Shown here in pieces: positions 1 to 64,000 of a stretch of 64,000 nucleotides of DNA. The first letter of the stretch is position 1; each line of letters starts with the position of its first letter. Made by a program: the position numbers and the translations under genes. The notes under the pieces were generated by a model. That model searched no databases. It saw nothing but the letters and a program-made list of their open reading frames with translations, and was not told where the DNA came from. Source of the DNA: Synechococcaceae cyanobacterium (GTDB taxonomy: Bacteria > Cyanobacteriota > Cyanobacteriia > PCC-6307 > Cyanobiaceae); NCBI GenBank assembly GCA_947378425.1, contig CANCJV010000001.1:1-64000 (forward strand), in the 5' to 3' direction.

Positions 1-173
1 GTGCAGCCAGAAGCGCCCTGAACCGCAACGGCCCCGAGCCCTGGCGATCCGCACCCGAGCTCCAGGAGTTGCCTGGCAGAGCTCTCCTGCTTGCTGCGGC
101 CAACACGGACGCCAAGGCGCTCTGATGGGCCTCCGGCCAGGACCTGAGATCAGAACCGAGAAGCGTCAATCTC

Positions 174-1694
174 CTAGTGAGCCACCCGCACCAGGGCCAT
201 CTCCGCATCACCCCAGCCTGCGGGGGGCAGCAGGCTGGCAGCGGCCGGAGCCGGCCGCACTCCGGCTCCGGCCGCAAAGGCGCCGTTGACCCAGGCCAGC
301 AACAGGCCCCGCAGGGGGCCGCCGGCGGTCTCCTGGGGGCCCCGCAGGTTGAAATGATCGCCGCCAGCCACCAGCACCAGGTCATGGCCACCGGGGCTGG
401 AGGAGCGGAAGGGATCAATCGCCTCTGGATCCGCTGGAACCACCCAATCCTGGCTGCCGCTCACCAGCAGCACCCGGGCCTGCAAGGCCATCGACGAGCC
501 AGGAGCAAACAACAATTGCAGCGGCGGACTGACCGCCGCCACCGCCATCACCCGCGGATCAGCCAGGCCGGCGCGATCCGCCGCATCGAGAAAGCTGCAC
601 TGCAGCACCCAACTGAGGTTGCGACCAGGATCATCCAGGCTGCTGCAGCGCTGCTGGAGCAACTTCGAACTGGGCGTGGCCCCCGCCAGCTGCAGCGCCG
701 TGGTGGCACCCCAGGAATGGCCGATCACCACGACGCGATCGGCCTTGACATGGCCCAGCCCCGAGATCCGGCCGTCAGCCACGGCATCGATCACCGCCGA
801 GACATCCAGGGGACGCAGCTTCAGCTCCTCCGGGCCAGGCGGTGGAGCGCTGCCGGAGAGCATCGCCTGCTGCTGACTGTGATCACTGCCGGGATGGAAA
901 GGCAGGATCACCGTGTAGCCATGGCTGGCCAGATGCCGGGCCCAGCCCTCGAAACTGGTGGGGCCATCCCAGAGGCCATGGGAGATGACAACCAGTTGGC
1001 CATTGCCCCCCTGGGAGGGCCTGATCACCTCCATCTCCAGGGGAGCAGGGCGGTGCTTCACCACCAGGCTGGCCTTGCTCTGCTGCAGCGCCAAGGGACC
1101 GGCGGCCTCCATCCGGGGATCCACGCTCACCGCCGGCTGACTGGCAGCCAACTGCCGCGCCTCCGTTTGCTGGCGCTTGAGCCGGTTGAGACCACGCAGG
1201 GCCGGCTCGAAATCCAGGGTGGCGGTATGCCCGGGCAACGCCTGAATCAGGCCCAGAACCGTGAGCTCGCCGTTGACCTTGGCCTTCTCAAGGGCCTGAT
1301 TGAGCTGCTCGCCATCCACCCGGTTCGGCAGGCCATCGATCTTGCCCAGAATCGACGCCACCAGCAGGGCTTGCTCAAACAGGGGCGTGCCGGCCGAATT
1401 GGCCACCAGCTTCTTGACCCGCAACGGCAAAGGAGTATCGAACAGCTGCTCGAGCTGGCGACCGAGGGCGCCGTTGCTGGCCCGATCCAGCTCGGCCAGG
1501 TCACTGTTTCCCTGCCGCAGCTTTTCGCGGCTGCCGAGCTCACTCACCTTGATGATGAAGTTGGTGTCCAGCAGGGGCAAGCGCAGCTGGATTTCTTCCA
1601 GAGCGCGGGCCGGGCGGCCCCAAAGGCTCGACGCCCCGACCAAGGCCAGCAGGCCAAGGCACAAGCCCCGACGACGGTGAAGACGAGTCCGCAA
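174..1694 (-). CDS. alpha/beta hydrolase with N-terminal DUF1400-like domain (secreted)
   Basis: 506 aa ORF; signal-like N-terminus, DUF1400-like N-terminal half, GHSWG nucleophile elbow and VISHGLWDGP oxyanion region. Confidence 0.85.
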   Translation of the reverse strand: MRTRLHRRRGLCLGLLALVGASSLWGRPARALEEIQLRLPLLDTNFIIKVSELGSREKLRQGNSDLAELDRASNGALGRQLEQLFDTPLPLRVKKLVANSAGTPLFEQALLVASILGKIDGLPNRVDGEQLNQALEKAKVNGELTVLGLIQALPGHTATLDFEPALRGLNRLKRQQTEARQLAASQPAVSVDPRMEAAGPLALQQSKASLVVKHRPAPLEMEVIRPSQGGNGQLVVISHGLWDGPTSFEGWARHLASHGYTVILPFHPGSDHSQQQAMLSGSAPPPGPEELKLRPLDVSAVIDAVADGRISGLGHVKADRVVVIGHSWGATTALQLAGATPSSKLLQQRCSSLDDPGRNLSWVLQCSFLDAADRAGLADPRVMAVAAVSPPLQLLFAPGSSMALQARVLLVSGSQDWVVPADPEAIDPFRSSSPGGHDLVLVAGGDHFNLRGPQETAGGPLRGLLLAWVNGAFAAGAGVRPAPAAASLLPPAGWGDAEMALVRVAH

Positions 1695-1989
1695 GGTGGC
1701 AGCAGTCAGGCGTTCAACAGGCTCGCATGGACCTGGAACAACGAAAACCGTCCGGAGGCTCCTGTTGACTGCCTCTGCAGACCCGTGTCAAGGCCTGATC
1801 ACCAGGGTTGCGGGCAGCGATGACTCGTGGTCTATGAACAATTAAAAGCAGAAGGTGCGCTCAGATTTTTGGCGTAGATACTTCGAGCGAACAACAGCAC
1901 TGAAAGGCAACAAAAGCTGCTTAATCAGCGGCAGGGGCTTCATTGTTCCTATCAGCTACAGTATGATTAACGAACAACTAGAGCGCCGG

Positions 1990-2748
1990 ATGCAGTTCAA
2001 GCCAATGAGACACTCCAGTCTCCTTGCCATGGCAGGCCTCAGCTGCCTCACCATACTTCTATCTCCGTCACCTGCCCTCGCGATGCACATCGCCGAAGGG
2101 TTTCTACCAGTTCCATGGGCAGCCTTTTGGTGGCTTGTATCGCTGCCCTTTTTGCTGGTGGGCCTTCGCTCCCTGAGCCGCATCACCAAGGAGCACCCTG
2201 AACTCAAATTGCTACTTGCCCTGGCCGGCGCCTTCACCTTTGTCGTCTCGGCCCTGAAGATTCCATCTGTCACAGGCAGCAGCTCCCACCCCACTGGCAC
2301 AGGCCTTGGGGCAATTCTGTTTGGCCCCTCGATGATGGCCGTGCTGGGGGGCATCGTGCTGCTGTTCCAGGCCCTGTTGCTGGCCCACGGGGGATTGACC
2401 ACCCTGGGCGCGAACATCGTCTCGATGGCGATCGTGGGCCCGACAGTGGCTTGGTGGACTTTCAAAATCCTGCGCTCATCGGGTTTCCCGCGCCTGGCAG
2501 TGTTTGCTGCAGCGGCCCTGGCAGATCTGGCCACCTACTTAGTGACTGCGGCCCAGCTGTCGCTGGCCTTTCCTGCGGCCAGCGGTGGTTTTACCGCCTC
2601 GTTCGTGAAGTTCGGCAGCATCTATGCAATCACCCAGGTGCCATTGGCGATCACTGAGGGCCTGCTCACCATGTTGGTGTGGAACTGGCTCCAGACTTAT
2701 GGCAAACCCGAGCTGGCCATCCTTCAATTGATCCAACAGGACAACTGA
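1990..2748 (+). CDS. cbiM: cobalt/nickel ECF transporter substrate-binding protein CbiM
   Basis: [17 protein letters not shown] motif and multi-TM; followed by cbiN, cbiQ, cbiO. Start placed at MQFKPM rather than the longer ORF start. Confidence 0.9.
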
Positions 2749-2751
2749 GCC

Positions 2752-3072
2752 ATGAAGAACAACGCTTCCAAGACGCCCACTCGCCAATGCTGGCTGTTGA
2801 TAATAAGCGTGATCGGCCTGTGTATTTTCCCTGTGATCTTCGTGCGGAGTAAGTTCACCGGCTCAGATCAGCAGGGCACCGAAGCGATCGAAAAGATCCA
2901 GCCCAGCTACAAACCTTGGTTCAAGTCGGTGATCGTGCTGCCAAGCAAGGAGATCGAGAACCTGATGTTCAGCACCCAGGCCGCCCTAGGTGCTGGTGTG
3001 CTGGGTTTTGTGATCGGCCACTACCACGGCCGCAGCTTGGTGCAAGAGCGGAACAAACCACCAATTCCATGA
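2752..3072 (+). CDS. cbiN: cobalt transport protein CbiN
   Basis: Two TM segments with GTDQQ-like and AALGAGVLGFVIG motifs; position between cbiM and cbiQ. Confidence 0.85.
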   Translation: MKNNASKTPTRQCWLLIISVIGLCIFPVIFVRSKFTGSDQQGTEAIEKIQPSYKPWFKSVIVLPSKEIENLMFSTQAALGAGVLGFVIGHYHGRSLVQERNKPPIP

Positions 3073-3869
3073 GCAATCGCATCGATACCTTGGCCCATAG
3101 CAACCGCCTGAGACTTCTGCCACCAGGCCAAAAGGCGGGCTTTGCGACCACGTTGCTGCTGCTGGCGCTGGTTTCTCCGCCGCCCGTGCAACTGCTAATC
3201 AGCCTGTGGCTGGTGGTCTGGATCGTCGGCTATGCGGGCATCCCGGCGAGCACCTACCTGCCGATGTTGCTCCTGCCCTTGGGATTTGCCGCCACCAGCC
3301 TGCCCGCCATCGTGATCAATGGCGTCGGCCACGACGCTTTTGCTGTTGTACATACTGATGCCTGGCGGGGCCTGAACCAGCCGGTGGGGGGGTGGACCCT
3401 CTACATCAGCAAGCTGGGTTTAGGCCAGGCGTTGGTGTTGCTTACCCGTTCGCTGGCAGCAACCAGCGCACTGCTCTTCCTGTTGCTCACGACGCCTTTC
3501 AACGAGCTGATTCAGGTGTTCCGCAAGCTTGCCGTTCCGCCACTACTCCTGGATTTAATGGTATTTGTCTACGGCTTCATCTTCACCCTGTGGGCTATCG
3601 TCGACGAAATCGCCATTGCCCAACACGCCCGCTCGGGTTACAGCAGTTGGCAACGGTCCCTCCGCAGCCTCGGCCTGTTGATCGGCCAGCTGCTGGAGCG
3701 CTCCATGGCCAGCTACCGCGGACTGGCCTTCGGCCTCGCGGCCAGGGGGTTCAATGATGACCTGCGGCTGGTACGGTTCGTTAAATATCATTCCTCTCCG
3801 CGCCTCCAGTCCGAGGCCATCGGTGGATGTGTATTGTTAGCGGTTCTATCGGTAGCCTGGACCCGATGA
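3069..3869 (+). CDS. cbiQ: cobalt ECF transporter T component CbiQ
   Basis: ATGA overlap with cbiN; membrane protein with SMASYRGLAFGLAARG coupling motif. Confidence 0.88.
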   Translation: MSNRIDTLAHSNRLRLLPPGQKAGFATTLLLLALVSPPPVQLLISLWLVVWIVGYAGIPASTYLPMLLLPLGFAATSLPAIVINGVGHDAFAVVHTDAWRGLNQPVGGWTLYISKLGLGQALVLLTRSLAATSALLFLLLTTPFNELIQVFRKLAVPPLLLDLMVFVYGFIFTLWAIVDEIAIAQHARSGYSSWQRSLRSLGLLIGQLLERSMASYRGLAFGLAARGFNDDLRLVRFVKYHSSPRLQSEAIGGCVLLAVLSVAWTR

Positions 3870-4735
3870 GCCCTGGGCCAAATCACGAGGCCGCCTTGGC
3901 AGCAGTGCCCAAGCTGATCGAGTTTGAGCAGGTGGCCTACACCTATCCAAGCGGACTTCAGAGTTCCATCAAGTCACTATCGCTAAGGATGCCAAAAGGC
4001 TCCCGCTGCGGACTGATTGGCGATAACGGCTGTGGCAAAACAACCCTCTTTCTGCTTGCCCATGGGCTGCTGCGGCCCCAAAGTGGCCGCATCCTCTGGC
4101 AGGGAAAACCATTCAGCTACTGCCGAGAGGGCCTCTCACATCTTCGGCAGCGGATCGGCCTGGTGTTCCAAAATCCGGAACATCAACTGGTGGCAACTAC
4201 GGTGGCTGAAGATCTCTCCTACGGCCTGGTCAACATGGGGCTAGGGGACGATGAAATCCGCAGTCGCATCCAGACGATCGCCAATAGCTTCAACCTGGGC
4301 AACCTGCTTGATCGTCAGGTGCATAGCCTGAGCCTCGGCCAGAAAAAGATATTGTCTTTGGCAGACGTAATGGTTCTGGAGCCCGAACTCCTGCTCATGG
4401 ACGAGCCCACTGCCTACCTCAGTCCAGGCCACTGCATTGATTTGCGCCAGCGCTTGAACCGGATCCATACAGCTGGTACATCGATCATAGTGGCCACCCA
4501 TGACCTGGAATTCCTTAACGGCTGGGCCGATTGGCTGTTTGTCATGGACCAGGGTCAGCTTGTGATGGAGGGCCAACCTGCCGACGTGTTCAGCCAGCAG
4601 CAGCAGCTCGAAGAACTGAATCTAGGAATACCGCCGACCCTTGAGCTTCTGGCCGACTGGCGACAACTAGCCAAATCACACCTGAATCTGCCGCCTGCGC
4701 AGCTGGAGATGCTGGAGCGACAGTTGAGGCCATAA
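3866..4735 (+). CDS. cbiO: energy-coupling factor ATP-binding protein CbiO
   Basis: Walker A GDNGCGKTT, Q-loop FQNPEHQ, signature LSLGQKK, Walker B LLLMDEPTA; ATGA overlap with cbiQ. Confidence 0.92.
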   Translation: MSPGPNHEAALAAVPKLIEFEQVAYTYPSGLQSSIKSLSLRMPKGSRCGLIGDNGCGKTTLFLLAHGLLRPQSGRILWQGKPFSYCREGLSHLRQRIGLVFQNPEHQLVATTVAEDLSYGLVNMGLGDDEIRSRIQTIANSFNLGNLLDRQVHSLSLGQKKILSLADVMVLEPELLLMDEPTAYLSPGHCIDLRQRLNRIHTAGTSIIVATHDLEFLNGWADWLFVMDQGQLVMEGQPADVFSQQQQLEELNLGIPPTLELLADWRQLAKSHLNLPPAQLEMLERQLRP

Positions 4736-4999
4736 AAACATTGGCTGACAGGATGGCTGCCGAACCTCTTCCGTCCGAAGCCTGCCGCAAGGAAGACAAA
4801 CAAAGCAGAGACGCTCCAAAAAATCCCCCCTACAGCTCCAACAAGCTGAGGAGGAATATTGAAGAGGCCCTTGTAATCGGGCAAGGCATCGCGGGGGAGG
4901 GTCACAAGCGAAGCCAAGACAATTGTTGGAACTTCGGCTATCGCATGGTCTTCTTATTTAAGTGAAGTGAAGAGCCATTGCAAACAAGATGTTGCACCC

Positions 5000-5308
5000 T
5001 CAATCCCTGAATACGGCGAGATGGAAAGGCCTGTCGGCAGGTTGGCCACTTGGAGCATAGGTTCTAACACGCATCTGGTGATGGTCGCTCAGCAGGCCAA
5101 CCGTGCAAATTCCAGGCTCAACATCTTCATACATCTCGCTACCGACGACGCAGGAAAAATTCGTTTTGGCCGAACCCTGAAGCTCATCCTGCCAGGAGAG
5201 AACGTAGACACCAACACCCACCTTCTCACAGCTAGAAATTCGGTATCCACGAACAATGCGACCATCTGCCGCAATTACACAGGCTAAGCGGGACTCAAAA
5301 TCAGCCAT
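5000..5308 (-). CDS. hypothetical small protein (fibre/tail-like beta-rich domain)
   Basis: 102 aa ORF with a coherent beta-rich sequence ending ADRPFHLAVF, resembling a recurring domain in bacterial hypothetical proteins; the competing + strand ORF looks incoherent. Confidence 0.5.
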   Translation of the reverse strand: MADFESRLACVIAADGRIVRGYRISSCEKVGVGVYVLSWQDELQGSAKTNFSCVVGSEMYEDVEPGICTVGLLSDHHQMRVRTYAPSGQPADRPFHLAVFRD

Positions 5309-5445
5309 TGCGATAAATGATTTTACAATATAAATTTAGGGGAAGACTCATGCAGGCGGTCAAACGTGAGGAAAACAACACTCGCTCAAAACGCGCGTCA
5401 TGCGGACACGCAGCCGATACTTAACTTAACAGTGGAGCTACTGAA

Positions 5446-5558
5446 GGGCACCTCAAAAAATTCCAATTCCCACCGTGGTTGAGCTCAGTAAGACTCATTT
5501 CCCAGTCTGAGCTGCCCCGATCAGGAAGTCCCGGCAAGGGCGATTTTTCGAGCCACCC
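5446..5558. mobile_element. MITE-like element with IS5-type terminal inverted repeats and TGAA target duplication
   Basis: Left end GGGCACCTCAAAAAATTCC, right end (reverse complement) GGGTGGCTCGAAAAATCGCC; flanked on both sides by TGAA (5442-5445 and 5559-5562). Confidence 0.55.
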
Positions 5559-6151
5559 TGAACCAAACCATCCCACGGGTGGATTGGCACGCCCTTGATG
5601 ACAGAGAAGCGTCGCAACGAAAAACAATCAGCCAAAGGGACCACAGGCCAGACGATTAAGCCATGGTTAAACCTGTAGAAGCCCTGCGTCCACCATCCCA
5701 AAAACTGTTTACATCAATGCAACGGGACAGGAAGGATACCAACAGGAAAGGCGGTACTGGACGCAGCGATCAGCACACCAGATTTGCCACTTCTAGCTTG
5801 GCCCGCATAGGAAACAGCATGAGATATGAATAAAGATTCGCCTTTGCTCGAGCTCAACCCCCAAGCGACAATCAGGCAACCATTACAGAAGCAAACCTCT
5901 TTATTGTCGCCCAAACCGAGAAGAAGAAGGCCTCAAAACTGGATTAAAAGCTTTTATTTGCAACCAGAACCAATGCGAATGGATGATCGACTTTTGTTTG
6001 CAATGGCAGCAATTTGAATCAAAAAAAATGGCCTGCCATCAAGACAGCAGGCCAATGAACTGACTTATGAAAACGAACGAGTCAGTGCTGTCTCAAGCGA
6101 ACATAGCTTATGCCAGCGCTTCGACAAGTATAGCAAAAGTGGCGCAACGCC

Positions 6152-6505
6152 TTACTCCTCTAGTCTTGAACGGACAGCTGCCAAACGATCCCGCAGCTCT
6201 TGCTTGCTGATTATACCCCTTGACAGAAGTGAGTGGGCAAGACTGACAAGCTGATTCTCGGGATAGGGAAGATTGGAGTATGTAGTTGCAGACAGCTCAT
6301 CCTCTTCATCACGCCGTTCCTTGAACGAGAGCAAGGAATTATCTGCGTCTGTGCAGGAATGATCGAGTGCGTCGCAAATTCCATCGAGACTCGTCTTCCA
6401 TGGAGGCAACGGGTTCTCGACTCCATACTTAGCCGAGACAATCGGCCAAGTATGGTTGCTCTCAGAGATCTCCTGAAGGAGATCTATTTTCGCTTCGCTG
6501 GTCAT
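6152..6505 (-). CDS. nitrile hydratase accessory/activator-like protein (beta-subunit N-terminal-like)
   Basis: 117 aa; C-terminal ENQLVSLAHSLLSRGIISKQELRDRL resembles the NHase beta N-terminal/P14K-type accessory family; directly downstream of the alpha subunit. Confidence 0.65.
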   Translation of the reverse strand: MTSEAKIDLLQEISESNHTWPIVSAKYGVENPLPPWKTSLDGICDALDHSCTDADNSLLSFKERRDEEDELSATTYSNLPYPENQLVSLAHSLLSRGIISKQELRDRLAAVRSRLEE

Positions 6506-6524
6506 AATTCAGTGTGGTAGCCGA

Positions 6525-7235
6525 TCAAGAACCAATGGGACGGACTGCAGGCTTTGTCTTTGTTTTGACGTTCGTTGTCACACCTGGCTTCGGAAGTGCA
6601 ACTCCAATCATGCAGTCGCGCGTAACAATTTCAGCCAGCTGATCTTCAGACCACCCATCGGTACCCTCCGGACGGATTGGCATCACCATGAAGCGGTGCT
6701 TTTGATTGGAATCTTCGATACGAACTTCGACGTTATCGGGAATTTCCAAGCCAAATTCAGCGAGGACTGGACGTGGCCAGCGGACAATACGACGGCGATA
6801 GTTGGGAGAGCGATACCATTCAGGCGAATTACCCAAAAGCGGCCGCGGATAGCAAGAGCAAAGACAACAAACGATCACGTGGTGAACGGTTGGAGTGTCC
6901 TCAAGGATCTGGAGAGCGTGAAAATCACTGATTGTCCCTGATCCGGTGGGGTTCAACCAGTCCACACCAACTTGCAAAGAGGCTTTAATTGGGTCGGTCA
7001 GCGCCAGCTTTTTAAACTCCGGGTCTAACCAAGCCTTGGCAACCAGCTTGGCACCAGGAGTGGGGCCAATGTGCTCTGCAAATTCCGTATAGATTCTATG
7101 TTGTTCGGCTGTAAAAATACCTTTTTCAATACACAGTTCTCGCACTGCAATTTCTAGAACTTCAAACTCGGTGATCTCGTCGACCATCGGTTTGACAGTA
7201 CTTTCGTGGTCGTGGTCGTGATGATGTTCGGACAT
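6525..7235 (-). CDS. nthA: nitrile hydratase alpha subunit
   Basis: Metal-binding motif VCCLCSCYPRPLLG (family CxLCSC), RRIVRWPRPVLAEFGLEIP; His-rich N-terminus MSEHHHDHDHE. Confidence 0.88.
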   Translation of the reverse strand: MSEHHHDHDHESTVKPMVDEITEFEVLEIAVRELCIEKGIFTAEQHRIYTEFAEHIGPTPGAKLVAKAWLDPEFKKLALTDPIKASLQVGVDWLNPTGSGTISDFHALQILEDTPTVHHVIVCCLCSCYPRPLLGNSPEWYRSPNYRRRIVRWPRPVLAEFGLEIPDNVEVRIEDSNQKHRFMVMPIRPEGTDGWSEDQLAEIVTRDCMIGVALPKPGVTTNVKTKTKPAVRPIGS

Positions 7236-7277
7236 GATGTTGGTGAGGCTGGTGGAGTATACAGATAAATCGGGGGG

Positions 7278-8117
7278 TCAGGCGGCAGCTTGAAGCCAGC
7301 GCTCAGGAATCTCCGTTTGTAGGGAGTCGCTCGCGGGCCCGTGGTAGGAATCCCAGAGTTCAACTTGTTTGAATCGGACAATATAGAACCATTCAGGCTT
7401 GTCTCCTTCGCGTCCCCAGGCTTCGTCCTCGGGAGCAGGACTTTCGTAGCTGACCCTAGAAATGACCCCTTCAGCACCCCTTACGTATTCGGGAGTGCGG
7501 GTATAAAGCAGTGCGGGCAAGTCACGAACCTTCACTCGATCGCCAACCTTGAACTTGGCAGGATCGGCCTGCCCTTCATACATGCTTGGATCACCCTTAC
7601 CAAGAGAGTCGGCAACCCACTTGTTGCGCTTAACTTTCGATCCATCTCCTTCAAATTTGGGCTGAGCGTCCGGAAGCCGACCATTGAGGCTTCCAGCATA
7701 ACGCTCTTGAATCTCAACCAACCGATCGGTAAGTTCTCCCCATGTGATGTATTCCTTCTCGACAAGAGTCTTGGTTGCTGCCCACAGCCAACGAAAATAG
7801 TAGGGGAGGCCAAGGTAGGCAGATAGCCCTATTTCAACGTCGGCGATTCGACGCCTCTCCTCGGAAACCCAAACACCTCCCCAACCCAAAACTTCACAGA
7901 GTACGTAGGTCATCAACTCCCACTGTTCTTCCTGTTTTTCAAGGAAGGGTTCGGCTGGATTGAGTTGTCCGCCCTGATCTTGAGGACACTTCATGTATGC
8001 CCAAAAAACATCAGAGGAAATCATGTCCCCTGAGGTCCATTCAGGCAGTTCTGGATATGATGCTTTGAGGCGAGAAATGAGGGCTAGCTTTTTTTCCCTA
8101 TGAGACGCAGTAGTCAT
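7278..8117 (-). CDS. nthB: nitrile hydratase beta subunit-like protein
   Basis: C-terminal KVGDRVKVRD...SRVSYESPAPEDEAWG...WFYIVRFKQVELW SH3-like domain; helical N-terminal LGLPYYFRWLWAATKTLVEKEYITWGEL; upstream of the alpha subunit. Confidence 0.8.
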   Translation of the reverse strand: MTTASHREKKLALISRLKASYPELPEWTSGDMISSDVFWAYMKCPQDQGGQLNPAEPFLEKQEEQWELMTYVLCEVLGWGGVWVSEERRRIADVEIGLSAYLGLPYYFRWLWAATKTLVEKEYITWGELTDRLVEIQERYAGSLNGRLPDAQPKFEGDGSKVKRNKWVADSLGKGDPSMYEGQADPAKFKVGDRVKVRDLPALLYTRTPEYVRGAEGVISRVSYESPAPEDEAWGREGDKPEWFYIVRFKQVELWDSYHGPASDSLQTEIPERWLQAAA

Positions 8118-8244
8118 TAGGAAGGCTTTGGCAATAGAACACTCTAATATTATGACCCGTGTCAAACCTTCTGTCAACGTACCCGGTCGCGGCCCGGGAC
8201 AGTTCGGGATGGCAGATCGCGAGGGCTGAATCCTTGACGGCAGC

Positions 8245-8514
8245 TTGATTTCCATTTGCATCTCAGGCAGAGACTGTTTGAGATTTGGCGCCCCTCCTGC
8301 TGGCATTTCTGAAGCGGACTGGTTGTCGTGGCCAGCCGGTGCCAGGGAACTCATCTTGACTCTGCAGGAGGAAATCGACCAGCTCCGCGCCCAACTCACC
8401 GCCTTGCCGACCGAGCTGGCCAGCCCGCGGGAGCGGATCGGCCGCAGTTCTCACAACTCTCCAGACCGTCCTCCAGCGACGGCCTTAGTGGACAGTCCCG
8501 GATATAGTAGCTAA
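8245..8514 (+). pseudogene. IS66-type transposase (TnpC) N-terminal remnant
   Basis: PAGISEADWLSWPAGARELILTLQEEIDQLRAQLTALPTELASPRERIGRSSHNS resembles IS66 TnpC N-termini; no catalytic domain follows. Confidence 0.65.
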
Positions 8515-8546
8515 AATAAGGATCGCCTCCTGGGGGGAGTCGTTCC

Positions 8547-8994
8547 ATGGCAGTTGGCCGCCCGATGCCGCCGCTGGTTCTCAGCGACGACGAGGTTCAG
8601 CAACTCCAGAGCATCGCCAACTCAAGGTCGTTGCCCCATTCGATCGTGCAGAGGTCGCACATCGTGCTGGCTTGCGGAGCCGGTGAAACCAACACAGCCA
8701 TTGCCATGCGGATGGGTTTGACGGGCATGACCGTGGGCAAGGGGCGCAAGCGTTACCGGGACCTCGGCCTGAAGGGTTTACACGACGAACTCAGGCCAGG
8801 GCGGCCTCGCACCTATGAGAATGACAAAGTGGCCGAGGTGATCAACCGGGCCCTGCAGAGCAAGCCCGCAGACGGTAGTACGCAGTGGACAGCCCCCTCC
8901 TTGGCGGCTGCTACAGGCATCTCCAAAAGTACGGCGCACCGCTGGCTACAGACCTTCTCCCTGCAGCCCCACCGCCAGAAATCGTTCAAGCCAG
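8547..8994 (+). pseudogene. IS630 family transposase, truncated after the N-terminal HTH region
   Basis: HTH region (QRSHIVLACGAGETNTAIAMRMGLTGMTVGK...GLHDELRPGRPRTY...STAHRWLQTFSLQPHRQKSFK) with no DDE catalytic domain. Confidence 0.8.
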
Positions 8995-9399
8995 AGAGAG
9001 AACCCTGGAGGGTCTCCAGTCCCCTGGGGAGGCGGATGGCAGGCCACCGGTTCACTAAAGGGGAGCCTGGGGTCCGCTTCAGTGGCTCCGCCCCCGAGAG
9101 CCTCAAGTCCACCGCCGCTCTGGTTTTCCCCATCCAGGCCGCCGGAGCAGAACTGCTGAAGATGGGCCCTGGCTCTGCTGATGCCCCGCCTCTTGGAGGA
9201 GCTTCCCGGCGTGAGGCTCTGCCTTGTAATCCATGACGCGATCGTGCTGGAGGCTCCCGAGGCTCTGGCTCAGGCCACAGCGGATCTGCGGCTGGAGGTC
9301 ATGCATGCAGGACCCGGACTCCAGGCCCGCTACCTGAAGAACATCCTTCCCCTAGTGGCGGATGTCCGGGTGGGGCGGCGCTGGGCAGAGACCCACTGA
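8995..9399 (+). pseudogene. C-terminal fragment of a family A DNA polymerase, frameshifted
   Basis: LGRR..., FPIQAAGAELLKM, then in another frame MPRLLEELPGVRLCLVIHDAIVLEAPEAL...LVADVRVGRRWAETH, matching PolA palm/motif C and C-terminus; frames meet near 9163 (ATGGGCCCT). Confidence 0.65.
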
Positions 9400-9427
9400 G
9401 GCTCGGAGCATCCGGCTGGCGGTGTGT

Positions 9428-10141
9428 TCAGATCACGGCCTTGGTGAGTTGCAGGATGCGGGTGAAGACCGCGGCATAAAGCGCCAGGATCATGACGAGA
9501 TAACCGAGCACCAGCAGTCGGCCGACATGGTTGGTGCCGACAATCGTTGCTTTATCCCTGTTGCCTCTGTTCAGCAGTGTGTTGACGGCGGAGTGGTAGT
9601 AATCGAATTGGGTGATGCCCCTGCTGTAATCGGCATCGGAGAGCTTCACGACATGGCCGGGTTCGCTCTGGCCCACCCAGTCCAGCCGCTGGAAGACCCA
9701 GCCCCAGGTGAGCACGAAATAGGGTATGTAGAGAACGATCTGGCCAAGCAGCACGGCGGTCTCCACCTTGGAACCTTCGAAGAGCAGTCCGTTGATGGTG
9801 AGGAATTCAGCCAACAGCCGCAGCGAAAACCAGAGGCCAGCGCCATCAAAGCTCCAGCGGGGCAGCAACCTCTTCCGCCCCAGGAGCACCGCCATGGTCG
9901 CCAGCCACACCCCGAACACCACCATGGCAACGGGGTGCACCCGGTGGGCCAGCAGATAGGACCAGCCCGCCACTAGCTGTCCGGCATCGCTGCCGCCCAT
10001 GAGGTTGCCAAAGTTGCCAGCACTGCGGCGCAGCATTTCGGCATTGATGTTCTGCAGCAAGTACAACACGACCAGCACTGCCAGTTCACCGGACTGGGCG
10101 CGGCGGGCGGCGGGGGCAATCACCATGGAGGACGAGCACAA
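9428..10141 (-). CDS. multi-TM membrane protein with ion-channel-like C-terminus
   Basis: 237 aa with several hydrophobic helices; C-terminal layout resembles the 16671-17420 protein. Confidence 0.6.
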   Translation of the reverse strand: MCSSSMVIAPAARRAQSGELAVLVVLYLLQNINAEMLRRSAGNFGNLMGGSDAGQLVAGWSYLLAHRVHPVAMVVFGVWLATMAVLLGRKRLLPRWSFDGAGLWFSLRLLAEFLTINGLLFEGSKVETAVLLGQIVLYIPYFVLTWGWVFQRLDWVGQSEPGHVVKLSDADYSRGITQFDYYHSAVNTLLNRGNRDKATIVGTNHVGRLLVLGYLVMILALYAAVFTRILQLTKAVI

Positions 10142-10387
10142 CAGAAAACCTGGATGAATCCAGGGCTGGGACCGACTTTATCGGGCTTGTCGGGATCCGG
10201 GGATGTCCGCGGGCCCGGAACAGGGCTGACTGCGAGTGAATGTGCCTGCGGCCGCTAACCGCACTGGCGAGGCCACCAGCGCAAACGCTCGGGGATCAAA
10301 AGGTCATGAGGTCACCTCTCACGAAGACAAAAACGATGTACGACTAGTCCATTTTAAAAACTTAGAAGACGAATAGCACTTACTATT

Positions 10388-11507
10388 GGGCACCTCGAAT
10401 AATCATCACTTTTCAGAAGCTTTGCGGACATGAAAATGCAGCCAAGGAGGCGGCTACGCAGGAAAATCTTCCACCCATGGTCATGCAGCCAAAGACATTC
10501 TCAACACAAGCTCTGATTGACGACTTGACACGATTCAATTCCTTGACTGCGTCGCTTAGCGGATGATTGCGAGCGCCTTTTTCGTGGATCAGGCTTTCGA
10601 AGTCACCGAGGCTCAGAAGATCATCAAAGCATTCACCAGAACTCGCTGAGTCTGCCCGGACATAGTCATGCTCGTTTTCTGGATCCAGCAGTAGTGGAAG
10701 CATCTGGCTGTCGTGGATATTAGCAGGAGTGACAACCTATCGGCGAATGAATCCATAGTCGACATTGATGCAGATGCTGTTCTTATAACCGTATTAACTG
10801 ATGCCGTTCCTTTTTGTCCAGCCAGCATCTAAATTCTTTTTCTGCAAGCGATCTGGGTTTTCACCCCAGCCCTCCGGCAGCCTTCCGGCTTTGATTTCCT
10901 TGTTTTCCTCGCGGGTATTGCGTTGCTATGGCTAAGCAGAAGCCTGCGGCAAGGGTACAGGAACGAGAGTCGCGTCAATGATCTGACCACCACGGGCTAG
11001 GAGACCCTAGGAGCGCAGCTATGCCTCAAACATCTCAAAGAGTAACTCGATAACTCCCGCCTTGCGCAGTCGCTCCCTGAAGAATGCGACTGTAGTGGCA
11101 TCTGGAATGTTGTTCATCACGCCAAGCCCGACAAATTCCTCGAAGGAGCCTCTGTCATTCACCTGGAATTCAAGCTCGTCAACCGCAAGCGGAAGGCTAC
11201 GCCTACGCTGAGGTTGAAAAGCTGCTGGAGAACGAGCATCTTGGAAAAGATCAGCGGATCAATCCTCTTGCGCCCTGCATTGCTCTTGCGCACGTGCTCA
11301 TAGCCCTTGTCAAGCAGTGGGCGGAATCATTCCCATGGGATTAAATCAGCCAGGCACTTGAGAGCCGCTTTTTTATCTTGGAGCTTTGTGACTCTTTTCT
11401 GTTCGTCCCAGAAGCCTCTCTGACCCACTGTTGGCATGAAAATTGCTCAACCAATTAAATCCAGATCATGCCGCAATCAACTGCCTTGATGATTTTTCGA
11501 GGTACCC
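10388..11507 (-). mobile_element. Degenerate IS5 family insertion sequence (about 1.12 kb)
   Basis: TIRs GGGCACCTCGAATAATCATC (10388) and GGGTACCTCGAAAAATCATC (reverse complement, ending 11507) enclose a broken transposase gene. Confidence 0.85.
10413..11437 (-). pseudogene. IS5 family transposase, multiple frameshifts/stops
   Basis: Starts MPTVGQRGFWDEQKRVTKLQDKKAALKCLADLIPWE* at 11437; later frames give NSICINVDYGFIRR and LLDPENEHDYVRADSASSGECFDDLLSL...HEKGARNHPLSDAVKELNRVKSSIRACVENVFGCM. Confidence 0.85.
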
Positions 11508-11631
11508 TTAATTGCCTAAATGTCGATTTTCCAGAGTCTTGTTAGGATTTGGCTTCCTGACTACTCAAGCCAGATTTACCAATGATTACACTTGATCACC
11601 CAGGGGAAAGTCCTCTGATTCCAGGTCTGCC

Positions 11632-14676
<3,045 letters not shown>

Positions 14677-14803
14677 CCAGCATCTTCGTGAACATCGAAT
14701 CTTACGGGGGACAGGCAGTCGCCAGTCGACAGGACGGCCAGGGGCAGAAGCAGCAACATGGAGGCCGTGATCGCTCTGCCGCCCCGCTCCCCCCGACACC
14801 CCC

Positions 14804-16666
14804 ATGGGAATCCCTTCCGATCTCTGCCGACGCGATCCCCTGGCGGTGCCGTTCGACACGCTGGTGGCCAGCGGGCCCGATGGGCTGGAGCAGAACCTGT
14901 CGGCGCCGGGCTGCGCAGCAGGCCCTCCCCGGCTCCAGGCGGAGCCATGGAACGCCGCTGCCCGGACGCCTGGTGAGCTTCGCCGCCCGGACGCCTCGGC
15001 CGACCTCCAGGACCCGGGCCTGGCCCCAAGCCCGATCCGGCAGGCCCCGGCGGCGCTGCCGCCTCTCCCTCCACAGCCGAGGTCGGCGGGCTCAGCGCTC
15101 ACGGGCACCGCGATTGCAGGGGTAGCCGTCGGTGTCTGGAGGGCCCTGGATCCCATCGCCGGTAGCAGCACCACCCCGCTGCGCCGCCTGTGGCTCTATG
15201 ACCCCAGCGGCAGCGGCGCCACCAGCACGGCCGCCCTGGCAGCCCTGGACACCGTGGTGGTGACCCATGGCTGGCGGGGCAGCGGCGTCAGCACGGCACC
15301 GGGCGATCCGACGGGCTTCGGAGCCTCCTTCACGGCCATGGCCAGCGCGATCGCCAATCCAGGCAAGGTGCAGGTGCTGTTTCTTGACTGGGGCCCGGAA
15401 TCGATCGACCCCACCCCTTCGGGCCTGGCTCCCTACGGCGCCGCCGGCCGGGTGAAGGCCGTGGCGAACTGGGCCAGCCAACAGCTGCAACCCCTGGCCA
15501 GCACCGGCAAACTTCTGACCCTGTCGGGCCACAGCCTCGGCGCCTACGTCAGCGCCCAGACGGCGCTCGCCCTTGGATCCGCCACCAATCTGCGACTGGT
15601 GGCCCTGGACCCGGCAGCCGCGGGGCTGAACGGGGCCTACGACCTCGAGAGCACCAACAAGATCGCCGATCCGGTACCGAAGCTCAGCGCCACGGTGGCC
15701 GCAGGCGCCTCCCTGGCTTTTGTAGTTGCCGATGTCAATCTCACCATCGGCATCGCGGGGGACAACGCCGAGGCCGGCACCGCCGGCCAATCCTTCGTGG
15801 TGAAGGGCTTCGCCAGCACCACCTCAGCGGGCGATGCCCATGGGGCGATCCCATCTCTCTATGCCGACCTGGGCCGCTATCTGAGCCCCAACAGCAGCGT
15901 GACGGACGGGATTCTCGCCAGCTTCCTGGCCAACCGCTATAGCGACAGCGGCAGCACCAGCGGCACCTTGCGCCATGAAGGCGTCGCCAACCTTCGCAGC
16001 AACAGCCTGGGACTGATCGCTTCGCTGGATGGCTTCAGCGCCGGCGGCGGGACCCAGAAAGTCAGCTTCGTCGAAGCCGGCATCGCCGATCCGGCCGGTT
16101 CCAGCACCAGCCAGGACACCATCGTGTCCCTGCGGGATGTCGCCCTCAGCAGCAGCGCCAACATCGAGAAGGTTGTCCTGGGTGGTCGCAGCGGCCTCAT
16201 GGCCACAGGCAATGGACTCGCCCAGACCCTGATCGGCAACGAGGCCAGCAATCGCCTCGAAGGCGGCGGAGCCGTGGATCTCCTGACCGGCGGCGATGGG
16301 ATGGACACCTTTGCCTACAGCACACTTCTGGACGGCTTGATCGGCGGCACCAGCCTGGCCCCGGTCTTTGAGCGCATCAGCGATTTCGACCTGCTCAACG
16401 ACCGCATCGACGCCCCCGGCACCAGCCCGCGGGCGGTGGTGGGGCTGGGCTCCCTGGGGGCGACGCTCAGTACCAGCGCGATCAACACCCTGCTGAGCAG
16501 CACCAATTTCGTAGCCTCCGGAGCAGCCTGGTTCAGCTACGGCAACCGCACCTTCCTGGCGATCAACGATGCGATCGCCGGCTTCAATCCAGCCCAAGAC
16601 GCCGTTGTGGAGCTGACGGGAGCCATCCCCAATGGCCAGAGTCTCAGCAATCTGATGATCGCTTAA
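14804..16666 (+). CDS. lipase-like alpha/beta hydrolase with RTX-like and bluetail C-terminal region (putative surface protein)
   Basis: VVVTHGWRGSG, GHSLGAYVSAQ nucleophile elbow; GNEASNRLEGGGAVDLLTGGDGMDTF RTX-like repeats; C-terminal AAWFSYGNRTFLAINDAIAGFNPAQDAVVELTG. Confidence 0.8.
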   Translation: MGIPSDLCRRDPLAVPFDTLVASGPDGLEQNLSAPGCAAGPPRLQAEPWNAAARTPGELRRPDASADLQDPGLAPSPIRQAPAALPPLPPQPRSAGSALTGTAIAGVAVGVWRALDPIAGSSTTPLRRLWLYDPSGSGATSTAALAALDTVVVTHGWRGSGVSTAPGDPTGFGASFTAMASAIANPGKVQVLFLDWGPESIDPTPSGLAPYGAAGRVKAVANWASQQLQPLASTGKLLTLSGHSLGAYVSAQTALALGSATNLRLVALDPAAAGLNGAYDLESTNKIADPVPKLSATVAAGASLAFVVADVNLTIGIAGDNAEAGTAGQSFVVKGFASTTSAGDAHGAIPSLYADLGRYLSPNSSVTDGILASFLANRYSDSGSTSGTLRHEGVANLRSNSLGLIASLDGFSAGGGTQKVSFVEAGIADPAGSSTSQDTIVSLRDVALSSSANIEKVVLGGRSGLMATGNGLAQTLIGNEASNRLEGGGAVDLLTGGDGMDTFAYSTLLDGLIGGTSLAPVFERISDFDLLNDRIDAPGTSPRAVVGLGSLGATLSTSAINTLLSSTNFVASGAAWFSYGNRTFLAINDAIAGFNPAQDAVVELTGAIPNGQSLSNLMIA

Positions 16667-16670
16667 AGCC

Positions 16671-17420
16671 TTAATTCAAGGTATTAATGGCACGCGCGAC
16701 AATAATAATAAACACCAAAATCATGAATAATGTATGGATAATTTGAAGTGTCTTCAGTCGATTACCGATCAACATATGACCCTCAGGAGATCCAAAGCAA
16801 TTGCTAGAAAGTATTGTAAAATAAAGGTAATCAATAGGACTAGGCAGCCAATTGTCACTCTTCAAAATCCGACTCTCAGTTTGCTCTTCTGGAAACATGA
16901 TTCCCTGGGGAATAAAATTTAAAGTTTGACGATAAATAAAATTATTTTTAAGCGGATAATCCAAGTACCAATACCAAAACACGAAAACAAGATTAATGGC
17001 TATATAAAGTTCCAAAGACTCAGCGAGAAGCTCATAGGAGTCTATGTGCAACCGATAGATTGTAATATTGACAGAGATGATATTGGTGACCAACTGCAGC
17101 GACGCCATCAGGCCAATCATGCGCATCAAACCTCTGCGGATCGGCCGATGGCGGCGCAGATTCGGTAACCATTGAAAGAGCATGAGATATAAAAATATCA
17201 ACAAAAAAGCTGCATAAAATACCTGCAAAAAATCTCGTATAGAATTCAATGGAATATCGTGCTTGTACTTCTGTGTTAAATAATAATAAACAATCTGCAG
17301 CCTCAACAATAAATCGATCAGCACCGAACCCGCCAGGGCCAGCAAGTAGGGGCGGCCAATCGATGGGGCCACCGATTCATGGCTTGACTGCGACACCGAT
17401 CTAAGCCACCCGTTTGCCAA
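16671..17420 (-). CDS. membrane protein with K+-channel-like pore region
   Basis: 249 aa, several TM helices, C-terminal IDYLYFTILSSNCFGSPEGH...TLFMILVFIIIVARAIN resembling pore helix/filter/inner helix; AT-rich relative to flanks. Confidence 0.65.
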   Translation of the reverse strand: MANGWLRSVSQSSHESVAPSIGRPYLLALAGSVLIDLLLRLQIVYYYLTQKYKHDIPLNSIRDFLQVFYAAFLLIFLYLMLFQWLPNLRRHRPIRRGLMRMIGLMASLQLVTNIISVNITIYRLHIDSYELLAESLELYIAINLVFVFWYWYLDYPLKNNFIYRQTLNFIPQGIMFPEEQTESRILKSDNWLPSPIDYLYFTILSSNCFGSPEGHMLIGNRLKTLQIIHTLFMILVFIIIVARAINTLN

Positions 17421-19086
17421 GCAGGCTGGCGGCGTAACTGTGGGCCTCGCCGGAATCGCCCCCCGCCAGCTCCATCAGCTCCGCCTGGCGCTCGCCAGTG
17501 TCCCGCAGCCGGGACACTCGGGTCTGGGTGCTGCCCGCTTCCACCGCCTTGCTGACCCGGAAGTGATGATCAGCGGCTGCCGCCACCAGGGGCTGGTGGG
17601 TGACACAGAAGACCTGACGCTGCTGGGCCAGGCGCTGCAACAGCTCGGCCATGGCGCCACTGACCCGGCCGCTGACGCCACTGTCGATCTCATCGAACAA
17701 CAGCGTCACGTGGGGATCGGCGGCGGCCAGACAAGTTTTCAGGGCCAGCAGAAAACGGCTCATCTCGCCACCGGAGGCCACCTCCGCCAGCGGAGCCAGG
17801 GGCTGGCCGGGATTGGCGCTGAAACGGAACTGCACCGCGTCAGCCCCCTCCTCCCCCGGCTCCGCCACTTCGATCGCCACGGCGAAGCGCACATTGGCCA
17901 GCCCCATCGGCCGCAAGGCCGCCATCAGCCGGGTTTCCAGCTCCACCGCCGCGACCCGGCGAGCCTGGCTGAGGGCCTTGGCCCGCCGATCCCGCTGCTG
18001 GACGGCCAGCTGCTCACGCTGCTGCAGAGCCGCCAGGGACCCCTCGGCTGAGCCAGGAGCCAGGCTGTGGCGCAACTGATCCCGTCGAGCCATCAACGCC
18101 GCCAGATCCTGGCCATGGCGCCGCTCCAGCGCCCTGAGCAGGGCCAGGCGCTCCTGCAGCTCCGCCAGTCGCTCGGGATCACTCTCCAGGCAGGCGCCAT
18201 AGCGATCCAGCTCCCGGGCCAGATCCTGCAGAGCCACCAGGCCATCGGTGCAGCGCTCCCTGAGCGCCGCCACGCTGGCATCGAGATGCTCCATCTGCAG
18301 CAGTTCCTGCTCGCAGGCGGCCAGGTGATCGAGGGCTGACGGGGCCGATTCCGCCCCCTCCACCAGCCGACCCAACAGGGTCATCACCCCCTCCTGCAGG
18401 CGCACCCCATGGGCGAGGCGATCCTGCTCGATCTGCAGCTGCTGAGACTCCAGAGGATCGTCCAGGCCAGCCGCCTCGAGATCCTCCAGCAGCTGCTCCT
18501 GCTGCTGACGCTCCCGCTGCAGCCGATCGTGATCGGCCAGGGCCGCTGCCAGTTCCGCCGCCAGGGAGCGCCACTGCCGGTACGCCGTGCGGACCGCCTC
18601 CAGCAGGGGCAGCTGCTCCTCGCCGGCAAAGCGATCGAGCCAGCGCCGCTGCTGGCCGGAACGGGCCAATTGCTGGGTCTGGCCCTGAACCGTGAGATCG
18701 AGCAGCAGGGGGCGCAGATCCAGCACCTGGGCCCGGCTGACGGCGATGCCATTGAGCCGGTGGCGACTGCTGAGCCGTTCGTCCTGGAGCCGCCAGTCCC
18801 GACTCAGCAGCAGATCGTCCTCCACCTCCAGCTCCTGGCTCTCCAGCCAGGCACGCACGGGCGGCGAAAGCTGAAAGCAGGCTTCAATCCGACCCCGCTC
18901 GCAACCGCTGCGCAGCAACCGGGCCCCCTGGGCCCCCTGGGCTCCGCCCAGCAGGGCGTCGAGAGCATCCAGCAGAATCGATTTACCCGCCCCGGTTTCG
19001 CCGGTCAGCACCGTGAAACCCGCCTCGAACGTCAACTCAAGGCGTTCGATCAGGGCGATGTTCTCCAGGCTCAGGGCCGTGAGCAC
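17401..19086 (-). CDS. recN: DNA repair protein RecN
   Basis: GETGAGKSILLDALDALLGG, ASGGEMSRFLLALK, LLFDEIDSGVSGRV, FCVTHQPLVAA. Confidence 0.97.
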   Translation of the reverse strand: MLTALSLENIALIERLELTFEAGFTVLTGETGAGKSILLDALDALLGGAQGAQGARLLRSGCERGRIEACFQLSPPVRAWLESQELEVEDDLLLSRDWRLQDERLSSRHRLNGIAVSRAQVLDLRPLLLDLTVQGQTQQLARSGQQRRWLDRFAGEEQLPLLEAVRTAYRQWRSLAAELAAALADHDRLQRERQQQEQLLEDLEAAGLDDPLESQQLQIEQDRLAHGVRLQEGVMTLLGRLVEGAESAPSALDHLAACEQELLQMEHLDASVAALRERCTDGLVALQDLARELDRYGACLESDPERLAELQERLALLRALERRHGQDLAALMARRDQLRHSLAPGSAEGSLAALQQREQLAVQQRDRRAKALSQARRVAAVELETRLMAALRPMGLANVRFAVAIEVAEPGEEGADAVQFRFSANPGQPLAPLAEVASGGEMSRFLLALKTCLAAADPHVTLLFDEIDSGVSGRVSGAMAELLQRLAQQRQVFCVTHQPLVAAAADHHFRVSKAVEAGSTQTRVSRLRDTGERQAELMELAGGDSGEAHSYAASLLGKRVA

Positions 19087-19204
19087 GCCAGCCTCCGCAG
19101 CGCTGTCGGTATGTGGCCCGACCGTAGCGGCTTCAGCTTTCGTTTAGAAGGGGTCACAATCCAATTGACGCCGTCCGCCCCGTGTGGCATGGCACCCCAT
19201 CGCC

Positions 19205-21196
19205 ATGGTCAGCTCGCCCCCAGCCATCGAGAGCAACCAGAAGCCGCTGGAACCCCCTCAGGGCAAGGCCAGCGGCTCTGCCCAACACACCGCCGTCACG
19301 CCAGGGGATCTGGGGGATTTCATTGAAGCGGCCGGGCTGCTGAGCTACGACCCCGATGCCATCACCCGCATCTACGCCGGCCATCCCCAGCGGCTGATCC
19401 GGCGGCTCTGGCAGACCCTGGTGCCGATCGGCCTCTACCTGCTGGGCGTGGGTTTCGACTGGATCAGCGGCGCCCTCAACATCAAGGACCGCGCCCGCGC
19501 CCGCGCCCGCGAATGCGCCGAGCTGCTGGCCCAGCTGGGACCTGCCTTCATCAAGGCCGGCCAGGCCCTCTCCACCCGGCCCGACATCGTGCCGCCCCTC
19601 CTGCTGGAGGAACTGGCCCAGCTCCAGGACCAGCTGCCCGGCTTCGACAGCGCCCTGGCGATGGCCTGCATCGAAGAAGACCTGGGGGCTTCGGTGGACG
19701 AGATCTTCAGCGAGCTCGACCGCGAACCGATCTCGGCCGCCTCCCTGGGACAGGTGCATCGCGGCAGCCTGCACAACGGCGAGCGGGTGGCAGTGAAGGT
19801 GCAACGCCCGGGCCTGAGGGAGCAGATCACGCTCGATCTGTACATCGTGCGCAACATCGCCGCCTGGATGAACAGCAATGTCGGCTTGATCCGCAGTGAC
19901 CTCGTAGCGCTGATCGACGAACTCGGCAAGCGGGTATTCGAGGAGATGGACTATCTCAATGAGGCCGCCAACGCCGAGAGATTTGCCGCTCTGCATCGCC
20001 ACAATCACCGCATTGCCGTGCCGCGCATCTTCCACCAGGCCACCAGCCGGCGGGTGCTGACGATGGAGTGGATCGACGGCGTCAAACTCACCAACCTCGA
20101 AGCCGTGCGCGCCATCGGCGTCGATCCGGATGACATGGTGCAGGTGGGCGTCAACTGCAGCCTGCAGCAGTTACTGGAGCACGGCTTCTTCCACGCCGAT
20201 CCCCATCCCGGCAACCTCCTGGCCCTGGCCGATGGCCGGCTTGCCTACCTCGATTTCGGCATGATGAGCGAAGTCACCCGTGAATCGCGCACCGGCCTGA
20301 TTCAGGCGGTGGTGCATCTGGTGAATCGCAACTTCGGTGCCCTGTCCAAGGATTTCGTCGCCCTCGGCTTTCTGGGGGAAGAGGTGGATCTGGAGCCGAT
20401 TGTTCCCGCCTTCGAGAACGTCTTTGGCCAGGCCCTAGAGATGGGCGTCAGCCGCATGGATTTCAAGGCTGTCACCGACGACCTCTCGGGGGTGATGTAT
20501 CGCTTCCCCTTCCGGGTGCCTCCCTACTACGCCCTGATCATTCGCTCCTTGGTCACCCTGGAGGGGATTGCCCTTAGCGTCGATCCTGCCTTCAAGATTC
20601 TCGGCGCCGCCTATCCCTATTTCGCCCGCCGGCTGATGGAGGATCCCGATCCCTCCCTGCGCCGCAGCCTGCGAGAGATGCTGTTCGACGGTGACGAATT
20701 CCGTTGGCAGCGCCTCGAAAACCTGATCAGCAGCGCCTCGCTGCAGGCCGAACTGGACATCGAAGGCTTGCTCGATCAGGTGCTCGACTTCCTGTTCTCT
20801 GCCAACGGCGGCCTGCTGCGCCAGCAATTGGTGGATGCGGCGGTGGACCAGATGGACAACCTGGCCTGGAGCACCACCCTGCGGCTGGGCCGGCGCCTGC
20901 CCCGCTCCCTGCAACCGCCAGGTCTGCGCCAGCCCAGCCTCCAGGCCTACGGCAGCAGCGGCCCTTTGCTCGACCTTGAACCGCTGCGGCAACTGGTGGC
21001 GATTCTCAAGGATCTGCCGGGATTCGAGCCGAAACTGCTGTTGCGCCGTCTGCCCCGGGTGTTGGGTGAACCGGACCTGCGGCGCATGGGTCTGGATCTG
21101 GCCCGGGGCTTGGCGGAGCGGGGCGTGGTGCGCCTGCTGCGGGATGTGCTGGTGACCCCTGATGTGCGGAAGACCGTCGAACTCGCCCCGAGCTGA
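19205..21196 (+). CDS. ABC1/AarF/UbiB family kinase-like protein
   Basis: LGPAFIKAGQALSTRPDIVPPLLLEELAQLQDQLP, ASLGQVHRG, HADPHPGNLLAL, YLDFGMM. Confidence 0.95.
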   Translation: MVSSPPAIESNQKPLEPPQGKASGSAQHTAVTPGDLGDFIEAAGLLSYDPDAITRIYAGHPQRLIRRLWQTLVPIGLYLLGVGFDWISGALNIKDRARARARECAELLAQLGPAFIKAGQALSTRPDIVPPLLLEELAQLQDQLPGFDSALAMACIEEDLGASVDEIFSELDREPISAASLGQVHRGSLHNGERVAVKVQRPGLREQITLDLYIVRNIAAWMNSNVGLIRSDLVALIDELGKRVFEEMDYLNEAANAERFAALHRHNHRIAVPRIFHQATSRRVLTMEWIDGVKLTNLEAVRAIGVDPDDMVQVGVNCSLQQLLEHGFFHADPHPGNLLALADGRLAYLDFGMMSEVTRESRTGLIQAVVHLVNRNFGALSKDFVALGFLGEEVDLEPIVPAFENVFGQALEMGVSRMDFKAVTDDLSGVMYRFPFRVPPYYALIIRSLVTLEGIALSVDPAFKILGAAYPYFARRLMEDPDPSLRRSLREMLFDGDEFRWQRLENLISSASLQAELDIEGLLDQVLDFLFSANGGLLRQQLVDAAVDQMDNLAWSTTLRLGRRLPRSLQPPGLRQPSLQAYGSSGPLLDLEPLRQLVAILKDLPGFEPKLLLRRLPRVLGEPDLRRMGLDLARGLAERGVVRLLRDVLVTPDVRKTVELAPS

Positions 21197-21246
21197 CGGC
21201 CGTTGGAACCAGGAGGCCGCCTTAGATTCGGAGTTCTCTTGTCCCG

Positions 21247-21837
21247 GTGATCAACTTGCGCAAACGGCAACGGCTCCTGGCAGCACTGCTCGGCCTTGGC
21301 CTGTGCTGCGCAACTCCCGCGGCGATGGCGGCTCAGAACGTGGTCTTCGTCAGCGGCGCCTTCCGGCGCTCCATCTCCGTCGCCGATCTCGAACATCTGG
21401 CTGTCACCGGAGAAGCCAGGGGCCTGCTGGCCGACGTGCTGAAACTGAGCCATCAGCAACCGGAGGCGGTCGCCAAGCTGCTCAACCAGTCGGTGAACCT
21501 GCCGGTGGTTCTGGTCAGCCGTCTGCTCAACACCCGCATCGGCGAAGCTCTGCTGAATCGGCTAGCTCAGATCATCTTTCCGCTCAATGCCTCCAACGTC
21601 GGCCTGCCCGCCCTGCGCTCAGCGGTGATCCTGGGCATTGCCGACAGCAAGAACGGTCTGTCGGCCATCTCCTTCCTGCAGGCCTATCCCACCCAGGAAA
21701 TCGCGGTCAGCCTGCCGGCCCTGATGGGTCTGATGAACAAGGCGAGCTCGATCACGGATCTGGTGCGCTTCTTCTCCGACTCACCCCTCGATGGGCTGCG
21801 CGGCGACAAGAGCACCAGCAGCAGCACAACCCCCTGA
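21247..21837 (+). CDS. secreted stand-alone DUF1400-like domain protein
   Basis: Signal peptide plus VVFVSGAFRRSISVADLEHLAVTGEARGLL...LNQSVNLP pattern also seen at the N-terminus of the 174-1694 protein. Confidence 0.75.
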   Translation: MINLRKRQRLLAALLGLGLCCATPAAMAAQNVVFVSGAFRRSISVADLEHLAVTGEARGLLADVLKLSHQQPEAVAKLLNQSVNLPVVLVSRLLNTRIGEALLNRLAQIIFPLNASNVGLPALRSAVILGIADSKNGLSAISFLQAYPTQEIAVSLPALMGLMNKASSITDLVRFFSDSPLDGLRGDKSTSSSTTP

Positions 21838-21968
21838 CCCGACCACCGCTCTGACAGACGGGGGCAGGACAGGTTGAGCGAGAAGTGGCGACGTAGATTC
21901 GCCACAGCGCCGCCATCTCCCCCGTGCCCCTGCTTCGAGCTCTGCAGCGCCTGGGCCACAGGCCCACG

Positions 21969-23027
21969 ATGCAGGACTGGCCGGGCTTGATCGAGGCCTA
22001 CCGCTCCTGGCTGCCGGTGTCGTCCGCCACGCCGGTGATCACCCTGCACGAAGGGGCCACGCCGTTGATCCCGGCGCCGGTGATCGCCGAACGCATCGGC
22101 CGCGGCGTCAAGGTGTTCCTGAAATACGACGGACTCAACCCCACCGGCTCCTTCAAGGACCGGGGCATGACGATGGCGATCAGCAAGGCGCGCGAAGCCG
22201 GCTCGGAAGCCGTGATCTGCGCCAGCACCGGCAACACCTCCGCGGCCGCCGCCGCCTACGCCCGCCGCGGTGGCATGCGGGCCTTTGTGCTGATCCCGGA
22301 TGGCTACGTGGCCCAGGGCAAGCTGGCCCAGGCCCTCCTCTACGGCGCCGAAGTGCTGGCGGTTCAGGGCAACTTCGATCGGGCCCTGGCGATCGTGCGC
22401 GATGTGGCCGATCGCTATCCGGTCACCCTCGTCAACTCCGTCAATCCCTATCGGCTGCAGGGCCAGAAAACCGCCGCCTTCGAAGTGGTGGACGCCCTCG
22501 GCGAAGCCCCCGACTGGCTGTGCATCCCCGTCGGCAATGCCGGCAACATCAGCGCCTACTGGATGGGCTTCCAGGAGTACCAGGCCGCGGGCCACTGCCG
22601 CCGGCTGCCGCGGATGATGGGTTTCCAGGCGGCCGGATCGGCGCCGCTGGTCCTGGGTCACACGGTGGAGCAGCCCGACACGATCGCCACGGCGATCCGG
22701 ATCGGCAACCCGGTCAACCGGGAGAAAGCCCTCAAGGTCGAAGCTGAAAGCAAGGGGGGCTTCATGGCGGTCACCGATGCCGAAATCATCGACGCCTACA
22801 AGCTGCTGGGCAGCGGCGAAGGCGTGTTCTGCGAGCCGGCCAGCGCCGCCTCGGTGGCCGGCCTGCTCAAGCGGCACCAGGAGGTGCCGGCCGGAGCCAC
22901 GGTCGTCTGTGTGCTCACGGGGAACGGTCTCAAGGATCCGACCACCGCGATCGAAAACAACGATTCCAAATTCCATACCGGTCTGGCCCCTGAAACCGAT
23001 GTGGTGGCCAAGGTGATGGGCTTCTGA
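21969..23027 (+). CDS. thrC: threonine synthase
   Basis: YDGLNPTGSFKDRGMTMAISKA PLP site, CASTGNTSAAAAAYARR, VLTGNGLKDP. Start placed at MQDWPG. Confidence 0.96.
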   Translation: MQDWPGLIEAYRSWLPVSSATPVITLHEGATPLIPAPVIAERIGRGVKVFLKYDGLNPTGSFKDRGMTMAISKAREAGSEAVICASTGNTSAAAAAYARRGGMRAFVLIPDGYVAQGKLAQALLYGAEVLAVQGNFDRALAIVRDVADRYPVTLVNSVNPYRLQGQKTAAFEVVDALGEAPDWLCIPVGNAGNISAYWMGFQEYQAAGHCRRLPRMMGFQAAGSAPLVLGHTVEQPDTIATAIRIGNPVNREKALKVEAESKGGFMAVTDAEIIDAYKLLGSGEGVFCEPASAASVAGLLKRHQEVPAGATVVCVLTGNGLKDPTTAIENNDSKFHTGLAPETDVVAKVMGF

Positions 23028-23302
23028 GCCAGCCGGCGAGCACACCCTGGAGCAAGCAGCTGTAGCGGCTCAAGAACGCTGCCTGCCATCAGGGCTTTCC
23101 AGGGAGTGACCGCTGAACGGAGCTGTCCTGTGCCCCACTGGTATGGCCCCTGAAACCGATGCGACAGCCAAGGTGATGGGCTTCTGAGCCAGCCGGCGAG
23201 CACATCCCCGGAGCGAGCTGCCGTAGCGGTTGAAGAACGCTGCCTGCCGTCGGGGCTTTCCAGGGAGTGACCGCTGAGCGGAGCTGTCCTGTCCCACCCC
23301 TG
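22981..23302 (+). repeat. Imperfect ~160-bp tandem duplication including the thrC 3' end
   Basis: GTCTGGCCCCTGAAACCGATG...AAGGTGATGGGCTTCTGAGCCAGCCGGCGAGCACA... (22981) is repeated from 23141 as GTATGGCCCCTGAAACCGATG...; both end in GGGCTTTCCAGGGAGTGACCGCTGARCGGAGCTGTCCTGT. Confidence 0.95.
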
Positions 23303-23569
23303 GGAGGTGACTTGCGGCGGGGTTGCGCCCGTGCCTTGGGCCTCGATGGCACCACCTGTCAGGGGAGCGCCGGCGGCGTGGCGAAGGCGTGAGCTGAATC
23401 GACCCTGAGAGCTGCGGGGACGGCGCGATTTCCGCTGATTACGACCCCGACGGAGCCGCTCGTGGCGCGACGGCAGCCACCGACCAGCCGGCAAAGCGTC
23501 TGAGGGAGGTCTGGGGAATTCAGGCCCTCAACGCTGGTAAAACAACCGGAGAGTTTCACCCCCCAGAAC

Positions 23570-23860
23570 AGACCTCTTTTCCCCATTCAGGGGAAACAGT
23601 GGAAAAGCGGTTTCGGCCCCTTGGGTTCATCGACGATTTCCCCAGCCCTGTCTTGATCATTGCCAGCTAGCGCAAGGCTTTTGGGCTGTTCTTACCGTTT
23701 TCCACCGCCTCTACTACGGCTGAAGATTTCTTTTTTTTTAAAAATCAATCCTTCTTGAGCAGAAGAACAGGACCAGCGGATGGGCTCGGGATGTTGCGCT
23801 TTTGACCGGCCTGTGAAACCGTGGGCCCGCCCATGACATCGCCCCGGGCAGGCCAGGACC
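23570..23860. other. Candidate chromosomal replication origin (oriC)
   Basis: Noncoding region immediately 5' of dnaN with DnaA-box-like TTTTCCCCA (23577), TTTTCCACT (reverse, 23598-23606), TTTTCCACC (23698) and an AT-rich TTTCTTTTTTTTTAAAAATCAATC tract (about 23727-23750). Confidence 0.5.
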
Positions 23861-23867
23861 CCCACCC

Positions 23868-25031
23868 ATGAAGCTGGTCTGCTCCCAGACCGAACTCAAT
23901 GCCAGCCTTCAGTTGGTGAGTCGGGCGGTGGCTTCACGGCCGACCCATCCGGTCCTGGCCAACGTGCTGCTCACCGCCGATGCGGCCACCGGCCGGCTGA
24001 GCCTCACCGGGTTTGATCTCAACCTCGGCATTCAGACCAGCTTTGCGGCCGCCGTCGAAAGCAGTGGTGCGATCACGCTGCCCGCACGCCTGTTCGGCGA
24101 GATCATCAGCCGCCTCTCCTCGGACAGCCCGATCACCCTGAACTGCGCCGAGGGCGAAGACCTGGTGGAGCTCACCAGCCTCTCGGGCAGCTATCAGATG
24201 CGGGGCATGCCCGCCGACGACTTCCCCGATCTGCCCCTGGTTCAGAGCGGCACCCCGATCCGCATCGATGCCGAAGCGCTGGTCAAGGGACTGCGCGCCA
24301 CTCTGTTCGCCAGCAGTGGCGATGAGGCCAAGCAGGTGCTCACCGGCGTCCATCTGCGCCTCGATGACGACGGACTGGAGTGCGCCGCCACCGATGGCCA
24401 TCGCTTGGCGGTGCTGCGGCTGGCCAACATCACCGAGCCAGCCGCTGCGGCCTCCACGGAGCTGGTGGAAGGGGAGCCCTTCGCCGTCACGGTTCCGGCC
24501 CGATCCCTGCGGGAATTGGAAAAGTTGCTCAGCGGCCGTTCCAGCCAGGAGCCGCTCAGCCTGTTCTGTGATCGCGGCCAGGTGGTGGTGCTCTGGGCCG
24601 ATCAGGTGCTGACCAGCCGCATCCTCGACAGCACGTACCCCAACTACCGCCAGCTGATCCCGGAGTCGTTCAATCGCCGCATCGTCCTCGATCGCCGCGG
24701 CTTCGTCTCTGCCCTGGAGCGGGTGGCGGTGCTGGCCGATCAGCACAACAACGTCATCAAGCTCAGCAGTGATCCCGCGGCCGGCAAGGTGATGATCCGT
24801 GCCGATGCCCAGGATGTGGGCAGTGGCGCCGAATCGCTGGCGGCCGAGATCAGCGGCGAGGAGATCGACATCGCCTTCAACGTCCGCTACCTGCTCGACG
24901 GCATCAAGGCGATGGCCTCCGATCAGGTGGTGTTGCAGTGCAATGCCCCCACCACCCCGGCGGTGCTGGCGCCGGTGGGCGAGGAGAATCCATTCACCTA
25001 TCTGGTCATGCCGATCCAGATCCGCAGCTGA
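23868..25031 (+). CDS. dnaN: DNA polymerase III subunit beta
   Basis: Full-length sliding clamp: MKLVCSQTELNASLQLVSRAVASRPTHPVLANVLL...TYLVMPIQIRS. Confidence 0.97.
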   Translation: MKLVCSQTELNASLQLVSRAVASRPTHPVLANVLLTADAATGRLSLTGFDLNLGIQTSFAAAVESSGAITLPARLFGEIISRLSSDSPITLNCAEGEDLVELTSLSGSYQMRGMPADDFPDLPLVQSGTPIRIDAEALVKGLRATLFASSGDEAKQVLTGVHLRLDDDGLECAATDGHRLAVLRLANITEPAAAASTELVEGEPFAVTVPARSLRELEKLLSGRSSQEPLSLFCDRGQVVVLWADQVLTSRILDSTYPNYRQLIPESFNRRIVLDRRGFVSALERVAVLADQHNNVIKLSSDPAAGKVMIRADAQDVGSGAESLAAEISGEEIDIAFNVRYLLDGIKAMASDQVVLQCNAPTTPAVLAPVGEENPFTYLVMPIQIRS

Positions 25032-25035
25032 GCCG

Positions 25036-26073
25036 GTGTCCCTTCCCGAGCAGCTGCTGCTGAGCGATCTGCTGCGCCGGAAGGTTCGCTGCGATCAGGG
25101 CCTGGACCATGGCGGCGGTGTCAGCGGCTGGATGCATCCCCCCGTGCATCGACTGCTGGGCTGGGTGAGCCGTCCCTCCGCCCTCTCCCGCAAGCGGCTG
25201 GTCTGGCGGCTGGATCAACTGCGGGGCCTGGGGGAGCTCGAAGCCTTCGTCCAGGGTCCCGGCGCTGAGACCGAGCCGGCCATCCTCGAGCGCCTGCCGA
25301 CCCTGATCGGCGCCGCCCTGATCGGCGCGGACGGGGAATCCCTCGGCATGGTCAGTGACGCGGCGGTCGAGTTGGTCAGTGGCCGCATCCGTCACTATCT
25401 GGTCTCGCGCAGTGATCCGCGCCTGCCGGGCAGCAGCCGCTGGCGGTTGAGTCCCGAGCGCATCGTCGATCAACAGCCCGGCCGGGTGGTCACGGCGCTG
25501 CAGGGTCTCGATGATCTGCCTCTGGCTCGTGCCAGCGTGCGTCAGGAGTTCCTGCGGCGCTCGCGCCGCTGGCGCGAGCAGATGGGGGAGGAGACAGGGC
25601 GCCTGAGGGATCGTTTTCATCAGGCGAGCGGCCGCCTTGAGGAGCGCCTGGAGGGCTGGCTGGAGGAACCCCCCTGGGATGGGCTGGAGCCCCCTCTGGG
25701 GCGGCAGTCAGGCGACTGGGATGACGAGGGCGGTGACGATGTCAGGGAGTCTTCAGGGCGGCGGCCACGGTCCGGGGCGCAGGAATCGGAAGCCCTGGAA
25801 TCCGATCCCCTCGAAGACTGGTCCCCGGAGGAGTTGTTCCCGGACGATCGTCGGCAGCCGGAGGCTGAAGCGGCGCAGGCCTGGCAGGACCGGCAGGCGG
25901 CTGAGGAACCCTGGCCGGATGAACGTCTCAGCCGGGAAATTTCGGAGTCGGACGAGCCGGACTGGCGTCGCGAGGAGCGTCCGGCGCCGCCGGGACCGCT
26001 GCGGCCCAGGCGCTCCGACCCCCGTCAGGATCGCTTTCGCGGCCGGGATTCCGACGACGATCCCTGGATCTGA
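25036..26073 (+). CDS. PRC-barrel-like domain protein with acidic/Arg-rich tail
   Basis: GTG start just after the dnaN stop; [15 protein letters not shown] and [33 protein letters not shown]. Confidence 0.75.
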
Positions 26074-26101
26074 TACTGGGGGCCTGCTGCAGCGGCGTGC
26101 A

Positions 26102-28495
26102 TTGGTCTCCTCCTCCCCTCCCTCCTTCTCGGTCCCCGAGGCCCTGCGCAAGGAAGGTCTCAGCCCGAGCGACTACGAGGAGATCGTGCGCCGGCTGGGC
26201 CGGGCTCCCAATCGGGCCGAACTGGGCATGTTCGGGGTGATGTGGTCGGAGCACTGTTGCTACCGCAACTCCAGGCCCCTGCTGAGCCAGTTCCCGACCA
26301 CCGGCCCCCGCATCCTGGTGGGCCCGGGCGAGAACGCCGGCGTGGTCGATCTGGGCGAGGGCCAGCGGCTGGCCTTCAAGATCGAGAGCCACAACCATCC
26401 TTCCGCCGTCGAGCCCTTCCAGGGGGCCGCCACCGGCGTCGGCGGCATCCTGCGCGACATCTTCACGATGGGGGCCCGGCCGATCGCTCTGCTCAATGCC
26501 CTGCGCTTTGGGCCGCTCGAGGACGAGCGCAACGTCGGCCTGATGGAGGGGGTGGTGGCCGGCATCGCCCACTACGGCAACTGCGTCGGCGTGCCCACCG
26601 TCGGCGGTGAGGTGGCCTTTGATCCCAGCTACGGCGGCAATCCCCTCGTCAATGCCATGGCCCTGGGGCTGATGGAGACCGACGACATCGTCTGCTCCGG
26701 AGCCCGGGGCGTCGGCAATCCGGTGGTCTATGTCGGCAGCACCACCGGCCGTGACGGCATGGGCGGCGCCAGTTTCGCGTCAGCCGAGCTCACCCAGGCC
26801 TCCATCGACGATCGGCCCGCCGTGCAGGTGGGAGATCCTTTCCTGGAGAAGGGGCTGATCGAAGCCTGTCTGGAGGCCTTCCAGAGTGGCGATGTGCTGG
26901 CGGCCCAGGACATGGGCGCCGCCGGCCTCACCTGCAGCTGCGCCGAGATGGCCGCCAAGGGCGGTCTGGGCATCGAGCTGGATCTCGATCGGGTGCCGGC
27001 CCGCGAGAGCGGCATGACCCCCTATGAGTTCCTGTTGAGCGAATCCCAGGAGCGGATGCTGTTCGTGGTGCAGGCCGGCCGTGAAGAGGTGCTGATGGCC
27101 CGCTTCCGCCGCTGGGGCCTGCAGGCGGCCGTGGTCGGCCGGGTGCTGGCGGAGAACGTGGTGCGGGTGCTGCAGCACGGCGAGGTGGCGGCGGAGGTGC
27201 CCGCTAATGCCCTGGCCGATGACACGCCGATCAACCACCACGAGCTGCTGGCCGAGCCGCCGGAGGCGATCCAGCGCCACTGGCTCTGGCGCGAAAGTTC
27301 CCTGCCGATGGCCACGGTCGACGGCATTGCCCTGGGCGACGGTCGCCTGCCCTGGAGTGATGTGCTGCTGCGGCTGCTCGATGACCCCACGATCGCCAGC
27401 AAGCGCTGGGTGTATCGCCAGTACGACCACCAGGTGCAGGTCAACACGGTGCTGCCCCCCGGCGGCGCCGATGCGGCGGTGGTGCGCCTGCGGCCCCAGC
27501 AGGGGGCCGGCTCGCTCGAGGCCTGTGGGCGCGGGGTGGCCGCTGTGGTCGATTGCCCCAACCGCTGGGTGGTCCTCGACCCGGAGCGGGGCGGCATGGC
27601 GGCGGTGGCCGAAGCGGCCCGCAATCTCAGCTGTGTCGGCGCCGAACCGCTGGCCGTCACCGACAACCTCAATTTCCCGTCCCCCGATACCGCCAGCGGC
27701 TACTGGCAACTGGCCCTGGCCTGCCGGGGCCTGTCCACCGCCTGCGCCGCTCTCGACACGCCGGTCACCGGCGGCAACGTCTCCCTCTACAACGAAACGC
27801 GTCGGCCCGACGGCAGCATGCAGCCGATCCACCCGACACCGGTGGTGGGCATGGTGGGGCTGGTCCATGACCTGACCCATGTCACCGGCCTGGCCTGGCG
27901 CCAGAGCGGCGATGCCATCTGGTTGCTGGGGGTGCCCCTGGAGGCCGGCGAGGCTGCTGGACAGACGCCCGATCCGCGCCTGTCCCTGGCGGGCAGCAGT
28001 TATCTGGAGGTGATCCATGGCCTGCTCACCGGTCGCCCACCGGAGGTGGATCTGGACCTGGAGCGCACCGTGCAGGCCTTTCTGCGTCGGGCGATCGCGG
28101 CTGGCCTGGTGGTTTCGGCCCATGACCTCAGCGACGGCGGCCTGGTGGTGGCGGCGGCGGAGGCGAGCATCGCCTCCGGCCTCGGCGCCCACCTGGAGAT
28201 CCCCGCTAGTGGTGCCCGGCTCGATCGTCTCCTGTTCGCCGAAGGCGGCGCCCGGCTGCTGGTGACGGTGCATCCGGCCCAGACCGGGGCCTGGCAGGAG
28301 GCCCTCGATGCCGCTGCGGACTCCGGCGCCGCGATTCCGGCCCAGTGCCTGGGGGTGGTGGAGTCCGGCCGGCAATTCACGCTCGTGCAGGCTGGCGTGC
28401 CGCTGCTGGATCTGCCCGTGGGCGATCTGCAGCGGGCCTTTGAGCAGGCCATTCCCCGGCGCCTGGGCCAGGCGGCTCCGCCACCGGATCACTGA
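26102..28495 (+). CDS. purL: phosphoribosylformylglycinamidine synthase subunit PurL
   Basis: [64 protein letters not shown] start inferred. Confidence 0.95.
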
Positions 28496-28518
28496 TGGAA
28501 GTCCATGCGGCAGGATGA

Positions 28519-30081
28519 GTGTCGATGACGGTGATGCACCCTGTGCCCTTCGACGAGCCTGAGCCCGTCCGCTTCCCAGCCGGTGTCTCCGTCGAAGGGT
28601 TCACACTTGCCCAAGCTGGCGAGGCGTCGCTGAGCGAGCGGCCCGACAAGCCCGAGGAAGCCTGCGGCGTGTTTGCCGTGATGGCAGCCGGACAGGCCGT
28701 GGCCAACCTCACCTATTTCGGGCTCTATGCCCTTCAGCATCGCGGCCAGGAATCGGCCGGCATTGCTGTGTTTCAGGGCGATCAGGTGCGTCTGCACAAG
28801 GACATGGGCCTGGTTAGCCAGGTGTTCGATCAGGAGGTGCTCGAACGCATGCCCGGCGAGCTGGCGATCGGCCATAACCGCTACTCCACCACCGGCAGCA
28901 GCAAGGCCTGCAATGCCCAGCCTGTGGTCCTGATGACCCGGATCGGCCCCTTTGCCCTGGCCCACAACGGCAACCTGGTCAATGCGGCCGAACTGCGGCT
29001 GGCACTCGACCATCTCTCCGGTGAGTTCACCTCCACCACCGACTCGGAAATGATCGCCTTCGCGCTGCAGCAGGCGGTCGACGGCGGTCAGGGCTGGAGC
29101 GACGCGATCCGCCATGCCGCTTCCCTGTGCCGCGGTGCATTCAGCCTGCTGATCGGGACGCCGGAGGGTCTGTTCGCCCTGCGGGATGGCCATGGTGTGC
29201 GTCCGCTGGTCTTCGGCCATCTGGGGGAACCCAGCCAGGCCCAGTGGGTGGCGAGCAGTGAAAGCTGCGGGCTCGACATCATCGGCGCCCATTTCGATGA
29301 CGACGTCAAACCCGGTGAACTGATTCATTTCCATCAGGGCGATCCCACACCGGAGCGGATTCAGTGGTGTGAGGAGCCGCCCAAGCTCTGTGTGTTTGAG
29401 ATGATCTATTTCGCCCGCCCCGACAGCCGCTTTTTCGGCGAATCTCTTTACAGCTATCGCGTTCGTATCGGAGAAGTTCTGGCCAAGGAAAACCCTGTGG
29501 CCGCCGACATTGTGATCGGTGTTCCGGATTCTGGCATTCCTGCTGCCATTGGTTATTCCCAGGCAAGTGGCATTCCGTTCGCCGATGGTCTGATCAAGAA
29601 TCGCTATGTCGGTCGCACCTTCATTCAGCCCACCCAGGCGATGCGGGAGGCCGGTATCCGGGTGAAGCTCAATCCCCTGCCCGATGTCCTTGCCGGTAAG
29701 CGGGTGGTGGTCATCGACGATTCGATCGTGCGCGGCACCACCAGTCGCAAGTTGGTGCAGGCGTTGCGCGATGCCGGTGCCACCGAGGTTCACATGCGGA
29801 TCAGTTCACCGCCGGTGACCCATCCCTGTTTTTACGGAATCGACACCGACACCCAGGATCATCTGATCGCGGCTCGGCTCACCCTGGATGAGATTGAACA
29901 GCATCTCGGGGTGGACTCGCTGGCCTATCTCACCAAGCAGGGCATGGTGCAAGCCGCCCAGACCAACGCCGGTGAATTCTGTACGGCCTGCTTTGATGGC
30001 AACTATCCGATTGATCTCGATCCTTCGGTGCGGGCCAGCAAGCTGATGCTGGAACCCGCCGGTATCGCTGCGACCCTCTGA
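28519..30081 (+). CDS. purF: amidophosphoribosyltransferase
   Basis: CGVFAVMA, ALQHRGQESAGIAV, PRPP motif VVVIDDSIVRGTT. Confidence 0.97.
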   Translation: MSMTVMHPVPFDEPEPVRFPAGVSVEGFTLAQAGEASLSERPDKPEEACGVFAVMAAGQAVANLTYFGLYALQHRGQESAGIAVFQGDQVRLHKDMGLVSQVFDQEVLERMPGELAIGHNRYSTTGSSKACNAQPVVLMTRIGPFALAHNGNLVNAAELRLALDHLSGEFTSTTDSEMIAFALQQAVDGGQGWSDAIRHAASLCRGAFSLLIGTPEGLFALRDGHGVRPLVFGHLGEPSQAQWVASSESCGLDIIGAHFDDDVKPGELIHFHQGDPTPERIQWCEEPPKLCVFEMIYFARPDSRFFGESLYSYRVRIGEVLAKENPVAADIVIGVPDSGIPAAIGYSQASGIPFADGLIKNRYVGRTFIQPTQAMREAGIRVKLNPLPDVLAGKRVVVIDDSIVRGTTSRKLVQALRDAGATEVHMRISSPPVTHPCFYGIDTDTQDHLIAARLTLDEIEQHLGVDSLAYLTKQGMVQAAQTNAGEFCTACFDGNYPIDLDPSVRASKLMLEPAGIAATL

Positions 30082-30135
30082 AACGTTGCTGCCGTTGTGT
30101 GTTGATCGTGTTCTGCCGTTGACTGCCGGCGCCTG

Positions 30136-31224
30136 ATGCGGATCGCTTTTCTCGATTCCTGGTTGCAGGATTCCGCCCATGGCAGTGGAACTGCTGTAGC
30201 GATCGGTGGGCTGGCCCGCAGCCTGATCGAACGGGGTCATCAGGTGGAACGTCTGGCGCCGTTGGGGCGCTGGCCCCGGAATCTGCTGCTGCGCCGTCTT
30301 TGGTTCAATCTCACCCTGCCGCGCCGCCTGGCCGGTGGCCGCTACGACCTGGTCGTTGGTTTTGATATCGACGGTGTTCGTGTTTCCGGCCGTCCTGGAG
30401 CGGCCTACGCCTGCTCGATCAAGGGGGTGCTGGCGGAAGAAGCCCGCTGTGAGCGCGGCTGGCCGCGACTGATGCTGGGCTTGCTCTCCCGCCTGGAGCG
30501 CCTCAATGCCCGCCGCGCCCCCCTGGTGCTCTCCACCAGTCGCTATTGCTGTGAGCGCATTCAGGCCCATTACGGCATTGCGGCGGAACGGCTGGCCCTG
30601 GTGCCGGAGGGTCTGGATCTCAGCCTCTGGAGTCCCGGCACTGATCCGGCCGCGCTGGCGCAGCTCGAGGCCGCCCGTGATCCCTTCACCGTTCTCTGCG
30701 TGGCGCGTCAGTACCCCCGCAAGCGGGTGAGGGATCTCATCGCCGCCTTTCCTCTGGTGCTCGCCCAGCTGCCGGAGGCTCGGCTGGTGGTGATCGGGGA
30801 TGGGCCAGAGCATGGCGCCCTTCGCCAGCAGGTGGCCGATCTGGGGATCAGTTCAGCGGTGCAGTTGCTCGGCGCCCTGGCTTCGGATCAGGAGGTGCGG
30901 GCCTGGTACCGGCGCGCTTCAATCTTCTGCCTGCCTTCGATTCAGGAGGGGTTCGGCATCGTCTTTCTGGAGGCCATGGCCAGTGGCCTGCCGGTGGTGA
31001 GCACCACGGCCACGGCGATCCCCGAGGTGGTCCCCCAGGGCCAGGCGGGGCTGCTGGTGCCGCCGCGGGATCCGCCGGCCCTGGCCGCAGCCATCCTCAC
31101 CTTGCTGGGCGATACCGCGTTGCAGCAGCGCTGCCGGCTGTTCGGCCGGCAACATGCAGGCCTCTACAGCTGGGATCGGGTGGCGGCGATGTTTCTGGCG
31201 GCGGTGGAGCAGCTTGGATCGTGA
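30136..31224 (+). CDS. glycosyltransferase family 4-like protein
   Basis: LVPEGLDLSLWSPG, VARQYPRKRVRDLIAAF, FCLPSIQEGFGIVFLEAMASGLPVVSTTATAIPEVV. Confidence 0.92.
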   Translation: MRIAFLDSWLQDSAHGSGTAVAIGGLARSLIERGHQVERLAPLGRWPRNLLLRRLWFNLTLPRRLAGGRYDLVVGFDIDGVRVSGRPGAAYACSIKGVLAEEARCERGWPRLMLGLLSRLERLNARRAPLVLSTSRYCCERIQAHYGIAAERLALVPEGLDLSLWSPGTDPAALAQLEAARDPFTVLCVARQYPRKRVRDLIAAFPLVLAQLPEARLVVIGDGPEHGALRQQVADLGISSAVQLLGALASDQEVRAWYRRASIFCLPSIQEGFGIVFLEAMASGLPVVSTTATAIPEVVPQGQAGLLVPPRDPPALAAAILTLLGDTALQQRCRLFGRQHAGLYSWDRVAAMFLAAVEQLGS

Positions 31225-31269
31225 GCAGGCCGCGGCTACGGCCGCTGCCGCTGTGACGATCCGGACGGC

Positions 31270-33750
31270 TCAGCTCTGGATGAGCGGTACCAACTGCTGG
31301 ATGAGGTCGCCTTTCTGCAGAGCCAGGAGCTGGCCGGTGCCGCTGCAGTCCTGAGCTTCCAGGCCATCGGAGCGCAGCCGCAGGCTGCGGCCATCGGCGT
31401 TGGCCAGGCGCACGCCCACCACGCCGCCCCGGTCTTCGCGCAGGTCCACCAGCCCATCGCCCCGCTCCAGGAAGCGCAGGCCGATCTGGCCGAGATCTCC
31501 CCGCTCCGAGGCCCGCAGGCTGTCCACGCTCAGCCGTTTGATCTGGCCCTGGCGGCTGGCCAGAAGCACCGTGCCATCGGACTGAACCGCGGCCGCCCCC
31601 ACCACCGTTTCGCCCGGCAGCAGTCGCAGCAGTACCGGCCCCTGGGCTGTGCGGCCCATCAGCGGCAGATTGGCCTCATTCACCGCCAACCGCAGCAGCC
31701 GGCCCGTGCTGCTGGCCACCACCAGCTCCTGTTTGTCGCGGCAGGCCACCACCCGCTGAAGTTCCACCCCTTCCTTGAGTTTGAGCACGGTGGCGGCACG
31801 GCCGGAGAGTTCCTGGAAGTCCTCCAGTGGCAGGCGCTTGAAGCGGCCATCGCTGCTGAGCAGGCCAAGGCTGGTGTGGCTGCCGTCGCTGGGCAGGGGC
31901 AGCACCTGGATCAGGCGGGCCTCGCTGAGGCTTTCCGGCAGGAATTTCTCCAGGCCGCCGGGTTGCTGAGCGGCGAATTCCCAGCGCAGCAACGCCACCC
32001 GACCATCGGCGCTGAAGGCCAGCAGCGCCGGCTGGGAACTGATCGGCAGGATCAGCTGGGCCGGGGCCGGCTGCTCGGCCAGCTCGGCCGGTTCATCGAG
32101 ATGCAGCCGGCCCAGCATCTGCGGCGTCACGATCTTGACGGCGCCGTCGGCCTGGATCAACAGGCGGCTCTCGGGGGGCAGGGCCTCAAAGGCCTGCTGG
32201 CGCTGCAGTTCGGCGTTGGGCCGGACGGCCGCAGCCCGCTGGGCCACCAGCAGATCGCCGCCTTCCACCAGGCGGGTGCGGCGCGGGGTGTTGTAGCGCT
32301 TCTTCAGCTGCCTGAGCTCGGCCACCAGCGTGTCCAGCAGCGTGTCGCGATCGTCGAGCAGATGGCGCAAGCGGGTGCGCTCGAGCCTGAGCTCCTCGGC
32401 CTCCTTGCGCAGGCTCTCCTGTTCGAGACCGGTGAGCCGCCGCAGCGGCATCGCCAGGACAGCGTCGGCCTGGCGCTCGCTCAGATCCAGGTGCACCTGC
32501 AGGCTGGCCTTGGCGGCGGCCGCATCGCTGGCCGCGGTGATCATCGCGATCACCTCGGCCAGGGCATTGAGGGCCTTGGTCAGGCCTTCGACCACCTCCA
32601 GTCGGTCTTCGCAGCGTCGCAGCGCGTGGCTGGTGCGCCGGATCATGGTCAGTTCCCGGTACTCCAGGAATTCCTGCAGCATGCGCCGCAGGCTCAGCTG
32701 CACCGGCTGGCCATGGACCAGGGCCAGCAGAATCGCCCCGAAGTTGCTCTGCAGGGCGGTGCGGCGCTGCAGTTCGGCCAGCACGGTTTCGGCATTGGCA
32801 TCGCGGCGCACCTCGACGACGACGCGCATGCCCTCACGATCACTCTCGTCGCGGATGTCGGCGATGCCGCCGATCTTGCCGTCGTTCACCTGTTCCGCCA
32901 GCTTTTCGATCCAGCCCGCCTTGCTGAGCTGGTAGGGGAGCTCGGTGATCACCACGGCCCCGCGGCGATGGCGGCCCTTGCCGGGTTGCACTTCCTCGAT
33001 GTGGGCGACGCCCCGCATCGGGATGCTGCCCCGACCGCTCAGGTAGGTGTCCCGCACGCCGGCGCCGATCAGCACTTCACCGCCAGTGGGGAAATCGGGG
33101 CCGGGCACCAGCTCCAGCAGTTTCTCGTCGCTGAGGTCGGGCTTGCGGATCAGGGCGATCAGGGCATCCACCACTTCGCCCAGGTTGTGCGGCGGAATGC
33201 TGGTGGCCATGCCCACGGCGATGCCGGTGCAGCCGTTCAGCAACAGGAAGGGCAGCTGGGCCGGCAGCACCGTGGGCTCCTGTTGGGAGCCATCGAAGTT
33301 CGAGGCGAAATCGACCGTGTCGTTGCCGATCTCAGCCAGCATCCCCTCGTGGGAGATCGGCGCCAGGCGGGTTTCGGTGTACCGCATCGCCGCCGGCGGA
33401 TCGTCATCGACGGAGCCGAAGTTGCCGTGGCCATCCAGCAGGGGATGGCGGCTGGCGAAGGTCTGCACCAGCCGCACCAGGGCGTCGTAGACCGCCTGGT
33501 CGCCGTGGGGGTGGTACTTGCCGAGCACATCGCCCACCACCCGGGCGCACTTGCGGTAAGGGCGGTCGGGGGTGAGCCCGAGCTCGTGCATCGCGAACAG
33601 GATGCGCCGCTGCACCGGCTTGAGGCCATCGCGCACATCCGGCAGGGCCCGTCCCACGATCACGCTCATGGCGTATTCGAGGTACGAGCGCTGCATCTCC
33701 TGGTGGAGGGCGATCGGCTCGATGCGTGCTTCTGGGCGCTCCTCGGCCAT
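31270..33750 (-). CDS. gyrA: DNA gyrase subunit A
   Basis: [51 protein letters not shown]; conserved position after purF in picocyanobacteria. Confidence 0.93.
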
Positions 33751-33827
33751 CCGGTGCTGGGGTCTGGGGGCTGGAGACGGGGCTCAGCCTACAGATCATG
33801 ATCCGAGCCCACCAGGGAGCTGGTGAT

Positions 33828-34727
33828 TCAGGGGCTCTCGTCGTCCTTGTTCTGGCCGGTGGCGTTGGCTGAAGCCCGCTCGACGCTGGCCTTGAGCTCC
33901 GGCAGGGCCAGCAGGCGTGCGGTGGCGGCCCGCAGCTTCACGCCCCAGAGCTGTTCTTTTTGGTACGTCTCGTGGACGTAGTTGGGGTCGGTGTTGAGGG
34001 CATTTTCCGCCAGTTGCAAGGCTTCGCTGCGGTTCTGAGGGTTGCTTCCGTACAGCACCGTGGCCAGGGCCAGGGAGGTTTCGGCCGCATCCGGCTTGAT
34101 CTTGAGCACCTTCCGCCAGCGCTCGATCGCCTCCCTGGGGCGATCGAGTTCGAACAGCACCAGCCCCTGGTTGTTGACGGCCTCCCAGAAATCGCCACGC
34201 AGACCTGAGGCCTTTTCAAAGGCGGTCAGGGCGTCTGCGGGGCGACCCAGCAGCAGATTGGCGTTGCCGAGGTCGAAGTAGGCGCCCGAGTTGCGGCTGT
34301 CGAGCTGCAGACCATGGCGCAGCAGTTCGAGGGCATCGCCGGGTTTGCCGTTGCGCAGAGCCAGGGAGCCCTCCGCGAACCAGATGCCCGCATTGGTGGG
34401 ATCGAGGCGTTTGGCTCGTTCCAGGGCCACCAACGCCTTGCTGGAGTTGTTGCTGCGCAGTTGGGCCTCCGCCAGAAGCACCCAGCTGCGCGGATCGTCG
34501 GGGAGCAGCCGCACCGAGAGTTCGGCCAGGCGGGCTGCGTCTTCGGCCTGGCCGAGGCGCAGCAGGCGGGCTGCCGCCTGGGCAATGCCGAGGCCGGCGC
34601 CCTCCAGCTCCTTCGTCTGGGGGAGGTAGACGTAGGGCACCAGAGCCAGGGCTGGAGGAATCCCGCCCCACAACAACAGACCGGCTATCGGCAGGGAGCT
34701 GAGGAACTGCCACCGGCGCTGGCCCAT
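33828..34727 (-). CDS. TPR repeat protein
   Basis: Repeated TPRs (GAYFDLGNANLLLGRPADALTAFEKA etc.); start placed at MGQRRWQ. Confidence 0.88.
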   Translation of the reverse strand: MGQRRWQFLSSLPIAGLLLWGGIPPALALVPYVYLPQTKELEGAGLGIAQAAARLLRLGQAEDAARLAELSVRLLPDDPRSWVLLAEAQLRSNNSSKALVALERAKRLDPTNAGIWFAEGSLALRNGKPGDALELLRHGLQLDSRNSGAYFDLGNANLLLGRPADALTAFEKASGLRGDFWEAVNNQGLVLFELDRPREAIERWRKVLKIKPDAAETSLALATVLYGSNPQNRSEALQLAENALNTDPNYVHETYQKEQLWGVKLRAATARLLALPELKASVERASANATGQNKDDESP

Positions 34728-34752
34728 GGGATCACAAGGAATTCGACCCAGC

Positions 34753-35736
34753 CTAGGGACCGGGGAGGGTTTCACCCCGATTCGACATCGGGCTGGCGGC
34801 GGCGATATTGCGGCGCCACATCCAGGGCTTGATGCGCCGCAGGGCCGAGGCTCGCAGCCGTTCATCCCACTCCTGATCGCTCCAGCCGAGGGCCTCCTGG
34901 CCCTGCAGATTCAGCAGCCAGGGGCGCGGTTGCAGGTCGGGGTCCTCGGAGCTCTGCAGGGCGTCGCCATTCCAGGGACAGACCTCCTGACAGATGTCAC
35001 AACCGGCCACCCAACCCTGCAGATTCCCGGCCAGCTCCGCCGGCAGGCTGGGATCGCGATTTTCGATCGTGTGGAAGGCGATGCAGCGCCTGGCGTCGAC
35101 GACGAAGGGTTCACGGATCGCCGCGGTTGGACAGGCGTCGATGCAGCGGCTGCAGCGGCCGCACAGGCTGTCGCCGGCCTGATCAGCCGGCAGCTCCAGG
35201 CTGGTGAGCAGGTGGCCGAGCAGCAGCCAGGAGCCCCGCTGGCGGTGAATCAGGTTGCCGTGTTTGCCGATCCAGCCCAGGCCTGCCTCCTCGGCCCAGG
35301 CCTTATCCAGCAGCGGCGCACTGTCGACGCAGGCCCGCCAGCTGGTGCCCGGCGCCTCGGCTTCCAGCCAGCGGCCCAGCTGGCGCAGGCGGCGCTCGAT
35401 CACGCGGTGATAATCCCGGCCCCAGCCGTAGCGCGCCACCTTGAGGCTGCCCGCCTGGGGCGATTGGCGTACGTAATAGGACAGACCCACGGCCACCAGA
35501 CTGCGCACGCCGGGCAGCAGCAGCTCGATCTGGCGGCGACGCGGATCCTCCATCCAGGCCATCGAGCCGTGGTGGCCCGCCGCCAGCCAGCGCTCCAGGG
35601 CGGCCGTGCGCAGCCGCAGGCGATCACTGCCGGCCGCTGAGGCGATGCCGACCGGGTCGAAACCCAGGCGTCGGGCCTCCTGCTTGAGGGCCGTGGCCAG
35701 CTCACTGCCGGCTGGGCTGGGCTGGGGATGGTTCAT
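34753..35736 (-). CDS. queG: epoxyqueuosine reductase
   Basis: CGRCSRCIDACPTAAI and CDICQEVCPWN ferredoxin clusters; ARYGWGRDYH. Confidence 0.93.
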   Translation of the reverse strand: MNHPQPSPAGSELATALKQEARRLGFDPVGIASAAGSDRLRLRTAALERWLAAGHHGSMAWMEDPRRRQIELLLPGVRSLVAVGLSYYVRQSPQAGSLKVARYGWGRDYHRVIERRLRQLGRWLEAEAPGTSWRACVDSAPLLDKAWAEEAGLGWIGKHGNLIHRQRGSWLLLGHLLTSLELPADQAGDSLCGRCSRCIDACPTAAIREPFVVDARRCIAFHTIENRDPSLPAELAGNLQGWVAGCDICQEVCPWNGDALQSSEDPDLQPRPWLLNLQGQEALGWSDQEWDERLRASALRRIKPWMWRRNIAAASPMSNRGETLPGP

Positions 35737-36426
35737 CGCCGGTCGGTAGAGTCGAAATCCGCTGGTTCTGATCGTGTGACTGCCACCTCATCTAGCCGTT
35801 TCAGCCCTCTCTTGCGCTGGATGGGTATCACCCTGGTGGTGCTTCTGCTGCTGCAGATGCTGGCGGTGCTCAATCTCTGGGACTGGGGCCAGGAGCCCTT
35901 TCGCCAGCTGGTGGTGGAACGGTTGATCAATCAGTCCCCCATGGCCCTGGTGGGTCTGGTGCTGATGTATCTGTCGTCCCGCCTCGAAGATGAAGCCGAG
36001 ACCCGTACGCCGGTGCTGTGGAGCGTCTGCATCATCAGCGGTCTGCTGGCCGTGTTCCTGACCGCCTCCCTGCCGGTGGCCTTCGGCGGTGACCAGATCA
36101 TGCAGCAGCAGTCCGATGAACAGCTGGCGGCCAAGAAGGGTCAGCTGGCGATGGCCCGTCAGCAAAGCCAGGATCCCGCCCTGGTGCAGCAACTGATCAA
36201 GCAGGCCGAGGCCTCCGGCCAGGTGCCGGCCAATGCCAGTGAGGCCCAGAAAACCCAGTCGGCCAGGGCCTTCATCGATCGCCAGCTCGATCAGATGGAA
36301 GCCCAGTACAAGCAGGCTGAGCAGAGCAGCAAGGTCACCCTCAGTCAGCGGCGCTTCGCCGGCTCCGGCGGTGCCGTGGTGTTGATCATCGCCTTCACCA
36401 TCCTCTGCCTCGGCAGTGTCCTCTGA
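35728..36426 (+). CDS. HpsJ-like membrane protein
   Basis: LNLWDWGQEPFRQLVVERLINQSPMALVGLVLMYLSSRLE; TM-coil-TM layout; start may be internal. Confidence 0.7.
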   Translation: MVHRRSVESKSAGSDRVTATSSSRFSPLLRWMGITLVVLLLLQMLAVLNLWDWGQEPFRQLVVERLINQSPMALVGLVLMYLSSRLEDEAETRTPVLWSVCIISGLLAVFLTASLPVAFGGDQIMQQQSDEQLAAKKGQLAMARQQSQDPALVQQLIKQAEASGQVPANASEAQKTQSARAFIDRQLDQMEAQYKQAEQSSKVTLSQRRFAGSGGAVVLIIAFTILCLGSVL

Positions 36427-36504
36427 ACATTCCTTCGCGGCGGCTCCGGCGCTCCACCGGCTGGTTAGCGTCGGGCTGTTCGATCCGAACTCCCCCCAAC
36501 CACC

Positions 36505-37239
36505 TTGGTGCCCTCCAGCCCCCGAACCGATCAGCCGCTGGCCGACCGTCTCCAGCAGGATCTCAAGAACGATCTGATCGCCGGACTGCTGGTGGTGATC
36601 CCGCTGGCCACCACGATCTGGCTGGCCACCACGGTGAGCCGCTTTGTGCTTGCCTTCCTCACCTCAATTCCGAAACAGTTCAATCCGTTCAATACCCTCA
36701 ATCCCCTGCTTCAGGACCTGATCAACCTCGGCGTTGGTCTGTTGGTGCCTCTGCTGGGGATTCTGTTGATCGGCCTGATGGCGCGCAACATCGTCGGCCG
36801 CTGGCTGCTGGAGTTCGGAGAGGGCACGCTGTTGCGGATTCCCCTGGCTGGGTCGGTCTACAAGACCCTCAAACAACTGCTGGAAACCTTCCTGCAGGGC
36901 AGTGGCGGCAACCGCTTCCGGCGGGTGGTGCTGGTGGAGTACCCCCGCGAGGGGCTCTACGCCGTCGGTTTTGTCACCGGCACCATCGGCACCGCCGTCC
37001 AGGCTGATTTCCAGGAATCGATGTTGAGCGTGTTCATCCCCACAGCCCCCAACCCCACCACGGGTTGGTATGCGGTGGTGCCGGAGCGCCTCGTCAAGGA
37101 CATCGATCTCAGCGTCGAAGACGCCTTTCGCACGATCATTTCGGCTGGCATCGTCAGCCCCGATGAGCGCGAGCCCAACACGTCCAATCGCAGTTTTTCC
37201 AGCTTGCTGGAGAAGTTGCGCGCACCCCAGCTTTCCTGA
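36505..37239 (+). CDS. DUF502 family membrane protein
   Basis: DLIAGLLVVIPLATTIWLATTV, RIPLAGSVYKTLKQLLETF, YPREGLYAVGFVTG. Confidence 0.88.
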   Translation: MVPSSPRTDQPLADRLQQDLKNDLIAGLLVVIPLATTIWLATTVSRFVLAFLTSIPKQFNPFNTLNPLLQDLINLGVGLLVPLLGILLIGLMARNIVGRWLLEFGEGTLLRIPLAGSVYKTLKQLLETFLQGSGGNRFRRVVLVEYPREGLYAVGFVTGTIGTAVQADFQESMLSVFIPTAPNPTTGWYAVVPERLVKDIDLSVEDAFRTIISAGIVSPDEREPNTSNRSFSSLLEKLRAPQLS

Positions 37240-37883
37240 TGCAGAGCCGAACTCTTGCCCGCGAACTGGCCCTGCTGATGCTCGGCCAGGTCAACGATCG
37301 AGGCCCAGCGGCCACCAGCGCCGGCACGGCCGCCCTGAGCGATGGATCCCTGGAGGGGCTGCTGCATCAGGCCCTCACCAGCCTCAGCCAGCATGTGCGC
37401 GATGCCCTCGATCGCTCGGCGGAGGATCTGCAGCAGGCCCAGCAGGAATTGCTGGACAGCGAACTGCAGGAGGAGGGACCGGCCCGGTTGCCGCGGGTGC
37501 GCCAGCATCTTCAGGAGGGCCTCAATCACGCCGAACAGGCGCTCAATCGCCTTTCCGCCAGCCTCGAGCTGCCCCGCCTGCTGTTGCTGGCCGATCAGGA
37601 GGAGGTGCGCAGCGGCGCCATTGCCCGGGCCCGGGCGGTGCTGCGCGATCGCGAGCGGATCGATGAACGGCTGGATCGGGTGATGGAGGGCTGGCGCCTG
37701 ACCCGTCTGCCCCGCATCGATCGCGACATCCTGCGACTGGCGGCGGTGGATCTGGAGAGTTTTGCCACCCCGCCGGCGGTCGCCTGCAATGAGGCCGTCG
37801 AGCTGGCCCATCGCTACAGCGACGAGCAGGGCCGTCGCATGATCAATGGCGTCCTGCGACGCTTCACCTCGGCAACGGTGTAG
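37239..37883 (+). CDS. nusB: transcription antitermination factor NusB
   Basis: SRTLARELALLMLGQV..., RLPRIDRDILRLAAVDLE...NEAVELAHRYSDEQGRRMINGVLRRF. Confidence 0.93.
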   Translation: MQSRTLARELALLMLGQVNDRGPAATSAGTAALSDGSLEGLLHQALTSLSQHVRDALDRSAEDLQQAQQELLDSELQEEGPARLPRVRQHLQEGLNHAEQALNRLSASLELPRLLLLADQEEVRSGAIARARAVLRDRERIDERLDRVMEGWRLTRLPRIDRDILRLAAVDLESFATPPAVACNEAVELAHRYSDEQGRRMINGVLRRFTSATV

Positions 37884-37889
37884 CCCGCG

Positions 37890-40259
37890 ATGGTGTTCGA
37901 CTGGTTCAAGCGCGCAACGGTCTCCCAGAGCCCAGACGCTGCCTCGCCCGAGCTTTCTCCTGAGCCGCCACCAACCGGCGAGGCGGCTTCGGTGCCAGCT
38001 CCTGAAGGCACCTCTCCCTCGGATGGCTCGGAGCCTTCCCTGCTCCCCGGGTCTGGCTCTGAACCGGCCGGCACTGACTGGAGCGCCACGCCACAACCCG
38101 GTTCCGGATCAGCTGGCACTGCAGCAGCCACGGCTGTTGCAGTGCCAATGGCTGTTGCCGAGCCCACGGCTGTTGCCGAAATCAACACAACCGCATCGGC
38201 TGGCCTGGTCTCCGCTCAACCGACAGCACCGTCCGCCAGCGCTGGCACCACCAACGTCGCGGCCGAGCCCCCGGCCGTCGGTGCCGTCGATCAGCAGGCT
38301 CTCGACTGGGCCCGCCAGGCCTACGCCCGCCTCAAGGCCCAGCAGGAGGCGGCTCGCACGGCGTCAGTCCCTCAGCCGATCCCGAGCCCTCCGCCCAGCA
38401 GTCCGGCGGCCGGCGAAATCCTGCCGGCGAGTTTTTCCCCGGCAGGGGCCGAGTCCTCAGCTGTCACGGAGTCCTCGGCTGCTGCCGAGCCAACGGCTGT
38501 TCCTGAGTCCAGAGCTGTTATTGAGCCCACGGCTCTCGCGGAGCCAACGGCTGCTGCCGATCTGCCGCCGCCAGCCCAGCTGACGGCTCCAGCCCCTGTC
38601 TCCGCCGACGCCTCAACGCCCGAGCCGATGGCCCCGGTTGCGGCTGAGCCCCTGGCTGCTGCCGGCTTCGCTTCAGCAGCCGACTCGCCAGCGATGGCGT
38701 CTTTCAGCGCCGTCGCCGAGCCGACGGCTGTTGCAGAACCAACAGCGGCTATAGAGCCCGCGGCCGTTGTCGAAGTTCCGGCCGTGGCGGATGCACCAGC
38801 GATGGCCGAGCCAACGCCTGGAGCTGAATCAGCTTCCCCAGCCGAAGGTCCGGTTGGGGGCGAGCCCGCTGCACCGTTGCAGGAGTCAGCGGTTGTTACG
38901 GCTGTGTCCCCGCTGCCGGCTGTCGCCGTCGATCCCTGGGCTTCGGCGGCGGTGCAGTCCCCGGCGGCTGGGCAGGAACCAGAGAGGCTTCCGGCCGATC
39001 ATCCGGTTCCCGCTCCAGGCACGATCGCTACGGCCGCCGTCGACCCGGGCTTATCTGCGCCGACGCCGGAGGCCGCCTTGGCTCCGCAGGGACCTGTCGC
39101 CCGAGGCCTGTCACTGCTGGAGCAGGCGGCTGCCGAGCGGCAGCAGCGGCAGCAGCAGCTGACGGCGGCGGCCCCGGTTTCGGAGCGTGAGCCCCAGCCC
39201 CTGGCCGCACCGGCTCCCCGGGCTCTGCCCGAGAGCGAGCCCCAGCTGGGTGCCTTCGACGACACCTTCACCTGGTCAGCGGAGGTGCTGGCGGCTCAGG
39301 GCCGCCAGGTTGAGGACATGTCGCTTGAGGAGATCGACTGGCTCGGCCGGCTGCGCCGCGGCCTGGAGAAGACCCGGCGGGGCTTTGTCACCCAGCTGCT
39401 CGAGAACCTCGGCGACGATCCCCTCACCCCGGAGGTGATCGATGACCTCGAAACGACCCTGTTGCGGGCCGATGTCGGCGTGCAGGCCACCGATCAGGTG
39501 CTCGAGGCCCTGCGCCGCCGCCTGAACGAGGAGGTGGTCGATCCGGCCGAGGGATTGCGGTTTCTCAAGGAGCAGCTGCGTGGTCTGCTGGAGGCGCCGA
39601 TCGCGGCCAGCGCTGCGCCGCTGCTGGCTCCCCAGAAGGATCGCCTCAATGTCTGGCTGCTGGTGGGGGTCAACGGCGTCGGCAAGACCACGACCCTCGG
39701 CAAGCTCGCCAATCTCGCCGTGCGCAGTGGCTACAGCTGCCTGATCGCCGCCGCCGACACCTTCCGGGCCGCGGCCGTGGAGCAGGTGAGGATCTGGGGG
39801 GAGCGCAGTGGCGTCGCCGTGATCTCCAATCCCAGTGCCAATGCCGATCCGGCGGCCGTCGTCTACGACGCCATCGGGGCGGCCCGGGCCAAGGGCACCG
39901 AGCTGGTGCTGGTGGATACGGCCGGTCGCCTGCAGACCAAGCACAACCTGATGGAGGAGCTCACCAAGGTGCGCCGCATCATCGACAAGCTGGCTCCTGA
40001 GGCCGTCGTGGAGTCGCTGCTGGTGCTCGATGCCAGCCAGGGCCAGAACGGCCTGCGCCAGGCCATGGCTTTCGCCAGCGCCGCCGGCCTCACCGGCGTG
40101 GTGATCACCAAGCTCGATGGCAGTGCCCGCGGTGGCGTGGCCCTGGCGGTGGCCTCCGAGGCCAGGCTGCCGATCCGCTTCATCGGTGCCGGCGAAGGCA
40201 TCCGCGATCTGCGCCCCTTCAACAGCTTCGAGTTCGTCGAAGCCTTGCTGGCCAGCTAG
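37890..40259 (+). CDS. ftsY: signal recognition particle receptor FtsY
   Basis: C-terminal NG domain GVNGVGKTTTLGKLANL, DTFRAAAVEQ, LVDTAGRLQTKHNLM, ITKLDGSARGG; about 420 aa A/P/E-rich N-terminal extension. Confidence 0.95.
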   Translation: MVFDWFKRATVSQSPDAASPELSPEPPPTGEAASVPAPEGTSPSDGSEPSLLPGSGSEPAGTDWSATPQPGSGSAGTAAATAVAVPMAVAEPTAVAEINTTASAGLVSAQPTAPSASAGTTNVAAEPPAVGAVDQQALDWARQAYARLKAQQEAARTASVPQPIPSPPPSSPAAGEILPASFSPAGAESSAVTESSAAAEPTAVPESRAVIEPTALAEPTAAADLPPPAQLTAPAPVSADASTPEPMAPVAAEPLAAAGFASAADSPAMASFSAVAEPTAVAEPTAAIEPAAVVEVPAVADAPAMAEPTPGAESASPAEGPVGGEPAAPLQESAVVTAVSPLPAVAVDPWASAAVQSPAAGQEPERLPADHPVPAPGTIATAAVDPGLSAPTPEAALAPQGPVARGLSLLEQAAAERQQRQQQLTAAAPVSEREPQPLAAPAPRALPESEPQLGAFDDTFTWSAEVLAAQGRQVEDMSLEEIDWLGRLRRGLEKTRRGFVTQLLENLGDDPLTPEVIDDLETTLLRADVGVQATDQVLEALRRRLNEEVVDPAEGLRFLKEQLRGLLEAPIAASAAPLLAPQKDRLNVWLLVGVNGVGKTTTLGKLANLAVRSGYSCLIAAADTFRAAAVEQVRIWGERSGVAVISNPSANADPAAVVYDAIGAARAKGTELVLVDTAGRLQTKHNLMEELTKVRRIIDKLAPEAVVESLLVLDASQGQNGLRQAMAFASAAGLTGVVITKLDGSARGGVALAVASEARLPIRFIGAGEGIRDLRPFNSFEFVEALLAS

Positions 40260-40469
40260 CGGGCTGTTGTATCGGGCTCACCCATCTGCCCGGCGCGGCT
40301 GCAGGCCCTGATCGAGGCCGGGGCTGCTGCACTCTCGCCGCGGATCGCCAGTCACCCAGCGCCGATCGGCGGGGTCACCGCAACGGCCCGGGATCGCAAC
40401 CTGCTGTCCCCTCGGGAGGGCAGCCCCCATCGGTGGCTGCTCCTGGCGTCTTTCGCCGGTGTTGACGAC

Positions 40470-42245
40470 TTGGGCCTGCAACGGCCCGCTGGCGGGCGGG
40501 ACCTTTCGCTTTCGTGCTGCTGGCGATGCTGGTGCTCAGGTCCCTGGTTCGGCAGGTTTTCAGTGACGCCCAGCCCGACGAATCCCGGGAACACTGCTAC
40601 CTTTCGGATCCCTCGCGGCCGCTCCTTGGGCAGCCAGCCGCCCCGCCGCCCCCCGGGCCCCATCGCCGCTGCGGCCGCCCCGGGCCCGGCCTCCGGACCT
40701 GCCGTCCCCGGACCGGCTGTGGCTCACCCCTTGCCAGTTGCGCTCGAGCCCCCGCCCCCGGCCGGATCGCCGTCGTTGGCCGATGTCGCCGCTTCGATCA
40801 ATCCGGCTGCCGACGACGTCCTGCCCCGGGCCGGCGTTGCGCCCGCCCCGGAACCCCCGCCCGGTGCATCCCCCCCCGGCCCGTCCGCCCCGTCCCAGCC
40901 CCTGTCGGTGGGGACGTCCCTGCGGCAGTTGCTCGACAGCCTCAATCGCGAGCAGCGCCGCAACCAGGAGCTGTTGGCCTCGCTGGCCTTCGCCCTGCGC
41001 AGTTTCACCAATCTCAAGCGCTTCCTCGAGCTGGTGCCCCTGGTCTCCTCACGACTGGTGGAGGCCGAAGGCAGTGTGCTGGTGGTGTTTCACCCGGATG
41101 GACGCCTTTGGCGCGACCATCTGCAGGCCACCCCGGGCGAGCGCTCCGCCGAGCTGTTGCGGCGGCTGCTCGCCCTTCCCGACAGCCAGTTGCAGGCCCA
41201 GTCGGGCGATGAAGCGGTGGCGGCCCTGCTCGACCCGCTGATCCGCCGGTTGCTGGGTCACTCCGAGCTGGTCGCCACCTCCGTGGTGGCGCGCAGCTGC
41301 CAGCGTGGCCGCCTTTACGTGTTCAGCGGCCGGCGCGGCTACAGCTGGAGCGATGTCCATCGCCGCCATCTGCAGCTGGTGGCCGACCTCACTGGTGTGG
41401 CTCTGGAAAACGAGCTGCTGCAGCAGGACATGCGGCGCCATGAACGGCTCGATCGCCAGCTCAGCATCGGTGCCGAGATCCAGGCCCAGCTGCTGCCGGA
41501 TCACTGCCCGGTGATTGCGGGGGTGGAGCTGGCGGCCCGTTGCCGGCCGGCCTATCAGGTGGGCGGCGACTACTACGACTTCATCCCGGTGCGGCCCGAT
41601 CTGATCGGCCGCCGCCGCGAGCAGGGTCAGTGGGCGGTGGTGATGGGGGACGTGATGGGCAAAGGGGTGCCCGCCGGCCTGCTGATGACCCTGCTGCGGG
41701 GCATGTTGCGGGCCGAGGTGCTCAGCGGATTACCCCCCGATCGCATCCTTCACGATCTCAATCGCCTGGCCCAGGAGGATCTGGCCCATTCGCACCGTTT
41801 CGTCACTCTGTTCTATTCCGATTACAACCCCATCAGCCGCCGGCTGCGCTATGCCAATGCCGCCCACAATCCGCCGCTGATCTGGCGTCGCCACCAGGGT
41901 CGCGTGGATCGGCTCGATGCGCCGGGGCTGCTGATCGGTCTGCAGAGCGAAGCGGAGTATGGCTGGGGTGAGGTGGTGCTCGAGCCCGGCGATGTGCTGC
42001 TCTATTACACCGATGGCGTCACCGAGGCCTCCGGATTCAGCGGTGAGCGCTTTGACGAGGAGCGGCTGGTGCGTGCGTTTCATGCCGCCTGTGGCGCCGG
42101 CCTCAGCGCCCAGGAGCTGCTGGATCAGCTGTTCGGCCGTCTGGATCGCTTCGTCGGTTCCGATCACCAACTTGAGGACGATGCCTCGATGGTGGTGCTG
42201 AAGGTGCGCGAGGACGTGCTGCTGCCGACGCTTCCCGGTTTCTGA
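40470..42245 (+). CDS. PP2C/SpoIIE-type (RsbU-like) serine phosphatase with GAF-like region
   Basis: [61 protein letters not shown]-terminus Pro-rich and start uncertain. Confidence 0.85.
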
Positions 42246-42283
42246 GGCCGGCTGCCAAGCTGGCATGTTCAGACCAGCCCGCG

Positions 42284-43756
42284 ATGGCCGCCGAATCGAC
42301 GCCCTCTTCCGCTTCAGGTTCCGGTGTGACGGGCGGTGCGGCCGGGGGCTGGAGCGACCGCTTCGAGCAGGGCCTGCATCCGGCGATCGAGCGGTTCAAT
42401 GCCTCGATCGGCTTCGACATCACTCTGCTGCAGGAGGATCTCGATGGCTCGGTGGCCCATGCCCGCATGCTCGGCCGCTGCGGTGTGATCGCCGAGCAGG
42501 AGGCCGATCGGCTGATCGAGGGTCTTGAGGCGATCCGCCGTGAGGCCGCGGCCGGCCAGTTCCAGCCCACGATCGAGGCGGAGGATGTGCATTTTGCCGT
42601 CGAGCGGCGCCTGATCGAGTTGCTTGGGCCCGTGGGCAAGAAGCTGCACACCGGCCGCAGTCGCAATGATCAGGTCGGCACCGATCTGCGGCTGTGGTTG
42701 CGGCGTCGCATCGATGACATTGAGAAGGCCCTGCTGCGTTTCGAGCGGGCCCTGCTCGCCCAGGCCGAAGCCCACGCCGACACCCTGATCCCCGGCTACA
42801 CCCATCTGCAGCGGGCCCAGCCGATCTGCCTGGCGCATCACCTGCTGGCCTACATCGAAATGGCCGAACGGGACCGCTCCCGTCTGGCCGATGTGCGCCG
42901 CCGGGTCGACATCTGCCCGCTCGGGGCGGCGGCCCTGGCCGGCACGCCGGTGCCGATCGATCGTCGCCAGACGGCCGAAGCGCTCGGCTTCGCCAGCCTC
43001 TATGCCAACTCCCTCGACGCCGTCAGCGATCGGGATTTTGCGGTGGAGTTCATGGCCGCGGCCAGCCTGGTGCTGGTCCATCTCAGTCGCCTCAGTGAGG
43101 AGGTGATTCTCTGGGCCAGCGAGGAGTTCGCCTTCGTCTCGCTCACCGATCGCTGCGCGACCGGCAGCAGCCTGATGCCCCAGAAGAAGAACCCCGATGT
43201 GCCGGAGCTGGTGCGCGGCAAGAGCGGCCGCGTTTTCGGCCATCTGATGGGCCTGCTGACGATGATCAAGGGTCTGCCCCTGGCTTACAACAAGGATTTC
43301 CAGGAGGACAAGGAGGCCCTGTTCGACGGCGTGCGCACCTGTCTGGACTGTCTGGAGGCGATGGCGATCCTGTTTGAGGAGGGCCTGGTGTTCCGGCCCG
43401 AGCGCCTGGAGCGGGCGGTGGAGTCCGATTTCTCCAATGCCACCGATGTGGCCGATTACCTGGTGGCTCGGGATGTGCCGTTCCGCGAGGCCTATCAGCT
43501 GGTCGGTGGCCTGGTGAAGAGCTGCCTCAAGGAGGGGATCCTGCTCAAGGATCTGCCCCTGACGCGCTGGCAGCAGCTCCATCCGGCCTTCGAGGCCGAC
43601 ATCCATGGCGCCATCGCTCCCCGTCAGGTGGTCCGGGCCCGCCGCAGCGAGGGCGGCACCGGCTTCGAGCAGGTGAGGCAGCAGTTGGCTCTGGCCCGCC
43701 TGCGGCTGGGCGAAGGATCGTCAGCGACTTCGGAACAATGTGGCCAGGCGGTTTAA
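42284..43756 (+). CDS. argH: argininosuccinate lyase
   Basis: [51 protein letters not shown]. Confidence 0.97.
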
Positions 43757-43835
43757 CCTTTCGGGGTGTGTGACGTTTCGGCGTCACTCGGGCCCCTCAC
43801 GGTTCCAGCCCATTCCCGGTCATCAGGTCAGTTCA

Positions 43836-44405
43836 GTGAGTATTTTCGTCGGTAATCTGCCCTTCCGCGCCGAGCAGGAAGACATTCTCGAGCTCTTCGC
43901 CCCCTTTGGCGAGGTGGCGAACTGCTCCCTTCCCCTGGAGCGGGACACCGGTCGCAAGCGGGGCTTCGCCTTCGTCGAGATGGCGGATCCAGAGCTGGAG
44001 ACCAAGGCCATCGATGCCCTGCAGGGGGTTGAGTTGATGGGTCGCGCCCTGCGCATCAACAAGGCCGAACCCCGCAGCAGCGGCGGTGGAGGCGGCGGCG
44101 GGGGTGGTGCCGGTCGTCGCACTGGCGGCTACGGCGGCGGTGGTTATGGCGCCGGAGGCGGCGGTGGCTACGGTGGCAGTGGTGGTGGTGGCGGCTACGG
44201 CGGTGGAGCTGGCGGCGGCGGCTATGCCGGTGCCGGAGGCGGAGGCGGTGAGCGCGGCTCCGGAGCCCGAGGCTGGGAAGATCGCAGCTACGGCGGCGGC
44301 GATCGCGGTGGCGACAGCTTCGATGCCGGCCGGGCCCGCCGTCGCCGCAGCAGTGGTGGTGGCGATTTCGGCGGCGGTGGTGATTACCCCGGCGCCGAGG
44401 GCTGA
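43836..44405 (+). CDS. glycine-rich RRM RNA-binding protein
   Basis: SIFVGNLPF (RNP2), KRGFAFVEM (RNP1), long Gly/Tyr-rich tail; GTG start inferred. Confidence 0.93.
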   Translation: MSIFVGNLPFRAEQEDILELFAPFGEVANCSLPLERDTGRKRGFAFVEMADPELETKAIDALQGVELMGRALRINKAEPRSSGGGGGGGGGAGRRTGGYGGGGYGAGGGGGYGGSGGGGGYGGGAGGGGYAGAGGGGGERGSGARGWEDRSYGGGDRGGDSFDAGRARRRRSSGGGDFGGGGDYPGAEG

Positions 44406-44678
44406 ACCGCCGGCTTGCGGTTGCGGGGCTCGGCGCTGTTCTGCGCCCGCTGGGCTGAGCCTCGGCTCAGCTGTGCGCAAATGCAGCACTTTTCCCGCAT
44501 GCGAGGTAATCATTCACCTCGGACAAGCTTGTCCGAGGTCCGGAATCGTTTTGGTTCCAGCCATGAACCAGCCAGAAGCGATGGATGGTGCGGCTGGTTT
44601 GAAGTGCCCTGATCCAGGGCCCAAGATGGCTTGATCGCCCTGTGCCCCCCCCGGTGGGGTGGTTCGGGGCGAGGCTTC

Positions 44679-45701
44679 TCAGTGCCCCCGTTCCTCCAGC
44701 TGTCGGGCTGCCGTCTCCAGCACCTCCACGCCGGCGTCGGCTGCGGCGGCCGCCCGGGTCAGGGCACCACGCCAATGGCGGGCACCGTTGACGCCTTCCA
44801 CCACATGCACCAGATGGCGGGCGATCGGCCAGAGCCGTCCGCCGGAGCCGCACCAGCGCTCCGTGTGGGGCACCAGGCCCCGCACCACGCTGGAGGCCCG
44901 CACCGCGCTGGCGGGCGCTGCCGCGAAGAGGTCGCCATCCACCGCTGCCCAGCGCAGCGGGTGGTGGTAGGCCGCCCGACCCACCATCACCCCATCGAGC
45001 TGCTCCAGGTGCTGCCGGCACTGATTCAGCTCCTCGAGGCCGCCGTTGAGTTCGATCGTCAGGCCTGGGCGGTCCCGTTTGAGCTGGTGCACCAGATCCC
45101 AGCGCAGCGGCGGCACGGTGCGGTTCTGCTTCGGATCCAGGCCCTGCAGCCAGGCCTTGCGGGCATGGACGGCGAAACGCCGGGCGCCGGAGCGGGCCAC
45201 GGTGTCCACAAAGCCCAGCAGCTCCTCGTAGGAGTCCTGGTTGTCGATGCCGATGCGGTGCTTCACCGTCACCGGCAGGGGAGAGGCTGCAGCCATGGCT
45301 TCGACGCAACGGGCCACCTGGTCGGGAACCGCCATCAGGCAGGCGCCGAAGCGGCCCTGCTGCACCTTTTCACTGGGGCAGCCGACGTTGAGATTCACTT
45401 CGTCATAGCCCCAGTCGGCGGCGAGCCGGGTGGCCTGGGCCAGCAGGGCTGGATCGTCGCCGCCCAGTTGCAGCGCCAGGGGCCGTTCGATCGGCTCGAA
45501 GCCCAGCAGCCGTTCCAGCCGCTGCTGGCGCTCCCCCATGCGGCTGGTGCCGTCGTCCTGGGCGATGTGATGCAGGGCCCGGGCCACCACCATCTCGGTG
45601 TACAGCAGGCAATGGCGGCTGATCTGGCGCATCAGCACCCGGAAGTGCCGATCGGTGCAGTCCAGCATGGGCGCCACACTGAAGCGATAGTTCTGCTGCA
45701 T
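44679..45701 (-). CDS. dusA: tRNA dihydrouridine synthase A
   Basis: MQQNYRFSVAPMLDCTDRHFRVLMRQISRHCLLYTEMV, NVGCPSEKVQQGRFGACLM, VKHRIGID; start at 45701. Confidence 0.93.
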   Translation of the reverse strand: MQQNYRFSVAPMLDCTDRHFRVLMRQISRHCLLYTEMVVARALHHIAQDDGTSRMGERQQRLERLLGFEPIERPLALQLGGDDPALLAQATRLAADWGYDEVNLNVGCPSEKVQQGRFGACLMAVPDQVARCVEAMAAASPLPVTVKHRIGIDNQDSYEELLGFVDTVARSGARRFAVHARKAWLQGLDPKQNRTVPPLRWDLVHQLKRDRPGLTIELNGGLEELNQCRQHLEQLDGVMVGRAAYHHPLRWAAVDGDLFAAAPASAVRASSVVRGLVPHTERWCGSGGRLWPIARHLVHVVEGVNGARHWRGALTRAAAAADAGVEVLETAARQLEERGH

Positions 45702-45707
45702 CGCCCC

Positions 45708-46973
45708 ATGCTGCCTAGCCATGTGTCCCTGGTGGTTGCCGGTGGGGGGCCAGCGGGATTCATGGCGGCGATCACGGCGGCGGAGGTCACGATCGCCGCG
45801 GGAGGCACCCCGGCGATCGCCGTGCTCGAGGCCACCCCGGAGCCCCTGCACAAGGTGCTGATCAGCGGTGGCGGCCGCTGCAACGTCACCCATGCCTGCT
45901 GGGATCCCCTGGCCCTGGTGGGCCATTACCCCCGGGGTGGTCGGGCCTTGCGGGGCCCCTTCTCCCGTTTCGCCACGGCCGAGACGGTGGCCTGGTTTGA
46001 GCAACGCGGGCTGGAGCTGGTGCAAGAAGCCGATGGCCGCCTGTTTCCGCGCAGTCAGCGCTCCGCCTCGGTGGTGGACACCCTGCGCCGGGAAGCGGCC
46101 CGGCTGGGGGTGATGCTGCGCACCAGTGAAGCGCTGCAGGCGGCGGAACCGCTGCCGGACGGCGGCTTTCAGCTGCGCCTTCGCTCAGGGGCAGCGCTGC
46201 GGGCCGATCGGCTGCTGCTGGCCACCGGCAGCCATCCCAGTGGCCATCGCCTGGCGGCCGGCCTGGGCCACACGGTGGTGCCGCCGGTCCCTTCCCTGTT
46301 CACCCTGCGCCTGGCGGACCATCCCTTGGCCGATCTGGCGGGGGTGGTGATGGATCCGGCCGGGCTGGAGCTGATCCTGGCCGGGGCCGCGTCGCGGCGC
46401 CATCGGCAGAGCGGGCCCCTGTTGATCACCCATTGGGGCCTGAGTGGGCCCACCGTGTTGCGGCTGACGGCCTTTGCGGCCAGGGATCTCAAGCAGGTCG
46501 GCTATCGGGGCGAGCTGCGGGTCGACTGGAGCGGTGGTCGCAGCCAGCTGGAGCTGCAGGAGCTGTTTTCCGAGCTGCGCCGCGACCAGGCCCGCAAGCA
46601 ACTCAGCAATGCCCGCCCCTGGCCCGAGCTCAGCCGCCGGCTCTGGCTGCATCTGCTTGATCGGCTGGCTGTCGATGGGGAGCAGCGCTGGGCCGATCTC
46701 GGCCGCCGCCCCCAGGAGGCCCTGATCGAGGCCCTGCGGGCCAGCCGCTACCAGGTGTCCGGCCGGGGTCCCTTCGGCGAGGAGTTCGTGACGGCCGGTG
46801 GAGTGGCCCTCGGCGAGGTGAATCTGGCGACGATGGAGAGTCGCCGCCAGGCCGGCTTGTATCTGGCTGGCGAGATTCTCGATGTCGATGGGGTGACGGG
46901 CGGCTTCAATTTCCAGCACTGCTGGAGTTCCGGTTGGTTGGCGGGTCAGGCGATCGCCGCCGCCGGCCCGTGA
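45708..46973 (+). CDS. HI0933/YhiN-type FAD-dependent flavoprotein
   Basis: VVAGGGPAGFMAAI, LISGGGRCNVTHA, LATGSHPSGHRLAAGLGH, AGEILDVDGVTGGFNFQHCWSSGWLAG. Confidence 0.93.
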   Translation: MLPSHVSLVVAGGGPAGFMAAITAAEVTIAAGGTPAIAVLEATPEPLHKVLISGGGRCNVTHACWDPLALVGHYPRGGRALRGPFSRFATAETVAWFEQRGLELVQEADGRLFPRSQRSASVVDTLRREAARLGVMLRTSEALQAAEPLPDGGFQLRLRSGAALRADRLLLATGSHPSGHRLAAGLGHTVVPPVPSLFTLRLADHPLADLAGVVMDPAGLELILAGAASRRHRQSGPLLITHWGLSGPTVLRLTAFAARDLKQVGYRGELRVDWSGGRSQLELQELFSELRRDQARKQLSNARPWPELSRRLWLHLLDRLAVDGEQRWADLGRRPQEALIEALRASRYQVSGRGPFGEEFVTAGGVALGEVNLATMESRRQAGLYLAGEILDVDGVTGGFNFQHCWSSGWLAGQAIAAAGP

Positions 46974-46989
46974 GGCAATGGCAGCGATC

Positions 46990-48219
46990 TCAGCGAATGT
47001 GCTCGAACACGGAGAACATCGGCAGGTACATGGCCAGCAGGACCGAGCCCACAATGATCCCGACCAGCACAATCATCGCCGGCTCCAGCATGGAGGTCAT
47101 GGCTTTGACGGTGGCTGCAACTTCATCTTCATAGAAATCGGCGACTTTCGAGAGCATGGCATCCATCTCGCCGGTCTCTTCACCGATGGCCATCATGCTG
47201 ATCGCCATGTCTGGAAATACTTTTGTTACCTGCAGGGCCGCGCTCAGAGGGATGCCCTCGCTCACATCATTGCGCGAGGAGCTGATCGCATCCCCGATCA
47301 GGGTGTTGGAGGTGATGTCGCGCACGATTTCCAGGGACATCAGGATGGGTACACCGGCCTTGGAGAGACAGCTGAGTGTGCGGCAGAACTGGGCGGTGGC
47401 CGTTTTCTGGATCAGGTCGCCGAACAGGGGAATCCTGAGTGAAAGGGCATCCACTGAGCGCCGGCCCGTGGGGGTGGCGTAGTAGCGGGAGAACATGAAG
47501 GAGCCGAAGCCGATACCCCCCAGCAGGAAGAAGGAGAAGGAAGAACGCAGTAATTTGCTCAGATCGAGCATCATCTGCGTGAACAGCGGCAGCTTGGCCC
47601 CCAGTTGATCAAAGATCGTCGCGAAGGTGGGAATCAGAAAGATCGTCATGCCCAGAAAGACTGCGATCGCGATCACCAGCACGGTGATCGGATAACCCAT
47701 GGCTCCTCTGATCTGGTTCTGCAGCTTGGCGTTGTCCTCCAGCAGGATGGCCAATCGCTTCAGGGTTTCATCGAGCACGCCACCGGCTTCGCCGGCTTCC
47801 ACCAGGGCGATCGTGAGGTTGTCGAACACCTGGGGCCAGCGACGCATCGCATTGCCCAGGCTTTCCCCCTGATTCACCTCCCGCGTCATGCTGGTGAGCG
47901 CTTTGCGGAACAGGGTGGAGCGCTGCTGGGTGCGCATCAGGTCAAGGCTGCGCAGAATCGGCACCCCCGCATCCACCAAGGCCGAAAGTTTGCTGGCGAA
48001 CAGGGCCTTTTCGCGGATGCTGATGCCGCCCTCCATCAGGTTGCGAATATCGAAACCCTCATCCCCCACGCCTGCTGATGTCTCCTTGCGCACCATGGTG
48101 TTGGCGAGAATGCCGCGTCGCCGCAATTCCCTTCTGGCGCTGGCCGGACTGTCCGCCTGAATCGTGAGTTCGCGTTTCCGGCCGGAGTTGGTGGTGTAGG
48201 TGACAAAAAACGCTGTCAT
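46990..48219 (-). CDS. pilC: type IV pilus inner-membrane platform protein PilC
   Basis: FASKLSALVDAGVPILRSLDLM, GEAGGVLDETLKRLA, GEETGEMDAMLSKVADFYEDEV. Confidence 0.95.
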   Translation of the reverse strand: MTAFFVTYTTNSGRKRELTIQADSPASARRELRRRGILANTMVRKETSAGVGDEGFDIRNLMEGGISIREKALFASKLSALVDAGVPILRSLDLMRTQQRSTLFRKALTSMTREVNQGESLGNAMRRWPQVFDNLTIALVEAGEAGGVLDETLKRLAILLEDNAKLQNQIRGAMGYPITVLVIAIAVFLGMTIFLIPTFATIFDQLGAKLPLFTQMMLDLSKLLRSSFSFFLLGGIGFGSFMFSRYYATPTGRRSVDALSLRIPLFGDLIQKTATAQFCRTLSCLSKAGVPILMSLEIVRDITSNTLIGDAISSSRNDVSEGIPLSAALQVTKVFPDMAISMMAIGEETGEMDAMLSKVADFYEDEVAATVKAMTSMLEPAMIVLVGIIVGSVLLAMYLPMFSVFEHIR

Positions 48220-48222
48220 CGA

Positions 48223-49302
48223 TCAGACCTGGTCCAGCAGGCGGGCCAATTCATCGGGTCTGGTGGTTTTTTCCATGGCTTCCCCGCGGGTGACCTTGCC
48301 GGCCTTGATCAGGTTGGCCAGGGAGCGCTCCAGGGTCTGCATGCCATGGTTGGCGCCGGTCTGGATCTGGGAGTAGATCTGGGCTGTTTTGCCTTCCCTG
48401 ATCAGGTTGGCGATCGCCGGGGTGTTGATCAGGATTTCCTGCGCCATGACTCGACCGAAGGCGCCGGTGCTGGGGTGGTTGCTCTTGCAGAGTGTCTGCG
48501 AGAACACGGCCAGCAGGCTTGAACTCAGCTGTACGCGGATCTGGGTCTGCTGGCCGCCGGGGAAAACGTCCACCATGCGGTCGACGGTCTGGGAGGCGGA
48601 ACTGGTGTGCAGGGTGCCGAACACCAGGTGACCGGTTTCGGCGGCGGTGATTGCCAGCTGAATGGTTTCCAGGTCACGCATTTCCCCCACCAGGATCACA
48701 TCCGGGTCTTCGCGCAGAGCGGCTCGCAGGGCATTGGCGAAACTGCGGGTGTCCTCGCTGACCTCCCGCTGGTGGATAAGGCTCTTGTCGTTGCGATAGG
48801 TGAATTCGATCGGATCTTCGATGGTGAGAATATGTTCCGAGCGGCTGTGGTTGATGTGATCGAGCAGGGCCGCCAGCGTGGTGGTTTTACCTGAACCCGT
48901 GGGCCCGGTGACTAACACGAGACCTTTGGGTTTGCGACTGATTTCTTCGACGATCGGCGGCATCCCCAGCTTGTCGATCGGTGGAATCGAGTTGCCAAGA
49001 GCTCTCAGGCAGGCCGCATAAGTGCCCCGTTGCCGATAGACATTCACCCGGAAGCGGGCGACGTCCTTGAGGCCATAGGAACAGTCCAGATCCCAGTTCT
49101 GTTCCAGGATTTTGCGCTGGGAGTTGTTGAGAAGCGAGAAGATCAGTCGGTTACATTGATCTTCGCTGAGTCGCATGTCTTGAATCATTGGCCTCAGCTG
49201 GCCATTGAAGCGTCCATAGGGTGGTTGGCCGCAGGCAAGATGCAGGTCACTGCCTCCGCCATTGACGAGTTCGACCATCAGGTCTTCAATCTGAAGGTCC
49301 AC
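48223..49302 (-). CDS. pilT: type IV pilus retraction ATPase PilT
   Basis: GPTGSGKTTTLAALLDHIN, HILTIEDPIEFTY, ALREDPDVILVGEMRDLETI. Confidence 0.96.
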   Translation of the reverse strand: MDLQIEDLMVELVNGGGSDLHLACGQPPYGRFNGQLRPMIQDMRLSEDQCNRLIFSLLNNSQRKILEQNWDLDCSYGLKDVARFRVNVYRQRGTYAACLRALGNSIPPIDKLGMPPIVEEISRKPKGLVLVTGPTGSGKTTTLAALLDHINHSRSEHILTIEDPIEFTYRNDKSLIHQREVSEDTRSFANALRAALREDPDVILVGEMRDLETIQLAITAAETGHLVFGTLHTSSASQTVDRMVDVFPGGQQTQIRVQLSSSLLAVFSQTLCKSNHPSTGAFGRVMAQEILINTPAIANLIREGKTAQIYSQIQTGANHGMQTLERSLANLIKAGKVTRGEAMEKTTRPDELARLLDQV

Positions 49303-49373
49303 TGGATTGTCCCCCGTCAGCTCTGATCGTGCATGGTTTTCACTCTAGCCAGGCCCAGCGGTCATTATCCTGA

Positions 49374-50831
49374 TCAGCGGCGTACACGCAGGCAGTAGGG
49401 GCATTCCAGCCATTCGTCCAGCAGGCCGGCTCCGCAGCCCTTGCAGGTGAGGGTGGTCAGGGCCCGGGCCCGCCGTTCCGATTCCAGGCCCGTGTCGGTG
49501 AGCAGCATCCGCTCCACTTCCTCGAGGGTGGTCAGGCCCTGGCGCACCAGATCGAGGCCGTAGCCGAGCAGGGTTTTCATCCCCCCCTCCAGGGCCAGGC
49601 GGCGCAGGTCCTCGGTGTTCGATCGCTTGGCCACGGCCGATGAGAGCGATTCGTTCATGCGCAGGATTTCAAACACACCCACCCGTCCGGCGTAGCCGCG
49701 GCCCTGGCAATGGGGACACGCCGGTTCATGGCTGTTGTGGGCGGTTCGGGTCTTGAAGAAGCTGATGCTGGTTTCGTCGGTGGCCACCAGGCCGAAGCGC
49801 GCCAGTTCCTCGTTGTCGGGGTGATAGGGAATGCGGCAATGGCTGCAGAGCCGCCGCAGCAGTCGCTGCGAGATCACCCCCAGCAGCGAGGCGCTGACCA
49901 GAAAGGGTTCCACCCCCATCTCATCGAGGCGGGCGAAGGCGCTGGCGGCGTCGTTGCAGTGCAGGGTGGTGAGCACCAGGTGGCCGGTCAGGGCCGCCTC
50001 GATGGCGGTGCGGGCGGTTTCCAGGTCGCGGGTCTCACCCACCAGCAGCACATCAGGATCCTGTCGCATGAAGGCGCGCAGGGCGGTGCTGAAATCGAAG
50101 CCTTTCTCGCGGTTCACCTGGGTCTGGGTGATGCCCTTGAGGGTGTATTCGATCGGATCCTCCACGGTGGAGATGTTGATCGAGGGATCGTTGCGCTCCG
50201 ATAACAGGGCGTAGAGCGTGGTGGATTTACCCGATCCGGTGGGGCCCGTCACCAGGATCATGCCGAAGGGTTTGGAGCCGATTTCCCGCAGGGTTTCACG
50301 GGAGAGGGGATCGGTGATCAGGTTGTCCAGCCCGAGCTGGGTGGCGCCGCTGTCGAGCAGCCTGAGCACCACCTTCTCGCCATGGCGGCTGGGCAGGGTG
50401 CTGACGCGGAAGTCCATGGTGCGGCCGCGGAAATTGCGGCGGATCCGGCCGTCCTGGGGCATGCGCCGTTCGGCGATGTCCAGGTCGGCCATGATCTTGA
50501 GGCGGGAGGTCACCGCCGGTGTCAGGGTCTTCGGCAGGGTTTCGATATTGCGCAACACACCGTCCTGACGGAAGCGGATCAGCAGACCATCCTCCTGGGG
50601 CTCCACATGGATGTCGCTGGCGGAGCAGGTGAGGGCCTCGACCAGGATCCGATCGACCAGGCTCATCACCGGGGAGAGCCCGGCGGCCTTGCTGCTGGCC
50701 TCGAGATCCTCGGATCCCAGATCGTTCTCGGACTGGGACGGGGTCGATGGACCCAGGTCCAGATCGCCGAACAGCGAGGCCTTGCCTGGGGCCTGGGTCT
50801 TGATCCCCTGGGTGGCGGTGTCTGGATTCAT
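49374..50831 (-). CDS. pilB: type IV pilus assembly ATPase PilB/GspE (short N-terminus, C-terminal zinc ribbon)
   Basis: GPTGSGKSTTLYALL, STVEDPIEYTL, FMRQDPDVLLVGETRDLETA, C-terminal CKGCGAGLLDEWLECPYC. Confidence 0.93.
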   Translation of the reverse strand: MNPDTATQGIKTQAPGKASLFGDLDLGPSTPSQSENDLGSEDLEASSKAAGLSPVMSLVDRILVEALTCSASDIHVEPQEDGLLIRFRQDGVLRNIETLPKTLTPAVTSRLKIMADLDIAERRMPQDGRIRRNFRGRTMDFRVSTLPSRHGEKVVLRLLDSGATQLGLDNLITDPLSRETLREIGSKPFGMILVTGPTGSGKSTTLYALLSERNDPSINISTVEDPIEYTLKGITQTQVNREKGFDFSTALRAFMRQDPDVLLVGETRDLETARTAIEAALTGHLVLTTLHCNDAASAFARLDEMGVEPFLVSASLLGVISQRLLRRLCSHCRIPYHPDNEELARFGLVATDETSISFFKTRTAHNSHEPACPHCQGRGYAGRVGVFEILRMNESLSSAVAKRSNTEDLRRLALEGGMKTLLGYGLDLVRQGLTTLEEVERMLLTDTGLESERRARALTTLTCKGCGAGLLDEWLECPYCLRVRR

Positions 50832-51180
50832 GGTCGCTGCCGGAGTCGGGAGCTGGAATCGGGTTGCGGGATGGCCAGGTGCCGTTGCGGAGTGGGCTGA
50901 GCGCCTCAGGGCTTGGGCTCCGTGCTGCTCCCGGGGCTGGGACGGCGAGCTGAGAGGCAGGCCGGGATGGCGGAGCGGAAGCGCCGCTCAGGTTGCCGGC
51001 TGTCACCGGCGGCGATGAAGGCCGGGTGCAGAGGCCCAGCGAGTGAGGTTGGAATCAGCAGATACAAGGATTTTGGCTAGAAAAACCTAAATGTGGTGAG
51101 ACTCGTCACCAAGACCCCCGGCGCTCTGGTCTGAGGTGCGGGCTTCCGCCGCTTGTGGGAGGAGGGGCCGGCGCTTCAAC

Positions 51181-51924
51181 ATGGCTTCATTCGAAACTGG
51201 TGCGACCGGTATGAGCGGCGACAACCCCCAGGGCAGCGACACCACCTTTGAAGGTGACGATCCCATCAACGGCGGCAGCGTGCCTGGGCCTGAGGCGCTT
51301 GAGGCTTCCGCAGCTGAAGGCGGCCTTCCGGCTGCTGCTGCGGAAGCTTCGGCACCTGCTCCGGAGGCTCAGAACAGTGCCTCCCTCAGCGATGGCGATC
51401 GTCTCCAGCTGCTGGAAGCCAAGTTGGCCGTCCTGGAGAGTGAAAATGAGTCGCTGCGGGGCCAGTGCATGCGGATTGCCGCCGACTTCGACAACTTCCG
51501 CAAGCGCCAGAGCCGTGACCAGGACGACCTTCGCCTGCAGATCACCTGCTCCACCCTGGGGGAGATCCTGCCGGTGGTGGACAACTTCGAGCGAGCTCGG
51601 CAGCAGCTCAAGCCCCAGCACGAGGAGGCCCAGACTCTGCATGGCAGCTACCAGGGTCTGTACCGCCAGTTGGTGGACGTGTTCAAGCAGCTCGGCGTCT
51701 CGCCGATGCGGGTGGAGGGTGAACCCTTTGATCCCAATCTCCACGAGGCGGTGCTGCGGGAGCCCAGCCAGGAGCACTCGGAAGATGTGGTGATCGAAGA
51801 GCTGCAGCGCGGCTACCACCTCAATGGTCGGGTGTTGCGCCATGCCTTGGTGAAGGTTTCGATGGGCCCCGGCAGCTCCGGTGGCGAGGCGACCGTCGGT
51901 TCCAGCGAGGAGCAGGGCGGCTGA
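51181..51924 (+). CDS. grpE: nucleotide exchange factor GrpE
   Basis: [23 protein letters not shown]...[13 protein letters not shown]...[17 protein letters not shown]; adjacent to dnaJ. Confidence 0.95.
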
Positions 51925-53054
51925 TGGCCGACTACTACGAGCTGCTGGGCGTCGCCAGAACGGTCGACGCCGATAACCTCAAGCGGGCCTATCGCCGTCT
52001 GGCGCGCCAATACCACCCCGACATCAACAAAGAGGCCGGGGCCGAGGACAAGTTCAAGGAGATCGGTCGCGCCTACGAGGTGCTCAGCGATCCCCAGACC
52101 CGGGCCCGCTACGACCAGTTCGGTGAAGCCGGCCTGGGCGGCGGTGGCGGCATGCCGGATGTGGGCGACATGGGCGGTTTCGCCGATCTGTTCGAGACGT
52201 TCTTCAGTGGCTTCGGCGGGGGTGCCGCCGCTGGTGGTCAACAGCGGCGGCGCGGTGGGCCGCGCCAGGGCGACGATCTGCGCCTCGATCTCAGCATCGA
52301 CTTCCGCGAGGCGGTCTTCGGGGTGGAAAAGGAGGTGCAGCTGCGCCATCTGGAAACCTGCGGCACCTGCAAGGGATCGGGGGCCAAGGAGGGCAGTGGC
52401 CCCACCACCTGCGGCACCTGCAGTGGTGCCGGCCAGGTGCGGCGCGCCACCCGCACGCCGTTCGGCAGCTTCACCCAGGTCGCTCCCTGCCCCACCTGCG
52501 AGGGCAGTGGCCAGGTGATCGCCGATCCCTGCAGCAGCTGCAGTGGTGCCGGCCTGCAACAGGTGTCCAAGACCCTGCGCATCAACATTCCTGCCGGGGT
52601 GGATTCCGGCTCCCGGCTGCGGGTGGCCTCGGAAGGCAACGCTGGCCAGCGCGGCGGCCCTGCGGGCGATCTCTACGTCTTCCTCAGCGTCAGGTCCCAT
52701 CCGACCCTGCGGCGCGATGGCACCACGATCCTTTCCGAGATTCCCCTGAGCTATCTCCAGGCGATCCTCGGCGACACCATCGAGGTGGAAACCGTGGATG
52801 GTCCCGAGCCGTTGGAGATTCCCGCCGGCACCCAGCCCGGCACCGTGCTCACCCTCAAGAACAAGGGGGTGCCCAGGCTGGGCAATCCGGTGGCCCGCGG
52901 CAACCACCAGTTCACCATCAAGGTGCAGCTGCCCACCCGCCTCAGTGGTGATGAGCGGCAGCTGCTGGAGCAGCTGGCCGGTCATCACAGCAGCAAGGGC
53001 CAGCGACCTCACCACAAGAGCGGCCTGTTCGGCGGCCTGTTCGGCAAGGGATGA
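51924..53054 (+). CDS. dnaJ: molecular chaperone DnaJ
   Basis: J domain with HPD; four CxxCxGxG-type zinc motifs. Confidence 0.97.
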
Positions 53055-53317
53055 GCGAGTCCTCCGTGCAGCGCCTCGATCTGCGCGGCACCCCCTGTCC
53101 GCTCAACTTCATCCGCAGTCGCCTGGCCCTGGAAAAACTGGCCCCGGGCGAACGGCTGGAGATTCTGCTGGATCGGGGGGAACCCGAGCAGATGGTCAGT
53201 GAGGGGCTGCGCCAGGAGGGTCATGGGGTACAGCTGCACCCCATGGAGCCCCAGGGGGTGCAGCTGCTGGTCTGCCGCGACAGCGGCCAGGGCCCGGATG
53301 GCGGGCCACCCGCTTGA
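53051..53317 (+). CDS. TusA-family sulfurtransferase-like protein
   Basis: [34 protein letters not shown]. Confidence 0.92.
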
Positions 53318-54465
53318 GCATCGAGGCGGCCGCGGCTGCCCAGGCGGCACTGCAGCGGCCCGGCCAGGTGATGGCCCTGGAGGCCAATTTCTGCCGGGTG
53401 GTCCTCGATCAACCGGGCCCCGACGGCACCAGTCAGCTGCTCTGCACCCGCCGCACCCGGTTGGGCAAGAGCGGCCAGCGCATCTGCGTCGGTGATCGGG
53501 TGCGGGTCAATGGCATCGACTGGCTGGCTCGCTGTGGCGCCGTGGCGGCGTTGGAACCCCGGGAGCGGCTGCTGGAGCGGCCCGCTGTCGCCAATGTCGC
53601 CCGGGTGGTGGTGGTGGTGGCCCTGGCCGAGCCCGCCATCGACCCGCTGCAGCTCAGCCGTTTCCTGCTCACCGCCGAGGCCACCGGCTGTGCGGTTCAG
53701 CTGGTGTTCAGCAAGGCCGACCTGGTGGGTGAGGCCGAGGTGCGGCGCTGGTGCGAGCGGGTGGCGGCCTGGGGCTATCGGGCCCTGGCGATCTCCAGCC
53801 AGGCCGGGGCTGGGGATCTCATCGCCTTGCGCCAGACCCTGAGTTTGCCGGGCATCTCGGTCCTGTGCGGTCCTTCCGGGGTGGGCAAGAGCAGCCTGCT
53901 CAATGCCCTGGCGCCGGATCTGGGCCTGCGAGTGGGCTCCGTTTCCGGCCGCCTGCGGCGCGGGCGCCACACCACCCGCCATGTGGAGCTGTTCCCCCTG
54001 GCGCCGCTGCTGGCCGGCGCCGAACCGGCTCTGGTGGCCGATTCGCCGGGTTTCAATCGGCCCGATCTGCCCCCGGATCCGGCCCTGTTGGCCGGGCTGT
54101 TTCCGGAACTGAGATCCCAGCTGGAGCAGGGGGGCTGTCGCTACAGCAACTGCCGTCACCTGGGCGAAGCCGGCTGCCGGGTGGGGGTCGCCTGGGATCG
54201 TCACGGGGTCTATCGCCAGTGCCTGGCCGAGGTCGAGGCCCAGTGGGAGGCCCGATCCGGCCGCGGCAAGGAGTCCGGCCTCAGGCAGCGGGGCGATCGG
54301 CTCGAGCCTCTGCTGGATCCCTCGCTGCGGCGGCGCTCCCGCCGCCACAGTCGCCAGGAGGATCTCGATGAGGCCCGGCGGGATCAGGAGCCCTGTTCAG
54401 ACCAGCTCCACGGCCGGTCAGGCGGCCCGCCCAGCGAGGGGGAGCCTAGAGACGGGGATGGCTGA
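53314..54465 (+). CDS. rsgA: ribosome small subunit-dependent GTPase A
   Basis: GPSGVGKSSLLNAL, circularly permuted GTPase motifs, RGRHTTRHVELF, CRHLGEAGCRV zinc motif. Confidence 0.95.
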   Translation: MSIEAAAAAQAALQRPGQVMALEANFCRVVLDQPGPDGTSQLLCTRRTRLGKSGQRICVGDRVRVNGIDWLARCGAVAALEPRERLLERPAVANVARVVVVVALAEPAIDPLQLSRFLLTAEATGCAVQLVFSKADLVGEAEVRRWCERVAAWGYRALAISSQAGAGDLIALRQTLSLPGISVLCGPSGVGKSSLLNALAPDLGLRVGSVSGRLRRGRHTTRHVELFPLAPLLAGAEPALVADSPGFNRPDLPPDPALLAGLFPELRSQLEQGGCRYSNCRHLGEAGCRVGVAWDRHGVYRQCLAEVEAQWEARSGRGKESGLRQRGDRLEPLLDPSLRRRSRRHSRQEDLDEARRDQEPCSDQLHGRSGGPPSEGEPRDGDG

Positions 54466-54528
54466 GGCGAGCTGAGGCGGGGTGGATGCAGGGCCGCTGG
54501 GCGGCCCCCCGCCTTCGGCACCTGGCGC

Positions 54529-54870
54529 TCAGCCCCCCAGGCCGGGCAGGTTGAGATCAAGGCCGCCGGTGAGCTCCTCCATCCGCTCCCGCATGGTGCC
54601 GGTGGAGAGTTCGTAGGCGCTGCGCAGGGCCTCGAGGATGGCGGTTTCGGCGGCCTCGCTGCTGCCGCTCAGCAGTTCGGGGGCCACCTCGACCCGCAGC
54701 GGCTGTTGATTGCCGGAGAGCCAGATGCTGACCAGGCCGTTGCTGCTCTTGCCCTCCAGCTCCATGGCATCGAGCTGCTCCTGGAGCTTCTGGGCGTCCT
54801 GCTGGATCTGCTGGGCCTTGCGGAAGGCTTCCGTCAGCTGACCGAAGTTGGGGAGACCGAAGCCAGCCAT
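54529..54870 (-). CDS. YbaB/EbfC family nucleoid-associated protein
   Basis: [26 protein letters not shown]...[10 protein letters not shown]. Confidence 0.93.
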
Positions 54871-54897
54871 GCCGCTGTCGTGGAGTGCTGGCGCAGG

Positions 54898-55830
54898 CTA
54901 GGGCCCCAGCCGCTGAGTATCGACCCCTTCAAATCCGAGGCGCTTGACTTCGGTGTGCAGCTCAATGCCGTGTTCGCCGCGGACCCGCTCCTGCACCAGC
55001 GTGATCAGGGCGTCGATGTCCCGGGCCCGGGCTTGGCCGGTGTTGACGATGAAGTTGGCGTGCAGCGTTGACACCTGGGCGCCACCGACACTCACTCCCT
55101 TGAGTCCGAGGGCTTCGATCAACTGGCCGGCCTTGCGCGGTTCTGGGTTGCGGAACACACTGCCGCAACTGGGTTGCTGATAGGGCTGGCTGCTGGTGCG
55201 GCTCTGCAGATTGGCGCTGGTGCGGGCGGTGATCTCGGCCGGGTCGTGGCCGGCGGCCAGTCGGAAGCGGGCCGAGAGCACCAGCAGCGGTTCCGCCTGC
55301 AGCCGGCTGTGCCGATAGGCGAAGTCCAGCTGCCGCGCCTCCAGGGTGAAGGGCTGATCGGGCCGGGCCGGATCGAGCACCCGCACCGAGTGCAGCCAGT
55401 CCGCCGTGCATCCCCCCTGGGCGCCGGCATTCATCACCACGGCGCCCCCGACGGTGCCGGGAATGCCCACGGCCCACTCGAGGCCGTGCAGGCCGACCCT
55501 GGCCACCTTGCGGGCCAGGGTCGGGATCGGTTCACCCGCTTCCGCCTCCACCCAGCCCTCGTGGTGATCGCTGTGACTGCCCTGCAGGCGTCGGTTGCAC
55601 AGGGTGAGGCCGGCCAGGCCGCTGTCGGCGATCAGCAGGTTGGAGCCGGCGCCGATGCAGCGGAAGGGAAGCCCGGCGCTGACGGCCCAGGCGGCGAGCT
55701 GGATCAGTTCCGCCTGGCTGCCGGGTTCGGCGAACCAGGCCGCCGGCCCTCCCACTTTCCAGGTGGTGAAGGCCTGCAGGGCGACGTTCTGCCGCACCCC
55801 GGCGGGGTGACCGGTGCCTTGGGACGCCAT
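54898..55830 (-). CDS. murB: UDP-N-acetylenolpyruvoylglucosamine reductase
   Basis: [56 protein letters not shown]. Confidence 0.96.
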
Positions 55831-57255
55831 TCAGGCCGCCTGGGCCATCGGCCGGTCTTCCAGGCCTCCCAGGCGCTCCCAGAGGCCGTTGACGTCGCCG
55901 GCTCCCATCGCCAGCACCAGATCGCCGGGACGGCTGCTGGCGGCGATCTGGTGGGCCAGATGGTCGAGGGTCTGGGCTTCCAGCACCTCCAGATGGGGGG
56001 CCAGCGTGCGCACGGCCTGGGCCAGGGCGGCACTGGAGACGCCCGCGATCGGGGTTTCACCGGCGCTGTAGAGGGGGGCGATCAGCACCAGATCGGCCTG
56101 GGTGAGGGCGGCGGCAAAGCCTTGCAGGAACTGGGCGGTGCGGGTGTAGCGATGGGGCTGGAACACGGCCACCAGGCGCTTGGGCGGCCGGGGCAGGGGG
56201 CTGCGGCCGCTGCTCACCATCAGGCGCGCCATGCTCAGGGTGGCGGCCACTTCGCTGGGGTGGTGCGCGTAGTCGTCAACGACGATCCGTTCCTGCCAGA
56301 GGCCGCGGCAGTCGAAGCGGCGACCGGGGGGGCGCAGCTGGGAGATGGCCTGCTGCAGGTCGGCGAAGGGCACGCCTTCCAGGCGGCAGGCGGCAATCGC
56401 CGCCAGGGCGTTGCTGAGGTTGTGGCGTCCGGGCAGGGGCAGGCTGAGGCTGCCCAGCCGGATGCCGTCTTCGTAGTAGTCGGCGAGGGTGCCATCGCCG
56501 CGCTCTTCCTGGGCGATGGCGGCGAAGTTCACCCCTTCGGCGGCCTCGGTGGACCACCAGCTGTCGGCCTTGAAGTGCTCCCGCAGCACCGGGCAGTCCC
56601 GGTTGGCCAGCAGCCGGCCGGAGCCACCCGCGAAGCGCTGCAGGGTGTGGATCAGGGCGTCCAGGTCGGGATAGTGATCGGTGTGATCGAGCTCGATGTT
56701 GGTGAGCACCCCCAGCTGGGCCCTGAACTTCACCAGGGAGCCGTCCGATTCATCGGCTTCGGCCACCAGCAGCGGACCCTCGCCATGGCGGCCATTGCTG
56801 GCGAAGGCCGGCACGATGCCGCCGATCACGGCGGTGGGGTCCTGGTCGGTGGCCTCCAGCAGGGTGGCGATCAGGGTGCTGGTGGTGGTCTTGCCATGGC
56901 TGCCGGCCACGGCGATCGAGGGCTGGGCGTTGATCAGGGCCGCCAGCACGTCGGAGCGGTGCACCACCGCCAGGCCGAGGCGCCGGGCTTCGATCAGCTC
57001 GCCGTTGCTGTCGGGAACGGCGGAGCTGATCACCACCAGCGGGCTGGCGCCGCTGCCGTGGACCGCCTGGATCGTCGCGGCCGTCTGCTCATGGAACACG
57101 CGCACGCCCTTGAGTTTCAGGGCATCCACCACCGCGGCGCGGCGGGGGTCCGATCCGCTGACGCTGAAGCCCCGGGCCGCCAGGATCCCAGCCAGGGCAG
57201 ACATGCCGATGCCGCCGACGCCGATGAAATGGACCGGTTGGAGGCGATCGAGCAT
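55831..57255 (-). CDS. murC: UDP-N-acetylmuramate-L-alanine ligase
   Basis: [45 protein letters not shown]. Start placed at MLDRLQ (57255); the ORF extension over gap is spurious. Confidence 0.96.
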
Positions 57256-57441
57256 CGGGGCTGTTGGGGGCGACTCCTGATCCGCTGAAAATAGGGCTGG
57301 ACAGGCCATCGGTGCTTTACGAGATGCTTCGCTTTGCTGTCCGGCCGCCTTGGCACCAGGCCCAGCGGCAGGCCTGGGCAGGGATTTCTGTATGATCTGC
57401 GGCCGAATCACCCTTGCTAGCGGATTTCGCCGCTTGATGCC

Positions 57442-58464
57442 ATGACCTTGAAAGTTGCGATTAATGGATTCGGACGGATCGGTCGCAATTTCATGCGTTG
57501 CTGGCTGAGCCGCGGCGCCAACACCGGCATCGAGGTGGTGGGTCTCAACGACACCTCCGATCCGCGCACCAACGCCCACCTGCTTCAGTACGACACGATG
57601 CTGGGCCACATCCGCGATGCGGAGGTGAGCCACACCGAGGACACGATCGTCGTCAACGGCAAGCACATCAAGTGCTTTTCCGATCGCAACCCCCTCAACC
57701 TGCCCTGGAAGGAGTGGGGCGTTGACCTGGTGATCGAGGCCACCGGCGTCTTCATCGATCAGAAAGGTGCCGGCAAGCACATCGAGGCCGGTGCCCGCAA
57801 GGTGCTGATCACGGCCCCCGGCAAGGGCGAGGGCGTGGGCACCTTCGTGGTCGGTGTCAACGCTGACGAATACCGCCACGAAGACTTCGACATCATCAGC
57901 AACGCCAGTTGCACCACCAACTGCATGGCGCCGCTGGTGAAAGTGCTCGATCAATCCCTTGGGATCGTCAAGGGCATGATGACCACCACCCACAGCTACA
58001 CGGGTGACCAGCGCATCCTCGATGCCTCCCACCGCGACCTGCGTCGCGCCCGCGCCGCCGCCGTCAACATCGTGCCCACCTCCACCGGCGCCGCCACCGC
58101 CGTGGCCCTGGTGTATCCGCCGATGAAGGGCAAGCTCAACGGCATCGCCCTGCGGGTGCCCACCCCCAACGTGTCGGTGGTGGACATGGTGCTCGAGGTG
58201 AGCCGCAACACCACCCGCGAGGAGGTGAACAGCATCTTCAAGGCCGCGTCCGAGAACGGCATGAAGGGCATCATCAAGTACTGCGATCTGCCCCTGGTCT
58301 CCACCGACCACGCCGGCACCGATGAGTCCACGATTGTCGATGCCGATCTCACCCTGGTGCTGGACGGCAACATGGTGAAGGTGATCTCCTGGTACGACAA
58401 CGAGTGGGGCTACAGCCAGCGCGTCGTCGATCTGGCCGAGGTGGTGGCGAAGAACTGGAAGTGA
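57442..58464 (+). CDS. gap: type I glyceraldehyde-3-phosphate dehydrogenase
   Basis: [44 protein letters not shown]. Confidence 0.98.
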
Positions 58465-58537
58465 CCTCGGTGGTGTCTGAGCCCCGGCTTTTGCTGGGGC
58501 CCCAGCCCCATTCATCACAGTTCATCAATTGCGCAGG

Positions 58538-58560
58538 GCCGCCATCAGGCGGCTTTTTTT
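58538..58560 (+). terminator. Rho-independent terminator downstream of gap
   Basis: GCCGCC-ATCA-GGCGGC stem-loop followed by TTTTTTT. Confidence 0.9.
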
Positions 58561-58893
58561 ATGGAGACCAGCGCGGATCAAGGGAAAGCTGCAGGAGCCT
58601 TTGAACCAGGGGACGAGGCAACGGGCCACTGGGAATGGGGGGGATGCAGTGGTCCTCCGGCAGCAGTGCTCTTTCACGAGTCTCCATCGCTGCCCAAGCC
58701 GGCTGTGCCGCATCCGCAGGAGTCCAAGACCCTCACCGCCAGCAGATCCGGATGGCACCCCGCCGTTGTTCGGCGGATCAGCGCCCGGCCCGCTCCAGCA
58801 CCTCAGCGGCGGCTGGTCAGCGCAGCATGGATCCACTCGGTGATGGCTCTGGCATGGAGGAGGACCTGCTTGCTCTGCAGCCTGCTGTAGTGC

Positions 58894-59075
58894 TCACCCG
58901 GTGCGCCCCCAGGCCTGCTGCCCCAGGGCCAGATTCAGCCCCTTGAGCGCCTGCTTCCCAGCCTGATGGGCGCGGCGAAACAGACCCATTCATGGCGAGC
59001 GGCCTGCATTGACTGCTCCGCCTGCTCCAGATCTCGCAGGGTCTGGTCCACCCGATCCACCGAATCAACCGTCCG
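58894..59075 (-). pseudogene. HEPN domain gene remnant
   Basis: TLRDLEQAEQSMQAARHEWVCFAA then, after a frameshift, HQAGKQALKGLNLALGQQAWGRTG*. Confidence 0.6.
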
Positions 59076-59164
59076 TCGCGAGTGCGCCGGATTCCGGAAA
59101 TCCACGGGTGGGATGGGAAGAGTGGCCCGTTCCCTCCCTTCCGTCCATCCAATCCAGGAGCAGC

Positions 59165-59654
59165 TCAACGCATCCAGCCCGCCCAGATCTCCCGCAGCTC
59201 GAGCCCCAACGCCGGAAACAGCGGCGCCCGGTCCAGCCGGCAGTGAGCTTCGATGCGGCTGGGGTCTTCGGACTGGGGTTTCACACCTCCACCGCCCGCG
59301 GCTCGAGGATCAGCAGCCAGCCCAGGCGGGCGTCATTGGCCCGTAGGCGGCCATTTTGCGGCGCACGGCCGTGAGCCCGCGGGGCCCCTCGTCGCCTGGA
59401 CTCACAGCTCCATTGCCAGGGCCTGCCACCGCGTCAGGTCCGCCAGCGCGGCAGCTGAAGCAGCAATGCGAGGGCGCTGTTGCGGGCAGCCGTGTCGCCA
59501 CCGCTGGGTTCATGCTGATCAGGGAGCCGTCGGTGGCCAGCTCTAGGACGGCGTCCGGGTTGGCGGCGCAGAGCTCGGCGAACTGGTCGGGCGTCAGTCG
59601 CAGGCTGCCGGTGAATGTCTCCGGCAGGGTGAGGGTGCAGGGCAAGGCGAGCAT
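59165..59654 (-). pseudogene. Uma2 (DUF820) family restriction-endonuclease-like gene, decayed
   Basis: RLTPDQFAELCAANPDAVLELATDGSLISMNP, then other frames give ANDARLGWLLILEPRAVEV* and RLDRAPLFPALGLELREIWAGWMR*. Confidence 0.7.
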
Positions 59655-59716
59655 CGGCCCGGCGGCGGGGCTGGATTCAGGTCAGGGAGGGTCGGCGGAG
59701 CCTGATTTCAGCTGGT

Positions 59717-60676
59717 GTGCCTGACACCGTTGCCTCTGCCGGCCTCGTTGGCGGCGTCATCCCGGCCAGTCCTGTCCCGGTCCGTCAGTTCGCTCATAAT
59801 CAGCTGGACTTTGGCTCAGGTGTTGCCGTGATTCCTCCCCAGAAGCAGATGACCGGGATGCTGGGACACCCGGTGGCGGAGAACCCGATCGACCTGATGT
59901 TCGATGCGGTGTATGCCCATTACGGCCTCAATTGGCAGTTCTGGAAAAGTGATGTGGCCTCGACCGAGTTGTTGCGGCCGGCTATCAAGGGTCTGGCGCC
60001 GCTGGGGTATCGCGGCGTGGGTATCACGGTGCCCTACAAGGTGGATGTGATCCCTTTGCTCGATGAAGTCGACGCCGATGTCAAGGCGATCGGCGCGGCG
60101 AACTATCTCACGATCGAAGCGGGTCGGCTGATTGGCCATAACAACGATGGCAAGGGTGTGGTCAAGGCGATCCAGAAACAGCGCAGCCTTAAAGGCGAGC
60201 ATGTGGTGATGCTCGGGGCCGGTGGCGCCGGTCGGGCGATGGCGGTGGAAATCGCCTGGGCTGGGGCGGCCCAGCTCACCTTGGTCACCCGCCGCGAGGA
60301 GCAGGGCCGCGAGGTGGCCGAACGGATCATGGCTGTCAGTGGCGTGCCGGCCCGGTGGCAGGCCTGGAACTCACCGGTGCAGGTGCCCGCCGGCACCACC
60401 GTGTTGATGAATGCCACCCACCTCGGCTGCGCCCCGGAGCTGGAAGTCGTGACGATCGACTGGAGCACGGTGGCACCCGGCTGCCTGGCAGTGGATGTGA
60501 TCACCAATCCGCGGCTCACGCCGTTTCTGCAGCTGGCCCGCGAGCACGGCTGCGGCGTGGTCGATGGCGTCGAGATGCTGGTGCAACTGGCGATGCAGCT
60601 GTTCACCCTCTGGACCGGCATCGTGCCGGAGGAAGACGTGTTCCAGAAGGCGGTGGCGCAGGCGTTGGGGGAGTAA
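59717..60676 (+). CDS. shikimate dehydrogenase-like (AroE family) protein
   Basis: GVGITVPYKVDVIPLLDEVD, GHNNDGKGVVKAI, VMLGAGGAGRAMAVEIA; start uncertain (59717 or later). Confidence 0.85.
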   Translation: MPDTVASAGLVGGVIPASPVPVRQFAHNQLDFGSGVAVIPPQKQMTGMLGHPVAENPIDLMFDAVYAHYGLNWQFWKSDVASTELLRPAIKGLAPLGYRGVGITVPYKVDVIPLLDEVDADVKAIGAANYLTIEAGRLIGHNNDGKGVVKAIQKQRSLKGEHVVMLGAGGAGRAMAVEIAWAGAAQLTLVTRREEQGREVAERIMAVSGVPARWQAWNSPVQVPAGTTVLMNATHLGCAPELEVVTIDWSTVAPGCLAVDVITNPRLTPFLQLAREHGCGVVDGVEMLVQLAMQLFTLWTGIVPEEDVFQKAVAQALGE

Positions 60677-60750
60677 GGGGGCTGGCGCCTGACCCTGCCT
60701 GTTCCAGTGCGGTTGAACCCGGTTCAGACTGCTCCCATCGCCCCACCGCC

Positions 60751-61179
60751 ATGCCGCCTGACATCCGCTGGCAGCAGCGCTTTGCCAACTTCTGCCAGGC
60801 CCTGGATCAGCTGGAGACTTTCTTCCAGCCCCCCGCGCTCAACGAGCGGGAACGTCAGGGCCTGATCAAGGCGTTTGAGTACTGTTTCGAGTTGGGCTGG
60901 AACAGTCTGCGCGACCTGCTGCTGGCGGAGGGCAACGCCGGTCTGATCGGCTCGCGCGACACCTTGCGGCTGGCTTTCCGTGTGGGCCTGATCCGTGACG
61001 GCGAGGGCTGGCTGGCCATGGTGCAGGACCGCAACCTCACCAGTCACACCTACAACCGCAGCACCGCCGAGCAGGTGAGCCAGCAGGTTGGGGATCGTTA
61101 TCTGCCCTGTTTCCGGGAGCTGCGCCTGGTGCTGAGCGAGCGCGTTCAGGCCACCGCCGCTGAGGAACTGGATGGCTGA
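60751..61179 (+). CDS. HEPN-type (HI0074-like) nucleotidyltransferase substrate-binding protein, putative toxin
   Basis: GLIKAFEYCFELGWNSLRDLLL...RDTLRLAFRVGLI...RNLTSHTYN (RX4H motif); overlaps the MNT gene. Confidence 0.85.
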   Translation: MPPDIRWQQRFANFCQALDQLETFFQPPALNERERQGLIKAFEYCFELGWNSLRDLLLAEGNAGLIGSRDTLRLAFRVGLIRDGEGWLAMVQDRNLTSHTYNRSTAEQVSQQVGDRYLPCFRELRLVLSERVQATAAEELDG

Positions 61180-61498
61180 GCATCCCGCCGCCATCGCCGC
61201 GATCCCTGGATTGCCGCCGGAGGTCTCGGCCCGCCTGCTGGCCCTGCTCAACGCCGAGCCCGCCGTGCACGAGGTGTGGCTCTACGGCTCCCGGGCCATG
61301 GGCCGCCATCGCCCCGGCTCCGACATCGATCTGACCCTGGTGGCGCCGGACCTTCGCCACAACGATCGCCTGCGGCTGATGGGCGCCCTCGATGACCTGC
61401 TGCTCCCCTGGAGCATCGACCTCTCGTTGCATCACGAGTTGCCCGAACCCCTGCGCCAGCACGTGGCCCGCGTGGGGCGGAGGCTGGCGCCTGGCTGA
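61172..61498 (+). CDS. MNT-type minimal nucleotidyltransferase, putative antitoxin
   Basis: VWLYGSRAMGRHRPGSDIDLTLV; overlaps the HEPN gene by 8 bp. Confidence 0.9.
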   Translation: MAEHPAAIAAIPGLPPEVSARLLALLNAEPAVHEVWLYGSRAMGRHRPGSDIDLTLVAPDLRHNDRLRLMGALDDLLLPWSIDLSLHHELPEPLRQHVARVGRRLAPG

Positions 61499-61550
61499 GC
61501 GGCGCCGGCATGACGCTTGTTGCCAGATGCCGACTTGATTGGGCGAATGC

Positions 61551-61581
61551 TTGACAATCCCCCCCCCCCCTCAATAAAAAT
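61551..61581 (+). promoter_or_regulatory. Putative promoter with a 12-nt poly-C tract between -35 and -10
   Basis: TTGACA (61551-61556), C12 (61559-61570), TAAAAAT (61575-61581), about 18 bp spacer; 22 bp before the ATG at 61603. Confidence 0.55.
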
Positions 61582-61602
61582 AGTTTTAAGTTCGGAAAAG
61601 TT

Positions 61603-62268
61603 ATGAAATTTTATAAATTTATTACTCATTATTTCGGCATTGTTGGAGCATCGATAGTCGTAGCTTCGCTTCCCGCTCAGGCAGCGGTCATCACATATAC
61701 CGATCGCGATGCTTTTCTTGCCGCTTTGTCCAGTTCTTCCACTGACAACTATGATGACTTGACGACAGGCTTGCAAGGTTCGCCGTTTTCGAGAACGATC
61801 CCTGGCTACACTTACAATGCTGTGGCAAGTCAAGGTCTGTTCGCCCAGCCCACGGGCGGATCCCAGGTTCTGTCTACCAATAATCTTGAACCCTTGACGT
61901 TAAATTTTGCGGCTGGAGCCCCTACTGCCGTAGGTGGATATTTCTTTAATTCCGATATCAATTTCAATATTCTCAACCGCGTCATCACGGTCACGGCCAA
62001 TCCCGGTGCATCCGCCCAATCAGTCTTGACCGGCTCAGCCACCAATTTCTTTGGTTGGCTTGATGACAGCGGCACGTCCTTCACCTCGCTGTTGATCGTG
62101 CCTGGCGCAGGAAATCCAGCCGCCTACGCAACTGTGGATGATCTGGTGCTCGGCAAGGCTGCGCCGGCATCGGTGCCTGCCCCCCTGCCGCTGATGGGTG
62201 CAGCCACCGCTTTTGGCTTTAGTCGTCGCCTGCGTTCCCGCATCGCCGCCTCCCGCCCTCGTGGTTGA
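61603..62268 (+). CDS. secreted protein with CTERM-type (PEP/VPLPA-like) sorting signal
   Basis: Signal peptide ending AQA; C-terminal VPAPLPLMGAATAFGFSRRLRSRIAAS tripartite signal (motif, TM, basic tail). Confidence 0.82.
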   Translation: MKFYKFITHYFGIVGASIVVASLPAQAAVITYTDRDAFLAALSSSSTDNYDDLTTGLQGSPFSRTIPGYTYNAVASQGLFAQPTGGSQVLSTNNLEPLTLNFAAGAPTAVGGYFFNSDINFNILNRVITVTANPGASAQSVLTGSATNFFGWLDDSGTSFTSLLIVPGAGNPAAYATVDDLVLGKAAPASVPAPLPLMGAATAFGFSRRLRSRIAASRPRG

Positions 62269-63076
62269 GAAGGAGCGCCTTGCTCTGGCGCTGTTGCTGG
62301 CTGTCGCTGCCCGTGCCCTGGTCTTCGTCTTTGTTGTCGCGGTCGCCGTCCGTTTGTTTCCGGTTCAGGCGCTCGATCCCGCCTGGCAGATGAATGTCTG
62401 CTCGGTCCTGCTCAATCAGGCGGCGCTGCCCTTGCTGGCCCTGGTGCTGCTGCACGCCGCCTCGGCTCTGCATCCCGCCGACGGTCGCCTGGCTTCTGCG
62501 CGCAATCGTTGGCGCGGCCTGGCGGTGGCAGCAACCCTGGGCTTTCTGCTGCTACTACCCCTGCAGGGGTTCGCCACCTGGCGTGGCCTAAGCCAGGCCA
62601 TTCAGCAGGATTCTGCCCGCCGTGCCGATGCGGAGCGGCGTTCAGGGGCGATGCTGCAGGCCATCCAGGCGGCTTCCAGTGTCGACGACCTGCAGGCCCG
62701 CATGCAGCGCCTGCGAGGTCCCACGCTCACCCCCGCCGATCGCGCCCTGCCGCTTCCCCAGCTGCGGCGCCAGCTGGAGGCCAATCTTCTGGCCGCCCGA
62801 CGTCAGCTGCTGGATCGCGTCTCAGGCCCCGCGCCCAACCAGGTGTGGATGATCCTGAGTGATGGCGTGCGCCTCGCTGTCTCCTCCCTGGCCTTCGCCC
62901 TCGCCTTCGCGGCCGGCGGCCAGCGCCGGCCCAGTCCTGAGCCGCTGCTGTTGGAATGGTCGGAGACTTTCGGGCGTTGGAAACGCTTACTCCCCCTGAA
63001 GCTGGGCCGTCGCCAGAAGCACTCCACAAACGATCCGCGCCGTTATCTCAGGGAGATTGAATCCAGAGATCCCTGA
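62264..63076 (+). CDS. HpsJ-like membrane protein
   Basis: TM segments with RLFPVQALDPAWQMNVCSVLLNQAALPLLALVLLHAAS, layout similar to the 35728-36426 protein; start uncertain (GTG VEKERLALA frame). Confidence 0.6.
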   Translation, partial: VEKERLALALLLAVAARALVFVFVVAVAVRLFPVQALDPAWQMNVCSVLLNQAALPLLALVLLHAASALHPADGRLASARNRWRGLAVAATLGFLLLLPLQGFATWRGLSQAIQQDSARRADAERRSGAMLQAIQAASSVDDLQARMQRLRGPTLTPADRALPLPQLRRQLEANLLAARRQLLDRVSGPAPNQVWMILSDGVRLAVSSLAFALAFAAGGQRRPSPEPLLLEWSETFGRWKRLLPLKLGRRQKHSTNDPRRYLREIESRDP

Positions 63077-63680
63077 TGCTCCTGGCAGGCGGGGCCGTAC
63101 CGTGCCGAAGCTGCTGCTGGGCGAGGGCAGCGCGAGCGGCTGCCAGGCGGTGAGCCAGGAGGCCTTCGAGGCGGCCCGCCAACGGCTCGCGGGTTTCAGG
63201 TGCAACCGTCGCTGTTGCGGCGCACCTTGCTGGATGGCGGCTTCGTGGAGCTGCCGATCGAGGCCGCCCATGTGCTGACCGTGGCCCAGTTGCCGCCGCT
63301 GCATGGCTGCGGCGAATGGTGCCGTCGAAGGTCGCCAGTGGCAGACCGTGGGCCAGGGCGGTGGCCACGATCAGGCGATCGGCTGGGTCGCCGTGGAAAT
63401 CGGCGGGCAGGGAGTTCAGTCGGATCACCACCTCGCAGTCGAGAGGCAGCACCGTGATCACGTCCGCGGCCGCTGCTTGGCGCAACCAGTGTTCGAAGGG
63501 CCGATCCAGCTGCAGGCGCCCCTTCGCCTGCAGCATCTGCGCTTCCCACAGGCTGATCGCCGCCAGCCGCAGCTGGCGGGCCTGGGCTGCCTGATCGATG
63601 GCCCGCCGTTGCCCGGTTGTCAGTTGGGGTGCACCGAGCAGCCACCACAGCCAGAGGTGGGTGTCGAGCAGAACGTTCAC
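63048..63680 (-). CDS. PIN-domain (VapC-like) toxin with aberrant C-terminal extension
   Basis: MNVLLDTHLWLWWLLG, AISLWEAQML, GDPADRLIVATALAHGLPLATFDGTIRR; sequence beyond about 63305 is not PIN-like. GTG start overlaps the upstream antitoxin stop. Confidence 0.75.
   Translation of the reverse strand: MNVLLDTHLWLWWLLGAPQLTTGQRRAIDQAAQARQLRLAAISLWEAQMLQAKGRLQLDRPFEHWLRQAAAADVITVLPLDCEVVIRLNSLPADFHGDPADRLIVATALAHGLPLATFDGTIRRSHAAAATGPRSAHGRPRSAAPRSRHPARCAATATVAPETREPLAGRLEGLLAHRLAAARAALAQQQLRHGTAPPARSIRDLWIQSP
63197..63304 (+). pseudogene. Fragment of a second PIN-domain (VapC-like) gene on the opposite strand
   Basis: QPSLLRRTLLDGGFVELPIEAAHVLTVAQLPPLH, ending where the usual RDPFDRLL motif would follow. 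Confidence 0.55.
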
Positions 63681-63930
63681 TGCAGGGCTTCAAAATCGCC
63701 CGCCTGCAGCACCGATTCCTCCGAGGATGCGAGTAAGGAGCCGGTGCCCCGCAGCTGTTCCCAGGGTCTGGCGTCTTGTCCGGCGGGTCCCGGGGCTGGC
63801 GACAGACGGGCCACGGCCTTGCCGCGACGGCGGATGGTGATCGGCTCGCCACCGGCCTCGATCTGCCGGATCAGCTCCAGGCATTGGGCGCGGAAGGCCG
63901 TGACCGAAATGTCCGTTTTTTGACTTTAGT
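63677..63930 (-). pseudogene. Phd/YefM-type antitoxin, apparently frameshifted at its N-terminus
   Basis: Frame reads KTDISVTAFRAQCLELIRQIEAGGEPITIRRRGKAVARLSPAP...EQLRGTGSLLASSEESVLQAGDFEALQ*; the only upstream ATG (MVTKVKK) is in another frame across an A6 run. Confidence 0.6.
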
Positions 63931-64000
63931 GACCATTTTCAAGGAGTCGGCTTTCGGGGATGCGTTCTCCCTGGTCTTTGGGCAGCCCGCCCCGCCCGCC

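Follow-up and report, generated by a model that had tools for sequence, protein, structure and literature searches.

Does the run of 12 cytosines that precedes a gene for a secreted, PEP-CTERM-like protein in a Cyanobium genome form part of a promoter whose output shifts as the run changes in length? The run lies within a stretch of 64,000 nucleotides that was analysed in full (hereafter the window), and the genome holding it is referred to as G000. An initial annotation of this DNA placed the run in a promoter spacer and took the host to be a picocyanobacterium, which is correct. Direct reading of the forward strand also bears out the proposed order of elements: TTGACA, a perfect hexamer and candidate -35 element (61551..61556), AT (61557-61558), the C12 tract (61559..61570), TCAA (61571-61574), TAAAAAT as a candidate -10 element (61575..61581), and then the ATG at 61603 that starts the gene. 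The tract is followed by an A/T-rich leader (61571..61602), and a conserved intergenic block (61499..61550) lies 5' of TTGACA, both on the forward strand. The spacing, put at about 18 bp, measures 18 nt from TTGACA to TAAAAA (four of six positions as in TATAAT) or 19 nt to AAAAAT. We call the -10 element imperfect because this pair is absent from the output of a strict promoter scan, which asks for a spacer of 16-18 and a T at the final -10 position. C12 is the sole run of C or G of at least nine in the window (a first-order model predicts about 0.04 C-runs of at least 12 per 64 kb), and as an uninterrupted mononucleotide tract it falls in the length range, about nine or more, in which slippage can occur.

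The gene that the tract would control (61603..62268, forward strand; orthologs at 61-84% identity) encodes a protein of 221 aa. By eye, its N-terminus reads as a signal peptide (MKFYKFITHYFGIVGASIVVASLPAQA), and a protein search finds that the tail, VPAPLPLMGAATAFGFSRRLRSR, resembles those of many Cyanobium proteins. The tail carries a PEP-like ending, yet it scores only 11.3 bits against TIGR04155, under the cut-off of 21.6. The earlier description of a CTERM-sorted protein thus stands for the likeness of the tail and not for the profile, and PEP-CTERM-like is a reasonable label on the sequence. PEP-CTERM proteins are presumed to be located at the cell surface. Upstream is an MntA-like minimal nucleotidyltransferase (61172..61498, forward; matches to PF18765/PF01909 and NF047752), which is syntenic in many relatives and anchors the locus across Cyanobium species. 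It is preceded by an HI0074-type nucleotidyltransferase substrate-binding protein (60751..61179, forward, limits from codon scoring; TIGR01987 89.4 bits, PF08780 118.5 bits). The last few bases of the PEP-CTERM gene are shared with a gene for an HpsJ-like membrane protein (62261..63076, forward; NF038305 55.9 bits and NF050013 51.6 bits, both below cut-off), probably on one transcript with it. This is adjoined on the reverse strand by a toxin-antitoxin-like PIN-domain protein (PF01850; 63048-63680). There are nine HpsJ-like matches in G000 (contigs C10, C18, C15, C41 and others), at least two of them directly after PEP-CTERM genes.

The upstream region is retained in related species. TTGACAAT is found in the orthologous upstreams of G024, G020 and G028, and TTGACA is identical in these three and G000, followed by tracts of C12 (G000), C9 (G024), C8 (G020) and C7 (G028); these are differences between species, each represented by one genome. 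Across the four species, identity in the 45 nt that lead up to TTGACA is 84-96%; the 30-32 nt separating tract and ATG have diverged rapidly, to 47-73% among orthologs and 47-59% relative to G000. TAAAAT occurs 3' of the tract in G020, G024 and G029, and the distance from TTGACA to the A/T-rich box is 18 nt in the window vs 13-14 in the orthologs. G029 has a related upstream, which contains C5 and TATAAAAT and is interrupted by an insertion. The contrast between a conserved flank and a divergent leader (24-33 nt), seen in the window (61499-61602) and in L125, L126 and L127, appears also in the ortholog pairs L336/L342, L337/L343 and L340/L344.

An ortholog of the gene is present in Cyanobium sp. 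Cruz CV13-4-11, in a Synechococcus UW140 MAG and in a Lac Pavin MAG, among others. None of the five relatives with a copy (G024, G029, G028, G020 and G010) retains it undamaged. Copies in G024 (L125, L002) and G029 (L102, L005) are split at ends of the GGGCTTGCTGA / TCAGCAAGCCC type, which suggests insertion-sequence insertion; those of G028 and G020 have lost the C-terminal tail, and that of G010 has an internal deletion. The pairing of the intact gene with a near-canonical spacer, and of broken copies with short spacers, involves too few cases to lean on. A different PEP-CTERM gene follows the MntA-like gene in G005, G065 and G018 (L099, L100 and L112), with tracts of C16, C16 and C9, respectively. 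At this locus in G001 (L101) the tract-bearing stretch is missing.

Beyond this locus, we scanned 42 Cyanobium genomes for TTGACA N0-14 G7 and for the corresponding C7 pattern. Nine of the 14 distinct polyG sites closely precede a PEP-CTERM gene or an ortholog of one: seven have a PEP tail downstream, one precedes a truncated ortholog and one is at a contig end. Eight have the start of a PEP-CTERM gene, or at two of them that of a broken or shortened relative, 24-33 nt past the tract (L346, L336, L337, L339, L340, L342, L343 and L344). L340, on a truncated contig, is the ortholog of L344. At L336 (G062, with a G8 tract) the PEP-CTERM tail is in another frame than the start codon, suggesting that the gene is frameshifted. 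The ninth site, L350, is the one at a contig end; we infer its PEP-CTERM assignment from a flank that matches L337. Among polyC sites, 5/23 are PEP-CTERM cases, namely the window, its three orthologs and L213 (candidate start 33 or 99 nt downstream), bringing the combined count to 14 of 37 TTGACA-tract sites. When the hexamer before G7 is scrambled, 1/11 sites falls at a PEP-CTERM gene (9/14 vs 1/11, p=0.007). That site, L400 in G018, reads ACAGTTGTGTGTGTG9, with a perfect TATAAT about 17 nt on and the PEP-CTERM gene next. None of 12 loci examined in other genera of the family is a PEP-CTERM case. Groups of orthologs differ in tract length at a retained TTGACA (G13/G8 in G064/G062; G10/G9 in G033/G031; G8/G7/at least G16 in G024/G065/G033). 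An unrelated PEP-CTERM gene in G023 is preceded by TTGACA-AG-A8-G8-TAAAAAT, with the same 18-nt spacer and the same box as in the window.

One alternative is that the tract is neutral, having grown by slippage in the tolerant intergenic DNA of a GC-rich genus, beside an accessory gene that is decaying, and regulates nothing. We consider this unlikely, but the strongest of the competing explanations. Consistent with it are the broken orthologs of the window gene and the abundance of such runs. G000 has 36 C/G runs of at least nine and seven of at least 12 (a first-order model built on the window predicts about 146 and 4.5), and 26 of the 36, the window tract included, are outside predicted genes, with neighbours of all kinds. 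Runs of at least 12 are present in 35 of the 42 Cyanobium genomes; of 30 sampled loci, 24 lie outside predicted genes, and the thirty show no preference for PEP-CTERM genes. That C/G runs are abundant, mostly extragenic and without this preference is our chief ground for caution: a C12 somewhere in the genome is expected, and what is not expected is a C12 between TTGACA and an A/T-rich box before a surface gene. The broader proposal that long C/G tracts generally mark surface genes in the genus was rejected, given that runs of at least 12 lack such a preference.

Neutral growth fails to predict, however, a 10-fold or greater excess of tracts upstream of PEP-CTERM genes. The TIGR04155 profile matched in one of the 42 genomes, and the PEP-CTERM set was therefore assembled by protein search; selection by tail similarity is blind to upstream sequence. 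Control genes came from 40 arbitrarily chosen 20-kb stretches. A C/G run of at least eight is found within 100 nt upstream of 11/114 PEP-CTERM genes vs 1/420 controls with a gap of at least 60 (p=2.8e-7) and 1/226 with a gap of at least 150 (p=3.7e-5), p-values that are optimistic because start-codon rules differed between groups and orthologs are not independent. With the first gene set, 300 nt and long-gap controls gave only p=0.02, and a second set was fetched separately for this reason; taken singly, the sets give 6/58 and 5/56, each significant. Composition shuffles average 0.9 and do not exceed 5, vs the 11 observed. The last 60 nt upstream have 52% GC at PEP-CTERM genes vs 66% in controls, so that fewer C/G runs, not more, should be present there if tracts were neutral. 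Nor would neutral growth account for the clustering of these tracts a few tens of nucleotides from the start codon, or for their association with TTGACA. Most PEP-CTERM genes have neither TTGACA nor a tract, and TTGACA as a general mark of PEP-CTERM promoters was rejected (3/114 vs 2/420, p=0.07).

We lean, with modest confidence, towards reading C12 as a slippage-prone homopolymer inside or adjoining the promoter of the PEP-CTERM gene, a promoter that slippage would tune through its spacer, and as one member of a genus-wide set on Cyanobium PEP-CTERM genes. TTGACA would serve as the -35 element and, past the tract, the A/T-rich box as the -10. Slippage during replication would add or remove C residues, altering the spacer (18 nt with C12, 17 nt with C11) and with it the level of transcription, so that a clonal population may come to express the surface protein in a mixed fashion. 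Judged from sequence, C/G runs upstream of surface-protein genes in freshwater Cyanobium that far exceed chance, and whose lengths vary by species, fit an on/off or dimmer switch under slippage control. We are more tentative, at slightly less than even chances, about the wider proposal that PEP-CTERM promoters across Cyanobium carry slipping poly-G or poly-C tracts that diversify the cell surface stochastically, possibly as a defence against phages or grazers. The idea of a phase-variable promoter, as first put forward for the window, draws considerable support across species from the differing tract lengths at a kept TTGACA and from recurrence of the motif at other PEP-CTERM genes; it is weakened by the imperfect -10 and by spacing. 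The 18-nt spacer is found only in G000 and at the unrelated G023 gene, and most others are 13-16 or 22-24 nt. Given these spacers and the poor -10 boxes, either many of the genomes were captured with these promoters in a weak state or the tract has another mode of action.

The latter option, in which the tract is functional but not as a sigma-70 spacer, seems to us rather improbable. Perhaps TTGACA is the site of a regulator; alternatively, the tract may influence DNA shape, the position of the RNA start or the leader. A change in tract length would still tune expression. Such a role is favoured by the many examples in which spacing varies and the -10 match is poor, by PEP-CTERM tracts that lack TTGACA or are 10-20 nt from the start, and by the G9 tract of G018, which occupies the -35 position. 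Against it stand the repeated occurrence of a perfect TTGACA directly 5' of tracts and the 18-nt spacer to TAAAAA common to two unrelated genes.

A recombination junction at which PEP-CTERM genes are swapped, with the homopolymer as a by-product, would account for the fall in identity across the tract and for the different PEP-CTERM gene, with its own C9-C16 tract, at this locus in G005, G065 and G018. We consider this very improbable: the N-termini of the proteins are clearly homologous again right past the divergent leader, and the same pattern is seen at other, unrelated loci whose flanks are likewise unrelated. An error of assembly in the tract length is hardly credible, since even though homopolymers are error-prone and three G000 contigs end in C/G runs of 16-18, C12 sits inside a 160-kb contig, relatives have homologous C7-C9 tracts, and single-contig Cyanobium genomes also contain C/G runs of at least 12. 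Long C/G homopolymers at contig starts or ends (contigs C12, C43 and C67 of G000; L253 (C94) and L241 (C29)) may reflect either breaks in the assembly or artefacts of sequencing.

Most of what is known about contingency loci driven by slippage comes from host-associated bacteria. The preferred and simplest reading, a promoter tuned by slippage through its spacer length, has its closest precedent in opc of Neisseria meningitidis, where variation in the length of a poly-C in the promoter region alters transcription (PMC3960869, a review that cites Sarkari 1994). Common to both is a poly-C before a surface protein gene in a (here candidate) promoter region. The opc product is an outer-membrane adhesin of a pathogen, whereas that of Cyanobium is a PEP-CTERM-like protein of a free-living cyanobacterium. 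The precedent offered initially, the poly-G between -35 and -10 of N. meningitidis porA, of which 9G, 10G and 11G variants are reported to alter expression (PMC3639595), fits as a companion to opc: in both porA and Cyanobium a homopolymer separates the (candidate) -35 and -10, and the G-type Cyanobium cases resemble porA. Unlike porA, the window tract is C on the coding strand, and the apparent range of Cyanobium spacers is wide (13-24 nt).

The gene otherwise resembles those of cyanobacterial PEP-CTERM/cyanoexosortase systems, with a signal peptide, a short candidate tail of the Pro-rich, hydrophobic and basic kind, and an HpsJ-like partner downstream. In Nostoc, exosortase is required for motility and biofilm formation (PMC12188702). 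Phase variation of a cyanobacterial PEP-CTERM system is not described in the papers found, and searches of the open-access literature turned up no paper that connects PEP-CTERM genes or Cyanobium to phase variation by slippage. Promoter-tract contingency loci of the opc/porA type are apparently undescribed in cyanobacteria. The interest of the locus is in the genus-wide association with PEP-CTERM genes rather than in a single C12 tract. If the association reflects regulation, the set would be a mechanism for clonal surface heterogeneity in free-living picocyanobacteria, which bears on phage resistance, grazing and aggregation. Elsewhere in G000, on contig C15, C/G10 tracts flank a PEP-CTERM gene on both sides.
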